A stretch of DNA of 64,000 nucleotides from Rhodotorula mucilaginosa (taxonomy: Eukaryota; Basidiomycota; Microbotryomycetes; Sporidiobolales; Sporidiobolaceae), in assembly GCA_034406715.1 (NCBI GenBank), contig CP137864.1, positions 1,302,001 to 1,366,000 of the forward strand, read 5' to 3'. Under the pieces are notes generated by a model. It was not told the DNA's origin. It did not search any database and saw nothing but the letters and a program-made list of their open reading frames with translations. The position numbers were made by a program, and so were the translations under genes. Of this stretch, positions 1 to 64,000 are shown piece by piece (position 1 is the first letter of the stretch; each line of letters begins with the position of its first letter).

Positions 1-3
1 CTC

Positions 4-1128
4 ATGTCGGCGCCTCTGAGCTCGTCGCACGGGCGGTCCCGCGGCGCGCACCACCTCAGTCCCATCGACGAAGCAGTCTTCAGCTCGAATAACCACGAGA
101 CACAATCCATGTCGCTCTCGCCTCTGAAGCTGTCTGCGACGGAAGCTCGGGGACCGGCGGCAAAACCTCGCCAGAGCGAGTCGACGGCACCCAGCGTTTC
201 TACGACCCAAGGCACGTTCGCCGCGCGGTCGTACGCGCCGTCGACTTCGTATGCACCTTCGGTGGTCTCGACCGTCCAGGCTACGAATGGTCATGCGGGG
301 GCCTCAACTCTGAATTTGCCCGCCGAGACTGCGTCCGTCGCCGTCTCCGACCGCCCGGCCTCGCCACCTCGGACCCCCGCCTACCCGACTCATGAACCTG
401 AACCTGCAGCCGCAACCGGCGCTATCGCCACCGCCAGCGGCAGCGCACCAGGGCTCGGCCTTCCCCCCGCCCTGGGCTCTGACAAGTCAGGTCCGGTCGG
501 CAAGAAGGGTGGCCTGATGGCGCGAATCGGGACGGCGCGCAAAGTCAGCGGCGACAAGATTGTCAAGTTCTTCAACAATACTACGCACAAGGACGAGCCT
601 GCGTCGTCTTCTTCGACGAGTGGTGGTGCTATTTCGGCTTTCTTGCGCGATACCAAGCCTGGCCTGCCTCCGCTTGGACCAGTCTCGGGTGCTGCGACTT
701 CCGCCGCCACACCGCCTCCGCCGCCACCGCCGAAGAAGAAGAGCGACGACTCTGCGTCCGTCCTCGCGAGGTCGGCGCCGGGAACGCCGAGCCTCGAAGC
801 TGCGGCCGAATTCGACAGCGCGGCTGCGAACGCGTACGACGGTTTGGCGAGCCCGACCGAAGAGGGCTTCCCTGCCAGTACGAACAACGGACACGGGGAC
901 GCCTCGGCTGAGAAAGAGACCCTCTCGACGTCGCAGCAAGTGAGTGGTGTTCTTTCCGTTTCTCGATTCTGTCTTTGCTGATTCGCAGCATTCCTCCACT
1001 CTCTAAAGGCGCCGCCACGCACGGAGCGCACGCAGTCGAATGTGTCGACCCAATCTTCTCGCGTCGCCAACATCATCGGATTGTACGAACAACGAGACCG
1101 AAGCGTCGCGGCGGACAACTCGGCTTGA
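4..1128 (+). CDS. Unknown disordered protein, probably 5'-truncated by the window edge
   Basis: Not recognised. The first exon is open from the left edge to 939. The methionine at 4 may be internal, because the frame is open right up to the edge. An intron at 940-1008 (GTGAGT donor, AAAG acceptor) joins in frame to a last exon of 40 codons ending at TGA 1126-1128. The visible 351 residues are rich in Ser, Ala, Pro and Thr, with a seven-proline run followed by KKK. A short basic stretch near residues 165-195 (GKKGGLMARIGTARKVSGDK) is the only part that looks conserved. No signal peptide, membrane segment or catalytic motif is visible. It is convergent with the PAF-acetylhydrolase gene. Confidence 0.6.
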
Positions 1129-1402
1129 TGAGCCGTGACGCGTGATTCTCTTCTTTCTGCCTTTCTTTGCCTGTGAAGACCTCTTAGCTAGATTATCCCT
1201 CCCTCTCCTGTTGGCATAGTTTCCCCCCCTCTGCACGCTTGCAACTGAAGCCCCATCACGCACACACCCTTGCGACTCGCTTGCTTAGGATGCGGAGAAC
1301 GAGAATATGCATATGTTGCGATAAACATCGGAACTTGTTCTACAACGACAGGGTGGGTGATGGTGTAGCTTGCTTCTGTATGCGTGGCGGGACCTGCTCT
1401 AA

Positions 1403-3362
1403 TTAGCGCTTGAGGTGCATCCTCATACTTCCCGGCTCTCCCGCCATGCCCTTCCTCTGCCCAAACCAGCCCTTATCCGCCTCGCCCGGTCTCGCGCCAT
1501 CTGCATCTCGCGGGTCCTCGACCGCCTGCGAGAGGATCGGGCCGTCGTCGTGCCGGTGCGAGAGGAACTCGAGGCAGGCTTGGACGGTCCGGTCGAGGAT
1601 GAGGAAGGGGGACGCGCGCGCGCCGACGAGTTTGGCGGCGAGGGGGACGACGAGGAACACGTCCGAGAAGGACGAGTGCTCGGAACCGACTGTGAGGAGA
1701 CATTTTCCCAGTGGAGCATCAGCGTCACGGGACCCTCTCTCTCGGGCTGAGCTGAGCGAACCGAAGAAGCCAATACAGGGAGCGTCGAAGCTCACCAAGA
1801 GTCATGAGCCAGCCTCTGACGCCCTTCTGTAACGACTTGACCGCCGTCTTGATCTCTTCGAACCGCTCGCTCCAGAGCGTAAAGCTCTCGCTGTTGATAA
1901 CCAGCAACGGGACCGCGATCCCTGCCTGTTTTGCAGAGTTGGCGTTCTCGTCGCCGCGAGCGGGAGAAGAAGAAGCAGACGAAGTGGCCGCCTTCCTTTC
2001 GCCCTCGGCCGCGTCCGTCTCGCCGCTTCGAGGAGGATTTGCGTCGGGGTCTCCTCCTTGTCCATCTCGGGCTTTCGAGAGATCGTCCCGGAGAGCGGTA
2101 GAGACCGTGTGTGACTCGCGAGGTGGGGTCGGATCCGCCGAAGGGTCGAGCGCGATCCCGGCCGTGAAGGGGAAAAGGGGGGCGCCGACTCGGAGCGCTT
2201 CCAACTGCGGGATGACGACAACGTCGCCGTCAGCATAAGATAGCTCGCCAGGGGTTTGAGTTGAAGAACAAGGAAAAGAAGCGCACGGTAGTACCTCCGC
2301 CGAACGAATGGCCCGCCATCGTCACATTCGCAAAATCGATCCGGCCTTTCCACTCTGGCAGATAGCGCCCGACGACGTCCTTGCCGCCGAGGTCGGTTCT
2401 CCGGTTCTCGCGCGCGACGGCAGCTCCCTCTCCGTCGTTGATCCGGTTCAGGACGTCCAGAGCGGCGGCGACTTCCGAGACGCGCAGTTGTTGTTGGAGG
2501 GCGCGGAAATCGAGCTGATGGACCGGGCCGTAGTCGGCGGGCCACCTGGCTTTCCACTTGCAGTCAGTGTGTGTACATGTTTGTATGTCAGAGTTATCCG
2601 AGACAAAGAACGCACTCGACCTGTTCGAACCGGAGGAAATCGACGGTTCGTTCGCGTCCTTTGTCGTCGAGTCGGACGATGCTAATCGGGCCCGAGCCGT
2701 CCCTGTGCTCGAGGGCGACGACGATGAATCCGTGTGAAGCAATATCGCCGCACCATCGACTGCAAACCGTTGTAGACGAGGGAGTGGGAAATGAATGAGT
2801 TGTTTGTTTTTCGAGGGTTTTGAAGAGGGAGGAGAGAGAGGAAAGGAGAGGAAGCGGACCTGTACGTGGTCCTCTGACCGCTCATACCATGCGAGAATAT
2901 GATGAGGGGAAAGGCGCCTCGCTCCGAGGTCTCTGCTCGGATGCGATCTGCCGAAGAAGAAGAAGGAGCAGCGGTGGAAGAAGCAGACGCCGTTGTAGGC
3001 GGAGGAGCGAGCGGTCTGTCTGCCTCGGCAGGGAGGTGGAGCGATTCTCCTGCGAGCTTGAACATCCAGCGGCAGAGGTCCTCTCTCTGGCCGAGGAAGC
3101 GCGAGTAGCCAGCTGCGGTTACGTCAACCGGACGCTGGACCCAAGGCTGGGCGTGGCGGGAACCGGGTCGGGTCTCATCGGCGGGGTAGAAGAGGGTGAA
3201 GAGGACGGTCTCGAGCTTGAGCGCGGGTTCGCCTTGCGAGTGCTTGAGGGTGGGAAGGGGGAACTGACGGCGACGAGGAGCAGGAACCGGCAGTTCGAGG
3301 TCGGTGGTCGAGACGGCGTAGGGCCCCGAGTAGGGTTCGAGCGACTTTATGACTGCGCCCAT
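1403..3362 (-). CDS. Platelet-activating factor acetylhydrolase-like serine lipase
   Basis: Predicted to hydrolyse short or oxidised acyl chains from sn-2 of phospholipids, as in the PAF-AH II/plasma family. The N-terminal part (GAVIKSLEPYSGPYAV, then LFTLFYPADE) and FPLIIFSHGMSG, giving the oxyanion region, are family hallmarks. After an intron follows IASHGFIVVALEHRDGSGP, then the nucleophile elbow GHSFGG, then GIALDPSADP carrying the likely catalytic Asp, and near the C-terminus GSEHSSFSD with the catalytic His. Five exons join in frame: the first ends at 2860, the second starts at 2759, and each later junction has a GT donor and AG acceptor. About 540 residues. The start at 3362 (MGAVIK) is chosen because homology begins there; no signal peptide is evident. 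It is divergent from PRE4 with only 114 bp between the start codons. Confidence 0.88.
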
Positions 3363-3476
3363 CTCACAGCCAGTCTCCCTTCCCTGTTTACAGCTCGAGT
3401 GTGTGGTGTAGCTGGGAGCCAACCCGAGTCGCTTCTCTCTTTCCCACCAGCGCGTCATCCGCATCAGCAGCCCAAG

Positions 3477-4972
3477 AGTGAGCTGCGAGAGCTGTACTGC
3501 CAAGCCATACTCCAGAGACTGACTCCGTATACCCGCCCCGCAGTGAACCACTTCCCGTCAACGTCGTGGTGCGTCACCCTCTCCTCTCCTCTCCCCGCTT
3601 CCATGACCCGACCCACACTGCTAAACCACGGTCTGTTGCAGGGGAAAGCCTCGTAACGACTCGGGAGACGCCTATGCTACCTTCCCAATCCATGCAGGCA
3701 GGACAAAGCCGCCCACAGACGCCTTCAACCAGGGCGTACAGCGAACTCAGTCAGTCCAGTTGCGCGGCCCCTCGTCCCATCTGCTGGGCTTGGACTCTGA
3801 CTCGTGCTGCTGCTGGCAGGCAACCGATCGTGACTGGAACTTCCGTCTTGGGCCTCAAGTTCAAGGACGGCGTCATGCTCGCCGCAGACTGCCTCGGTGC
3901 GTCCCTCCCACTCCCCTTCAAACCATTGACACACAACTGACGCGAGAACCTGGCGCAGCTTCGTACGGGTCTCTGGCGCGGTTCAAGGACATCCGACGAC
4001 TGTACAAGGTCAGCGAGTCGACCATGATTGGCGCGTCGGGCGACATGGCAGACTTCCAGCAGGTCAAGCACATGCTCCAGGGACTCATGTCAGTTTGGCG
4101 GCGCCTTCCCACCCACCGCCCCGCAAGACAGCTGACAAGGTCGTGATATTCGCCCCGCAGGACGGACGAGATCATCACCGAGGACGGCCACGAGTTGTCG
4201 ACGTCGCAAATCTTTGAATACCTCAGCAACGTCATGTACGCCCGGAGGAACAAGTTTGACCCGTATTGGAACGCACTCCTCGTCGCCGGCGTCGAGAACG
4301 GTGAACCGTGCGTACCACCAGCGTCCTTTGTTCAACCGAGTTTCTGGAGAGCGGATGAATTCTCCAGTCCCTGATCACTCGAGTTTCTGGTATCTGTCGT
4401 GTCGCACAGGTTCCTCGCGCACGTCGACCTCCTCGGCGTCACCTACTCGTCCCCCTCGATCGCGACCGGTTTTGGCATGCACCTCGCGCAACCTCTGCTC
4501 CGCAAAGCGCTCGACGACCTCGGCCCCGACGGAGAAAAGTCCCTCTCCGAGGACGACGCGCGCAAGATCCTCGAGAACGCGATGCGCGTCTTGTTCTACC
4601 GCGACGCCCGCAGTCTCAACAAGGTCCGTGTCCTTGGGTGTTTCGTTCCCCCGTTTTCAGCCCTCTCCCGATTTAGCGGGTTGGGGCTCGTGATCGGCGG
4701 GGAACAGTCGTCAGACTGACTCTTTTGGCTCCTTCGAAATCCAACCGCGCGCAGTTCCAAATCGCGACAGTCAAGGCGGACGGTGTCGTGATTGGCGAAC
4801 CGCAAGAGGCAGAAACGTCGTGGAGCTTTGCCGAAGGCTTGCGAGGATGTGCGTCCCCAGACTCTCCTCTCCCATCTCTTCATGACCGGAACTTGACTTG
4901 ACTCACCTTGACCCTGTTCTCGGTCTGCCTCGCCGCCCGCCTACAGACGGCAACTCGGATGAGACGTGCTAG
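3477..4972 (+). CDS. PRE4: 20S proteasome subunit beta type-7 (Pre4/PSMB4)
   Basis: Non-catalytic beta subunit of the 20S proteasome core, cytosol and nucleus. Conserved blocks in order are WGKPRND in the propeptide, [45 protein letters not shown]-like [50 protein letters not shown] and a C-terminal [10 protein letters not shown]. Nine exons give about 273 residues, normal for the family. Junctions are 3568/3642, 3749/3820 and then roughly 3895/3958, 4088/4161, 4308/4411, 4623/4755 and 4849/4947. No ATG lies in frame ahead of the propeptide. The best start is A at 3477 joined to TG at 3544-3545 across a 66-nt intron with GTGAGC donor, CTGAC branch and CGCAG acceptor. The usual Thr after AAD is Cys here (AADCL). 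Confidence 0.93.
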
Positions 4973-5178
4973 TTAGTCTTGGACTTTTGCGTTTCTCCCT
5001 CGCTCGCTTTCGTTTTCGCTTTTGTAAACCATTGTCCATGCATCCAGCTCGGCCTCGTCACGAAGAGAGCAGAGGGAGAGATTGCATACGCGATACAACA
5101 CCAGGAAAAAAGAAACGCTACAGGGAATCGGGGACGGCATGCGAGAGGGTGAAAGAGTTGGGGGGGACCCGCTTCTTT

Positions 5179-5765
5179 CTACTCGATGCTCTTTTCGACA
5201 AAGGCGCGGACCATGGCCTCGACTTGGGTTCTCGCGTCGGTCGGGATCATGTCTGCACGTAAAGTCGCGATGTCAGCGCGGGCATAAGGGAAGAAAGCAA
5301 GGAAGGAGCGCCTAGGAGAGGCGTACGTACCGAGAGCTGTCGGTTCGAGATCATTCACGAGTTCTTGCAAGTTTGGCGGTTCTTGCCCTCGCGCTTTTTC
5401 TGGGGCAGACAAGACCCACACCAAGGTCCGCTTCGATGTCAGTTACAAATTGGGCGACAGGTCAAGAGAAAAGGTCGGTCTCTCACCTCGAGCGAGGTCG
5501 CGGACCCGGTCTTCCCACCCCGCCTCGTCGAGTTTGCTCCGTAGCGCTTCCATGATCCTAGCCAGAGGGACGAGAAAGGGGTCAGAGAGGTCAAACTTCG
5601 CGCAGGAGAAAGACCCTGGCGCCTCATCATCTTCATCACTCCAGACCTGATGAGGAGGGAGTGAACGAGCACTCACTTGCTGTACTCGCCCGACTGGATC
5701 ATCCGCGTCCGCAGCGCTGCTTGAATGTCTTGCTGCGCCGACTGGACCTCTGCAGACGACGTCAT
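5179..5765 (-). CDS. SUS1: SUS1/ENY2, SAGA-DUB and TREX-2 mRNA export factor
   Basis: Small helical protein shared by the SAGA deubiquitinase module and the TREX-2 mRNA export complex at nuclear pores. Four exons splice in frame to about 100 residues. The first is MTSSAEVQSAQQDIQAALRT followed by RMIQSGEYSK, the second reads IMEALRSKLDEAGWEDRVRDLAR, the third carries PPNLQELVNDLEPTALG and the last MIPTDARTQVEAMVRAFVEK. This matches the ENY2 pattern LIETGERERLKELLRAKL, CGWKDQL, DLVAEITPKGRALVP. Donors are GTGAGT, GTGAGA and GTACGT. It is convergent with PRE4, and its promoter (5766-6063) backs onto the end of the alcohol dehydrogenase gene. Confidence 0.9.
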
Positions 5766-6063
5766 CGTGCGTAGTCAAAGTGTCGAAAGGAAAGCGAACA
5801 GTCGTTCAACGCGAGCGGCGCGATGAGAGGAAGTGGCAAAGTCGTCGCGGCCCCATCATATGACGGTGAAACCGGGCTGTATGTACCGCCTAAATATGCG
5901 CAAGCGAGAAATAGTACATTTAAGCGCGCCGAAAAGCCGAATCGCAGTTCCGGACGCTTTCTCTTCGTGCGTTGAGTCGATTCTTCTGGCGCACTCGGAA
6001 GGATACTGCTCAAAGGGACCTATTTACACCATCGATATGTACGGGGAAAAGCAGGACACCATC

Positions 6064-7986
6064 TTAGAGGCGGGTCAGAGGGGGACCGCCGGGAGCCGGA
6101 GGCGCCGACGCGTCGGTGGCGATAAACGCCTTGATGATCTTGTCCTTGGGGTCCCTCTCGCGCATCGAGTAGTACACCTTGTCGATGTCGTCGATCACGA
6201 ACCGGTGCGAGACAAAGATCTCGCGCGGCTTCATCTTGCCCGTCACGATGTAGTCGTCCATGATCCGCTGCATGTACTTGTGCGTCGGAGCCTGGCCGTT
6301 ACCGATCATGCGGATGCCGCGCTGCATGAGCGAGCCGATGTTGAAGCTGTATAGCCGGGAGTGTCAGTTCCCATCATGTACACTCGCCAGAGACCAGAAA
6401 TAAGGGAACTTGCTGGTTCGTGTAGGCGGCGTACACGCCCGTGATGCCGATGCGACCAAAGTTGATCGTCGACTCGATCATCTCGTTCAGAAGCTCGCTC
6501 GTGTCCGTCTCGAGCCCAGTGGCCATCTCGATCTTGTGCAGCCAACCCTTGGCGTACTCGCCGGCGGCGCACTCGAGCGCGACGTCGAGCCCGGCCGGGC
6601 GCGTCTCGGGGAGTCCGTTCGTGCCGCCCTTGGTGAGCTCGTGGATCGCGTGCGGGATGTTCTTGACCTCGTCAAAGTTGATCGTGTCGACGCGGACGTT
6701 GGGGTAGTCCCGCTTGATGACCTTTTCAAAGTGGTCGAGGCGCCACTGCGCGTTGTCGATCGCGATGAGGTGCGAGGCGCCGCGCATCGCGGACCACCAG
6801 CCGGCGAGGATACCGATCGCTCCGACGCCCCAGATGCCGACGATGTTGCCTTCTTGGACGCCGGTGTCTTCGACTTGGTGGAACGAGGTCACAAGGACGT
6901 CCGAGATGAAGAGCGCGTCCTCGTCCGGGACGCCGTCCGGGATCTTGATCGTGTTGGCCTCGCCGTAGGGGATACGGACGTATTCCGCCTGACCGCCGGC
7001 AAACCCTCCAGTAAAGTGACTGTAGCCGAGCATGCCGCCTGCGGGTGATGGGGGTGTCAGTCGACGGGCGAGGGCGGAGCGACAAAAAGCGAAAACATAC
7101 AGGTACGACCGCCGTACATCGTCTGCATCGTGCTCGACGAATTGGTCATGACGCAGGCGGACGAGAGCTTCTTCTGGCACATGAAGCATTCGCCGCAGGC
7201 GCTGTGTGGTCGGAGATTGATTAAAATGGTCCGGGGAAGAGGGAGAGGGGTGTTGACGGGTGTTGACGTACACGTTGAATCCCGCAACTACGCGTTGACC
7301 GACCTTAAGGTTCTTGACGGCAGGGCCTACTTCTACCACAGTGCCGCAGGCTTCATGGCCAAGGATGTCATGCTTGCGCAGTTCGATGATAGCGCCGCTG
7401 TTGAGGCAAAACTCGTCGTGAGTCTTTCGGATCCGGCGGTTCGGGGTAGACTCGCGAGTATGACATACGCAAGAAGATGCATGTCCGAGCCGCAGACAGT
7501 GGTACCCGTTGTCTCGATGACAATGTCCTTCGGGTCCACGACCTTCGGCTTATTGGCCTCCTCCACCTTGACCTGCATGAGCACTTAGGTGTATCAGCAC
7601 CATAACAGTAGGCAGACCGGACGGTAGATAGTATGCGAGCGCAGCGGTATGCAGTATGCGGGGCAGCGGCATGCAGTATGCGGGCGCAGCGGTATACGGG
7701 GGAACAGTAGGCAAGGCGGAGTCTATTCCGCGCTTGAGAAGGCCGACGAGAACGCACCTTCATCGGGCCCTCCCAGACAAGCGCCTGTGCAAAGATTACA
7801 TATACGCATCAGTGAGAGTTTCACGGAGGAGACGTCTCTATTCGACGGACGACGAACCTTCATCTTTTCGCCGGACGGGTCCGCAAATTCGGGCTGCTGG
7901 GACGGGTTCGAAAGATGCGTCTTGATTCCGGTCGGCATCGCGTCCATAGCCTTCTCGGCCGCGTTGGCCAGTGCGTTCATCGCCAT
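6064..7986 (-). CDS. Zinc-dependent alcohol dehydrogenase (MDR family)
   Basis: NAD(P)-dependent medium-chain dehydrogenase; the substrate cannot be told. Visible motifs are the catalytic-zinc region VCGSDMHL, RKHDILGHEACGTV, the structural-zinc cysteines (ACGECFMCQKKLSSAC) and the Rossmann motif GIWGVGAIGILAG. They are followed by HLIAIDNAQWRLD, DVALECAAGEYAKGW, TNHFNIGSLM and GNGQAP. The N-terminus is built from small exons: MAMNALANAAEKAMDAMPTG, then ALVWEGPMK, then VKVEEANKPK. The first ATG at 7986 has no competitor. Most introns are GT-AG, but the one at 6347-6413 uses a GC donor. Intron 7573-7757 holds a short tandem repeat. Close relatives are the glutathione-independent formaldehyde dehydrogenase-like enzymes of fungi; that substrate is an inference. 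Confidence 0.88.
6347..6413 (-). other. GC-AG intron in the alcohol dehydrogenase gene
   Basis: The conserved TNHFNIG motif needs the exon to end at 6414 (ACG AAC CA) and resume at 6346 (C TTC AAC ATC). The intron so defined begins GCAAGT and ends TACAG, 67 nt, with CTGAC before the acceptor. No GT donor in the right phase is available. GCAAGT is the usual form of the rare GC donor class. Confidence 0.8.
7631..7697. repeat. Three-copy 22-23 bp tandem repeat within an ADH intron
   Basis: Three adjacent copies of a unit reading approximately gtatgcgggcgcagcggtat at 7631-7653, 7654-7675 and 7676-7697, differing by a few bases and one indel. The array lies inside the 185-nt intron 7573-7757 of the alcohol dehydrogenase gene. 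It has no coding potential that I can see and looks like a minisatellite. Confidence 0.75.
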
Positions 7987-8646
7987 TGTTCGTTTTCGAT
8001 AGCACGGGTTTTGTGCAGATTCGCTGTTCAGAATCGGGGTGACGTGAACGGTTAGCGTCTCTCCTTCCGAATGGCAGCTGCGGCCTCGCTCCTGAAGAAA
8101 TCGGCCTGTCGCCTGCATACTCACCTCGGTAGAGAGCCTGAGTGAACACGAGAGTGTAGTAAGGAGAAGCAGAAGCCGCAAAGTACCTCACTTGCAGAGA
8201 TCGAGTCGCTTCGCGAGGCGGGACATCGCTTTGATGACGACTGTTCCCCGCAAGTCCGAAAGTTTTCTTCTCCGAGTGCGAGCCGCCGCGGCCGGTTGGC
8301 GAGGGAGCCGTCGGCTTCGAGGCCGCTTCCCGCTCAGGAGTCAGCTTGAAGAACGTGCGCAAGTCGGTGTGCATATGCATGTCTGCATTGGTGACAGTAC
8401 ATACTGTACAGACGATACTGAAGTTCTGAGCAAGGCAGAGTCGCGTGAACGTCGCATGCCATGAGGCGGACATGTGTTCTCTGTCCGCTGCAACTGCCTG
8501 CGCTTGCCTGCGCTCGACCAAAGTCGGCAAAAGAGTCGTGAGAAGGGGGCGTATGCAAGAATGAGACAAGGAAGCTACACGTAGAGGAGATGCAACGCCA
8601 AGTGGCGTTGTGTACAGAGATGGGTACCCGAAGCGGTCGGCGAGGT
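7987..8646. promoter_or_regulatory. Intergenic: ADH upstream region and DRE2 3' flank
   Basis: Both flanking genes run on the minus strand, so this 660-bp stretch should hold the ADH promoter and 5' UTR and the DRE2 3' UTR. A long minus-strand open frame crosses it (7838-8797) but its composition is not protein-like. I see no RNA gene or repeat. Confidence 0.5.
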
Positions 8647-9995
8647 CTAGAGGTCGTCCATGCCGCCGATCTTGACCTTTTGTCCAGGCTCGAAAGCGGG
8701 CATGCCTGTACAATTTAACGCCATCAGTTCCAAGGCACTGCATTATAAGATAGGGAAACAGACCGGGGGAGCTCACCGAGGTACGGGCAGCTGCCACACC
8801 GGAAGGCGTCGCCGAGGTAGCAGTTTCCGCAACTGCTCGTCACGCCACTCTTGATCTTCCTCGCCGGCTTCTTGCCCGTCTTGGCGGCACCGTTGGTCGT
8901 GCTCGCGTTGCCCGCCGTCGTATTCGGCTGCGCGGCAAAGCCCGCCTCGACGAGGTCGTCCTGCTCCTTCTCGTCGAGCAGGATCTCGCGCATGCCGCAC
9001 GTGCAGTCCTTGCATGCCCTCCGGGTCCGCTTGACGTCGCAATCGGCTCGCTGGACCAGCGTTGGTCGCTCGAGGTCCTCCTTGGTCAACAGGGTCGACT
9101 CGTCGATGGTTGGAGTCGTGGCGCCGGAAGAGGATGCAGCCGCGGCGGTTGTGAAAGCCCAGAGCGAGGCCTTGGCTGCCCGCGAGGTCCGACCCGGAAG
9201 CGGGACCGCAGAACCAGGTGCTGCTGCGGAGGAAGGAAGAGGTACTGCTGCAGATGCAGCCGACGGGTCGAGAGTCGAGGCGGGCCGCTTCAGCGAGAGC
9301 GGGACCGAAGTCACAGAGGGCTTGACGGCGATGACCTGTGGCATATCCGTCAGTGCTTCAAGCAGACCGGCTCACATGCAACACGAGCACCCACCGAGTT
9401 TCCCGACTTGTTTGCGCCCGACAGCCCGACCAGAGTCAACTCGCCGAGCAGTTCGTCGTGATCGGCCGCGTCTCCGCGAACTTCGAACGACCCTCCGGCA
9501 GCCAATGATGGTTCGAGGAGGGCCAAGAGCGAGCTCGTGACCAAGTTTGCCGGCAGCAGGACGGCGACATGCTTGAACTGGCTCGAGGGAAGTGCAGTTG
9601 CTGGCGGTGAAGGAGAACGAGGATCACGTCAGCAGGTTCTCCACTGGGCTCGCAGGTGATGCAGCAGGTCAAGACAGCTTCGTAGCGGTGCCCTGTGCCC
9701 ACAATGACCCCGCTGTCGCAGTTCGCTGATACCGCTGATTACGGATTGGGTAATCAACGAGGAGCTCACCTCCCTCGACGATGCGGTCGACCATCTGCAT
9801 CTCGACCTTGCCCTTGCCAGAGAGCTCTGTCACGAGAGCCTGGTACGAGCCATCCTGCGCGGCGGCTTGAGAGGCGACGACGAGGATGTCGGCCGGAGAT
9901 GATGAGGCAGCGGGAGCAGGAGCAGACGGCTCTACGGCGGGCGTAGGAGTGCCGTTCATGTCCAAGTCGTCACTGAACAATGCGAGCGAAGCCAT
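8647..9995 (-). CDS. DRE2: Anamorsin homologue DRE2, cytosolic Fe-S assembly protein
   Basis: Electron-transfer partner of the diflavin reductase Tah18 at the start of cytosolic iron-sulfur protein assembly. An N-terminal methyltransferase-like domain of about 150 residues (ALPSSQFKHVAVLLPANL, GELTLVGLSGANKSGNS) is followed by a long Ser/Ala/Pro linker. The C-terminal CIAPIN1 domain has both cluster motifs. Motif A is the cysteine array in CDVKRTRRACKDCTCGMRE, and motif B is CGNCYLGDAFRCGSCPYLG. The protein ends with PAFEPGQKVKIGGMDDL, as in the family. Four exons; the first intron (about 9604-9770) is long for this genome and joins EG to ATALPSSQ. The start at 9995 (MASLALFSDD) is the only upstream methionine in frame. 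Confidence 0.92.
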
Positions 9996-10362
9996 CCTTG
10001 TCGACGAGCGTGAGAGGAAGAAACTCGACTTGCAGCCACTCGTACGTGATCAGTCAGCCGACTGCGCGACATCTCTCCCGACCAAGCGAGACGCGCAGTG
10101 CAAACAGCAGGTTACAAGAAGGTACGACAAAGGGGCTTGTCCGAGAGTTATACAAGGAAATAATATGCGAGACGATGCGAAAGAACGAGCGAGTCATCAA
10201 CATCAGGAAACGGTTGGAACACGGACTGGAAAGGGGTGTGGCATATATGGACAGCAGCGCGGCGTTCAGTTCGACAACAGACACGCACAGGAAGAAAAAA
10301 GGCGAAGAGATAAAGGAAGGAAGGAAGGAAGCCCGGGTGCACCCGACCGCGCGCGCAGCCGG
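9996..10362. promoter_or_regulatory. Intergenic: DRE2 promoter and RIM15 3' flank
   Basis: A 367-bp gap between two same-strand genes. It contains purine-rich stretches on the plus strand (10280-10335) but no convincing ORF, RNA gene or repeat. Confidence 0.5.
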
Positions 10363-13300
10363 TCAGGCTGACCCGCGTCGTTCCTCCTGGAGGGCCGGCG
10401 ACGACTCTTGGCTGTCGTCCTCGTGCGTCTTGACTTCGAGCTTGAACCCAAGATGAGACAGGACCGCGAGCAAATCGGCCTTCATCTGGGAGTGGGGTTC
10501 AGGTTGCGTCAGTGGAGTTGCAGAACTGGGTCGAGAGGAGGCTCGACTCACGATCGGCTTGCACAGGATGCCCGCAAAGAGGGTGCCGGCTGCATCGTCA
10601 ACGGCGGCGGGCTGCGAGCAGACAGCAACGATCGGAGAGTTGGCGGAAGGATTCACGGTGCTCTTGATCATGCGAGCAGCCTTTTCTCCGTCGACGACTG
10701 CCATCGCGAGGTCTGCAGGGAGCCGGGTCAGCAAACAGCGTCTCGCCAAAAATGCTGGCCGCACGGGAAATGCGCCACTCACCCAAGAAGAGAACGTCGA
10801 ACGGAATTCCTCCCGCGGCCAAGATGGCTTCCGCACCGTTCGGCACCACGACGACCCGACAGCCGAGTCGCTTCAGCATCGTTTCGAGAACTTTGGTCAC
10901 GATCGGATTCCTGCCTGCGACGAGGCAGTCGATCGTCGCGAGGCGGTTCGCGGCAGGGACGGACGACGACATCGGAGACGGCGAAGACGACGTCGAGATG
11001 CCGAAAGGCGCATTGATCGGTGCCGGCGCGTCGGGCGCAGAGGACACCATCGGCATCGCCGGAGAGTCTGCGCCCGGGATCTGGAGCGGAGGAAGCGACT
11101 CGATCCGGGACGGCGGCGAGGACGAATCAAACGTTTCCGTCTGAGCCGATCCGCGCCGGCGGCCGCTCGCATCCTGCCATTCGCTGGGCACGCGAGGTCT
11201 TTCTCCGCCAAGGAGGCTCGTGGGAATCGAACTGCGGCGCAAGCGAGAGGGCAACGAATTGCGGCGTTGGTGACCGGAGTGGCCCATGGACAGGCTGGGC
11301 TGGCGCGTGCGCAGCCGCTCGACACTGGGCGACATTTGACTTCCCGAAAGCTGGCGCGAATGGTTGGAACCGCTGTTGCCGTTGCTAAAGGGAAGCGCCG
11401 AACCACTGGACGACGCCGACGCGGACGAAGGCGAGGTGGGACCGCCGAGATAGCGAGACGACGTCTTGAGCGGAGAGAGTGCGTCCGCACTCGGCGGAAG
11501 GAGCTGCTCGTCTTTCAGCTTGCGGATCATGTCGTCGTTCGCTTGTTTGAGAACCGTGAGATTCCGGAAGTTGAACGTGCCGAAATCGTCGAGCTGGTTC
11601 GTCGCGGGTGCAGTCTCCGACCGGTCGCGAGGAGCGCGAATCGGTTCGACCGTCTCGCTAAAGGGCGTCGGAACAGGCTCCATCTGTCGGATTGCCGGGT
11701 TGTCGGCGAGGGCCGTGTCGCCCGAAGTAGCGACTTCCTCGGCGGCTTCGGCATCTTTCTCCTTGTAGTCGTCCTCTTGACCGGTGGCACCTCGGGGATC
11801 GAAGTAATCCGTCGACTCGGGGTCGTTCACTTGAGGAACAAAGTCGACAGGTTGGAGCAGCAGATTGTCCCAGTCGACGCCGTCCAGGAACGGATGCGCC
11901 TTGACCTCCTCGGCGCCTTTCACGCCGAGTCGTCGAGCCGAGTCAGAGACGAGGAGCCGGTTGATAAAGTCGCGTGCCTCTGTCGAGATCTCGACGACGT
12001 CTTCGTGCCATTCGAGCTTGCGCGACAAGATGTTCTCAAAGACCTTCTCGGGGGTCTCGTCGTGGAAAGGCGGGATGCCGTACAGAAACCTGTCCCGGAT
12101 GATCCATCAGCTTCGTCAACTCGGAAGCGACTCCAGTGGGAAGGGAACTGCTTACTCGTAGGCGATGACGCCCAACGCCCACCAGTCGACTCCGGCGTCC
12201 ATGCCGACGCCGAGAATGCTCTCGGGGGCTAGGTAGTCGGGCGTGCCGACAAAGTGCTGCTGAGGCGTCTCTGCGGCTTCGCCGGGGGGACCGCTCACGC
12301 TAACGTTCCGAGGTGCTGACCCCGAGGTGGAGCCCGGAGTCGTCAATTTGACGGCGTGCGACGAGCCGGGCGCGCTTGAACCGCCGCTGCCTTCGCTCGG
12401 AGTGTCGAGCGAGAAGCTGTCGGTGATGGGCACGTTCCCGAAGTACCCGGTTTGAGATTGATTCACGAGTGCCGGCGTGTGCAGCGGAGACGAGGAGGTC
12501 GAAAACTCGGATCCGTTCCTCGCGAGGCCGGAAGGGCGACGCGCGTCCCGCAGACTCGGGAGCTGGGTCTGCCGGCCGAGGAGACCGATCCGACTCAGAC
12601 CAAAGTCCGTCAGCTTGAGGTGACCTTTCGAGTCGATCAGGAGGTTGTCGGGCTTGAGATCGCGATGGATGATGCCGGCTCCGTGGAGGTGGTTCAGCCC
12701 GACAATCACCTCGGCGATGTACCGCTTCGCCCAGTCTTCCGGGAGGCCGCCGAGGTTCTTGACGAGCGCGGCGCAGTCGCCGCCGGGAAGATATTCCATG
12801 ACGAGGTAGAGGTAGTCCTTGGACTGGAACGTGTAAAAGAGCTTGACGACGAATTCGGAGTCGGTCTGCGTCATGAGGATCATGCGCTCGGCTTTGACGT
12901 TCGTGACCTGGTTCTTGGCGACCATGTCCGACTTCTTGAGGACCTTGATGGCATAGTAGTCGCCGGTCGTGATCTTCTTCGCGAGGTACACGGAGCCGAA
13001 CGCGCCCTTCGAGATCGGCTTGATGACCTTGAAGTCCTTGATCGACGATGCGCGGGTCCGCGACGAGGGTACGACCGCCGGAATCCGCGGCGACATCGGC
13101 ACGAGCCCTGACGGGCTCGACGAAGCGAGGGAAGCTTCGTCTGGTCCGAGCGTCGGCGAGAGGTGGCTGAGCGGTTGGGACAAGCGACGCTTCATCTCGG
13201 CTCCTGGCCGTTGCAGGTCGAGAGCGTCGATTTGTCTCGGGGAATCCTGCGAGGGAACTGGCTGCAGCTGCGGCGAGTCGAACGGAAGCGGAGAGGGACC

Positions 13301-16300
13301 GCGTTCGCGCGACTGTTCCCGGCCGGCGAGCTGCTGCATTGCAGCCATCGCTTCTTGCGCTTTGGCTTCCCACTCTTGCCGTACCTTTTCCGCGTACAGG
13401 ATCGTGTTGCGCAGCCGATTCACGCTGTTGAGCTTGAAGCGGATTTGGTCTTCGGTGTCGCAGACGAGCTGATTCAGCGCGTGTTCCTCGGCAGGCGGGC
13501 GCTGCCACCGCATGACGACCGCGAGGTTGTTCTCGGACTGCATCATGACGCTTGGTCAGCTGCTGCTACACCTGAGCTGAGCTCAAAACACGTACATTCG
13601 GGCTCAGAAGGCGTTGCTCATGTATAGGGACCGCATCCGTGTCGTCGTTGACCGACGGCGTCGAGATCGAGATGGCGATCTGCAGGATGTCCCGGACGTG
13701 ATCGAATACCCTCTGCTGGGCAAGTCGAGTCTGCATCGGCGGGCCGGGACTCGAGTTCGGACTTGAACGGGGTACGAGTGACGTTCTCCTGCCGTCGAGA
13801 TACGTAGGAGGTGTCGCCGCTGGCGAAGTGTTGAGCGGTATCCCGGCGTACTCGATCTTGGTCTCCGATGTCGCCCCGTTCAGACTCGAGGCGAGCTCCT
13901 CGACGGTGGTCAACATCTCACGGAGACGGTCGTTGCAGTCCGAGATGTCGCCCTCGAGGCGATGGACGGCGTTGCAGGTCTCGTTGTGTTTCTCAAAGAA
14001 CCAAGCCGGCGTCGGCCGCTCGCAGATGCGGCAGAGGATGGGGTCGAGCATCAATCGCCCCGGGGCGATCAGCAAGGCAGGGTCCGTGGCGGCGCGCCAA
14101 TGCAGGCCGTCCAGTCCATACCGGGCGAGCGATTGCGAGGCTTCATCCTCGGCGGTTTCTGCGATCGGCGCCGGGCGTACGACCCACATGGTGTGGGAAG
14201 CGCTGCCGGTGAGACCGTCGAGCATGAGCATGCCCTTGCCTTCCATCGCTTCGTACAGATCTTCGGGCGGGTTCTCATCCTGGGACGTCTCCGAGGTCGA
14301 CGCGACGCGCAGTCTGAAGCTGACCTCGACTGTGTGCGAGTCGTCGGCTTCGAGTTGTCGAGTCGCCTCGGCGAAAACGGCAGCATCATCAGGATACAGA
14401 AAGTCGGAGATTGGCATGTCGAGGCATTCATCAGGCTCGACACTGCTCGCCAGAGGGGTAATGTCAGATCGCTCATCTTGGACGCTCGTCTTACCGAGAA
14501 CTGATGACTCACCCGACTAATTCTTGCCATGCTGAACTCAGGTACTGGAAGAGCTGCCCGTTTAGGCTCAGCTCCATCAGTAGCGTCTGCGCGCGGATGG
14601 TGTCGACAGCGCGATGCAAATCTCCGACACGAGCTTGGGCCTCGTGCTCGGCCGGTGCGGAGGACGGTTCTCTCGCATGTCGGAGCGGTGATTTCTCGGA
14701 GCCTTCGGCGCCTTCCCCCAGGTCGATACCCAACGGCGACCATACTGGCGGCTGCTGGTGGCCAGCGGTAGGCGGAGACGAAGGCTGAGAAGAGAGGCTC
14801 ACTCCGCGCGAGCGAGGCTCCGGCGACTCCTCGATCGTCGGTTTCGCGATGAACAGGATGGGTTCCCCGCTGTCGTCGACGCCTTCCTCGAAGGACCAAA
14901 AGCCCTTCTCGGCTTCCCACCATTCGAGGACGCGGCTGAGTCCGGCAATTGCGAGCAGCAGCTGGACGTACCAGCCACGACACGGCAACTCGGGGTTGTC
15001 TGACCACGCGTCGCCGATTTGCTGGACGCGTGAGATGTACTCGGCACAGGTCCCCGGCGTCTTGGTGAGCTTCGAGATCGGCGTGTCGAGCACCTCGGTC
15101 GCGATCGTGATGATTTCTTGCAGCAGGACGATGAACGCCGACTCTGCGAGCTCGGCCGAGTCCGACGTGAGGTGACCGGCACCCGGATAGGCGGGAGACT
15201 GCGATCCGCTCGTGCGGTGGGAACCGCCTGGCGGCATGGGCGAATGAGAGCGAGAGTGCGATGCGGACCGAGACGAAGCATTCGACCCAGGCGGTGAGCG
15301 TCCTGGGTGGTCACTCAAGAAACTAGACTCGCGAGGTGCACTTGTCAAGTGACGTTGTCGCGGCACGATACTCGCACGGCGTGGTGAAGATGCTCGCGCG
15401 AGCGATCGCCTGCGGTCCCCAGAAGGGGACGTGACTGGCCCGCGCGGGGTCTTGGTCCGCGACGGGGCAATGCTCGTACTCGCGCCATCCGAGTCGGTAT
15501 TCGGCAAGTCTTCCGCGCCCACCTCGTCGACGTCGACGACCGCTTCGCTTCCGGAATCGTCAAAGTCGGAGGCCGGGGCAAGGCTCCTCCGGCGGCTCAT
15601 GATCCCCGACTGAGCCTCATCGTGCGGACTAAAGGGGCGCAGCGTTGGCGGGAGCGGTGTGTGGACATCGCGGTGCATCTCTGTCTCGACGTAAGCAGTG
15701 ATGTCGGTGATGATGCGTCGCAGCTCCTTGTCGCAGTTCTCCTTGGCGCTTGCCAAGCGCTGCCGAATCTGCTGTTTGACCGTCTGCATCGAGAACGACG
15801 ACACCTTGCCCTCTTTCGAGACCTTCGGCCGGACAGGCGCCGGCGTCGTCGCCGACTTGCGTTCCCGGATCGGGAAGTGCGAAGCAGTCGGGATCAGCCC
15901 GGGCGTCCGCACCCACATCGGCGAGTGTCCGGGCGTCATTCTCGGGTCGTCGGCTGGCGACGGCATGGCGGCAGGGACAGGGATGGGGAGCGAGGTCTGC
16001 CCTTGAGGACCAAGGTCGGCGAGAGGCGGAATATGAGGATCGCTTTCCGCCGCCGCCGAAGCCGCTGGTCGCTTGGGGGAGGGGGATCGGTGCCGCGGCG
16101 AAAGCTGATTCAGTTCCGGACCGAGATTGAGCGAGAGATGTGGATTCCGGCGAGCCCGGGATGCCGCGCTGGCCTCGCCTTCCTCTGCGCCAGGCGCGGC
16201 GGCTCCGGTTGGCGATGTCTTGCGCCGATGCGAGTCGACGCGAGCGGATGGCGCGAGCGGTCCAGCAGGTACAGCGCCGGCTTGGTACGTCGTGAGGCTG

Positions 16301-19300
16301 CCGGTGACGGGAGCGCTGGATCGAGGAAGTTCCGTGGCGGACGCAACGTTGCGCAAGCTGGGACTGCCCGGAGTGATTGGGCGTAAGAACTGCGACGACG
16401 TGCTAGAAGGCATGGCCTCGAGAGTCGGCATCCTAGCCAAACGCGGCTGCTCCGTCGATGTCCGCCGTGGCCTGGCTTCGCGCTCGTCTGCCGCACCGGC
16501 AAAGCTTGTGCGGACTGCGCTCCACCACGCGTCGATCTTGTTCCCGAGCTTGGTGAAATTCCGCTTCCGCTTCGCTCCCGGGGAGCCGTAGTTCGACATT
16601 GAGCTGCCGCCGGTCGAAGTGACGGATTGGAGCGGGGCGAACTCGTAGGATTCAGCCAGCGACATCGGGGTAGGGGTGGGGAATGGCTGGAAATTGTCGC
16701 CGTCCCCGCCACCCATCCCTTCGCTCACTGCGGCGAGCGGGAAGTAATCGTGGCGCATGGGCAAGTTCGGGGTCAGGAAGCCCTGGCTGATGAAGGAAGT
16801 TTGCGGCGCTGAAGTCGATTCGAACGGATTAAAGTCCGTCGCTGTTCAAAAAGAAGTCAGGGAAAAGAACGACAGTCAGCAGATATCGACCTATGCATGC
16901 AAGCGAGACGTACTTGTCGCTTTCGCTTTGCCTTTTTGCGCGGCGGCGAGCGCGGGCTCTGCCGGCTGGAAAGTGTCCGACCGTCGCGGAGGACTGGGCG
17001 TTCCCGGCTTCTTCTCCCTGGAACTCTTCTTGCCCTTGCCCTCGCCTTCTGTCGACTGACCGTCCTCGTCGCTCGCGACCTTTTCCCGTTCCGGAGACGT
17101 GTCCCCTTCTTGGTCCGCCCGCAACTTGGCTTCTTTGAGTTTGCGGTACTCGTCGAGCCAGTCGACCCACTCGATCTCGCGCGTCTCCGGATGCGCCGCG
17201 GTATCTCGATCGCCAGCCTCGACGCCGTCGCCTTCCCCGCTAGCGGGAACGAAAGTGCTTCCGGCGCCGACGGTACCTGCTTCCAGCGTGGAAACAGCAG
17301 GACCCGAACCTTTCCATTTTCGCATCTTGGCGTTGCGAGTCGACATGATGATTTGAGCGTACTCGTCGGTACCGTCTCCGGGAGCGCCGAGTCCGGTTGT
17401 CGGCGCGAGGGACATGCGGTGCGCCGCGAGTCGATGACCCAGCTCGAACGGCCCGGCATCGCCAAAGCCGCCCGAGATCGATCCGGAAGCTTGATGCGCA
17501 CGACGTGCCAACGGCGACGAGGTCGAAATCGAGACGCTCAATCCGGCCGGCGCAGAGGCATCGCTGATAAAGCTCGAGCTGAAAGTCGGCGGCGGGGAGG
17601 GCTTGTCTGGGAGGGCGAAGCCGGAACTTCCGGACGGCACGGCGATGCTGCGGGACCGGTCTCGAGTGTGAGTCGGTCCCGAAAGTGGCGGCGTGTTGAG
17701 TGAGGTCGGGAAGAGAGGCGCAAAGGCTGAACCGGCCGAGCTCGAAGTCGGTTGTGGGGGCGGAGTCACGCTGAGCGTCGCTAGTTGCTCCCGACTGCTG
17801 TGTCTCGACGGTTGCCGCGATGGCGGTCGAGATGCAGCCGGAGATGGCGAGGATCGACTCGAAGGCGGAGACGCAGGCGAAGGCGCCCTTGTCGCGACCG
17901 GGGTCTTGGGCAAGCGCGCATCGAGGACTCCGGCGCCAAACTTGCTGAAACCGTGCGGTTCGGGCATACTCATGGGTTCGCCGTTGTTGTAAGCAGCGCT
18001 CTGTTGTCTGAACTCGAGCGCGGTGCGGACGGATTCGGGAACTTTTTGGAGCTTGATCGATTCGTGCGGAGGCGGCGCCGCCGGGAACGGTTGTGGGATC
18101 GAGACACCGGCATGCATCGGCGCGACTGAAGCCCGCAGAGAGCGAGCGTTCGTCGGGGAACCGGGCTGGAACCCGCGAGGGTATGACAACGAGGACCGGC
18201 GCGAAGCCGACGTGGGCGAGATGCTGAGAGACGAGGAGGGCGACGGCGGCGATACGGCGATGGGATCCAAGCTGGCGGAGCTGCTCCGAGAAGGAGACGA
18301 GCCTGCACTGCGAGCTTCGGGCGCCGTCCCGGTCCAGCCGGCAAAGTCGCGAGAACGCCGCTTGGACGGTGACGCCTCGTCGGCCGAGGCGTTCAGGACC
18401 ATCGACAGGCCACTCGCGCGCGCGCTCGGTACACGCACGCGTGCTGCCCGCGCCGTCCTGCTCCCATCCTGTTCTGGGCTCATCTCGCGTGGAGGTCCGG
18501 CCGAGGGACGCGGTCGGGCACGGGCCGAAGCGCGCGGCGTGATGTTTGCCTCGCTCGACGAACTGCTCGTGTCCGGTAAATCGATCTGACCCGGCGGTGG
18601 CGAGAACTCCATTTCTGTGGGTGTGAGAACGTCTGGTCAGGCGGCGCCACGGTTTGATGCGAGGTAAACGGATCGAGCTCACCTCCAAACGGCTCAGGCG
18701 CCTGCGTTGCAGACTGAGCGATCTGAGCCTTGTCTGTCCAACCTGCGACGCCGTCCTCGTCTTCCTCCTCAATGTCCGAGTCGCCGTCGTCGCCCCCGTG
18801 GCGCTCTTCGACGGGACCAGACGCCTGCGCCAGAGGGGACGGGAAGAGCGGCGTCGTGCTGAGCCTGACGGACGACGTCGGGATGGTCGCACTGATCGGG
18901 ATTGGGAACGACGACGAAGGCGGACTCGAGACGACCGTGGGTGAAGTCCCGGCAGAACCAGCCGAGACGGGTCCTCCTGCCCCACCTGACGAGAGGAGGT
19001 CCTGCGTCGAGAGCGGCGAAGGACCGCCATACCTGCGCGTGGCGCCGAGTCCGCTCGGTGCCGCCGCTGAAGGCGGACTCGAGACGGGGGTCTGTTTCGG
19101 ATTCGGCGAGGTGAGCGTCTCCTTGGCCTCGCCGAGGCTGTTGCCGTTGTTGCTGCCGCCGTCGGTACTCATGCACTCGGATCCGCTCTCCTCGTACGAG
19201 GTGGGGTCGGTCGTCCCCGACACGCTCGAAGAGACCGAGTCTTGACGACGGCGGTGGCTCTGAGCCGAACTGGCGGAACTGAGAGGCGACGACGAGAGAG

Positions 19301-19632
19301 TTCCGCTCGACGATTGCACGTTGGTCAAGAGGCGAACCGACGGCGACGGCGGCGCCGCTGCTGCGGCCGACCTGTACGGACGGTACGCCGACGGCGGCGG
19401 CGAGAGTCCCGTCGACGATGAGACCTTGCGAACTGCTTGCGTCGGCGAAGCCTGGCTGCTCAGACTCGAAGTACTCGCGATCGAACCGCTTCTCGAGCGG
19501 GACGACGACGGCCGAACGGCTGGCGGCGACTCGCTCGACTCCTGCGGGCAAGCGCGCGTGCGTGCGTTCACACACGTGATTAGTCGGTTTTCCTGTGCTC
19601 GCCCTGCGCTCGTCACTCACGCGGTTGGACAT
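10363..19632 (-). CDS. RIM15: RIM15-type AGC protein kinase with PAS-like, zinc-finger and receiver domains
   Basis: Greatwall-related kinase that in yeast drives quiescence and stress entry and inhibits PP2A through endosulfines. About ten exons join in frame to roughly 2,850-2,900 residues, much longer than the 1,770 of S. cerevisiae Rim15. The first half is low-complexity Ser/Pro. Near 14400 comes a PAS-like stretch (MPISDFLYPDD). Next is the Rim15/Cek1-type zinc finger with C-x2-C and H-x3-C (CRICERPTPAWFFEKHNETC). The kinase domain follows with ISKGAFGSVYLAKK, HRDLKPDN, TDFGLSR, a long insert, GTPDYLAPES and DWWALGV. The C-terminal receiver domain has FLDLAMAVVDG, retaining a candidate phosphoacceptor Asp, and CKPI. 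The four-codon first exon (MSNR, 19632-19621) has a GTGAGT donor. A downstream methionine (MEFSPPP, about 18612) is an alternative start. Confidence 0.9.
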
Positions 19633-20823
19633 GCGCGCGCTCTCTCTCGCGAGAGGGCAACGTCGTGTGGGGAGCGTGGCCGAGCCGTCCGAGTCGAGTA
19701 AGCACTGCGCGCGCCCTGCCAGGCAGACTGTAGCTGTAGATACGTGCTATATGTACGGACGGTACGGCAGCAGGCGTGTAGAGCGGTGCGGACTCTCTCT
19801 CTTCCTCGCTCGCTTCGCTACCTCATCGACTTGAGTGTGACACGAATCGAAAATTTTCTTCTCTTTCCTCGACTCCCTTTATACAGCGCTGATACCTGCC
19901 GCAAAATTGTACAGCCCCTACTGAACAAGCCCGGCGAGATTACCCAAAAATGCCAAAAGAACCTTGTCTCGACCTTTTTTTTTCGCGTCTCCGCAGCACC
20001 GCGCTAGATGTCGACGTCCTCGGACCGCATGCTCAGACTTTGGAGGAGTCTTACATATATGGTAGTAGACAGACCGATGTGCGTGCCGAGGACCGCCCGA
20101 GGCTGCTCCGAAGTTGTAGCGACCTCTTCCTCCGTTTGGCCTCCTATATACGCCGTTGCAACTCGCGAGGGTGCCATCTCTGCGCGACAGGCCTTGAATG
20201 CGCCTCACTTCGCTCTAGAGAAACGGAGACAGCAGACTCGACCATAACGCCGAAGTATCCGCCAGCTGCTCATCCCGCGCGCTATTCGTGCATGCGTGTC
20301 CGGTGGCAAATGTCGCTTGGACCCTTGATCACGGCCAATTCTACTGAGCGTGCATGCATGTGAACGATCAGCTGCGAGTATGCATACACATGAACCACTG
20401 CTCGGTAAGAATGCGGAGACGGGCAGGCACAAGGGCGGTTCTAAACACGACTCACGAGATCACTTGATCTTAAGCACGCAAAAGTGCTCCAAATCCGGCA
20501 GCGAGTGCGCCATCCCCACTTTGCTGCAGGCCGGGGCACGCGCATGTCGGGTTATCGCATCACGTCGAACAAGCTGTGCAGACTGGAACCCTACAGTATG
20601 CACACTAAGACCGGGGGCGGGAATGGAATTGATTTGCAAGCCAACATCGAACACCAAATCAAATAGGTTACGGATCAAGGATGAAGAATGGGAACATGGT
20701 CGAGTAGAGATACACATACATACTCCTGATACTTGCCCGCTGGGGTCTATGAAATAGCACTACACGCACATGGAGCGGGGAGGGGGAGGGGAAGAGATAA
20801 GTTAAGGTCTCTGTGTGGCGGTT
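19633..20823. promoter_or_regulatory. Long intergenic: RIM15 upstream region
   Basis: This 1.19-kb stretch lies upstream of RIM15 and downstream of the next minus-strand gene. Only short scattered ORFs occur. It is less G/C-rich than the coding DNA and has a poly-T run near 19975-19983. I could not identify an RNA gene or a known element. It is the largest gap besides the CPA2 upstream region, so RIM15 may have a long 5' UTR or a complex promoter. Confidence 0.45.
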
Positions 20824-22842
20824 CTAGGCCCACTTGCTGCTGCTGCCGCCGGAACCAGTAGATTTCGCCGGAGCAGTAGCCGTCTTTGGCGAGTCGGCTG
20901 ACGCTTTGGTGCCACCGCCCCCGCCGCCGCCGCCGCGGGACGCCTTCTTTTTCGATTTGCGCGAGCTCGACGACCCTTTGCTCGACGCGGTCGGTGACGC
21001 CACAGCTGCCGCAGAAGGCGTCGCAGAGGTAGTAGTCGTAGGAGGAGGCGGACCTCCAGCGGCTCCTTTGCGTGCTGCGGCTGGAGACGACGGCGTCAAC
21101 CCGCTCAGGCGAGAAAAGGCAGCCGGAGTCGGTCCCCCGCTCCCGGCAGCTGCTCGATCTCGCCACGAACGCTCCGTCACTGACGGCGGGGTTGACGAGT
21201 TCCGAGCGAGGTGAGGTGGCGTGTCGGGCGGCGCGGAACCACCACCACCGATGGCGGCACGCGCGGCGGAAGCGAACAACCGTCCGTTCGGTTTCAGCGT
21301 TGCGGGCGGCGGCGGTGGCCGCGCCGCTGCTACTGCTGCTGGTGATGACGGTGGGAGTTTCGCATTCGTCCGTGCCGGCGGACTGCGATGCGGATGCGCG
21401 CTGCGGGCCGCGTGGCGCTTCGAGCCGAGGTTGGGCAGCGCCGGAGTCGAGGAAGATCCCGTGGTCGTGGTCGTCGTCGTCGTCGTCGCAGACAGACTGC
21501 TCAAGGAGGTCGCGCTGGCAGAGTCGACGCTCGGCGTGTACGTCGAGGAGGACGTGGTGTCGATGCCCCAGTCGTCCAAAGTCGGCAACTCTTCATCGTC
21601 GTCGTCCGCCCAGTTGAGGTGACTGCTCGAGATCGAAGGCGCGTCCGACCCGGCCGAGGAAGACACCGAGCTACGGCGACTGCTCACGCTCTCGCCGTCG
21701 TTGTCCTCGTCTTCTCGTTCCTCCTCTTCTTCGGCAGGGGCGTTCTCCTTCTTTTGTGTGATCGGTGAAGCTTGAGCACGCGCAGCAAACACGGCGGGAG
21801 CTCTCGGCGTCGGCGTCTTGGAGAGGTCGTCGCCGCCGCTTTCCTCGGCCATGACTTTCTGCATCTGCATAGGAGACCCCTTGGCGTCCCGAAGTTCCTC
21901 CTTGATTGGAGTCTGTGGGTGGTGTGCGGGAGCGGCGAGGCCGCCGGACAGATCCCGGTCGTCCTGCTGCTGCTCTTCTTTCCGTTGATCCGCAACCGAG
22001 GCATGCTCGTCGGGCTCGTCGTCACCCGCGACCGCCCATTTCGACTTGCCGCCGAGGACCTTCTTCGGGGTCCGCGCTCCGTTCGTACTTGATGGTACCG
22101 CGCCGGGCGAGGATGCGGCGGAGGGAGACGAGCCGGCAGCCATCATGGCCACGCCGCGGAGGGACGACGGTGACTTCGATAGCCAACTCGATGGCGAGCG
22201 CGGCGACGTTGCCGCGCGGAGCGGAGGCGAGGTCGGGGGCTTCGCTCGCGATGGAGATGCGCCAAGATGGCTCGGAGGCGAGACGGAAGCGGTCCGCATT
22301 TGCGAGATCATCGATTCGAGTTGTCCGAGGGCGGGCGAGTTAGGCTGAGATGTGCGACTCGACGACGGTGGCGGGGACGACATGTTGATGGCGCCAGGGT
22401 GGACAGGGTGGACGTTGCGCGGAGAGGAGGCGGACCCGGACTGGGAGTTGAAACTCTGTTTGGCGGGGGAGCGAGCAGCCGGTGACGACGACGATGAGGA
22501 CGAGGCAAGGGGAGGCGAACTCGCCCACCGAGAGCTGTTGGTGCTCCTCCCGACCGGTATCGGCTGCGCTTTCTGGAGAACGTCCTCCGGCAGTGGGGCG
22601 ATATGCGATGGGCCGCCGCCGCCGCCATGCGCGCTGCGAGGGAAATGACCGCCCTTGCGCGGTGACCGAGACGCCCGCGACGGAGAGCCGACGAACGAGG
22701 GAGGGGACCCGACCGGTGGAGAGGCGGCGGCACCCAAAGGGGAGCCCTTGGATGCGGACGACTGGGCCGGGACGGGCACCGGTACCGTTACGGCGGGCGA
22801 GAGGCGCGAGAGGAGCGAGGGAGGGTTGTCGGCCGAGGGCAT
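20824..22842 (-). CDS. Unknown, intrinsically disordered protein with W-A-D/SKWA motifs
   Basis: Not recognised. A single long exon encodes 672 residues, mostly Ser, Pro, Ala, Gly and Thr, with many SP dipeptides. Short tryptophan motifs recur: SRWASSPP, GKSKWAVAGDDEPDE, LNWADDDDEELPTLDDWG, and the C-terminal SSKWA. A basic KSKKKASRGGGGGGGG patch sits near the end. Repeated W-A-acidic elements suggest a binding peptide in an RNA- or translation-linked protein, but that is only inference. ATG at 22842 (MPSADNPP, CGAC context) is taken as the start; the frame upstream has no ATG, and TTGCAG at 22915-22920 looks like the acceptor of a 5'-UTR intron. Confidence 0.7.
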   Translation of the reverse strand: MPSADNPPSLLSRLSPAVTVPVPVPAQSSASKGSPLGAAASPPVGSPPSFVGSPSRASRSPRKGGHFPRSAHGGGGGPSHIAPLPEDVLQKAQPIPVGRSTNSSRWASSPPLASSSSSSSPAARSPAKQSFNSQSGSASSPRNVHPVHPGAINMSSPPPSSSRTSQPNSPALGQLESMISQMRTASVSPPSHLGASPSRAKPPTSPPLRAATSPRSPSSWLSKSPSSLRGVAMMAAGSSPSAASSPGAVPSSTNGARTPKKVLGGKSKWAVAGDDEPDEHASVADQRKEEQQQDDRDLSGGLAAPAHHPQTPIKEELRDAKGSPMQMQKVMAEESGGDDLSKTPTPRAPAVFAARAQASPITQKKENAPAEEEEEREDEDNDGESVSSRRSSVSSSAGSDAPSISSSHLNWADDDDEELPTLDDWGIDTTSSSTYTPSVDSASATSLSSLSATTTTTTTTTGSSSTPALPNLGSKRHAARSAHPHRSPPARTNAKLPPSSPAAVAAARPPPPPATLKPNGRLFASAARAAIGGGGSAPPDTPPHLARNSSTPPSVTERSWRDRAAAGSGGPTPAAFSRLSGLTPSSPAAARKGAAGGPPPPTTTTSATPSAAAVASPTASSKGSSSSRKSKKKASRGGGGGGGGTKASADSPKTATAPAKSTGSGGSSSKWA

Positions 22843-23499
22843 GTCGAGCTGGGTGACTCGGTGAGGTTGCGACGAGTTTGATGATGGGACGACGCGCGGT
22901 CTCGATAAATGAATCTGCAATTAGGGTAAAAAGAAAAGAGGCAGGTCGAGCGGGACATGGAGAGGCGAGATGCGGTTCGGTCAGCTTTCCTGATCGACTT
23001 GACCGGCGCAGACAATCAAGAGCTTTACCTAGTGCAACAGGTCTGGACGGGCTCCGACCGTGTTCGGTGTCGCTATAGGTGATGATCTGGATGCTGCGGT
23101 GGGGCAGGAAACCGCGAGGGTCGAAAAAGTGTTCGAGATCAGCGAGCGCGCGATGCTAGCGGGTAGTGGATGAAACGTACCGATAGTTCACAAGTGACTG
23201 TCCGGATAGCCTGTACTGTCTCCAGCAGTGCCTCGAAGCGAGTATGGCGGTGTCCGTAATCGGCAAGAGGGGAGGAAGCGGCGGTACACAGATTTCGACT
23301 CGAGTAGCCGGCTGTCGGTGGGTTCACATGCGTTGCTGATTTAGTCTGGAATAGAGCTTCGTACAGCTAATCAGCTTGACTGGAGAGCGGGGAGAGCGAG
23401 AGGTCGAGGTGCGAGAGCAGCTCTCCCTCGACTCACTCCGGTTCGATCTCTCTCCACATCTCTACGCACGTCCAGTCACCACGCACAGGTCCCGACAAG
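22843..23499. promoter_or_regulatory. Divergent intergenic region between the disordered-protein gene and SMX2
   Basis: A 657-bp divergent promoter region. A likely 5'-UTR intron acceptor for the minus-strand gene is at about 22915. No other feature was found. A GTGATGA resembling a C box near 23080 lacks partner D-box and terminal pairing. Confidence 0.45.
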
Positions 23500-24007
23500 A
23501 TGTCCAAGGTCCAGGCACCCGAACTCAAAAAGGTGAGCCGCGTCGCCCTCCTACCTCGTCCCCCTTTTATGCGAGCGACATCGAGCGACACGACCCACCG
23601 CCCCATCTCTAAGCGCCAGGCAGGGCAGGGGCAGTGTAGTCGGACCTCAGCCGCTTCAAGAAGCGAAAGCATAGCCACCACTAGCCAGGCGCACGGACGC
23701 TGACCCCTCCACCCCTCTCCCCGGCTGCTAGTACATGGACAAGCTCCTGTTCGTTAACCTGCAAGGGCACCGCAAAGTGTCGGGCTACCTCCGCGGGTTC
23801 GACATCTTCCTCAACCTCGTCATCGAAGACGCCCGCGAGGAAGGCTCGGCAGACAAGACCGAGTGCGGCACCGTCGTCAGTCCTCCGCCTCCTCTCTCCT
23901 CTCTCTCTCTCTTTCCTCACGCCACCTGACGCTCTGCCCCCCGCCGTCACGCACAGGTCATCCGAGGGAACAGCGTGACAAGTATGGAACTAATGGCAGC
24001 ACGATGA
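23500..24007 (+). CDS. SMX2: Small nuclear ribonucleoprotein Sm G
   Basis: Core Sm ring subunit G of spliceosomal U1, U2, U4 and U5 snRNPs. Three exons (23500-23532, 23732-23875, 23957-24007) encode 75 residues. The sequence MSKVQAPELKK, YMDKLLFVNLQGHRKVSGYL, RGFDIFLNLVIEDA and VVIRGNSVTSMEL matches Sm G, including the Sm1 RGFDxFxNLV and Sm2 IRGNSV motifs. LSm7 is the nearest alternative, but the N-terminal SKVQAPELKK is typical of Sm G. Donors are GTGAGC and GTCAGT. Confidence 0.92.
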
Positions 24008-24344
24008 GCCACCGGTTCCTCCCCTCTCGCGGACCCTCGACGCTGCAATACCCCCCCCCCCCCCGTTGATCCCCTGTCACTTCCTCCCATTCATGTCTTT
24101 CCTGTATACCATAACACACACACACCTGCAAATCCACCTTGTCCCGGTGCACGAGCAGAGGCCGGCGAGTCTCCGGTTCGTACGGTGAGAGAGCGGAAAC
24201 CGTCGTACGAGAGGCAAAGGGCACCGAATCTGGAACGATGCCCGAGCGGTATACGGAACGCCAAAGTGAGCCTCGCCGAGAGAGACCATGAGTCGGGCGA
24301 ATTGCATGAATTACAGCGCAATGCAACAGAAAGGGGGGACCTCT
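24008..24344. repeat. Convergent 3' region with a 14-C run and a short CA repeat
   Basis: Between the 3' ends of SMX2 and URA4. It contains a homopolymer of 14 C at 24051-24064 and a short (CA)n tract near 24114-24126. Nothing else is seen; the C run may be length-variable or a sequencing weak point. Confidence 0.7.
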
Positions 24345-25748
24345 TTATTCCGCAATCTCCCACCCGATCCGCTCGCCCGCGAGGAACGGGATCACAAACT
24401 CGTCGTCGCCCTTGTCCGTTTTGAACCTGAACGCCTTGTCAACAACCTTGCCCGCTCCTCCTCCTCCTCCCGCACTAGTCCTCCGAATCGTGACCTCGTC
24501 CCCCTCCTTTGCCGGGAACCCATAAAACTCCCTCCCGAACCGACTGCAGAACCCTTCCAACCGCTCGAGTGGGATCTGGGCCCGTTCAAACAACTCGGCC
24601 GTGAGCGGCACGAGGTTCGACGAAGTGTAGATCCCCGCCGCACAAGGCGAAGGGAGCGTCACTTCGTCGACGGTCGTCCCATCGGCGGCTTGCACCTGCG
24701 CGACTTGCAGCACCGGCAACTTGGACGAGGCGGGGTGAGGGGCCGAGTCGGACCCGAGGAAGAACTTGGGGTTGCCGTCTCGGACGGCGGCGCGGAGGGC
24801 GGCGCGGTCCGAAGGGAACTTGGCGAGCGGCTTGCAGAACCCGAGAGAGGTCGAGCAGGCGCCGTCGATGGTCAGGGCGAGGTGGTGCGGCGTGATGGTC
24901 GCGACGACGTTCGGAGGCAGGGATTTGACCTATTTGAAGGGGGAGGAGAGGTCAGCAAACAGGCATGCCGGTGGCGAGACATGACTTCCGGCGCGGAGAA
25001 GGCACAAGGCACAAAAACGAAAAACTCACAGCCTCGACTGCCGCGGCGGTGGTGCAGTGCTCGAGCACGATTCGCAGCTTGGGGAACTTGCGGTTGATCT
25101 CGCGCAGATGGGGCAAGAAGCGCTCCTCGGCGTTCAAGACACAGGTGCCCTGGTTGCGTGGTTCAGAGGGGGTCAGCATGCGGTGAAGAGCAGCCTCGAG
25201 CGAATAGACTCACATCCCCGTCGACGTCACTCGGGACTTCTCCGTGCAAGTTGAGGACCATGTCCTCCTTCTCCATCTCGGCAAACACGGCGTCGTACAC
25301 GCCGTAACCCTCCATGCCGACGCCACCCTCCGAGTTGGTCGTGACCCCTCGCGGGTAACTCTTGACGCCGACGATCCCGCCGGCTTTCGCTTGGCGGATG
25401 TGTTCCGGCGTGAGCTGGTTCGAGAGGTAGAGGGAAGGGAGGAGGTGCAGGTTCGGCGCGAGCGCTTGCAGCTCTTTCATGTAGGCGAGGGTTTGCTCCG
25501 GCAAGGTCAGAGGCGGGACCAGATTGGGCTGTGTTGGGGTAGTGCATTGGTCGTCGAAAGGCACGGGGAATCGCCACACGGTGAGCCTCCCGGAAGGAAG
25601 GAAGACAGGAGGAGGAAGGGGGGCGTACCATGACAAAGGCCATCCGGATGCCACCCTGTTCGACATGCGGGGTGACGAGGCGCATCAAGTTGCCCTGGCG
25701 GAGGTGCACATGGGCGTCAAACGGCGCTGGGAGCGTGATCGAGTCCAT
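24345..25748 (-). CDS. URA4: Dihydroorotase, pyrimidine biosynthesis
   Basis: Class II dihydroorotase, closing N-carbamoyl-aspartate to dihydroorotate in pyrimidine synthesis. The first exon starts MDSITLPAPFDAHVHLRQG with the HVHLR zinc motif. Later come GGIVGVKSYPRGVTTNSEGG with the carbamylated-lysine region, VLNLHGEVPSD, LRIVLEHCTTAAAVEAV, ATITPHHL, and FFLGSDSAPHP with the metal-binding Asp. All match URA4/PyrC. Four or five exons give about 375 residues, a normal length. It is divergent from KAP120 across 280 bp. Confidence 0.93.
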
Positions 25749-26028
25749 GGCGGCGGCTATCGGACGAGACGACGAGAAGAGAGCGGAATTGACGAGGGGG
25801 AAGCGGCGAGTCTTGGTAGCGTTGGAGGTAGCTCTGAATAGGCTGTGCGAGCCGGGCATCCACTCTTCCGAGCGAATAGGAGGCGAAGGGGAGGAGAGAG
25901 AGAAATCGCCACTCCTGTTTTTTTCACGCGCCGCTTCAAGTCGCAGTCTTCCGCTTTCCCCGCGGCTCCAGCTGGCAGTCTTGTCCTGCCTGAGCGTAGT
26001 CTGCGAGCGCAGAAACTCGCGCAAAGCT
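25749..26028. promoter_or_regulatory. Divergent promoter between URA4 and KAP120
   Basis: A 280-bp spacer between two divergent start codons. It must hold both promoters and 5' UTRs. No specific element recognised. Confidence 0.5.
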
Positions 26029-29000
26029 ATGGCGGACGCGCCGACTTCGCCGCACGCCGTCCTCGAGGCGTTGCAACTCTCGCTCGCGTCCGACCCGAAC
26101 GCTCTCGACCACGCACGACTCGTCCTCGGCCAGTGGGCGCGCGCACCTCGCTTCTACGCGTACCTCGTCGATGTCTTTACCTCGCGAGAGGGCGTCCAGC
26201 TCGAAGTCAGGTTGCAGGCGGCGCTCCAGTTCAAGAATGGCGTCGAAAAGTACTGGCGCAAGGGGGCTCTCCAGTGAGTTCCTTTCGCTGCGTGTGACGT
26301 ATTGGGAAAGCCCCCGCCGGAATCAGTATACGCGGTCACGGAGAAGGCCGGACTAGCTGCTGACGAGCCCGGTTTCGATGCCTCTCCGTTCTTCGCTTTC
26401 CGCCCTTCCGCAGTGCCATCTCGCCGGAGGAGAAAGACGCCATCCGGCCTCGCCTCTTGCAGATGATCAATGAACCGAGTCGCGTGGTGCGTGTGCTCGA
26501 GGGCCGTTGGAAGCCGACTAAGGGCACTTTCGAATTAACAAGCGGACACACATCCGGACAGTTGGCAAAAACGCTCTCCGTATCGGTCGCAACTATCGCC
26601 AAGTATGATTACGGACTCGAGTGGTGCGCGCTTTTCACAGCAGAGCTTTGTACGACGCCCCCGCACCAGATGCTGAGCGCATGCCGAATCCGTCAGGAAC
26701 GACCTCCCGACCGCTCTGCTTTCCGCGATCCAGTCGGGGCTCGCGCACCCCGACGCGAACGAAGGCCAGATCCTCGTCAACCGGTCACTCCGCTTCCTGA
26801 AAGCGTCCGCCAAAGCGCTCGCCGCGAACCGCATGCCCAAAGGTCGAGCCACCATGATGCGGTTCGCCGAGATTCTGTTTACGCCGCTCGCGCAGATCCA
26901 TGCCGAATTGCTGCGGAGGGCCGTGCAGCAACTGCAGACCGAAGCGAGTACGAGTCAGGAGGCAGGGATCGACCCCTTCGAGAGTCCGTTGCTCGCGTTC
27001 CGCACTCTCCGGTTCCTCCTCATGTACGGGTTCAAGGATCCGGACCTTGCGGGCGAGCCGACCGTGAGTGCCCTCGCCGCGGTTCTCCATCACTCGCCGA
27101 CGCCGACGCTATGCTGAACCACCTCATACTCCTGAACAGGATTTCTACCGATCAACCCTGCCCGCGGTCTCGCAACTCCTCGAACTGCGAGTTTCCCTCC
27201 TCCGCGCTGGCCATCCGTCCACTTCCTCCTCCTCCTTCGTCACCTTCACCAAGCACGTGATTGCGTACGGCGACCTGTCAAGATCACTCGTCACCGACAA
27301 GGTCGCCGCCTTTGGCGCGATGGGCGTCACCGAGCAAGTCCGCGACATCTACATACAGGTGGTCCAGGGTGCAGCGAGCGACATCGTCGCCAACGTCAAA
27401 GGTAGACGGCTCTCCGCTCACCAATTTCGCGCAACGAAGTCCCTGACCGTGCTTCTGGATCACAGATGACCTGCGCTCCCTGTATCCAACACGACTGGTC
27501 GTTCAGGCTCTCCTGCTCATCAAAGCCATGCTCGGCGACTGGGACGGCACCTCGGCCCTGCCCGTCTCTCCCGACTTTGTGCAGCAGTTTGCAGAAGTCT
27601 TGATCACGCGGATGTTGCCACTGAGGCAGGAGGATCTGCAAAAGTGGGAACAGGACCCGGAGGAGTGGATGAACGAGGAGGAACAGGACCGATGGGAATA
27701 TGATCTGCGAGTCAGTCGCGCGTTCTTTCTGGTTTCACGATGATGAGGACGCCGCTGACCGGATCTCGCCCTCAGCCGTGCGCCGAGTACGTCTTGAAAG
27801 CGCTCCTGAGTGCACATCGGGAACAGCTCGGTCCAAACATGGCTGCGCTGTTGCAGCAAGTCTCGAGTCAGTCTCCCCGTCACTAAGTCTGCGCGCCTCG
27901 ACGACCAGCTCACCGTTCCTCCTCCGACCGCAGCGCCGCAGAATATGGACGACTTGCTCTTGAAGGAAGCCGTCTACACGGCCATCGGACGAAGTCCGAG
28001 CGATCTCGAGAAATACATCGACTTCAATCAGTGGCTCGAGGGGACGTTGTCGGCCGAGTGTGCCGGGACGGACTCTGCGTGCGTGCCCAGTTGACTTTAC
28101 GAGCGTGTCCGCGCTGGATACTTACTGACTCCGAAATGGACCGACAGGTACCGCATCATCCGACGACGGATCGCCTGGCTTCTCGGCAACTGGGTCGGCG
28201 AGGACCTCGCAGCTTCGTCACGAAATCAGATCTACGCCCTGCTCGTCCACCTCGTCGGCCGGAACCCGTCTACGGATCAGGCGATCCGCCTCACGGCAGC
28301 TCGGAGTCTCGCTCGGTGCGACACGTGGGACTTTGACCAGGCGGCGTTCCTGCCGCACTTGCCGGCGGCGATCGAGGAGGTTGTGCAGTTGCTGGGGGAG
28401 GTTTCGGAGCCGGATTCCATGATGCGCCTGAATCAGACTCTCGGCGTCATCATCGCCCGGGTGGAAGGACACGTGAGTGCTTCGGATGAGTCTGTGCCTC
28501 GCACACTGGACCTGCACATACTCACCGCCTCACCCCTAACACCGCAGATCGCACCGTACTCGCAGCAGCTCGCCGTCATCCTGGAGCAGATGTGGCAAAC
28601 CTGTCAAGAGAGTCATTCCCAGACTTCGATCCTCGTCACTTTCACCAGGCTGTGCGAAGTGAGCTCTTCCCCCAAGGTTGCCTCATCGCGAACAACCGAG
28701 CGGGTATTGACGTCTCTCTCGTCCTGTCGCAGGCACTCGGTGAACAGTCGCAACCTCTGCAGCCTCAGGCTTGCCAAATCATCCGCTCCAGCGTCGACCC
28801 GACAAACGTGAGTGCTCATCATCTCGTCTCTAGCCGTCTCGGTATACCCTAACCGGGTTGCATTCCTCTCGCAGCCGTCGTACATCTACCTGCAGGAGGA
28901 CGGTCTGGAACTCTGGCAGGTGCTCCTGCGGCGTTCGACTTCCCTCTCTCCCGAGATGCTCTCCCTGCTTCCTCTCCTCGTCTCGCTACTTGCCAATGGC

Positions 29001-30268
29001 ACGGACATCCTACCAAGGTGCCTGGCCATCTTCGAAAGTTACCTTCTGCTCGACTCTCCTTCGGTGGTCTCGGTGCGTCGGCTTCGATTGATTTGTCCCC
29101 CACACGAGACGCGGATCCTGACCCACCTTCGTGTGCAGGCCTGCGCGAGCCCCTTCTTTGCATCCATACACGGCCTCCTGGAGGGATTGAAGTTCGAAGC
29201 CGTCAAGGTCGTCCTGCATGCGCTCAACACCGTGTACCAGACCGCCCCGACTTCAGCCTGGGCTGGTGCTCTCGAATCGTCGGGTTGCTTCGCAACGTAC
29301 CTCAAGGTCATCAGCGGCGTAAGTTTGCCGTCCCTTTTCCATTTCATACCCACCGGAAGTGCAACATTTACAGGCTCTCTCTCTGCAGGACGAGTCGGCT
29401 TTGACCATCACCAAATGTGGGCAACTTTTGTCAGCACATATCGTTTAGACGTCGAAGGGCTGCTGACCATTCAACTTGTTTCCAGACCTCGCATCTCTTA
29501 CTCGCATCATCCTCGCATCACCCGATACCTTTCATCAACTCGTCGCAACGACTGCTTCCCGCATCGGGACATCACCCGACGCCATCCTCGATACGATCGT
29601 TACGCAATACGTCGACCGCGTCAGTTCCTTTTCAGACTTAACGCTTCGCAACGAGACTGACCAACTCCCCACGCGACAGCTCGACAACATGTCCCAAGGT
29701 CGGCAACGCAAACTCGCCGCACTCGCCCTTGCATACCTCGTCCCGACTACGAATCCCGTCATACTCGGTCGCCTCTCGGACCTCGTCGCGCTGTGGTCGA
29801 GCGTTCTCGCGCAAACAGAAGAGTCAGATCAGGGAGAGTGCGTCGCGGTCTGCCTTCTCTCCAAGTTCACCCCCGCTCTTGATGGCTGACGCGCCTGCCA
29901 ACCTTCAGTGCGGAACTGTACCACATTCCCGATGATTATCAGAGTGACGTCGAGATCGACTACACCGAGACTGCCGAGACGAAACGGCGACAAGCTGTAA
30001 GTCCTCCTCGTTCGTGTTGGGTTTGCTTTCACGTGCTTTGGTCCGGTCTTTCTCTCTGACGTCCCGCCCATTCACTTCTTGCGCGCAGCTCTCTGCGCAA
30101 GACCCCGTCAGCGCACAACCTCTCAAAGCCACTATCGGTCAGAAGCTCGCCGAAGCGCAGCAACTCAACGGAGGCGCCCACGCTTTCCAGCAGCAGTGGC
30201 TGTCGAGAGTCGATCCGCTTCTCGTCGAGGACCTCGTCCAGCGGCTCGAGGGGCGACTCGCAGGTTGA
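26029..30268 (+). CDS. KAP120: Importin-beta family karyopherin, KAP120/importin-11
   Basis: Nuclear import receptor made of HEAT repeats. It begins MADAPTSPHAVLEALQLSL with the importin-beta N-terminal domain (ARLVLGQWARAPRFYAYLVDVF, RLQAALQFKNGVEKYW). Further exons match importin-11: SVATIAKYDYGLEW, QEDLQKWEQDPEEWMNEEE, DRWEYDLRPCAEYVLKALL, MDDLLLKEAVYTAIGRSPSDL, YRIIRRRIAWLLGNWVGEDL, PSYIYLQEDGLELWQVLL. About a dozen short introns are needed, and all checked junctions are GT-AG and in frame. Roughly 1,100 residues. The C-terminus is VEDLVQRLEGRLAG at 30268. The exact borders of some middle exons (29330-29480) are less certain. Confidence 0.9.
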
Positions 30269-30577
30269 GGACTCTCCCTGTTGCGTATCCTGCCACCGAT
30301 CAGACGGGCGGTACTACTTTCTTGTAGCTGCAACCTTGTCGTTCTTTTCCTTTCTTCCGAGTGTGAGTTCAGGAGAGGCCTTGCCGACGGAAGAACGTCG
30401 CTGCTGGGCGTGGCGCTGCGGAGTAGATAGCCTAATCGACTCGTCCATACCGCGGGATCCCAAAGTACTGCCGATTCTCGACGCTTGCCAGCAGACTGCT
30501 TGCTCATCTGCTTCTTTCGCTCTTTTGCTCTCTCCCTCTTCTCGCCCCGTCACAGCTCGCATCTCGAACCGCTAGAC
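30269..30577. promoter_or_regulatory. Intergenic: KAP120 3' flank and PKR1 promoter
   Basis: A 309-bp gap between same-strand genes. Pyrimidine-rich just before PKR1 (30505-30560), as often seen near transcription starts in such yeasts. Nothing else found. Confidence 0.45.
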
Positions 30578-31007
30578 ATGGCTACACAGGCATCAACGGC
30601 CAAGCCGCAATCGCGGTCCATGCTCGCCGACATCGTCGACTCGATCTTTACGCCGGGGACCAACTCGGGCCTGATCCGCGCGATGGACATGTCGTTCTAC
30701 GCGCTCTTTGCGGTCCTCGTCGTCATGGTCGTCTTGACAAGAGGCAACGGGCATATCTGCGCCCTTTTTGCGCTCAGCGTGGGGTTGTTTGCGAGCATCA
30801 AGTGGTGCGTCGGCTCGTGCGATGTCCGCGTCATCAGGGTGGCTTCCAGTTCGAAACTGGGGACTCTGTGCCGACTGACGCCTTCTAATTGCCGACAGGT
30901 TCTTGGTCCAAATTGCCGAAGCGGAGGAGCAACACCGCCGGGAGCGGTTAGCCAAAGAGCAGCAGCAAGAAGCCGACGCCGCGATCAAGGGCGGCAAAGC
31001 ACAGTAA
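30578..31007 (+). CDS. PKR1: V-ATPase assembly factor PKR1
   Basis: Small ER membrane protein that helps assemble the V0 sector of the vacuolar ATPase. Two exons give about 111 residues: MADIVDSIF-like LADIVDSIFTPGTNSGLIRAM, then two close hydrophobic segments (FYALFAVLVVMVVLT and ICALFALSVGLFASIKWFLV), then a charged tail with Gln/Glu/Arg. The single intron (GTGCGT donor, GACAG acceptor) splits IKW. Length and topology match Pkr1, where the SIFTPGT motif is shared. Confidence 0.87.
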
Positions 31008-31298
31008 AGGGGCTAGCGTGTGCGTGCACATATACTCCTTGCGCCCAGTTGCTCTGCCCGCTGACAGACAGCACATCTTAGCTCCGCGAGACCGCCTCAC
31101 AGATACCCAGACTCGTCGAGATACCCTTTCGCCTGCAATCGCATGTCACCTCCGCTCGGCTGTGTCGGAGAGCCTCGGACCAGCTAGAGGGAAGAGAACC
31201 TGCGCTAGATTGACAACAGAACACGAGCAGACTACGTGGGAAGAGATCGTCTTTGTAAAGGAGGGAGCGTTTGAGTCGAGGAGGTCGTCGACTCGCGG

Positions 31299-32306
31299 TC
31301 ATCGCTTCTTGCCCTTGGCGTCGAACCAGGTCTTGATCTGCCTAGCAGAGGTCTCTCCGGCGGAAAAGACTGCGCAGGTGTCGCATCAGCGAGAAGGACG
31401 GCGTCAGCGCCATCAAGCAGAACCCTGCGAGATCCCGGATTCGGCAACAACGGAGGAACGCCTGCGACTCACGCTCCTTCTCCCAACTGTCGAGCCCTTG
31501 CGCAAACTCGTATGCGGCGCCTTCGCCTCCGTGATCCGCGAGCGAGTGCTGGCTCTGGTCCATGATCTCGATCAGGCGGGTCTTGAAGCTGGTTTCGAGG
31601 ATGGCGGAGAGCTCGGCGTCTTCGACCCTGTGCGTCAGGACCCGCCACGACGAAAAACAAAGCTCGGTCCAATATAAGCGCGAGGAACACGGGAGCAATG
31701 AATTCGCGTTCCGTTGTACGCACAGATGCAGTAACCGGATTCCGCCCGAGTAGAAAGCGCCTCCTCCGCCGCCCAAGTTTCGCAGATTGAGTGCGGTCGG
31801 CGAAGCGCGCAGTGCGTGTCGGACTTGAGGGGCATAGGCTCTCGGCATGGTCAAGTCGACAATGTCCCTGGATGACGCCGTGTTAGCGATTGGATGGACG
31901 CGTCGCTATGGGGTTCTGAGTAGCGGGTGCGCACTGTTCCGAGATCTTTTGCGCGAGCCAGTAGGGCAGTTCTAGAGTTGTGTTTGCTCGCAGCTGTTGC
32001 CGGTATCAAGGGCCTCGCTTGTCAGCCCCGGAGAGGTCATTGTTGATCAGCCTGGAAAGGAGGCGGCGACTCACGTCCGTCTCGGCCGCTCCTTCGAGGT
32101 GGCCGGTGTTGGGCACGTCGAACGCCACGCGACAAGGCAGTTTCTGCGTGGACAGGTAGCAAATAGGGTCGTCAGTTCCTCCGGGGAAGTGTCTACGTCG
32201 TCGCGACGAGACGCGACCGGTCGAGGGCGACGACGAGACAGGCTGGTCAGGGGCGACTGACTGTAGAATCGTCGAGGAACTCTGTCACAGACAGGAACGC
32301 AGCCAT
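31299..32306 (-). CDS. PSF3: GINS complex subunit PSF3
   Basis: Part of the CMG replicative helicase (Cdc45-MCM-GINS). Exons join MAAFLSVTEFLDDST to KLPCRVAFDVPNTGHLEG, to LRANTTLELPYWLAQKISEQ, to DIVDLTMPRAYAPQVRHALR, to VEDAELSAILETSFKTRLIEI, and end with SARQIKTWFDAKGKKR. ELPYWLA and the PRAY region are hallmarks of Psf3. Six or so exons. The short PKR1-PSF3 convergent spacer (31008-31298) holds no gene. It is divergent from the fungalysin gene across 250 bp. Confidence 0.88.
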
Positions 32307-32556
32307 CGTTGCCTCGTCTGCTGGCTGACAGTCACTATGCGAGCGAGGTGACAGCGTCCAGTGGAAAGGTTCACTTCCAAGCCCTCCCCTGAGGCAAAGC
32401 GGCACGCCAATCAGCTGATGCTCCCCCACTTTACCCGAAATGTGTGGGGCTTATCGCCCGCGCACGCAAGGCGGCGCAAGCGAGGCCGAGAGCGGAGTCA
32501 TCCTCATCTGCTCTCTTCCCACAACAGCGAACACCTCCAGTGACCAGTCTATTCTT

Positions 32557-35500
32557 ATGCCATATATAACACAGAGATCATCTCGCAAAGCTACGCTCCG
32601 TCTCGCCCCGTCTCGCACCACCGTCGTTGCCACCGCCGCCCTCGCCGCCTCGCTCGGATCGCTTGGATCGGCGCTCGTTGTCCCTCCGTCGGTCGCTGCA
32701 CCGGCGTCGTTCGCGGGACTCGCAGACGCGCAGCACGTCTCGAGTGTACGCAAGACCCTCAACTGGGGACCGAACCTCCACGCCCGAGTCGAACACGACC
32801 ACGATGTCGACCCTTCGTCCCCGCTGACCATCTTCAATGCGAACCACTTCGATGCGATTCACCACATCGGCACCAACTGCGACCACATCGACGTCGAGAA
32901 GCATACCGACCTCGGTCGCTGCGTCGGTCGAGAACTCGCGCGCGCGTTCGTCACGCAGTTGCACCCGCACGAGGACTTCCGCCTCGTCAGCGCCACCCTC
33001 TCGCAGCACAGCGCCATCGTCCACGCGCACTTTGTCCAGCTCATCGACGGCATCCCCGTCAGCAACGGCAACTTGAACGTCAACGTCGATCTCCACTCGG
33101 CCAAGGTCTTGTCGTACGGCGACTCGTCTTACACCCGCCACAAAGGCCGCCGCGGCCCCCGCCAGTCGCGTGACCTCCGCCGCCAAGGCGCCGACGGCAG
33201 TGAGCAGAAGCAGCAGCCGGCCGCTCCGCTGCGCCGCGTTGGTTCCAACTGGAGGAACCGCGTCCAGCGTTGGACGAGCGAGGCCGTCCACGCCGTCGAG
33301 TCCGCTGCCGGCCAGCTCGTGTTTGGCTCAGCTCCGCTCGACTCGGGCCCTCAGGGCGGCAGCGACCACCGCGAGCACGAATCCGACGCCAGCCCGCACG
33401 GCCGTGTCGACATCGCAGACCCGCGCGAGGGTCTGCTGACCTTCCTCGCGATCCAGGCGACCAACCTCGAGCTCTTGCAGCGGATCGAGTCGGTCCCTCG
33501 CCGCCAGCTCATCGACCAGATGCGCGTCGTCCCCGTCGCCCGTATCGCCGCGACCGTCTCGGCCGAGTCGCTCCACGCGAGCGACTCGCACGACTTTGTC
33601 ATCGAGAACGTGCCCGAACTCGTCGAGGAACCCGTCACGGCGACTCTCTCGTGGGTGCACGACGACCACAACATCAAGCTCGCTTGGAAGTACGTGCTCA
33701 AGACCCACGACAACATGTACGAGGCGTACATGACGGCCGACGGCGACATCACGCCCGGCGACGAGGAAGCGCTCCTCGTTGTTGACTGGGTGCGCGATCT
33801 CCGCCCGACCGGTGGCGAACTCGGCATCGAAGCGATGGCCTCGTTCGGAGGCGCGCGCACGCTCCTCCGCGACCTCGACTCGCGTGACCACCTCGCGTCC
33901 GCGAATGCCATGCCGGCGTCCTCGCGCGCTTCGAGTCACCGCACTTCGACCACCGACGCCAAGCTCGTCGCCAAGATGCAGGCCATCGACCCGACCTACA
34001 AGGTCTACTCGTGGGGTACCAACGCTCCCGACGAGGGCAAGCGCCTCGTCCTGCACGGCGCGCCCGGCATCAAGCTCGACCAGGAAGCGAGTCCGGCGGG
34101 GTGGCACACGGTCCCGAAGGACAAGCACCGCGGCGACGGCCCGTACAACCAGGACACGTTCTATTTCGAGACGCGTGGGAACAACGTCCTGGCGCAGGAC
34201 AACCCTGACGGTGGCAACTCGATGGACGGGTTCCGCGCGAATGGAGGCGACGAGATGGCCTTTGAGTTCCCGATTCACATGGTGGGTCCGCTCTTCCTTT
34301 TCCTTCTCATCATTCGTCACTAATCTTCTTCCTCCTCAGACCAAACCTGGCACTCCACTCGAGCCGGTCTCGTACGTGAACGCGAGTGTCACCGAGCTGT
34401 TCTGTAAGTCTCGCTTTTTCCACGCATCTCGGCTTCGGTGCTGACTCCCCTCTACACAGATACCAACAACCTCTACCACGATCTCCTCTACCGCTATGGC
34501 TTTGGTATGTCTTCATACTCGATCTATGCATGGCTCGCATGCTGACACCGATGGGATGGCCACCAGATGAGGAGAACGGCAACTTTCAAGAGTACAACTT
34601 TGACCGCGGCGGTCGCGGCGGTGATGCCGTACAGGCCAACGCCCAGGACGGTTCTGGCTACAATGTGAGCATTTCTGCTGCGCGGGATCTTGACGAGAGC
34701 TCTGGCTGACGTGCGCGGTCGCTGTTGCAGAAGTGAGTCGAGAGACCAAACCTGGAAGGAGACGAGAGCGTCGAAACCCGATTCCCGCGTCTGTTTCAAA
34801 CGTACTGACGCGTTTCGTCAGTGCGAACTTCGGGACTCCCCCTGATGGCTCGAGGCCGAGGATGCGGATGTACGTCTGGACGGCGCAGCAGCCGTACCGC
34901 GACGGCGACTTTGAAGGTGCGTTCTCTCCCTCCGGCACACTTTCGACCCATCCCGACTCTCGGCTACCATCTATAACAGATGGTCATGTAGAGTAGAACA
35001 GCGAACGAGGCGATACAGGTGCTGACACGACCTTTTTTCCAGCTGGAATCGTCCTCCACGAGTACTCGCACGGCTTGTCGACGCGCCTGACGGGTGGCCC
35101 GGCTAATTCCGGCTGTCTCGGATGGGGTGAGGCAGGTGGCCAGGGAGAAGGAGCAGGAGACTGGCTCGCCACGATGATCCGTATGCACGACCCGAACGTC
35201 ACCGACTATTCGATGGGCGAATGGGCGAGCGGTCGCAAGAACGGCATTCGATTCTTCCGCTATTCCCGCAACATGACCGAAAACCCATCTACGTACAAGT
35301 ACCTCGACAAGCCCGGCTACTGGGGGGTGCACGCACAGGGCGAGGTGTATGCCGAAATTCTTTTCGAGATGGCGAACGACTTGATCGACGTGCACGGCTT
35401 CCACCCGACCCTCTTCCCGCCGCCTTTCAACTCTACCGACGCGAACGGCTTCTACTCGGAGGAGATCCTGCAGAAGACCGGCAAGCGCGTTCCTGCGCAC

Positions 35501-35872
35501 GGCAACACGCTCGCGCTCCAGCTGGTCATTGACGGCATGAAACTCCAGCCGTGCCGCCCTTCGTTCGTTAACGCCCGCGACGCCATCCTGACGGCAGACC
35601 AGGCCTTGACTGGCGGCGACAACCAGTGCACCCTCTGGAAGTCGTTCGCCAAGCGCGGTCTCGGTCCGGGCGCGCGCGTCGTCGGCAGCACCCCCTGGGG
35701 CGGCGGAGTCCACGAGGAGGACTTTGACGTCCCAAAGAAGTGCCGCGGTGGCAAGCACGAGGACGACCGCGCGCCGAAGCCCAAGCCGGGCAAGCCCGGA
35801 CGCGGCGAGCGTCAGTTTGGCGACCGCCAGGCGCAGCGTGGTCGCAAGGGTCGCGCCGCCGCCGCCGTCTAG
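32557..35872 (+). CDS. Fungalysin-type secreted metalloprotease (peptidase M36)
   Basis: Secreted zinc endopeptidase. The N-terminus has a hydrophobic segment typical of a signal peptide ([20 protein letters not shown]), then a long propeptide ([35 protein letters not shown]). The catalytic half includes [47 protein letters not shown], then [14 protein letters not shown], and zinc motif HEYSH followed by [12 protein letters not shown]. The usual GEGWSD is GEGAGD here. About 950 residues in eight exons, one of them only 2 nt (34731-34732), needed to keep N-N-A-N-F-G-T-P in frame. The C-terminal tail is Lys/Arg/Gly-rich ([15 protein letters not shown]), unusual for the family. Confidence 0.93.
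34731..34732 (+). other. Two-nucleotide micro-exon in the fungalysin gene
   Basis: Upstream exon ends GGC TAC AAT at 34664. Intron 34665-34730 runs GTGAGC to TTGCAG, with CTGAC at 34706-34710. Then AA, then intron 34733-34821 runs GTGAGT to GTCAG, with CTGAC just upstream. The next exon starts T GCG AAC TTC. AA plus T makes Asn and restores the family sequence YNNANF-TPPDG. Skipping the AA shifts the frame. Confidence 0.8.
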
Positions 35873-36457
35873 GCTCGACGCCTTTTGAGCTCCCTCCCTC
35901 TCTCCGCCACCTCGCTTCGTTCTCGATCTTCCTCTGATCACTTCCTCTGACCACATGTACCAACCTCGCGTCCCTCCTTGTCTCGACTCCGCCATGTCTG
36001 TGCTTTCCGTCTCTTCTCCTCCACCCTGTTGACTCTTTCCTTCCGACTCCTCTTGTGTAGTGCCATGTGTAGAGCTTTCCTGCGTATCGCGTTTCTATTT
36101 CAAGTAGCGCCTCCGTCTCGTAAGCCTGCTCCGCTCTCGTGTCACTTGTGCGAGCTCGCGGCAGTTCGAGTGGGAGGCGATTACTTTTTCCTTTTTCCCT
36201 CGGAGTCCAGGCCGAGCAAGCGTCTCGATTGGAAGTCTCGGACGAGTCAAAAGGGCTACGCGGTGGAAGTGGAAGAAGAGGTCGCCGCTCGCGCCGCCTG
36301 TTCGCCTTTCACTCGCAAACCAACGACTCCCCGACACTCTCTCGCTGCTAAAGCGAGCACGCGGGCTCCGACCAGGGCATAGGGAGCGTCTCGGCCTGAC
36401 TGGATCGTCTACGCCGCAGCGTCAGCCCGCATACGCCGCCGCGTCGTCCTCCCCAAA
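35873..36457. promoter_or_regulatory. Intergenic: fungalysin 3' flank and upstream region of first DUF7918 copy
   Basis: A 585-bp gap between same-strand genes, pyrimidine-rich in its first half (35880-36040). Nothing gene-like recognised. Confidence 0.4.
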
Positions 36458-37868
36458 ATGCCAGCTGCCCCACTTGCTGGTCCCTCCGGCGCACAGGCTC
36501 CTGTCCCCGACCACGCAGGCGACACCAGGCTCTCCGACGCGTACTATCGCTGGTCCGCGGCGGTCCGGATCGACGGAGTCGAGGCCGAGGTCTACAAGGT
36601 CGAACACGGGGTCGACAAGACGACGGGCTTTATCGTCGCCGAAGAGGGCAAGGAGTTCGAGATATTGGTCAAGCGAGACGAGCGACCAGACCATGACGAG
36701 TCTACAATCCTCTCGATAGACGGCTCAGTGTGCGTTCTTGCCCTTTCGGCGACTGCCCGAGTGCGGAGAGAAAACTGACAACCTCGAGACTGCGTGCAGG
36801 ATGTCGGCGCATACCTTCCACCGGAATCAGCCCAAAATGAACGACACTTTCAACGGCAAGCGTGTCTCGGCCACCGAGATCCGTCCGTTCGTCTTTGCGC
36901 CCATCGCCCTTACGGATGATCCGGACGAGGCAGTCCAGGACGAAAAGATTATCCAGGGGTTGGGCACGATCCGGCTGAACTTTCACCGTGTCATCCGCCA
37001 AGGCATTGACAAGAGGCAGAGACACGCTTTCACTGACGCGCCGGGGCAGCGAGTGAGTGACGCGTGCATACGATCGAGCGCTCTGCCGAGCCCACGCTTA
37101 CAACCTGTCATTCGCCGATGGTTCAGCTCGTCGACGAAAGATGCAAGAAGGCGACGATGAGTCACTCAACGACGTGCGTATTGTGCCCAGACTTGACGGT
37201 TATGGACACAGGCGCGACGATGTGCTGATCCCCCCTTCTCAGTTTCGGCGCCGCTCGAACAGTCCCGCTGCCCACCGGCAAGCCACGCGCAAAGTACAAG
37301 TACATCGACAGCCGCGAGGATCCGCTCTACTCGCTCATCTTTCAGTATCGCAGCCGAGGTACGCTTGCAGGTTGTCGAGGCTCGTGGTCCAGTGCTGACA
37401 GCGGCGCTTTCACAGCCGTGCTCGAGGCCGAGGGCATCGTGGAAGGTGAGCTCGGGTCACGTTGCCAAACCGTACTGAAACTGACGTTGGCATCGCGCAG
37501 CGCTTCCCGCTCCCGTCGCCACGCCCGAGGAAGCCGCACCGGCCGAAGGAGGCACTGCCACCCCTTCTCCCCCTCCACCGCCCGTCAAGCCTCCATGCAG
37601 CACTCCGCCCAGAGGGATCAAGAAGCGCAAGTCCGAGACGATGTGCCTCGCCGAGTCCGATTCAGAGTCCGAAGACGCGCACGACGATCTGCGCGAAAAG
37701 CTCGCTCGCCTCGAGGCCGAACTCGCGGTCCTGCGCGGCAACGTCAAACCCGAGCCACCTTCGACGAATGGGAAGAAGGTCAAGCGCGAGTTGACTACGA
37801 CGCAGGAAAATGTCAAGCTGACGGAGGAAGATGGACGGGTCGTGCTGGAGCTGCTTGACGATGATTAG
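36458..37868 (+). CDS. DUF7918-like protein, tandem copy 1
   Basis: First of three tandem paralogues of a basidiomycete family of unknown function resembling DUF7918. The beta-rich domain reads RWSAAVRIDGVEAEVYKVEH, IVAEEGKEFEILVK, then RPFVFAPIALTDDPDEA, KIIQGLGTIRLNFHRV, CKKATMSH, FGAARTVPLP and LYSLIFQYRSR. After it come a Pro-rich linker (TPSPPPPPVKPP), KKRKSE, an acidic ESDSESED stretch and a C-terminal leucine-rich coiled coil (LREKLARLEAELAVLR). Six short introns, all GT-AG. The basic patch KKRK suggests nuclear location. A spliced 3'-UTR intron at 37886-37949 follows the stop. It is the most diverged copy. Confidence 0.82.
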
Positions 37869-38495
37869 GGTTGCCGGTTCTTTCCGTGAGTTCATTCCAT
37901 TCTCCCCTCTTAGGCGGTATGCGGAGGGCTGACTGCTTACGCCTCGCAGCCTGCTTTCGGATCTTTCATGCTGTTGTTTCTCTTGGAGTACAGTTTCTTT
38001 GCGAATAGGAATTTCGTCCTCGTTTCCCGCAATGTCACGCTTTGACATTTCGGTCTTGATGGCGCTGAGTTTCATGGCTGGTATCAGCCAGGCAAACGCA
38101 AGTTGAGCGACGCATCGGCGTGATTAGCATAGGCAGAGGCCACGCCCTTCCGGCCGCGCTGCCGATGAAAATTCTTCCTCGAGGAAATTCCGCGTGAAAG
38201 TGAACTCGAACAACGAACACTGGACACGGACTTCTCCCCTTTCACAACGCTAGGGAGCCTTTGCGAACAAGCACATCGCCTACGCTAGCCCTTGACTGGG
38301 ATCCGACGCGCTCGCAAGCCCTACAGTCGCGTCTCCGCCAGGTGAATCCAGGCGCGACTGCTGTGACCCCCGCGCGTCGAAATGGCATCAGAGCACTCCG
38401 GACTCGAGCAAGGGCTGATCCGTGTGGTCCTGCGCATCAACAGAGCCCGTCCTGCCAACACTGCTCGCCCGTCGACACGGCGCGACGCCGCTGAG
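37869..38495. promoter_or_regulatory. Spacer between DUF7918 copies 1 and 2
   Basis: Contains the predicted 3'-UTR intron of copy 1 (37886-37949, GTGAGT donor, CTGAC branch, CGCAG acceptor) and the upstream region of copy 2. The frame of copy 2 is open back to an ATG at 38382, so up to 38 extra N-terminal residues are possible. Confidence 0.5.
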
Positions 38496-39906
38496 ATGGC
38501 TCCCCTCGCAGGTCCCTCCGGCGCAGGCGCCAACGTCGGGCAGGCGCCGCAGCCGGCGAAGGCTACGAGACTGATCGATGCAATGGGCCGCTGGTCCGCC
38601 GCTGTCAAGATTGGCGGAGAAGAGACCGAAATCTTCAAGGTCGAGCACCAAGTCGGCAAGACGACTTGCTACATCGCCGCCGAAGAAGGGAAGGAGTTCG
38701 AAGTTCAGGTCGATCCCGTAAACCAGCCAAGTACGGACGAGTGCTCGTGGCTGTATGTGGACGGGATGAAGTGCGTTCAATTCGTTCTCCGAGCCCTCTT
38801 GACGCTTGCTCAACCTGGAGTGCTCGTGCAGAATCACCGGCTACGTTCGCCAGCGCGCTTTCTGGAGGCTGCCAGATAAATACGACGGCAAACGCGTCTC
38901 CGCGACCGAGGTTCGACCTTTTGTCTTCGCTCCAATCGCCTTGACCGATGACGCCTCGGAGGCCGTCCGTGACGAAGCCATCATCAAAGGCCTCGGCACG
39001 ATCCGCCTGGACTTCTACCGTGTCGTTCACGAAGGCACGACCGAGCCTGCTTTCAGCTACAGAGACGACTCGAAGCAACAGGTGAGCCTGCACGCTGAAG
39101 TCGGATGCAAGTGCGTGAGTAGGGGCCCGAGCTAATCAGTTTCGCGGGCCCGAATTTAGCTTGTCGACGAGAAATGCAAGAAGGCTACAATGAGTCACTC
39201 TACTACGTACGGGCGCCTCTTTGCCAGGTCCACATCCTTTGGTTCTTTCATATTGACTGCTCTGCCTCTGCCGCAGATTCGGCCCTCCGAAATTTGTGCC
39301 GGATTCGTCTCGCGGATGCCGCCTATCCTGGATTGACAAGTGGCAAAGTCCAATGTACTCTCTGATCTTCCAATACCGCAGTCGAGGTCAGTCGACGCGT
39401 CCGCATATTTCACCGGACTGGCTGAGCCTAACTCGTTTGCCACGCAGCACTCCTCGAGATTGACGGTATCGCAGAGCGTACGCCAAACGCCCACTTTCTT
39501 CTCAGTTCGACGGACAGTTCCTTGCTTACTCCTTTCACGATTCGGAACAGCGCTGGAGGCGCCGGACCCCGTCCCGGAAGCCCAAGCACGCGTCCCTTCG
39601 ACTTCCGCCTCGCCGGCGCCGGGCGCCGGCGCGCGCGCGAGGTCGTCCTCCGCCACCGCAGGCAAGAAGAACCAGAAGCGCAAGAAGATCGAGCTCACGC
39701 TCCCCGAATCTTCCGACGAGGACGACGACGGCGGCGGGGACTTACGTGCCAAGATCGCCCGTCTCGAGGGTGAGAATGCCAGGCTGCGTGGCGGCGTCAA
39801 GGCCGAACCTGGCGTCAAGATCAAGGACGAGCCCAAAGTCAAGAAGGAGAAATACAAGACCACGCAGGAGAACGGGAAGGTCGTGCTGGATCTGCTCGAC
39901 GAGTGA
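38496..39906 (+). CDS. DUF7918-like protein, tandem copy 2
   Basis: Second tandem paralogue. Start 38496 (MAPLAGPSG) is chosen because copy 1 begins MPAAPLAGPSG; an in-frame ATG at 38382 is the alternative. The domain reads AMGRWSAAVKIGGEETEIFK, AAEEGKEFEVQV, VSATEVRPFVFAPIALTDDA, AIIKGLGTIRLDFYRVVHEG, LVDEKCKKATMSHST, SPMYSLIFQYRSR. The C-terminus has a KRKKIELTLPESSDEDDDGG motif, a coiled coil (LRAKIARLEGENARLRGG) and ends TQENGKVVLDLLDE. Intron positions match the other copies. The KRKK basic patch and acidic stretch suggest a nuclear protein; function unknown. Confidence 0.82.
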
Positions 39907-40562
39907 CCGAGACGAGGGGGCCGGAGGTGATTGCGCTTGGTAAGTCCCTCTTCCCCTTTCGTTCCCCCGGGCATCCGAGATTGACTCATGCTGGAGAAAC
40001 TCGCAGGGTGACAAAGCTGGCTTGAGTTTGTTGTTTGTACATGATGTGTCTTCCCCGTGCATGCAATTCGCGATTCGATCGCTTGATTCCGATCGCCGAA
40101 AGAAGCTCCTTCTTCCGACCAGGACTCGAGACCTTTTCTCTTCGAAAGTGCTGAACAGTAGTGTGCTCTCTTGCTTAGCCCAGCAAAGCCCAGTTCCCTT
40201 CGAAGCGATGCCACAACGATTTTTTTCTTGCGGACTTCCACGTGAAAGCGGCGAGTTGAATCAAACGATCTTGGTCACTTTCTCTCGCCGCACATTGCTC
40301 TGGGGTGCTGACAGGCCAGACAGAGCGCTTCATCCAACCTCGATTGATATCTGAGGCGCTTGCAACCCTCGCCCACGCGTTGCCGCCGGCGTCTGCGTGA
40401 CGTGAGTAGGTGAGTCCTGGCAGACGCCGCGCCTGCTGCGACCGCCGCGTCGAAAGGCCTTAGAGCGCACGAGGCTGAGTCTATGGCTCACATGTCTGGG
40501 GACGGGGACGGTAGGAGTTACAGCACACAGCTTGCGCGTCCGCAGGCCGCGACATCAGCAGA
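39907..40562. promoter_or_regulatory. Spacer between DUF7918 copies 2 and 3, with duplicated 3' flank
   Basis: Holds the 3'-UTR intron of copy 2 (39940-40006, GTAAGT donor) and a stretch at 40022-40067 that is repeated after copy 3 (42061-42106), sharing tcttccccgtgcatgcaat. The rest is the upstream region of copy 3. Confidence 0.6.
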
Positions 40563-41941
40563 ATGGGTTTCTTCGCAAGTCTTTTCGGCGGCGGCGCCGA
40601 GCAGGCGCCAAAGCGAGCAAAGAACACGCGCCTGGTCGATGCGATGGGTCGCTGGTCCGCCGCTGTCAAGATCGCTGGAGAGGAGACCGAAGTCTTCAAG
40701 GTCGAACACGAAGCTGGCAAGACGACCTGTTACATCGCCGCCGAGGAAGGGAAGGAGTTCGAAGTTCAGCTCGACACTCTGAGGCAGCCAAGTACAGACG
40801 AGTCTGCTCGACTATATGTGGATGGTGTGAAGTGGGTTCTTCCTTTTCTGAACCCTCTTGACCGGTCGCTCATCTGGTTGTGCTGGGTGCAGCATCCAGG
40901 GTAAAACCAACCAGCGCGCTTTTTGGACGAACCCAAGAAAATACGTCGGCAAACAGATCTCCTTGCGCGAAATCCGACCCTTCGTCTTCGCTCCTATCGC
41001 CTTGACCGATGACGCCACGAAGGCGGTCCGTGACGAAGCCATCATCAAGGGCCTGGGCACGATTCGCCTCGACGTCTACCGTGTCACTTACAAAGGCACA
41101 GTCGAAAATACGGATCAATACATGGACGAGTCGACGGAACAGGTGAGGCAGTATGTGTCCCGAGCGTTTGAGCGAAAGCTGATCAATCCTGACCAATCCT
41201 GACACGCGGACTTCAGCTGGTCAATGAAAAATACAAGAAGGCTACGTTGAGTCACACTACCACGTGCGCGCCCCGTTCTGTCACTGTCAAGCTCCTGTCT
41301 CCGTTTCTGCGATAATCATCGAGCTTCTGCAGGTTTGGCCCTTCGAAATACGCGCCGGCGTCGGATCGCCTCTGCGATATCACATACACGGACACGTGGG
41401 GAAGCCCTATGTACTCTCTCGTCTTCCAGTATCGCAGTCGAGGTCGGTCGGTATGCACAGACTCTTCGCCGAGTCCGGTTCACCCTGACGCTTTCCCACG
41501 CAGCACTGCTCGAGGTCAAGGGAATTGCGGAACGTGCGTCATATGCATCCTTCGTCTTGAATCCGCTTGCCAAGATCTGACATTCTCAATCTCGAACCCG
41601 GAACAGCGCTCGAAGCGCCTAAACCTGTCACCGGGGCGAACGGCCGCAGTTCGTCGACCTCTGCCTCCCCGAAGCTCGAAGCCGGTTCTCACGCCAGCTC
41701 TTCTTCCGCCACTGCCGGGAAGAAGAAACATAAGCGCAAGAAGATCGAGCTCACCCTGCCCGAATCCTCCGACGAGGACGACGACGGCGGCAAGTTGCGC
41801 GCCAAGATCGCTCGTCTCGAAGCGGAGGTAGCGACGCTGCGCGCCGACGTCAAGGACAAGAAGGCGGGCAAGGTCAAGAAAGAGAAGTTCAAGGCCACGC
41901 AGGAGAACGGAAAGGTCGTGCTGGACTTGCTCGACGAGTGA
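40563..41941 (+). CDS. DUF7918-like protein, tandem copy 3
   Basis: Third tandem paralogue, closest to copy 2. It starts MGFFASLFGGGAEQAPKRAK, an N-terminus different from copies 1 and 2. Then come AMGRWSAAVKIAGEETEVFK, AAEEGKEFEVQL, LREIRPFVFAPIALTDDA, AIIKGLGTIRLDVYRVTYKG, YKKATLSHTTT, SPMYSLVFQYRSR. The C-terminus keeps KRKKIELTLPESSDEDDDGG, the coiled coil (LRAKIARLEAEVATLR) and TQENGKVVLDLLDE. The C-terminal third is almost identical to copy 2 while the middle differs, which suggests recent duplication or gene conversion there. Confidence 0.82.
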
Positions 41942-42404
41942 TGGGGTCAAGACGAGGGTCTCGCTTGGTCAGCTTTTTCTCTATTCCTTTTCCCCTTTTC
42001 CTCCCGCCTCACGATCGAGACTGACTCTTCGCGGCGGACTCGCAGTGTGGCGAAAATCACTTGAGAGTGTTGTCTGTACATTCAGTCTCTTCCCCGTGCA
42101 TGCAATCTGATTCGCAATCCGAGGCTTTTCCGCTCTCTTTCTCGCGCGCGAGGCTCGTCGTGCCTTTTCTAAATGATGCATGTTTCTATCAATGGTTCAA
42201 GGTCTTGAAACTCACGACGACCGCCGACAGAGATAGTCTCGACGTTTTCGAACAGCGCTCGCCTGCAGGCCTGCCTAGGCAGATGCGCAGAGGTCCGTGC
42301 GAGCGAACTCCGCGGCTTGTCCGCGAAGCAACACGGTGGTTTTCTGACACGCCTATGTATCGACACCATAGCGCGAGGGCTTCACGACGCCCGTTTAAGA
42401 GCCA
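41942..42404. promoter_or_regulatory. 3' flank of DUF7918 copy 3 and upstream of the next gene
   Basis: Holds the 3'-UTR intron of copy 3 (41968-42045, GTCAGC donor, CTGAC branch, CGCAG acceptor) and the second copy of the duplicated flank (42061-42106). No further gene seen. Confidence 0.55.
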
Positions 42405-43621
42405 TGCCTGACCGCCAGAGCTCGGTCGTCCGCACCCCCGTGCGCGAGCTCAAGCGACCGCCGCCTGCGTGGTCAGGAGAGAGCGATGAGGAGTCGTCCG
42501 ATTGCCACCCCTTGCTGATCCCTACGCCCCAGAAAAGCAATCCGACGGCAAGGATGCGGCGCATAGACACCATGCTGGAGTTTGCAGTCACGGGCTCGCT
42601 GGGGATTGGATGTACGTGATGACGGAGATGTCCAAGCGCCTAGCTAACCACCGATTCCTTCACAGCCGCGCTCCTGATCACGTTCTACGTGACTGGTCCT
42701 CCAAGGCTCGACGACATGGCCTCGAATACGACATTGATCCTGCTCATTACTCTCGTCTCGGGCTGTTCTTGCTGCCTGCCAAGCTGGTGAGGCAGAGTTT
42801 GACCGGGAAGGACTAGTATTGAGAACTGAAGTTATGGTTCTGTTGTCGTCAGGATCGCCGCTCTGGTCATGCTATGCAGCAGAAGAGAATCGCCGAGCGG
42901 GCCGCCACCTCACGCTCGTTTTCTCCGTTTTTCGTCGCTTCTCGCACTCGTACGTTTCCTCAAGGGCACACCTTTCGCCGCAGCCCTCTGACATCGTTCT
43001 GCATCAGCTCTTTGCCCTCGTGCACGCCATGGCCGGAATAATCCTCTACGCCTTGCTGGAAGAGCAGGCATCGTTCGTTGCCTTTTGGTGAGGCCTTATC
43101 GAATCTAATGTTGCCTTCGGACCCAGCAATTGACGCTTCTGCCCAGCATGCGCAACGTCCCGAGCGCCGTACCGGAAGATTGCATAGACAGCTGGAACCG
43201 GAATTGGCTTTCTGTGCTTTCTGTAACGTGAGTCTCGAATCGATGCGCAACTTGACTTCTCCTCCCCCGCTGAACATCGAGCGCCCCCAGTCTCGTCTTG
43301 CTCTTCCACCTCGCACTCGGCTTCCCGGTCTTCCGCTATGCTCGTAAGCAGCCCCGGGCTATAGTCATTCGGTGGCGACGCAACCGATTGACCTTCTCAG
43401 TCAGCAGAAGATCCGCCGACCTCGTCGGACCAGTACATAGCGGAATCGGGTCCTGCAAGAAGCATGTCGATGGGAAGGCGCACTCGAACGAGGAGGGCGA
43501 GTGCCGGGCGCAGGTAAATCGATACGCCAAAGCGCGATCCACACGAGGAAAGCAGCTCCAGCGCGCGCTGAGGCGTCGGAGGCCCCCCATGAGAGCAGAC
43601 ACAGATGCGACCGCCATGTAG
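42405..43621 (+). CDS. Unknown multi-pass membrane protein
   Basis: Not recognised. Six exons join in frame from MPDRQSSVVRTPVRELKRPP to about 300 residues. A hydrophilic N-terminus is followed by several hydrophobic stretches: MLEFAVTGSLGIGSALLITFY, TTLILLITLVSGCSCCLPSW, LFALVHAMAGIILYALL, and WLSVLSVTLVLLFHLALGF. This gives a four-span arrangement with a basic, soluble C-tail. Junctions have GTACGT, GTGAGG, GTACGT, GTGAGG and GTGAGT donors; the third intron (58 nt) uses the ATCAG acceptor, since the nearer CAG would leave only 34 nt. The tail after LGFPVFRYARK is low-scoring, so the true stop may differ. Confidence 0.6.
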
Positions 43622-43987
43622 AAAGGTGCCCATTTACCTCTGTAGAGAAGGATGTGAGTCGCGCTCTATGGCTAGAGAGGCTCCGGTTACTCCGCGGAGT
43701 TGAGCAAAGTTCGTCGATCAAGATTCAGACGCGTCGACGCGAGGGAGTTTGAGCCGGCCGCGACTCCGTCAGCAGTGCGTACGCGAAGGTGCCTGGCTAC
43801 CTGACACGAAGTGTGTAGCACGTACACACGCCACACACTCGCCCTACACCGAAGCGCACCCGCAGCGCTGTGACGCACAGACGACGTCGTGCGTTCGCCG
43901 AACCGTTGTTCGCCAACTCGTCAGCAGACCGACGACTACACAAGGTGCAGGCCGAGGACCTTGCCGTCGAAGAGCACGCGTCAAGTC
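43622..43987. promoter_or_regulatory. Intergenic upstream of the type II membrane protein gene
   Basis: A 366-bp gap between same-strand genes. Short ORFs cross it but none look coding. Nothing specific seen. Confidence 0.4.
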
Positions 43988-46900
43988 ATGTCTCTACCGA
44001 TCCACAACGGCGAGGGCAAGCCGCGGAACAGGCGGCCGACACCGCTTCGACTCGGCAGCAGCAACCTCGCGACGTCGCCGCAGCTCGCCGTGCATCCAGA
44101 TCCACGGGCAGGGCGGTCCCCAAGTTCTCCGATATTCTACTCGCCGACGCTCGAGATCTCGCCGCCGTCTGCTTCGTCGTCGTCGCACTTTTCCCAGCTG
44201 CCACCTTCACCGCCCCTCGCAGGCGGCGAGTGGGTTCGCAGCCCTGATTTCATCACGGCGACTGCGGCGTATCCGACCCCGCCTGGGAGCGATTCGGGCA
44301 GGGTAAAGACGCGGTCTCCGGGCGTCGACACGCGTGAGTATCTATGCCGAGGGGTGGGACTGCTGCGTCTACCGGAATCCCCGTCCTGATGTACATTTGG
44401 CCTCGATTGCAGGGCTAGACATGTCTTCCACGATCGCGTCTACTTCCTCCATGCCCATGCAGCGGCAAAATAGTCACTCGTCGTCGATCCTCCTCGGCGA
44501 AGACCTGGCACACCCGAGAAGCCCCAACAAGAGGCGCCCGTCCCTCATCCTGACTTCTGCCGAAACCGAAGAGCCGCAAGGTCTCGCCATTGGCATCGAC
44601 ATGGGCGACGACGTCATGCCTGTGCCCTCGCCCATGATGCGGCGGTCCTTCTCGGCCGGTTCGACTTCACCGGTCAACTCGCCCGTCAGCTCGTACTTCT
44701 CGACCAGTCCCGCCGGCACTCCTCCGCTCGGCTCGCTGCCTAGCCCGCATCTCTCGACGGACGCTTCCGCCTTCGCGGGCTCAGTCGCAATGGGCCGAAG
44801 CGAGTCTGCCTCGCCGCGACTTTCGAACATCGCCGGCTTTGCAACCGGACTCGTGAGACGCGCATCTTCGAGCGCGCTCAAAACGGACCTGCCGACGGCG
44901 ATCAAATCACCTCTCCTGCCGCCCTCTCCGACGATCCCCGGCCCTCCCAAGAGCCCGATCCTCGCCGCCTTCAGCGGACTCGCGCCGACCCGCTGCGGCG
45001 CCAGTTTCGCCAGCGCGGCTCGCGACAAGGAGCGCGAAAAGGAGAAAGAAATCCGCGAACGCGAGATCAAAAAGCGCAGCGAAAGGTATCACAGCCGCAT
45101 GTTCAGTTGGGCCGCACGACCGGACGATCCGCTCGTGGCGAAAAAGGCGCAGGCAGCGAAACTCTCAAGGGTCGGAAACGGCTCCACACCGCCGGCGACC
45201 AAGCGCGCGAGCTGGACTCGACGCCTTCTGCTCGTTGGCATCCTGATCGCCATTCCCTACTTCTGCTTCCGCCCGGGAGGCTACCTTTCCTGGAGCAAGC
45301 CGAACTCGCCCATTACGTCGGCACCACCGCGTTATTCCTCGACCAAGGTATCGTCGACATGGCAGCGAGATGCGGGAGAAAACGCTCGGCCGGAGGCACA
45401 ACGTGTACCGTCATCACCACCACCGTCTCGATACCAGCCTATGCCCGAACGACGCGAAGTCGAGGAGGAAGAGCACGCCCACTCCGCCGCCTTCGCAGCG
45501 CGGGACGCGCGCAAGCCGCACAATGTCTTTGTCGCGGAGCCTCAAGTCGAGTTTGTTGATCATCATGCCGAAGTGCCGCCGATCACGCATAGCGATGCGC
45601 AGGAGCGCGATACGCTCGTCCTGTACCGCATCCTCGGGAACGACCTGCCGCCTCGCCACGCCCCGGGCCAGACTCTGCGTAACCTCCGGTTCTTGCTCGA
45701 GCACGAGTCCGATTTCTCCATCTTGCCGCCGCTCGGTCCGCACGGCGTCCACCACGCGCACATGTACGGATCGGGCTCGCAGGCCAAGCTCGCGCACTCG
45801 CAAGACAGCGGTCTGCGCGTCGAGAAATACTACGTCCTCAACCGCATCGCTGAGCCGGAACACCTCGGCGCCATCATCGGCCTCTTGCATCTGTACTCGG
45901 TCCCCGACTCGCATATCCTGACGATCCCCTTCGACTGGAACGAGTATCAGCGCCGCGACTTCCGCTGGGACGGCGGAGTCGACAACGCTCACGGGTGGGA
46001 CATCGGCGACGGCCGCGCTCCGCACGCCAAGGGCTCGCAGTGGACCAAGAACGACAGCCATGTGCAGATCCCGTCCGATCTCTCCAAGCTCCTGGAAGAA
46101 GCAGACGGCGATGAGGCCCGCGGCGAGAGCCACGAATCGACGCTCGAGAAACTGAGGAGGTCCGACATACTCGGCAGGCTGCGCGCGCTCGACTTTATCT
46201 ACCACGAAAAGAATCTCTACGCGATGAACAATGTGAGTCTCCGAGCGTGGCGGCTGTTCGGTTCGGAAAGCAAGGCTGACGGTGGCGTGGCGTAGAACGG
46301 CGGTCGGAACTTTGCCTTGCAGCATGGGCGCTCGCTCCCGCATGCCCGATGGATTCTGCCGCTCGACGGCAACTCGTTCTTCACGCCGGCTGCCATGTTC
46401 TCCATCGTCCGCACCCTTTCAATCGCCGGTGAAGGACCCGCCGCCTCGCGCTACTTGGTCATTCCGATGGCTCGCTTGCTGGACAACGATGCCGTACTCG
46501 CGAACAACTCCATTTCGATGGTTCCGCTCGGCCTGGAGGAAGGCGCCTCGGCCATCGCCGACGCCGAGATTCTGCACCGACCCGCGATCGCTCCTGAAAC
46601 CCCCGAAGAACCGCAGATCGGTTTCCGTTACGACTCGACCGAGTCTTTCCAAGAGGCGATGCGGTACGGGCGGCGCAGCAAGCTCGAATTTCTTTGGCGG
46701 CTCGGCGCGATCCCGTACGCCCGCGGCTTGGACAAGCGCACCCTTCCGTGGGAGGTCATCGACCGCGCGCACATCACGATCGATACGTGGGGTTCGATCC
46801 CCGGCATCGAGGGCGGCGACACTCGCGATTCGGTCATTCACACTCCGCACGGCGAGGTCGACGACTGGCGCGAGCCGAATCCCGACCACGGCGCGCTCGC

Positions 46901-48145
46901 GTACGTCAAGGGCGGCTGGGTCTACCGCCTCTTCTCCGGATCTCGCAACCAGGAAGAGCACAGCCCCGATGCTGCGACTCTGCGCAACATGAACCGCATC
47001 CGCGGTATCGTGGCCTTCCTCGAGTACCTGGACGACCAGGTCGCCCGCGGCGACCATGGATGCTTCGGCGAGGAGAATCCGTTTCATTGCGGATTCAACG
47101 ACGAACGGCTGTGGAACTTTGACATGTTCGACATCGAGCGTCTCCGACAAAAGTACAAGCTCGAGCGGCGCGACGCCGTCCTCAAGGTCGAAGCGTTCGA
47201 ACAGCAAATCCAGCCCACGCTGCAGAACTTCTTGCACATCATAGCCGATCCCATCTCGTTCGAGGATCTGCATGCCCAGAAGGCGGCCACGGCCACGACT
47301 CTGCTCGCGCTCGCCGGGTACCTGACCGGTAACGCCACCTATTCGAACACGGCGGCCTCCGTCATTTCGCAGCGATTCATCCGACGCGTACCTCTGTACT
47401 ACCGCCGCTCCGATCTACTGCCGGCCGAAGTCGAGGATGTCGACGATCTGTCGGACATGGACCCGAACGTCCGCGGATACGCCTTCCCGCCGTTCCCTCC
47501 AGAAGACAGCGACATTCGCACGTGGAACGCCGAGCTGGCCGCCAAAGTCACCACGCCGGGAGCACCTCCATTGCCAATTGATCCTGCGACGTTTGATGTA
47601 CGTTCGTGTGCAGACTTGTAGCTTCTTGGGGACGTGCGCTGATCCTGTCCCGTTCGATACCGCAGCCGATCCTGCTTCTCGACGCCGTGAGGATCCTCAA
47701 CCACGCCAGCGGTCCGCAGCTCGAAACGCCAGCCCTCGTTTCCCGCATGGCCGTCGTACCGCTCGTGAACTCTCAGCTCTCGTACCTCCTCTTCTCCGAA
47801 GACGCCATCGAGTTCTCGCGCCACCCGCCGTCCGCCGTCGCCGGCGCGCACTACGACGCCAAAGTGGCTGCGCTCGCAGCTTTCCTCGACGATGCCCAGC
47901 TGATCGGCCGCGTCGCGAACCGCGCCCGTCTTCGCCTGCCGCACGCGTATCGCGCAGAAGGCCTCCTCGATCCGGCGAGGGAAATCCGCGAGATTCACTA
48001 CCGCCTCTTGCACGGTCTCGCCAACACTCGCCTGCGCCCTTACAACATGGTCGCCGACCCGCCAGAGGACGAGGTAGCCCCCGCCGAGAGCTATGTCACG
48101 CTCGCTCATGGCAACAACACCCCCTTCTCCGTTCTGGGTCTGTGA
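43988..48145 (+). CDS. Type II membrane protein with glycosyltransferase-like and C-terminal alpha-helical (lyase-like) regions
   Basis: Four exons (first 43988-44331, second from 44411) give about 1,310 residues. The cytosolic N-terminus is Ser/Pro-rich and has a charged KEREKEKEIREREIKKR stretch. One membrane anchor (RLLLVGILIAIPYFCF) is followed by a linker. The lumenal part begins TLVLYRILGNDLPPRHAPGQ, then KYYVLNRIAEPEHLGAIIGLL, IYHEKNLYAMNNNGGRNFAL and ARWILPLDGNSFFTPAA. This resembles a glycosyltransferase-like fold found in some bacterial and giant-virus proteins. The last ~550 residues (CGFNDERLWNFDMFDIERL, LLALAGYLTG) are helical and resemble (alpha/alpha) polysaccharide lyases such as alginate lyase. 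That assignment is tentative. A Golgi enzyme acting on surface glycans is plausible. Confidence 0.65.
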
Positions 48146-48524
48146 CCCGTCACAATCTTTGTCTTTCGTCCGTCCACCTAGAATTGCATTCGCAGCTTGC
48201 CCACCTTGCACGTGTCTATGCTTTGGCGTATGTCCCTCACCATTGTATCAGGCTTTCTTCTTCGGACTCGGCTCTGTGTGGCGTGTGCTGCGAAACTTCT
48301 ATAACTCCTGTTGGCAGCAAGGGAAGAGTCTGCAGACTTCTTGCCCGAAAGCGCCTTGTTCTTCCTTTTTTCTTTTTCATAGCTGTCGTCTGGTTTCTTC
48401 GGCGTCGTCGAGGCGCTCTAGCGTACGGCCGGAAGCACGCGAAAATTTTTGACGGACGCGATGGCAGCTGAAAGCGAGAGCATCTCAGCTTTCGCGCACC
48501 ATACTCACGCTCGAGCAGCTCGCC
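48146..48524. promoter_or_regulatory. Intergenic: 3' flank of the membrane enzyme and FAP7 promoter
   Basis: A 379-bp gap between same-strand genes with T-rich stretches (48355-48400). No gene or RNA recognised. Confidence 0.4.
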
Positions 48525-49302
48525 ATGACTGAACGACAGTGGCCCAACATTCTCATCACCGGGTACGTCTCGCCGTGCAGACCCGCCCCGTTGGTCGAGG
48601 TCAGGGCTGACGTTGATGGATCTGCAGAACTCCCGGCACGGGCAAGACGACGCACGCTGCCCAACTCGTAGAGGCGCTCCAGGGTGCGCCGTCGACTTCG
48701 AGTGCGCAGTGGCAGCACGTCAACGTCGGCGACTTTGTCAAGGAGAAGGGCTGCCACTCGGGCTTCAACGAGGAGTGGCAGAGCTGGGATGTTGATGAGG
48801 ACAAGGTGAGCATTGCAGGCGATATCTGCACAGGCTATGCGCAGGCTGACACTTGGTTCTATCTCTAGCTACTCGACGAGCTTGAGCTCGTGCAGCAAGC
48901 CGGCGCCAAAGTCCTCGACTGGCACACGTGCGATCTCTTCCCGGAACGATGGATCGACCTCGTGGTCGTTCTCCGCTGTGACCACCAACAGCTGTGGAAC
49001 CGGTTAGAGAAGCGGTCAGTCAGACTACTCGATGGCTGTGCACGGCCAGTGCTGACTTCTGCTCCGTGATCCCGTCCAACAGAGGCTATCAGATGAACAA
49101 GATTCAAGAGAACAACGAGGCGGAAATCATGGAGGTCATCCTCAACGACGCAAGAGAGTCGTATGCACCGGAGATCGTCGTGGAGCTGCAGAGCGAGACG
49201 CCAGAGCAGATGGAGCAGAATCTCGAGCGGATACTGTCGTGGGTCGAGGCATGGCGGTCAAATCGCGCTGAGGACGACGACGACGAGGAGGAGGAGCCGT
49301 AG
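48525..49302 (+). CDS. FAP7: Adenylate kinase isoenzyme 6 / FAP7, 18S rRNA maturation factor
   Basis: Nuclear P-loop NTPase needed for final cleavage of 20S pre-rRNA with Rps14. Four exons give about 190 residues: MTERQWPNILITG, then the Walker A TPGTGKTTHAAQL. Next are HVNVGDFVKEKGCHSGFNEEWQSWDVDEDKLLDELE, VLDWHTCDLFPERWIDLVVVL, and RCDHQQLWNRLEKRGYQMNKIQENNEAEIM. The C-terminus is acidic (EDDDDEEEE). Matches AK6 family motifs HxC-DLFPERW and RLxxRGY. Length is normal. Confidence 0.93.
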
Positions 49303-49550
49303 CAGTGTGCAACACAAGTCTCCGCATCATTCTAGACCGCACCCTCGGACACAGTCATCTCCGTGAGCGCGAGAGAGCGCCGAGGTGATTTACAGAAATC
49401 TTGCGTCGGTTTTCTGTTCGTTGCTCCCGACTCTCGGCACAACGCTCCGTCGCGCAAAAGTGATGTTTGGAGGGATGCATGATAAGTTATGATAAGGTCT
49501 ACAATGCGAGGTGAGAGCTAGGCGCTAAGGTCTACAGTGCAAGGCGAGAG

Positions 49551-51785
49551 CTAGGCGTTCCACCAGCTGCCGGACCCGTCATTTCTTCGGTTTCCGATGC
49601 TGCCGTGGCCGGCTCCGAGCCGGGGCGTCGACGTCCGACTGCCTCTTTGGCCTTCCTCGCTCGAGCGATGCGCGCTGATGCTGCCGCTGCGCCCTCCGAT
49701 CGAGCCAGAGCCAGAACCGCCCGAGGTCGAACTGCCGAAATTGACTGCTTCTTCGAGGGGGGACGCGTCGCTGAGCCGTTCCGCTTCTTCGGGGTCGTGT
49801 CCGCCGTCGGTACTGCTCAGGCCGGCCTCGGCGGTCCAGTATCCTTGCTCGCCATCGCTCGTGCGCTGCGTCGTCCGGCTCTGCTGCGCTTGCGGGACGT
49901 GCGGATACCCGACGATGCCGAGAGGCGGGGCGAGACGAGCCGTGTAAGACCCTGCCGAGCCGGATACGGAAGCGTCTTCGCCGCTGTAGCCGCTGATCGA
50001 ACCTTCCTCGGACGAGTGACGCTGTGCCGACTCGGGAACGGGGACGATCGAAGCCGGACTCGGTTGGTCAAAGCGGCCGGTGACGGGCGCAACAACCGGT
50101 CGCGGCTGACCCGGCTGGTAGCCAAAGATGTTGTACCCTCCGACGCCGCGAAGCTCGCTCGGTACCGAGCTTGAGCTCTTGAGGGACGGTTGTCGACCGG
50201 CGAAGGAGGACGACGTCGACAGCACGCGCTGGTGGCCGGGCGAACTGTGAGCGGGCGAGCCGTTGGCGCTGCGAACTCCGCCGGCAAAGACGTCGACGAG
50301 CGAACGGCGACCCCAGGGCGTGCGCGGCTCGGAGAACGCGACACCGATGGCGGACGGAGTCGTTGCGACGCTGTCCGAAGACTCTCCTCCGCGAGCGCGA
50401 CCCATCGCAGCAGCGGTACCGCCGGCACCACCAGCTCCGGCAGCAAGCAACTCTTCAGACCCCTCGAACCCGGTACCGGGGCGCGAGACCATCGAGCCGT
50501 CGGGCCCGATCGCGGTGGCCATGAGCGGCCGCGGGTTCGAGATCGGACCGAGCCCACTCGGCGTCGTTCGGCCGGGCGTCGGCGCTCCCGAACTCTTTCG
50601 CTTACGACGTCGCCAGAGACAGCAGGCGAGGATGATGAGCGCCGCGATAACCACGACGGGAACGATGACGGCGGGAGCGATAATGCGCGCGAGGTTGCGG
50701 TGGTGACTGCAGGCAGGATAACGTCAGCATGAGCTTGAGGTGAAGCTTAGAGCGCGTAGAAATAGGGAAGACATGTACCTTGAGGAAGAAGATGATGGGC
50801 TCGGGTTGGCTGATGACGAGGAAGATGTCGGACTGCTGGTGGTCGTTCCGGCCGGATTGTCGAGTTTGGACGCGGCGGCGCTGAAAGCCGAATCAACGTA
50901 GGACTGCAGAGCGGCTCGCTGTGCTTGTTCCGCTTGCTGAGGTGTGAGCCCGGCGGTCTCGACCGCTTTCGCAAGCGGCGTCACAGCAGGTTGAACCCTC
51001 GGACGAGTCGAGGTGCGCAATCCGCTGCTCGAGGCAAGTCTGACGGTGCGAGTAGAAGTCGGAGACCGTCTCGGCGCCGTAGAGATGCTTGCCGTCATGG
51101 CGAACGAGGTGACGGAAATGTTGGCAGCAGATTCGGGCACGGCGCGCTCAAAGAGCAGTCGTTCTGTCTCGACGGGTGGGGGATATGCGGGCGACATTTC
51201 CTTCCTCCCTTGACAGATCATGGCGATATAAAGTGCATGGGACGGCGTGTAGCCGATGCGAGGGGCCGAGCAATCAGGCTCGAGTGTGCTCCACTCGCTC
51301 ACGATAGCGGTCCGCTGCGTTTCCGCTCCGCGCTTCGCGAGCTTTGGCGGACGCGCCCGCAGTCCATCGTCGTTCAGAACGAAGGAAGAGTCGGTAGAGT
51401 AGTGCCGGACCGGTTGCGCGGGGTTCCAATTCGGCTCGGATCCCTTCAAGGGGCGCCTGCGCTTCGACGAGCGCCGATCGGGGTCGACGCCGGCACCTTC
51501 GCGGTAACGAGGCGGCGAAGGGATCGTCTCGGCGAGTCGTTGTTCAAGCGCATACTCGAGGTCTTTGTCGTAGGCCTCAGCGAGTCGATGCTGTTCCCGC
51601 GGTCGTCGCGTCGCAGGCCGTCGTGCGTTTTCTGAGCCGCCCATTCCTGCGTCTGCTGCTCCTGCGCGCGCCTCGCTGTACGCGACTTTTGCCGTTTTCC
51701 GCCACTCGAACGCGTCTCGCAAGATGGCAGCCGGCCTGCGACGTATGTGATGCGCGGCGCCCGAGGGCGCGTCTGAGGCGTGCAT
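49551..51785 (-). CDS. Unknown single-pass membrane protein with Ser/Thr-rich regions
   Basis: Not recognised. Two exons: 51785 to about 50780, then about 50708 to 49551, joined by a GTACAT-CTGCAG intron. The N-terminal half holds KDLEYALEQRLAETIPSPP, RRSSKRRRPLKG, then a Ser/Thr-rich segment. After the intron comes one strong membrane helix (IIAPAVIVPVVVIAALIILACCLW) with an RRRKRK stop-transfer signal and a roughly 330-residue Gly/Ser-rich tail. The layout of a Ser/Thr-rich stem, one helix and a basic anchor recalls fungal cell-wall sensors, but no WSC or cysteine-rich domain is seen. An in-frame TGA 12 codons above 51785 sets that ATG as the most upstream start; 51644 (MGGSEN) or 51198 (MSPAYPP) are alternatives. 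Confidence 0.6.
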
Positions 51786-52493
51786 GCGCGCGCGCAGAAA
51801 TTCGTGACGGTGGATCTCTCAGGGGCGAGAGAGGAGCGGACCGGAGTCGGACTCGCTGCGTGCGCAAGGATGATTCGAACGTGTTTCGACGAGTTGTGAG
51901 CAATTCAGGGTGACGAGACGGTCTTGGTGAGGGCGAAAGCGGAATGTCGACACGGAGCGCGTGCGAGACGCGGAGTCGCGATCGGAAGAGATGCCGAAAA
52001 GAGGAGGATCGGCCGCGACGGTTGCAGGCTGGGCAGAGACGTGCGTATGCTGGGTCTTCACAACTGCAGTACTGCAAGGAGCGAACGCGGAGTGAGCAAG
52101 GTGTCCGAAGGGCCGGGATGAGGACGCCCCGAGGAGGAATCCCCCCGGCACCTCGCGCACAAGCCCCAGCGACCATGGAAGCCAGCCTGGGAGCTCCGGT
52201 AAAGCGACCGACGTACCTCGAAGCTTGACGTAGCGGACCAGCTGAACGGTTGACAGCAAGGTGCTGTAGGGAGCAGCCAGAGAGGGTGAGAGCTTAAGCG
52301 CCGATCGAGACGAGGTCATGTTGGATGATCCATCTACCCACTTTAGGAAGGTCAATTTCCCCGCGCGCTTTGCGTCTCGCGGCACGCGCCTTCATCACCC
52401 GCGGCCGCGGAGTTTGTACAGGATGTGCACAGCTACGATTGAGCTACGACATCTACTGCATTCGAGTCGAAAAGGCAGTGCTACAGGAGCTAT
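51786..52493. other. Upstream region with a possible short exon at about 52217-52318 (-)
   Basis: A 708-bp gap upstream of the membrane-protein gene. On the minus strand an ATG at 52318 (CAAC context) opens a reading frame beginning MTSSRSALKLSPSL, followed after KLR by a GTACGT donor at about 52217. An acceptor near 52065 gives only a short product. It may be a 5' exon of the membrane-protein gene, an upstream ORF, or chance. Confidence 0.3.
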
Positions 52494-53912
52494 TTAAATT
52501 GGCCGAGTGCCGTGGAAAGCGTCCGTCAACAGCTTGAGGATCTTTTCCTTCTCCAGCGGCGCCGGGTTGGGGCTGTAGTCGGGACAAGCTGCTCAGTCTG
52601 CGCCCTCACCTGGAAGACACAAGTGCGCGGGGACATACTAGGGAGCCTTGGCGGCAATGTCGGCCGCCCGCTCGAGGTCCTCCTCCTTGAACCCGAGCTC
52701 CTTGAGCGAGTACGGAGCGCCATTGTTCTTTGCAAGGTCGAACAAACCCTGCGCCGCGTTCTCGACACCGAGAGCGCGCGCGACGGTCTGCACCGCTTCC
52801 TGCGCGTAGGGGGCGTTGTACGCAACGGCGTGCGGCAAAATGACCGTGTGGGTCTCGGCGTGCGGCATGCCAAACGAGCCGCCGAGGGTGTGGCACAGCT
52901 TGTGGTGCAGCGCCATGCCGACAGCGCCGAGGCAGGTACCGCATGCCCATGCACCGAAGAGGGCGTCGGACCGGCCGTCGTGCGAGGACGGGTCTTGCGT
53001 GATGAGCGGGATCGACCGGCCGATCGCTTCGATGCCTTGGACGGCGAGGCTCGAAGTGACGGGGTTCGCTTCGACCGCCCAGAGCGCCTCGACGGCGTGT
53101 GCGACCGCGTTGAGTCCGGACGTGACGGTCATTTTGGGCGGCAGCGAGAGCGTGAGCTCGCAGTCGTAAATGATGACCTCTGGCAGGACCTGGGCGACCA
53201 AGTGAAGTCAGTGGGCGGTTATTCCATGGGCGGATAAGATGAGAGTGAACGTACCTTGAGAGTCTTTTGCGTAGTCTTGAGCGGTTTCCCGTCCTTGTCA
53301 TTCTCCGTCTGACCGATAATCGGGGTCGCCTCGGAGCCAGCATCTGCCGGGGAAAGGAGCGCGTATCAGCATCCGGTGACAAGTTTCGGCTTTCCAAAAA
53401 GCACTGACAGGTTGTCGGGATAACAATGTTCTTGATCTTGGCGTTGTCCGGCGAATGGAGGGCGAGCGCTTTGCCCAAACCGATGGTGGATCCGCCGCCG
53501 ACCGATACGCAGCAATCGACGTTGAGCTCTTTTGCGCGGGCGAGCGCTTCTTGCGTGACGTTGATGGGAGTGTGCATAGTAGCATTCGAATAGAGGCCGA
53601 CAGCAAGATCACCCTGTCCATAAAAATCGGTTCAGCTGGCGTCAGGAATGGTGCTGCAGGAGCGGGAAACCCACCAGAACGGAGCGGATCTTCTCGCCAG
53701 TCTCGACCTGCTGTGGCGTAGTCAAGACGAGCGCGCGTTTCTGCGTCGAAATGCGGAGTCGTCAGCGCGCGGTGCCTTACGTCTCGAGCAAAGAGGGGAT
53801 ATCAGAACAAACTCACGCAGCCGAGCCTCTTGACTTCATCGGCGACCTGGGCCGAGGTTCCCCAGCCAAAGATGACCCGAGCTGGCAAGGCGTTGTAGGT
53901 GAAGGGCTTCAT
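52494..53912 (-). CDS. Maleylacetate reductase (iron-containing alcohol dehydrogenase family)
   Basis: Reduces maleylacetate to 3-oxoadipate with NAD(P)H, the step after hydroxyquinol ring cleavage. Starts MKPFTYNALPARVIFGWGTS. Exons continue with KELNVDCCVSVGGGSTIGLGKALAL (nucleotide-binding GGGS), IVIPTT, KVLPEVIIYDCELTLSLPP, VTSGLNAVAHAVEALWA, GMALHHKLCHTLGG and PHAETHTVILPH. These His residues occupy the metal or active-site positions of the family. The last exon reads NPAPLEKEKILKLLTDAFHG and ends with TAA at 52494-52496. About 380 residues, the family norm. Its divergent neighbour makes the substrate, supporting the assignment over general Fe-ADH. Confidence 0.92.
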
Positions 53913-54187
53913 GGTGGGTCCTCGTTGACTGTGATCGAGGTGGATGTCAGAAGGGACGCGTTCGCTCCGGGGCGACCAGTCGGAGTGCACTCACCGGTTC
54001 AGCAGAGGCGAGCCGGGACGAGAAAAGGTCGCTTGGGTGAGAACAGAGCTCTGGTCGTCTTGCAAGTCGCGTGTGTACTGTGCTGTACAAGCCGTCGGAG
54101 TTTCATCAGTTCTCGGAAAATGTGTTCCGGATCCGCGGTCTTCTTCCTCCCGACTCGAACAATCAATTGGCTCCAAGACGAGACAGT
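53913..54187. promoter_or_regulatory. Divergent promoter of the hydroxyquinol pathway pair
   Basis: A 275-bp spacer between the start codons of maleylacetate reductase and hydroxyquinol dioxygenase. Shared regulation is likely, but I recognise no specific operator or transcription-factor site. Confidence 0.5.
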
Positions 54188-55900
54188 ATGGCCGACGCTG
54201 TACAGAAGATCAACCAGGCCACGGCCCCGGATGCGCCCAAGGTGCGCTCGATCCAGTGAACGACCTGCTCTCCTCGACTCACCCCCACCTCGCTTGATGA
54301 CATTTTCAGGTGGGCAAAGCAGTCCAGACGGCGCTCGAACAGGGCGCACAGAACATCGACTTGGTACGTGGGTGCTACGCGCGGCCGCCTGGATCCGACT
54401 GGGGCCATTGCTGCGGGCGTACGAGCGCCGCCACCGCCGTGGCAGTTGTTTCGCGAGGTGCTGATTCAGTCGACGCCTGCAGTCCCGGCTCCCGAACTTG
54501 ACCGACATGTCTGCCGAGACGATCACGAGCAACGTGCATGCGATCAACTCGCTCTGCGAGAACCCGAGGTGAGTGTCCGCTCGCGTAGACGACCCGGCCT
54601 CCACTCGTGCCCATCCTTGAGACGCTGACCTGCTTTTCTTTTGCCCCACAGGCAGAAGTTTGTGTTTGAAAAGCTGGTAACCCACCTGCATGACTTTGCG
54701 CGCGAAGTCAGCTTGACGACGGAGGAATGGATGTACGCTTGCCGCTGCGGCGTTGTCCGGTCGAGGCGCCCGCTGACCCTCGCGAGGCACTCGCACGCAG
54801 GACGGCCATCAAGTTCTTGACGGATGTGGGCCAGATCTGCTCCCCGACTCGGCAAGAGTTTATCCTCCTGTCGGACGCTCTCGGTCTCTCCGCGCTGGTC
54901 GACTCGATGAACCACCCGACCAAGCCGCCCGCAACGGAGGCAACGGTCCTCGGACCATTCTTTACCGAAGACGCCGCAGATGTGAGCTCGTGGCCAAGCT
55001 CCGGACGACTAGGCTTCCGAGATCTGACGAATCATTGGGAGCAGATTCCTCAAGGCGGCTCGATCGCTTCGGAAGGCAAGGGCGAATACATGTTCTGTGA
55101 AGGCCGAGTCCTCGACCTCGCCGGCAAGCCGATCGCCAACTGCACGATCGAGACTTGGGAGACGGACGACGACGGCTTGTACGACACCCAGTACGCCGAC
55201 CGGGATCACCCAGACTGCCGAGGACGGCTCAAGACGGACGAGAATGGCTACTACGCTGTGCGTACCGCTTTCATAGCTCGGGACAGCATATCGGTCTAAT
55301 GAAGTGGTGTCTCGATGCACACAAGTACCGATTGATCAAGCCCACGCCCTATCCCATTCGTGAGTTGAATCGCAATTTCCGTCCACGCACTCCCGTTGCC
55401 TGATCACGTCCCCTCTGCAGCTTTCGACGGACCGGTCGGAAAGTGAGCGGTCTCTTCTTCTTTATAGATGTACGCATACCCTGCTCAAGCTCATGGACCT
55501 CGCGCGCGCCACAGGTTGCTCAAGTCTCTGAATCGTCACGTCTTCCGTCCGGCACACCTGCACATGATGTTCATCGCGGACGGCTACGAGCCGCTCACCA
55601 CCGCCCTCTACTTCAAGGGAGACCCGTATCTGGTGTGTCTTCGGTCCCGGACTGATGCGCTCTGAGCATCTTTCTGACGCACTTTTTGGACCGCAGCAAT
55701 CGGACGCGGTCTTTGGCGTCAAGTCGAGCCTCGTCGTCGACACCACCCTGGTCGAGGATGAAGAGCGCGCCAAGTCTTTGGGCTTCAAGCATGGCCCGTT
55801 CCACTACCTGGAGAAGGACTATGTCCTCCTGTCGGTTGCCGAGGCCGAGGAGCAAAAGCGGATCAGTCTCGCCAACTACTACTCTTCGCTTCAGTCGTAG
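54188..55900 (+). CDS. Hydroxyquinol 1,2-dioxygenase (intradiol ring-cleavage)
   Basis: Non-haem Fe(III) enzyme cleaving hydroxyquinol (or catechol) to maleylacetate (or muconate). Nine short exons join in frame to about 320 residues. The N-terminal helical dimerisation part is LTDMSAETITSNVHAINSL, EKLVTHLHDFAREVSLTTEEW. It is followed by FLTDVGQICSPTRQEFILLSD, ATEATVLGPFF, and CEGRVLDLAGKPIANCTIETW. Iron ligands are visible: Tyr in GLYDTQY, Tyr in TPYPIPFDGPVG, and His-x-His in RPAHLHMMF. Hydroxyquinol rather than catechol specificity is inferred from the maleylacetate reductase neighbour. The C-terminal QSDAVFGVKSSLVV is typical. Confidence 0.92.
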
Positions 55901-56069
55901 AGATCGTGCCAGCAATAGACTGCGCCACGTCGAGATGCTTGCAAGCTTTCGACTTCTTTGAGAGCTCAGAAGCGAGCTTGAGGAGAGGGAAACAGATTTA
56001 CAAGCATCGAATGCGGACAACAACGACAACACCCCTTATTCACACGAGACCACCGGTAGTTTCCCAGCC

Positions 56070-56651
56070 TTAGAGGCCCATCTTGGCGAGCGCTTCACTA
56101 ATGAATTGGTCCTGCTCGAGGAGTTCGTGACGCTTCTGCTCCAGCCGATCCTGTTGCTGGCGGATCTTGCGTTCCGACGGCGTCTCGACCTTGACCGGGA
56201 GGTGCTGCTCCATCTCCCCGCCGGGGACGGCCGTGGCTTTGATAAAGACGTCTCCGGCCTCGGTGATGACGATGTCCTCTTCAACGGCGGTGCAGTCGTA
56301 AGCCGGTGATGCGGAGAGGCGACGCTCGGCGGCGTCGGCGGCTTGGAAAATTGCAGGAAGAGGGCTCGGCTCGTAGGCGACGGTGAAGGACGTGGACCTC
56401 TCCATGTTGCATTGGAGTCCTGCTCGGTGCGCGGCGGTCGAAGCCGGGAAGGTGGTCCATCCCAAAGGGGAGGCGGCAGGCGACTCCTCCTCCCTTCCGA
56501 CCGCGACGGGAGAAGGTTTGCTCCGACGGAAGAGCTTGAGGACTGCTTTGAGCGCGGTGCCCTGGTCTTCGGGTGCGGCAAAGTGTGCGGGACCGAGAGG
56601 TGAGGCGAAGGCTGTAGCCGGCGAGGTGGGCGAGGTGGCCATCTTCATCAT
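56070..56651 (-). CDS. Unknown 193-residue protein with C-terminal coiled coil
   Basis: Not recognised. A single exon starting MMKMATSPTSPATAF and ending at TAG 56070. The first two thirds are Ala/Ser/Pro-rich; ALKAVLKLFRRSKP is a basic patch. The last third has VEEDIVITEAGDVFIKATA, a beta-like stretch, and a charged helix (SERKIRQQQDRLEQKRHELL, EQDQFISEAL) likely to form a coiled coil. The frame is open further 5' to 56843, but that part reads as untranslated sequence (Leu and Thr runs). It is convergent with the dioxygenase gene across 169 bp. Confidence 0.55.
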   Translation of the reverse strand: MMKMATSPTSPATAFASPLGPAHFAAPEDQGTALKAVLKLFRRSKPSPVAVGREEESPAASPLGWTTFPASTAAHRAGLQCNMERSTSFTVAYEPSPLPAIFQAADAAERRLSASPAYDCTAVEEDIVITEAGDVFIKATAVPGGEMEQHLPVKVETPSERKIRQQQDRLEQKRHELLEQDQFISEALAKMGL

Positions 56652-57543
56652 CTTGTGTCGCAGAGAGGAGAGGAGAGCGGTTCGAGGGTTTGGGCTTGGG
56701 AGAGACCGAGTCGATGAGTGAGTGCGAGTGAGGAGCAAGAGCAAGAGCAGTCCATATCGCGGGCCTTTTTTTGAAGGCCAAGGGGTCGGCGTGTCGCTGT
56801 CACATCCGCATCGTCGGTCGTCGGCCGAAGTGAAACTTGGCAAGACGGACGAGGTGCGAGCGCAAACCGTCGAATGCGATGCGGATGTGACACGAGGTCT
56901 GTGCGTTGTGGCTCCTTCCGCGCGGAGTACTGTAGCTGTGGGCCAGAGAGACGCAGCAGTCGTTCGCCCATAGAGGTGGTTCTCTCCGTGAAGGGAGCGC
57001 GTGGGTGGCGGCGTCGGAGAAAGAGGGAGAGAAAAAATTCGTTTCCTCGCCCCTCTCGCGCATGTCGCTGGCCAGTCCTCTTAGCCTGTGAAGCATCTTG
57101 GCTATCCATGTTCTTAAGAACCGGTTCCATGACGGTAAGGCCGCGTTTGACATCGGCATCCGACAAGCGGGCGAGACGGGAGTCGACCGGAGAGGGACGG
57201 AGAAGAGCGGGATGCGCAGCCGAGCGAGGCTAGAGATAGTCTTGCAGCATCGCAGGAGGCTTATCCTGAAGGGAATGAGCGGTACGCGTGAGAGGTGAGC
57301 GCATGTGAGCGGGCGAGATCCGCGCTCGAAATTCCGTGCGCGGTAATGGGGAAGGGAATACAACTTGAGTAATGAAACGGATTGTAATGCGGGTTGAGTC
57401 AATCGCGCGGCGCAGCGACGGGCGAGGCGAGCGTCGAGCGGCGGCTTTTCCTCTTCTCTGCGTCGCTACACTCTCGCTGGACAAGACTCGTGACAAAGTC
57501 TTATCTTTCTCCTGTAGCCACTTGCTCACCCAAGCAAAAGTTC
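56652..57543. promoter_or_regulatory. Divergent upstream region before the CPA2 leader
   Basis: This 892-bp stretch lies between the start of the minus-strand 193-residue gene and the CPA2 leader uORF, so it holds both promoters. A minus-strand frame at 56800-57400 has no homology visible to me. A CT-rich stretch appears after 57450, where the CPA2 transcript may begin. Confidence 0.45.
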
Positions 57544-57994
57544 ATGTACGCTCCCCTCTCGCTCTCGTGCTGCACCGCGCCAGTCCGCGGGCACCGCACT
57601 GACCTTCTCCCTCGCTCTCTCGCATCTCGGCGTCGCCCGTCGTGCAGGCTCTGGTTCGCCGGCTGCCAGACTCGTCAGGTGTGTACCCGCTCACTCTCTA
57701 CCCGGCGCACACCCAAACTCTGCCACGCCCCGCTTCCCTGAACATGCGCGGCTGACCTCGCATTTTTTTTCTTCTTCTTTCCTGTGACCGCGCAGGACTA
57801 GTACGTCGACCCTCCCTTACCGCCATACACTGCCTGCCGAGCCTGCCTTTAGTGCACCATCGAACGCTATACCACGTGGCCGAACCAGCGCGCTGACCGC
57901 TTTGCCCCGCCCCCCTCGTTGCCCGTCTTCCCGCTTCTTATCTCTCTCGCCGCACAGTCTCGATACTATCGTCTACAAGGCTCTCGGCCAGTGA
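57544..57994 (+). CDS. uORF for a 24-residue arginine attenuator-like leader peptide, spliced, ahead of CPA2
   Basis: A 24-codon upstream ORF ending 84 nt before the CPA2 start codon. It splices from four exons: AT at 57544-57545, 57648-57678, the 5-nt 57796-57800, and 57958-57994 with stop TGA. Each of the three introns (102, 117 and 157 nt) has a GTACG/GTGTG donor, a CTGAC branch site and a CAG acceptor. The peptide lines up without gaps with the arginine attenuator peptide (AAP) of Neurospora arg-2, also 24 residues. Thr9, Gln11, Asp12, Tyr13, Leu14, Ala21 and Leu22 are identical, position 20 is Lys for Arg and position 19 Tyr for Trp. In known AAPs, Asp12 is needed for arginine-dependent ribosome stalling. 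If the match is real, arginine stalls ribosomes at this stop and lowers CPA2 translation. The classical AAP sits on the CPS small-subunit gene. Confidence 0.72.
57796..57800 (+). other. Five-nucleotide micro-exon of the CPA2 leader uORF
   Basis: GACTA between a CGCAG acceptor and a GTACGT donor. It completes Asp12 and two bases of Tyr13 of the leader peptide. Without it the QDYL motif and the frame to the TGA are lost. Confidence 0.65.
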
Positions 57995-58078
57995 ATACTT
58001 CACCCCCCAAGCCCACACTCAATCTACGCACTCCAACCGCCTCCATCTCTGCCCCATACATAACTCTCTGAACAAATC

Positions 58079-61000
58079 ATGCTCCGCACCTTTTCCTCGC
58101 GCCTCCGCTCGGCGCCCGCCACCCGCTCCGCCCGGGCCTTCACCACGACCCCTCGCCGCAACTTTGTCATCGACTTGACTCGCCGCGCCGAAGTCAAGGA
58201 ACCGCTCGCACCGACCCAGAACGAGGACCTCGTCGACATCTCGTCCCAGTTCAAGCACATCCAGACCAAGGACGGCACCTCGGCCGCTTCCGACCTCGCC
58301 CGCCGCCTGTCCCAGGCAGTCCTGCCTAAGCTGGAGCGCCCCGATGTCAAGAAAGTCATGATCGTCGGATCCGGCGGTCTCTCGATCGGCCAGGCCGGCG
58401 AGTTCGACTACTCGGGTAAGTCGTCACTTTGCGATCCCCATCCCGTCCCGCCCCGACTAAGACTCTTTACCGATCGCAGGTGCCCAAGCCATCAAGGCCA
58501 TGAAGGAGTCGAACATCGAGACCATCCTGCTCAACCCCAACATCGCGACCATCCAGACTTCTCACCAGATGGCCTCCGAGGTCTACTGTGAGCAGTTTCC
58601 CCGGTTGCCGGAGACCCATAGCAGGCCACTGACAGAACGCGACCCACACAGTCCTCCCCGTCACCGCCGAATACGTCGCCTACGTTCTCGAGAAGGAGCG
58701 CCCGGACGGCATCCTCCTCACGTTCGGTGGCCAGTCCGCCCTCAACGTCGGTATCCAACTCGAGAAGATGGGTGTCTTTGAGCGCCTCGGCGTCAAGGTC
58801 CTCGGTACCCAGATCCGCACTCTCGAAGTCTCGGAGGACCGCGACCTGTTCGTCAAGGCCCTCGACGAGATCGGTATCCCCGCCGCCACTTCGACCGCCG
58901 TCTCGACCGTCAAGGACGCCCTCGAGGCTGCCGAGCAGATCGGCTACCCCGTCATTCTCCGTTCCGCCTTCTCGCTCGGTGGCCTCGGTTCCGGCTTCGC
59001 CGAGAACGAGGAGGAGCTGCGTGACTTGTCGGCCAAGTCGCTCTCGCTCTCGCCCCAGGTCCTGATCGAGAAGTCGCTCAAGGGCTGGAAGGAGCTCGAG
59101 TACGAGGTCGTCCGTGACGCCGCCGACAACGTCATCATCTGCTGCAACATGGAGGTGAGCCTGACCACTTCGATTGCCGCGGATCCAGGAACACGGCGCT
59201 CACCCAGCTTCGTCCGCAGAACTTTGACCCGCTCGGAATCCACACTGGAGACTCGATCGTCATCGCGCCCTCGCAGACCCTGTCTGACGACGAGTACCAC
59301 ATGCTCCGTTCGGCCGCCATCAAGATCGTCCGTCACGTCGGCGTCGTCGGAGAGTGCAACGTCCAGTACGCGCTCAACCCGAACAAGCGCGAGTACATGG
59401 TCATCGAGATGAACGCCCGTCTCTCGCGTTCGTCTGCGCTCGCGTCCAAGGCGACCGGCTACCCGCTCGCCTACACGGCCGCCAAGATCGCGCTCGGCCA
59501 CACCCTCCCCGAGTTGCCGAACGCCGTCACCAAGACGACCACCGCTTGCTTCGAGCCGGCGCTCGACTACCTCGTCACCAAGATCCCCAAGTGGGACTTG
59601 GCCAAGTTCCAGCACGTCCAACGCGACATCGGCTCGTCGATGAAGTCGGTCGGAGAGGTCATGGCCATCGGTCGCACCTTTGAGGAGTCGCTCCAGAAGG
59701 CTATCCGCCAGGTCGACCCGCGCTGGACCGGTTTCGAGGCCTACTGGCAGCCGGAGGACCTCCACAATGCGCTCACGGTGCCGACCGACCGTCGTCTGTT
59801 TGCGATCGCGCACGCGATGCTCAACCTCGACTACACCGTCGACATGATCCACGACCTGACCAAGATCGACAAGTGGTTCCTGCACAAGCTCGACAACATT
59901 GTCGAGGTCCACCGTCAGTTCCGCAAGACCCAGTCGGTCTCGCAGGTCGACGAGGACCTCATGCGCCGCGCCAAGCGCATGGGTTTCGCCGACAAGCAGA
60001 TCGCCGACCTGATCGAGCGCGACGGCGGCGACAAGACTTCCGAGTATGACGTCCGCGCGCAGCGCAAGTCGCTCGGCGTCACGCCGTTCGTCAAGCGTAT
60101 CGACACCCTCGCGGCCGAGTACCCGGCGCACACCAACTACCTCTACACGACCTACAACGCCTCGACCCACGACATCGAGTTCAACGACAAGGGCACGATG
60201 GTGCTCGGCTCGGGCGTCTACCGTATCGGTTCCTCGGTCGAGTTCGATTGGTGCGCCGTCTCGTGCGTCCGCAAGATCCGCGAGATGGGCCACAAGACGG
60301 TCATGATCAACTACAACCCGGAGACTGTCTCGACCGACTTTGACGAGGCCGACCGCCTCTACTTTGAGGAGCTCGGCTGGGAACGTGTCATGGACATCTA
60401 CGAGCTCGAGGGCTCGGAGGGTGTCGTCGTCTCGGTCGGCGGTCAGCTGCCGCAGAACATTGCCCTCCGCCTCAAGGAGACCGGCGTCAATGTCCTCGGT
60501 ACCGACCCGCAGATGATCGACAGCGCCGAGGACCGTCACAAGTTCTCTGCCATCCTCGACAAGTCGGGCGTCGACCAGCCGGACTGGATCGAGGCTTCGT
60601 CGGTCGAGTCGGCCAAGGAGTTTGCCAACCGCGTCGGTTACCCCGTCCTCGTTCGCCCGTCCTACGTCCTCTCCGGTGCCGCCATGAACGTCGTCTGGGA
60701 CGAGTCGACCCTCGAGCACTCGCTCACTGCCGCCGCCGAGGTCTCGTCCGAGCACCCGACCGTCATCACCAAGTTCATCGACGGTGCGCAGGAGATCGAC
60801 ATTGACGCCGTCGCCTACAAGGGCGAGCTCCTCGTCCACGCCGTCTCTGAGCACGTCGAGAACGCCGGTGTCCACTCGGGTGACGCGACCCTCGTCCTGC
60901 CGCCGTTCTCGCTGGCCGAGAACGACTTGGACCGCCTCAAGGTCATTGCGCAAAAGGTCGCCAAGGCGTTCGACATCTCGGGTCCGTTCAACATGCAGAT

Positions 61001-61904
61001 CATCCGCAAGGCTCAGCCGGACGGCGAGACCGTCCTCAAGGTCATCGAGTGCAACCTCCGTGCCTCGCGTTCGTTCCCCTTCGTGTCCAAGGTCCTCGGC
61101 GTCAACTTTATCGACGTCGCCGCCGCCGCGCTCGTCGGCGAGAACGTCCCTGCCCCCGTCGACCTCATGAAGGAGAAGCGCGACTACGTCGCGATCAAGA
61201 CTTCTCAGTTCAGTTGGACTCGTCTTGCCGGTGCTGACCCGTGAGTTGCTTTTCCTTTCTCGCCCACCTTTCTCCATTTGCTCGTGACTTGCCACCCCCT
61301 CTACATTACTGACGTATCTACTCCTGCGTTTAGGACTCTTGGTGTCGAGATGGCGTCGACGGGCGAGGTCGCGGCCTTTGGATCCGACATCGCCGAGGCC
61401 TACTGGGCTTCCCTCACCTCGACCAACGGTTTCCGCGTTCCCGTCGCCGGCTCCGGTGTCCTTCTCGGTGGAGACATCAACTGCCCGCAGCTCGCAACTG
61501 TTGCCAAGGGCCTGTCGGACCTCGGCTTCAAGCTGTACTGCTCGTCGCCGGTCGTCGAGGAATTCCTCAACTCGCTTCCTTACGTCAAGGCGGAAAAGAT
61601 TTTCTTCCCGCTGAAGGATAAGCGTAAGCTTCGCGAGGTATTCGATGAGTACGACATCCAGAGCGTGATCAACTTGGCGAAGGGCCGCGCGAAGGACACG
61701 CTCGACGAGGACTACGTCGCTCGCCGGAACGCCGTCGACTTTGGTGTCCCCCTCATCAACAACCCGCTCCTGGCAGACCTGTACGTGCAGGCTCTCGGTC
61801 GCAAGATGAAGCTCGGCGAGGTCGGCTCAGTGTCGAACTACGTCGAGGGTCGCGTCCCGTCCGAGGTCAAGGCGTGGTCCGAGTGGATCGGCTCGCACGC
61901 CTGA
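58079..61904 (+). CDS. CPA2: Carbamoyl-phosphate synthase, arginine-specific large subunit, mitochondrial
   Basis: Makes carbamoyl phosphate from glutamine-derived ammonia, bicarbonate and 2 ATP for arginine synthesis. Five exons give about 1,180 residues. The N-terminus ([26 protein letters not shown]) is an Arg/Ser-rich mitochondrial presequence. Two ATP-grasp halves follow: [95 protein letters not shown]; then [64 protein letters not shown]-terminal MGS-like domain ([14 protein letters not shown]) completes it. No fused glutaminase or aspartate transcarbamoylase, so it is not the URA2 enzyme. Introns at about 58414-58480, 58587-58650, 59155-59219 and 61241-61334. The leader uORF at 57544-57994 probably controls it. 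Confidence 0.95.
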
Positions 61905-62433
61905 GCGCCCCTCCGCCCCGGCTTTCCACCTTCTCTACCCTAGATGCCTACATTCCATTACACCTACTACCCTCTTTCGTGGTTTCTCTGTCTCGTATAT
62001 CATGTTTAGCCTCTCGTGTCGTTCCTTCGCATTGCAGCAAACGATTCCGCATTTTAAATCCGCCGCTCGGCGCCCGGACGCAAGCAGATCTCAGTTTGCT
62101 GTGGTGCAGCGCACTGAGAGTCCAGAAGGCGCTGTGCTCGAAGGCTGAGTGTCGCCAGCCTCGCAGACGCCGAGTGCATCCTTGATCCGTGACCCTGAGA
62201 AGGCCGCATCTCGCCCCAACTCCCGCACTTCTGTAACGCGAAACGTGTGTCCGCACGCACCATAGGGCGCATCGTGGGTTGTACACTCCTTTCCAGAGGG
62301 TCGGGGCTTCGCCCGGCCTAGAAAAGTCGCAAAAGATGGTCCGGACGCGCTCAGGCCTCCTCTCGCGCAAACGTTCGCGCAATCCGTCTCTCTCTCTTTC
62401 TCTTCCTGTGCTTCACTGCTCCCGTCGGCTATC
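61905..62433. other. Intergenic: CPA2 3' flank and next promoter
   Basis: A 529-bp gap between same-strand genes. T/C-rich after the CPA2 stop codon, as in a 3' UTR. No RNA gene or repeat found. Confidence 0.4.
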
Positions 62434-63613
62434 ATGGACGGCGAGGTACCCTTTAGCCAGGGGTTCTTGGACCGCCTGTTCGCTGGCCCGGTGAGCGTGA
62501 CCGCCTCCCGAGCTTGACATCTTCCGATTCTTGCGGAACTGACATCACCTGTTCCCAGTCGACACTTGTGGGCCTCGTGCCCCTCATTCGCCCCCTCAAG
62601 GACCTCCTTGCGGCTGTCGGTCGCGTCCAAACAACGATGGTCTCCGTCAGGGACCTGGGTACGTTTCTGCTCTTTCCTCCGTAGAGAACGATTGCGCTGA
62701 GTGGATCATCGATGTGCTCGTTTCAGAGGTCGGACACGTGTACATGCTCTGGTCTCACCGTGGAGATCTGCTCAGAGAGAAGCAGTGCGATGAAATCCTC
62801 GACATCGACTTCTACGAGAAGTCGCTGCAGATTGTGTCCATCGAGGACCTGCACAGTGCGTCGTTTTCCCGCGACACATTGGCAGCGGGATCGCTGATGT
62901 GGCGGCTACTTCACAGTTGGGATCTTCAACCATATCTCGGATCTGTTCGAGGGCAGCCTCGTTCACAGTATCGCCGGCATTGAGCTCCTGAACAGCAAAG
63001 AGAAGGAAGACTGGGAAAAGGCGTACGCGCAAGGCTGCGAGCGCGGTATGCATGCCAAGGTGACCACCTCCGGGGAAGCCTTGCTGACCGTCGCGAAGTG
63101 CACAGCTGCGCCTGACCTGATCGAGAGCGTCCGCGCTCGCACCGATTACACCGAGGAGGAGAAGATTCACCTCGAAGACATGATCGATCGCACAGAGGTC
63201 CGTCCTTCTCCCCTTCTTGCTACAAATATCTATACTGACGACCGGAATATCAGGGCTCCACGCTCGATTTCTCTTCGCCGGACTGGCCGGGCCGCACGGA
63301 GGAGGAACTGGCCGACCTGAACCCAGGAAAACACGGACTGCATCTCGAGCGTGTGCGTATTGTCCACCACTCGATTTTAAAAACGGGTCGAAACTAAGTC
63401 GCGCAAATGCAGCTACTCGTGATCTTGTGGACCGCCCTCGCCAGAGTTACGGATCTCGAACGGCGCACGGAGCTCTTCAGGCTTTTCCAGCGCTTGCCGA
63501 TGACGGCCAGCGAATGGCGCGACTACGACCGCTCCGACAACAATGTCACGGGTGTCGTCGGCCAACTCGGAAGACTTTCCGTATCGGCCTCGGCGGATCA
63601 ACGCCACCGGTGA
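62434..63613 (+). CDS. Unknown protein with a partly resolved 3' end
   Basis: Not recognised. Starts MDGEVPFSQGFLDRLFAGP and continues over about six exons: STLVGLVPLIRPLKDLLAAV, EVGHVYMLWSHRGDLLREK, QCDEILDIDFYEKSLQIVSI, IGIFNHISDLFEGSLVHSIA, KEDWEKAYAQGCERGMHAK, APDLIESVRARTDYTEEEK, and GSTLDFSSPDWPGRTEEELA. The last exon (from 63413) reads LLVILWTALARVTDLERRTE, LFRLFQRLPMTASEWRDYDR and stops at 63611-63613. A further open frame in another register (63543-63815) also looks protein-like, so one more intron or a different end is possible. No signal peptide, membrane helix or catalytic motif is apparent. Confidence 0.55.
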
Positions 63614-64000
63614 AACGCCGGCGCGAACGGAGGTCAACTCGCCGGTAATCCACTCGCTTTCCCCTGCAAATTCTCCTGCGCCCCGATTCCATGTCCATGT
63701 TACACAGAGTTCCGCAACTAATTCAGGTTTCCGGCCAACTCCCCGCATAGTTCGTGATGCCAGCACTGATGTCTCGAAAAATCTTGAGGTACATACCCCA
63801 GCTTCCACTGCATGATACCTTTTCTTCAGTCTACAGCACATAGGACCCAGAGACAAACATGAGAGGGACTTTCACGAATTCGCTCGGATCTAGGGCAGTC
63901 GAACGACCGTTGACGATACCGAGAACAGAAGAATGCGGCCGAAAGGGGTTCATTTCCTCGGCTCTCGCCACCTGCACACGCGCTCGGATCAATGCCGGAC
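63614..64000. other. Right-edge stretch without a supported gene
   Basis: Contains the 3' flank of the preceding gene, and possibly more of its coding sequence if an extra intron lies near 63545 (open frame to 63815). Nothing else supported to the window end. Confidence 0.35.

Follow-up and report, generated by a model that had tools for sequence, protein, structure and literature searches.

In the accessible text of published work, arginine attenuator peptides (AAPs) are described from the small-subunit gene of arginine-specific carbamoyl-phosphate synthase (PMC7969011, PMC11550727, PMC7049704, PMC8370653). In Neurospora and yeast, high arginine makes the growing AAP arrest the ribosome at the stop codon of its upstream open reading frame (uORF) and less small subunit is made, while the D13N substitution in the yeast peptide abolishes the arginine response (PMC7969011, in the text accessible). 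Nonsense-mediated decay (NMD) participates in AAP control (PMC11550727, likewise), and the Cryptococcus CPA1 homologue carries a conserved AAP uORF with a strong NMD response (PMC7049704, likewise). Within the accessible text of the literature found on the question, an AAP is not reported on CPA2, the large-subunit gene, and a search for Rhodotorula uORFs found nothing relevant.

The window considered here is a 64,000-nt stretch of contig CP137864.1 of the basidiomycete yeast Rhodotorula mucilaginosa, whose genome comprises 20.35 Mb in 19 contigs. It includes CPA2, the gene of the arginine-specific large subunit. The CPA2 protein is 97% identical to a protein of Rhodotorula pacifica, which is placed in the Microbotryomycetes, and 96% identical over 85% to a protein of R. 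taiwanensis (among the best 120 of 7998 matches scored). It scores 986 bits against TIGR01369 (curated cut-off 1027), and NF003671 passes its cut-off on a single CPA2 exon only. Among the matches listed, some CPA2 relatives bear the database names 'spermidine synthase' and 'putative Dihydroorotase', apparently by misannotation. A second CPA2 gene was considered and rejected: PF02787 is found only in the window gene and in a gene at C1:1976k, and the latter also has PF00988 and PF02729. A search for relatives with DNA gave none among viral contigs and 64 loci among genome contigs, which are bacterial or archaeal by title and include no fungal leader.

Upstream of CPA2, positions 57544-57994 encode, after predicted splicing, the peptide MLWFAGCQTRQDYLDTIVYKALGQ followed by a stop, a uORF of 24 codons assembled from four exons (Table 1). 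All three uORF introns run from GT to AG and have CTGAC inside. The uORF stop lies 84 nt ahead of the CPA2 AUG with no AUG in between, and going upstream from the uORF the first AUG is met at -157. AAP uORFs have a weak start context that permits leaky scanning. That of the CPA2 uORF is weak as judged by its T at -3, and the main AUG has A there; the uORF and main AUGs of CPA1 have the same T and A.

Table 1. Features of the CPA2 leader and gene (positions in the window; uORF exons and introns as predicted).
Feature	Position	Strand	Remarks
Promoter and 5' UTR above the uORF, apparently related to those of CPA1	57314..57543	+	In 4 of 5 settings CPA1 gives the best match among 22,500 windows
GTAATG, three copies	57343, 57369, 57384 (57343..57389)	+	CPA1: two copies upstream of uORF, same orientation
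TGAGTCA	57395..57401	+	CPA1: only a partial match, TTGACTCGG
13-mer CGCTACACTCTCG	57464..57476	+	Identical in CPA1; about -80 (CPA2) and -76 (CPA1) from uORF AUG
Coding part of uORF exon 1 (AT; intron 1 interrupts the AUG)	57544..57545	+	T at -3
uORF intron 1	57546..57647	+	102 nt; donor GTACGC; without in-frame stop
uORF exon 2, codon 1 (G) to Q11	57648..57678	+	
uORF intron 2	57679..57795	+	117 nt; donor GTGTGT with poor support; position CAG/G; missing from CPA1 copy
Microexon GACTA, coding for D12 and part (two bases) of Y13	57796..57800	+	5 nt
uORF intron 3	57801..57957	+	157 nt; donor GTACGT; 3' end related to that of CPA1 uORF intron 2
Last uORF exon (rest of Y13 through Q24, then TGA stop)	57958..57994	+	
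CPA2, arginine-specific carbamoyl-phosphate synthase large subunit	58079..61904	+	1179 aa
CPA2 introns	58416-58479, 58588-58651, 59155-59219, 61241-61333	+	

The letters of the Neurospora AAP were confirmed from PDB 2xl1_A. The CPA2 peptide is identical to it at 8 of 24 positions (M1, T9, Q11, D12, Y13, L14, A21 and L22), has K at residue 20 where Neurospora has R, and stops at the same position. The AAP core T-x-Q-D-Y-[LI], with its essential Asp, is found as TRQDYL, in which D12 is the equivalent of yeast D13, and 24 codons lie within the 24-25 of known AAPs. Where AAPs have the C-terminus S-D-H-[LI]-W-[RK]-A-L, the CPA2 peptide reads DTIVYKAL; K20, A21 and L22 are kept, Y takes the place of W, and SDHL is not kept, so that Neurospora SDHLW (residues 15-19) is not conserved. 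The yeast CPA1 leader peptide, of 25 residues, aligns to the CPA2 peptide with an offset of one. Thus, the first-pass annotation, which had reported a 24-codon leader ORF matching the Neurospora and yeast peptides position by position, is confirmed as to the ORF and, for Neurospora, as to the length, the residues it listed and the stop, while the yeast peptide matches with that offset.

The same annotation had called the match unlikely by chance, and a scan of 258,007 bases of this genome on both strands bears this out. All 24-codon ORFs with at most three introns, each 45-160 nt long with a YAG acceptor and a CTRAY branch, were scored by BLOSUM62 against the Neurospora AAP. The CPA2 leader comes top with 26 and the runner-up reaches 7 under both donor rules, with 113 starts above -50 for GT..G donors and 227 for any GT. 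Whichever donor rule is used, neither the full nor the core score of the CPA2 leader is attained in any of its 1000 dinucleotide shuffles (the shuffle test omits the start Met, and the CPA2 score in it is 21 instead of 26). The 691-nt leader holds only two spliced TxxDYL ORFs when a branch is not required, and these differ at the N-terminus alone.

The small-subunit gene of the same genome, CPA1, lies on the minus strand of contig C9 (L001) and has an AAP-like spliced uORF of its own. A scan for the peptide core with free ends and no target location given, over the same 258 kb and both strands, lists seven starts scoring at least 14, namely CPA2 (26), CPA1 (18) and five others (16, 15, 15, 14 and 14). 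With GT..[GA] donors no shuffle out of 1000 reaches the CPA1 core score, and with any GT one out of 1000 does. The spliced CPA1 peptide is MKVTYRGQETRFDYLEYSALSYYLAGY, with its stop 28 nt ahead of the CPA1 AUG, and the leader holds three spliced TxxDYL ORFs (branch not required) that differ at the N-terminus alone. In the best splicing of both uORFs the start codon is split as AT/G; for CPA1 this split relies on a GTCCGT donor (rank 41 of 218 hexamers) and has two alternatives, which leaves its first intron ambiguous. An intron at the DY/L boundary is found in both uORFs, one base apart. The CPA2 and CPA1 peptides are identical at 6 of 12 positions (YRGQETRFDYLE and FAGCQTRQDYLD), and the CPA1 copy appears more diverged from the Neurospora AAP than the CPA2 copy. 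The first-pass annotation had suggested that the sensor may have moved to, or been gained on, the partner gene. Since CPA1 retains its own diverged copy, second in the blind core scan, relocation from CPA1 to CPA2 is rejected and gain is supported. The regions round ARG3, ARG1, three amino-acid-kinase genes, the pyrimidine carbamoyl-phosphate synthase gene, ARG4 and ARG7, scanned as whole fetched stretches and with each of the three kinase genes kept as a candidate for arginine synthesis, give core scores of at most 15, and DYL is absent from their listed core-scan matches. An AAP on every arginine gene is therefore unsupported.

The resemblance of the two genes extends beyond the peptide. When the 60 nt round the last acceptor of the CPA2 uORF were compared with the equal stretch at 11,310 YAG sites, the last acceptor of the CPA1 uORF was the best non-self match in all four settings (42 versus 32.5 for the next site in the first setting, mean 14.2, standard deviation 3.5; a self-overlapping site 35 nt away was set aside). 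In the reverse test only one site, by inference that of CPA2, reaches this score against the CPA1 acceptor, and the match is reciprocally best. The 230 nt above the two uORFs are also reciprocally best among the matches listed, by a small margin (66 versus 63 in one setting), and 605 of 22,500 windows match this stretch as well when gaps are kept tight. The next matches to it after CPA1, on the minus strand of L025 near 4687 and on the plus strand of L102 near 1749, are probably other promoters and may reflect a shared core-promoter layout in this yeast. By segment, relatedness is clearest from -230 to the uORF AUG (z 7.1, 7.1 and 3.3) and in the DY/L intron (4, 0 and 10 of 500 shuffles equally good) and is weak in the uORF exons (18, 28 and 21 of 500), while the far promoter, intron 1 and the start of the coding region show none. 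An earlier alignment in six settings beat all shuffles in two, was reached by 5 and 8 of 500 shuffles in two local ones and gave nothing in two global ones. The upstream and segment results thus vary with the alignment settings, whereas the acceptor result holds in all four. Together, these comparisons suggest a common ancestry of the CPA1 and CPA2 5' regions that extends across promoter, 5' UTR and the 3' portion of the uORF. Part of the upstream match could be due to a promoter architecture shared among genes of this yeast, which would leave the acceptor match unexplained.

Short motifs accompany this resemblance. GTAATG, which in CPA1 occurs at 3651 and 3834 of L004 on the minus strand, is a possible candidate for a binding site specific to the two synthase genes. 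The repeated motif was not seen in the ARG1, ARG3, ARG4 and ARG7 regions fetched, and three copies within 47 nt occur at CPA2 only in a 264-kb pool. Two copies no more than 250 nt apart are found at three further places in that pool, and a pair is accordingly not peculiar to CPA1 and CPA2. The TGAGTCA upstream of the CPA2 uORF is presumably a Gcn4/Cpc1-type site. The local score of the shared 13-mer is reached by 24 of 2000 shuffles, and its 12-mer is found 8 times in the genome.

The acceptor and upstream matches, taken together, are read as a copied promoter-leader-uORF cassette. Thus, the CPA2 mRNA probably carries a spliced AAP-type uORF derived from a duplicated cassette shared with CPA1, which would place an arginine brake on both genes. 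The presence of an AAP on Cryptococcus CPA1 (PMC7049704, in the text accessible) implies that the CPA1 peptide is old in basidiomycetes and makes copying from CPA1 to CPA2 the likelier direction. The AAP-like uORFs and similar promoters may instead have arisen independently on the two genes by convergence under shared regulation. There is precedent in the uORF of a Toxoplasma arginine transporter, deemed convergent by its authors (PMC8370653, in the text accessible), and tight-gap alignments of the two promoters are unremarkable. Convergence on peptide function, however, predicts neither the similarity of the intron 3' ends, seen in all settings, nor the common AT/G intron position, and is considered unlikely.

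If the duplicated uORF works as an AAP, plentiful arginine would cause the nascent peptide, with its TRQDYL core, D12 and YKAL end, to arrest the ribosome at the uORF stop. The arrested ribosome would block scanning to the CPA2 AUG downstream and would expose the CPA2 mRNA to NMD. When arginine is scarce, leaky scanning would pass the weak uORF AUG and CPA2 would be made. One translational brake would in this way act on both subunits of the arginine-specific enzyme. D12, the KAL end, the length, and T and A at -3 of the uORF and main AUGs fit such a mechanism by analogy. Alternatively, a peptide of conserved type is encoded and arginine sensing is lost, which would leave a uORF that represses constitutively or triggers NMD. 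The replacement of SDHLW by DTIVY and the modest identity to Neurospora (8 of 24 residues) are in keeping with such a loss, but it is improbable: a constitutive uORF would have no need of the D12-bearing core, the K-A-L end or a length of exactly 24 codons, all of which the peptide keeps.

Splicing in vivo is predicted here from donor, branch and acceptor signals. Donors were judged by a crude test, namely how often the hexamer precedes branch and acceptor signals in this genome; it searches for these within 85 nt and is therefore blind to introns as long as those of the uORF. Among 218 hexamers GTACGT ranks 3rd, GTACGC 24th and GTGTGT 142nd. Retained intron 1 still reads in frame, to TRQDYLDTIVYKALGQ and a stop, and intron 1 is thus dispensable for the peptide core; its length is a multiple of three, and the unspliced mRNA would give a 58-aa uORF that still ends with the AAP core. 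By contrast, retention of intron 2 or 3, or skipping of the microexon, destroys the peptide, and skipping gives an unrelated 48-aa uORF. Intron 2 is likely a gain in the CPA2 copy, since it is absent from the CPA1 copy. CAG/G is a typical site of intron gain, and a gain there would account for the 5-nt exon. Of the three independent introns with clear branch sites proposed in the first-pass annotation, the branch signals are thus present throughout, and independence is weakened by the dispensable intron 1 and the poor donor of intron 2. That the spliced ORF is a mere product of splice-site choice, in a leader that is spliced elsewhere or not at all and yields no AAP, is very improbable: it does need three introns, a 5-nt exon and one poor donor, picked to fit, yet the same optimisation over the scanned sequence and 1000 shuffles never comes close, the blind core scan puts CPA1 next, and the sequence round its last acceptor has a relative at the last acceptor of the CPA1 uORF.

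The apparent relatedness of the CPA1 and CPA2 5' regions is new here. A fuller reading, quite possible and put forward tentatively, is that a whole cassette of promoter, 5' UTR and arginine-sensing uORF was copied between the non-homologous genes of partner subunits, so that one sensor sets both; the CPA2 copy would now be nearer to the Neurospora peptide than the CPA1 copy, and the gained intron would have added a 5-nt microexon whose skipping would turn the sensor off. If true, the second copy would show a nascent-chain metabolite sensor spreading by the copying of a non-coding cassette and not by slow convergence, the translation of both subunits would answer to arginine, and the CPA1 and CPA2 uORFs would offer two diverged sensors within one cell, a pair made by nature and open to testing.

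One of the systems nearest to the CPA2 uORF is the CPA1 uORF of the same genome. Both have TRxDYL[ED], an intron-split start codon, a DY/L-adjoining intron with a related 3' end, a weak AUG context and 230 nt of related upstream sequence; the CPA1 uORF differs in its 27 residues, in F for Q, in two extra residues after DYL and in having one intron fewer. The yeast CPA1 leader peptide shares the T-x-Q-D-Y core and has K in the place of R20, and differs in its small-subunit gene, its 25 residues and its other C-terminus. The Neurospora crassa arg-2 AAP (PDB 2xl1) is alike in its 24 codons, T9, Q11, D12, Y13, L14, basic residue 20, A21, L22 and stop, and its uORF also lies shortly before the gene of an arginine-specific carbamoyl-phosphate synthase subunit. 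In arg-2 this is the small subunit, whereas the CPA2 uORF precedes the large one, does not keep SDHLW, and has its coding part cut by three introns with a 5-nt exon. The Toxoplasma ApiAT1 uORF, as described in the accessible text of PMC8370653, is similarly AAP-like, with a critical Asp and on a gene other than CPA1. That gene encodes an apicomplexan arginine transporter and its uORF is held to be convergent, whereas the CPA2 copy looks duplicated.
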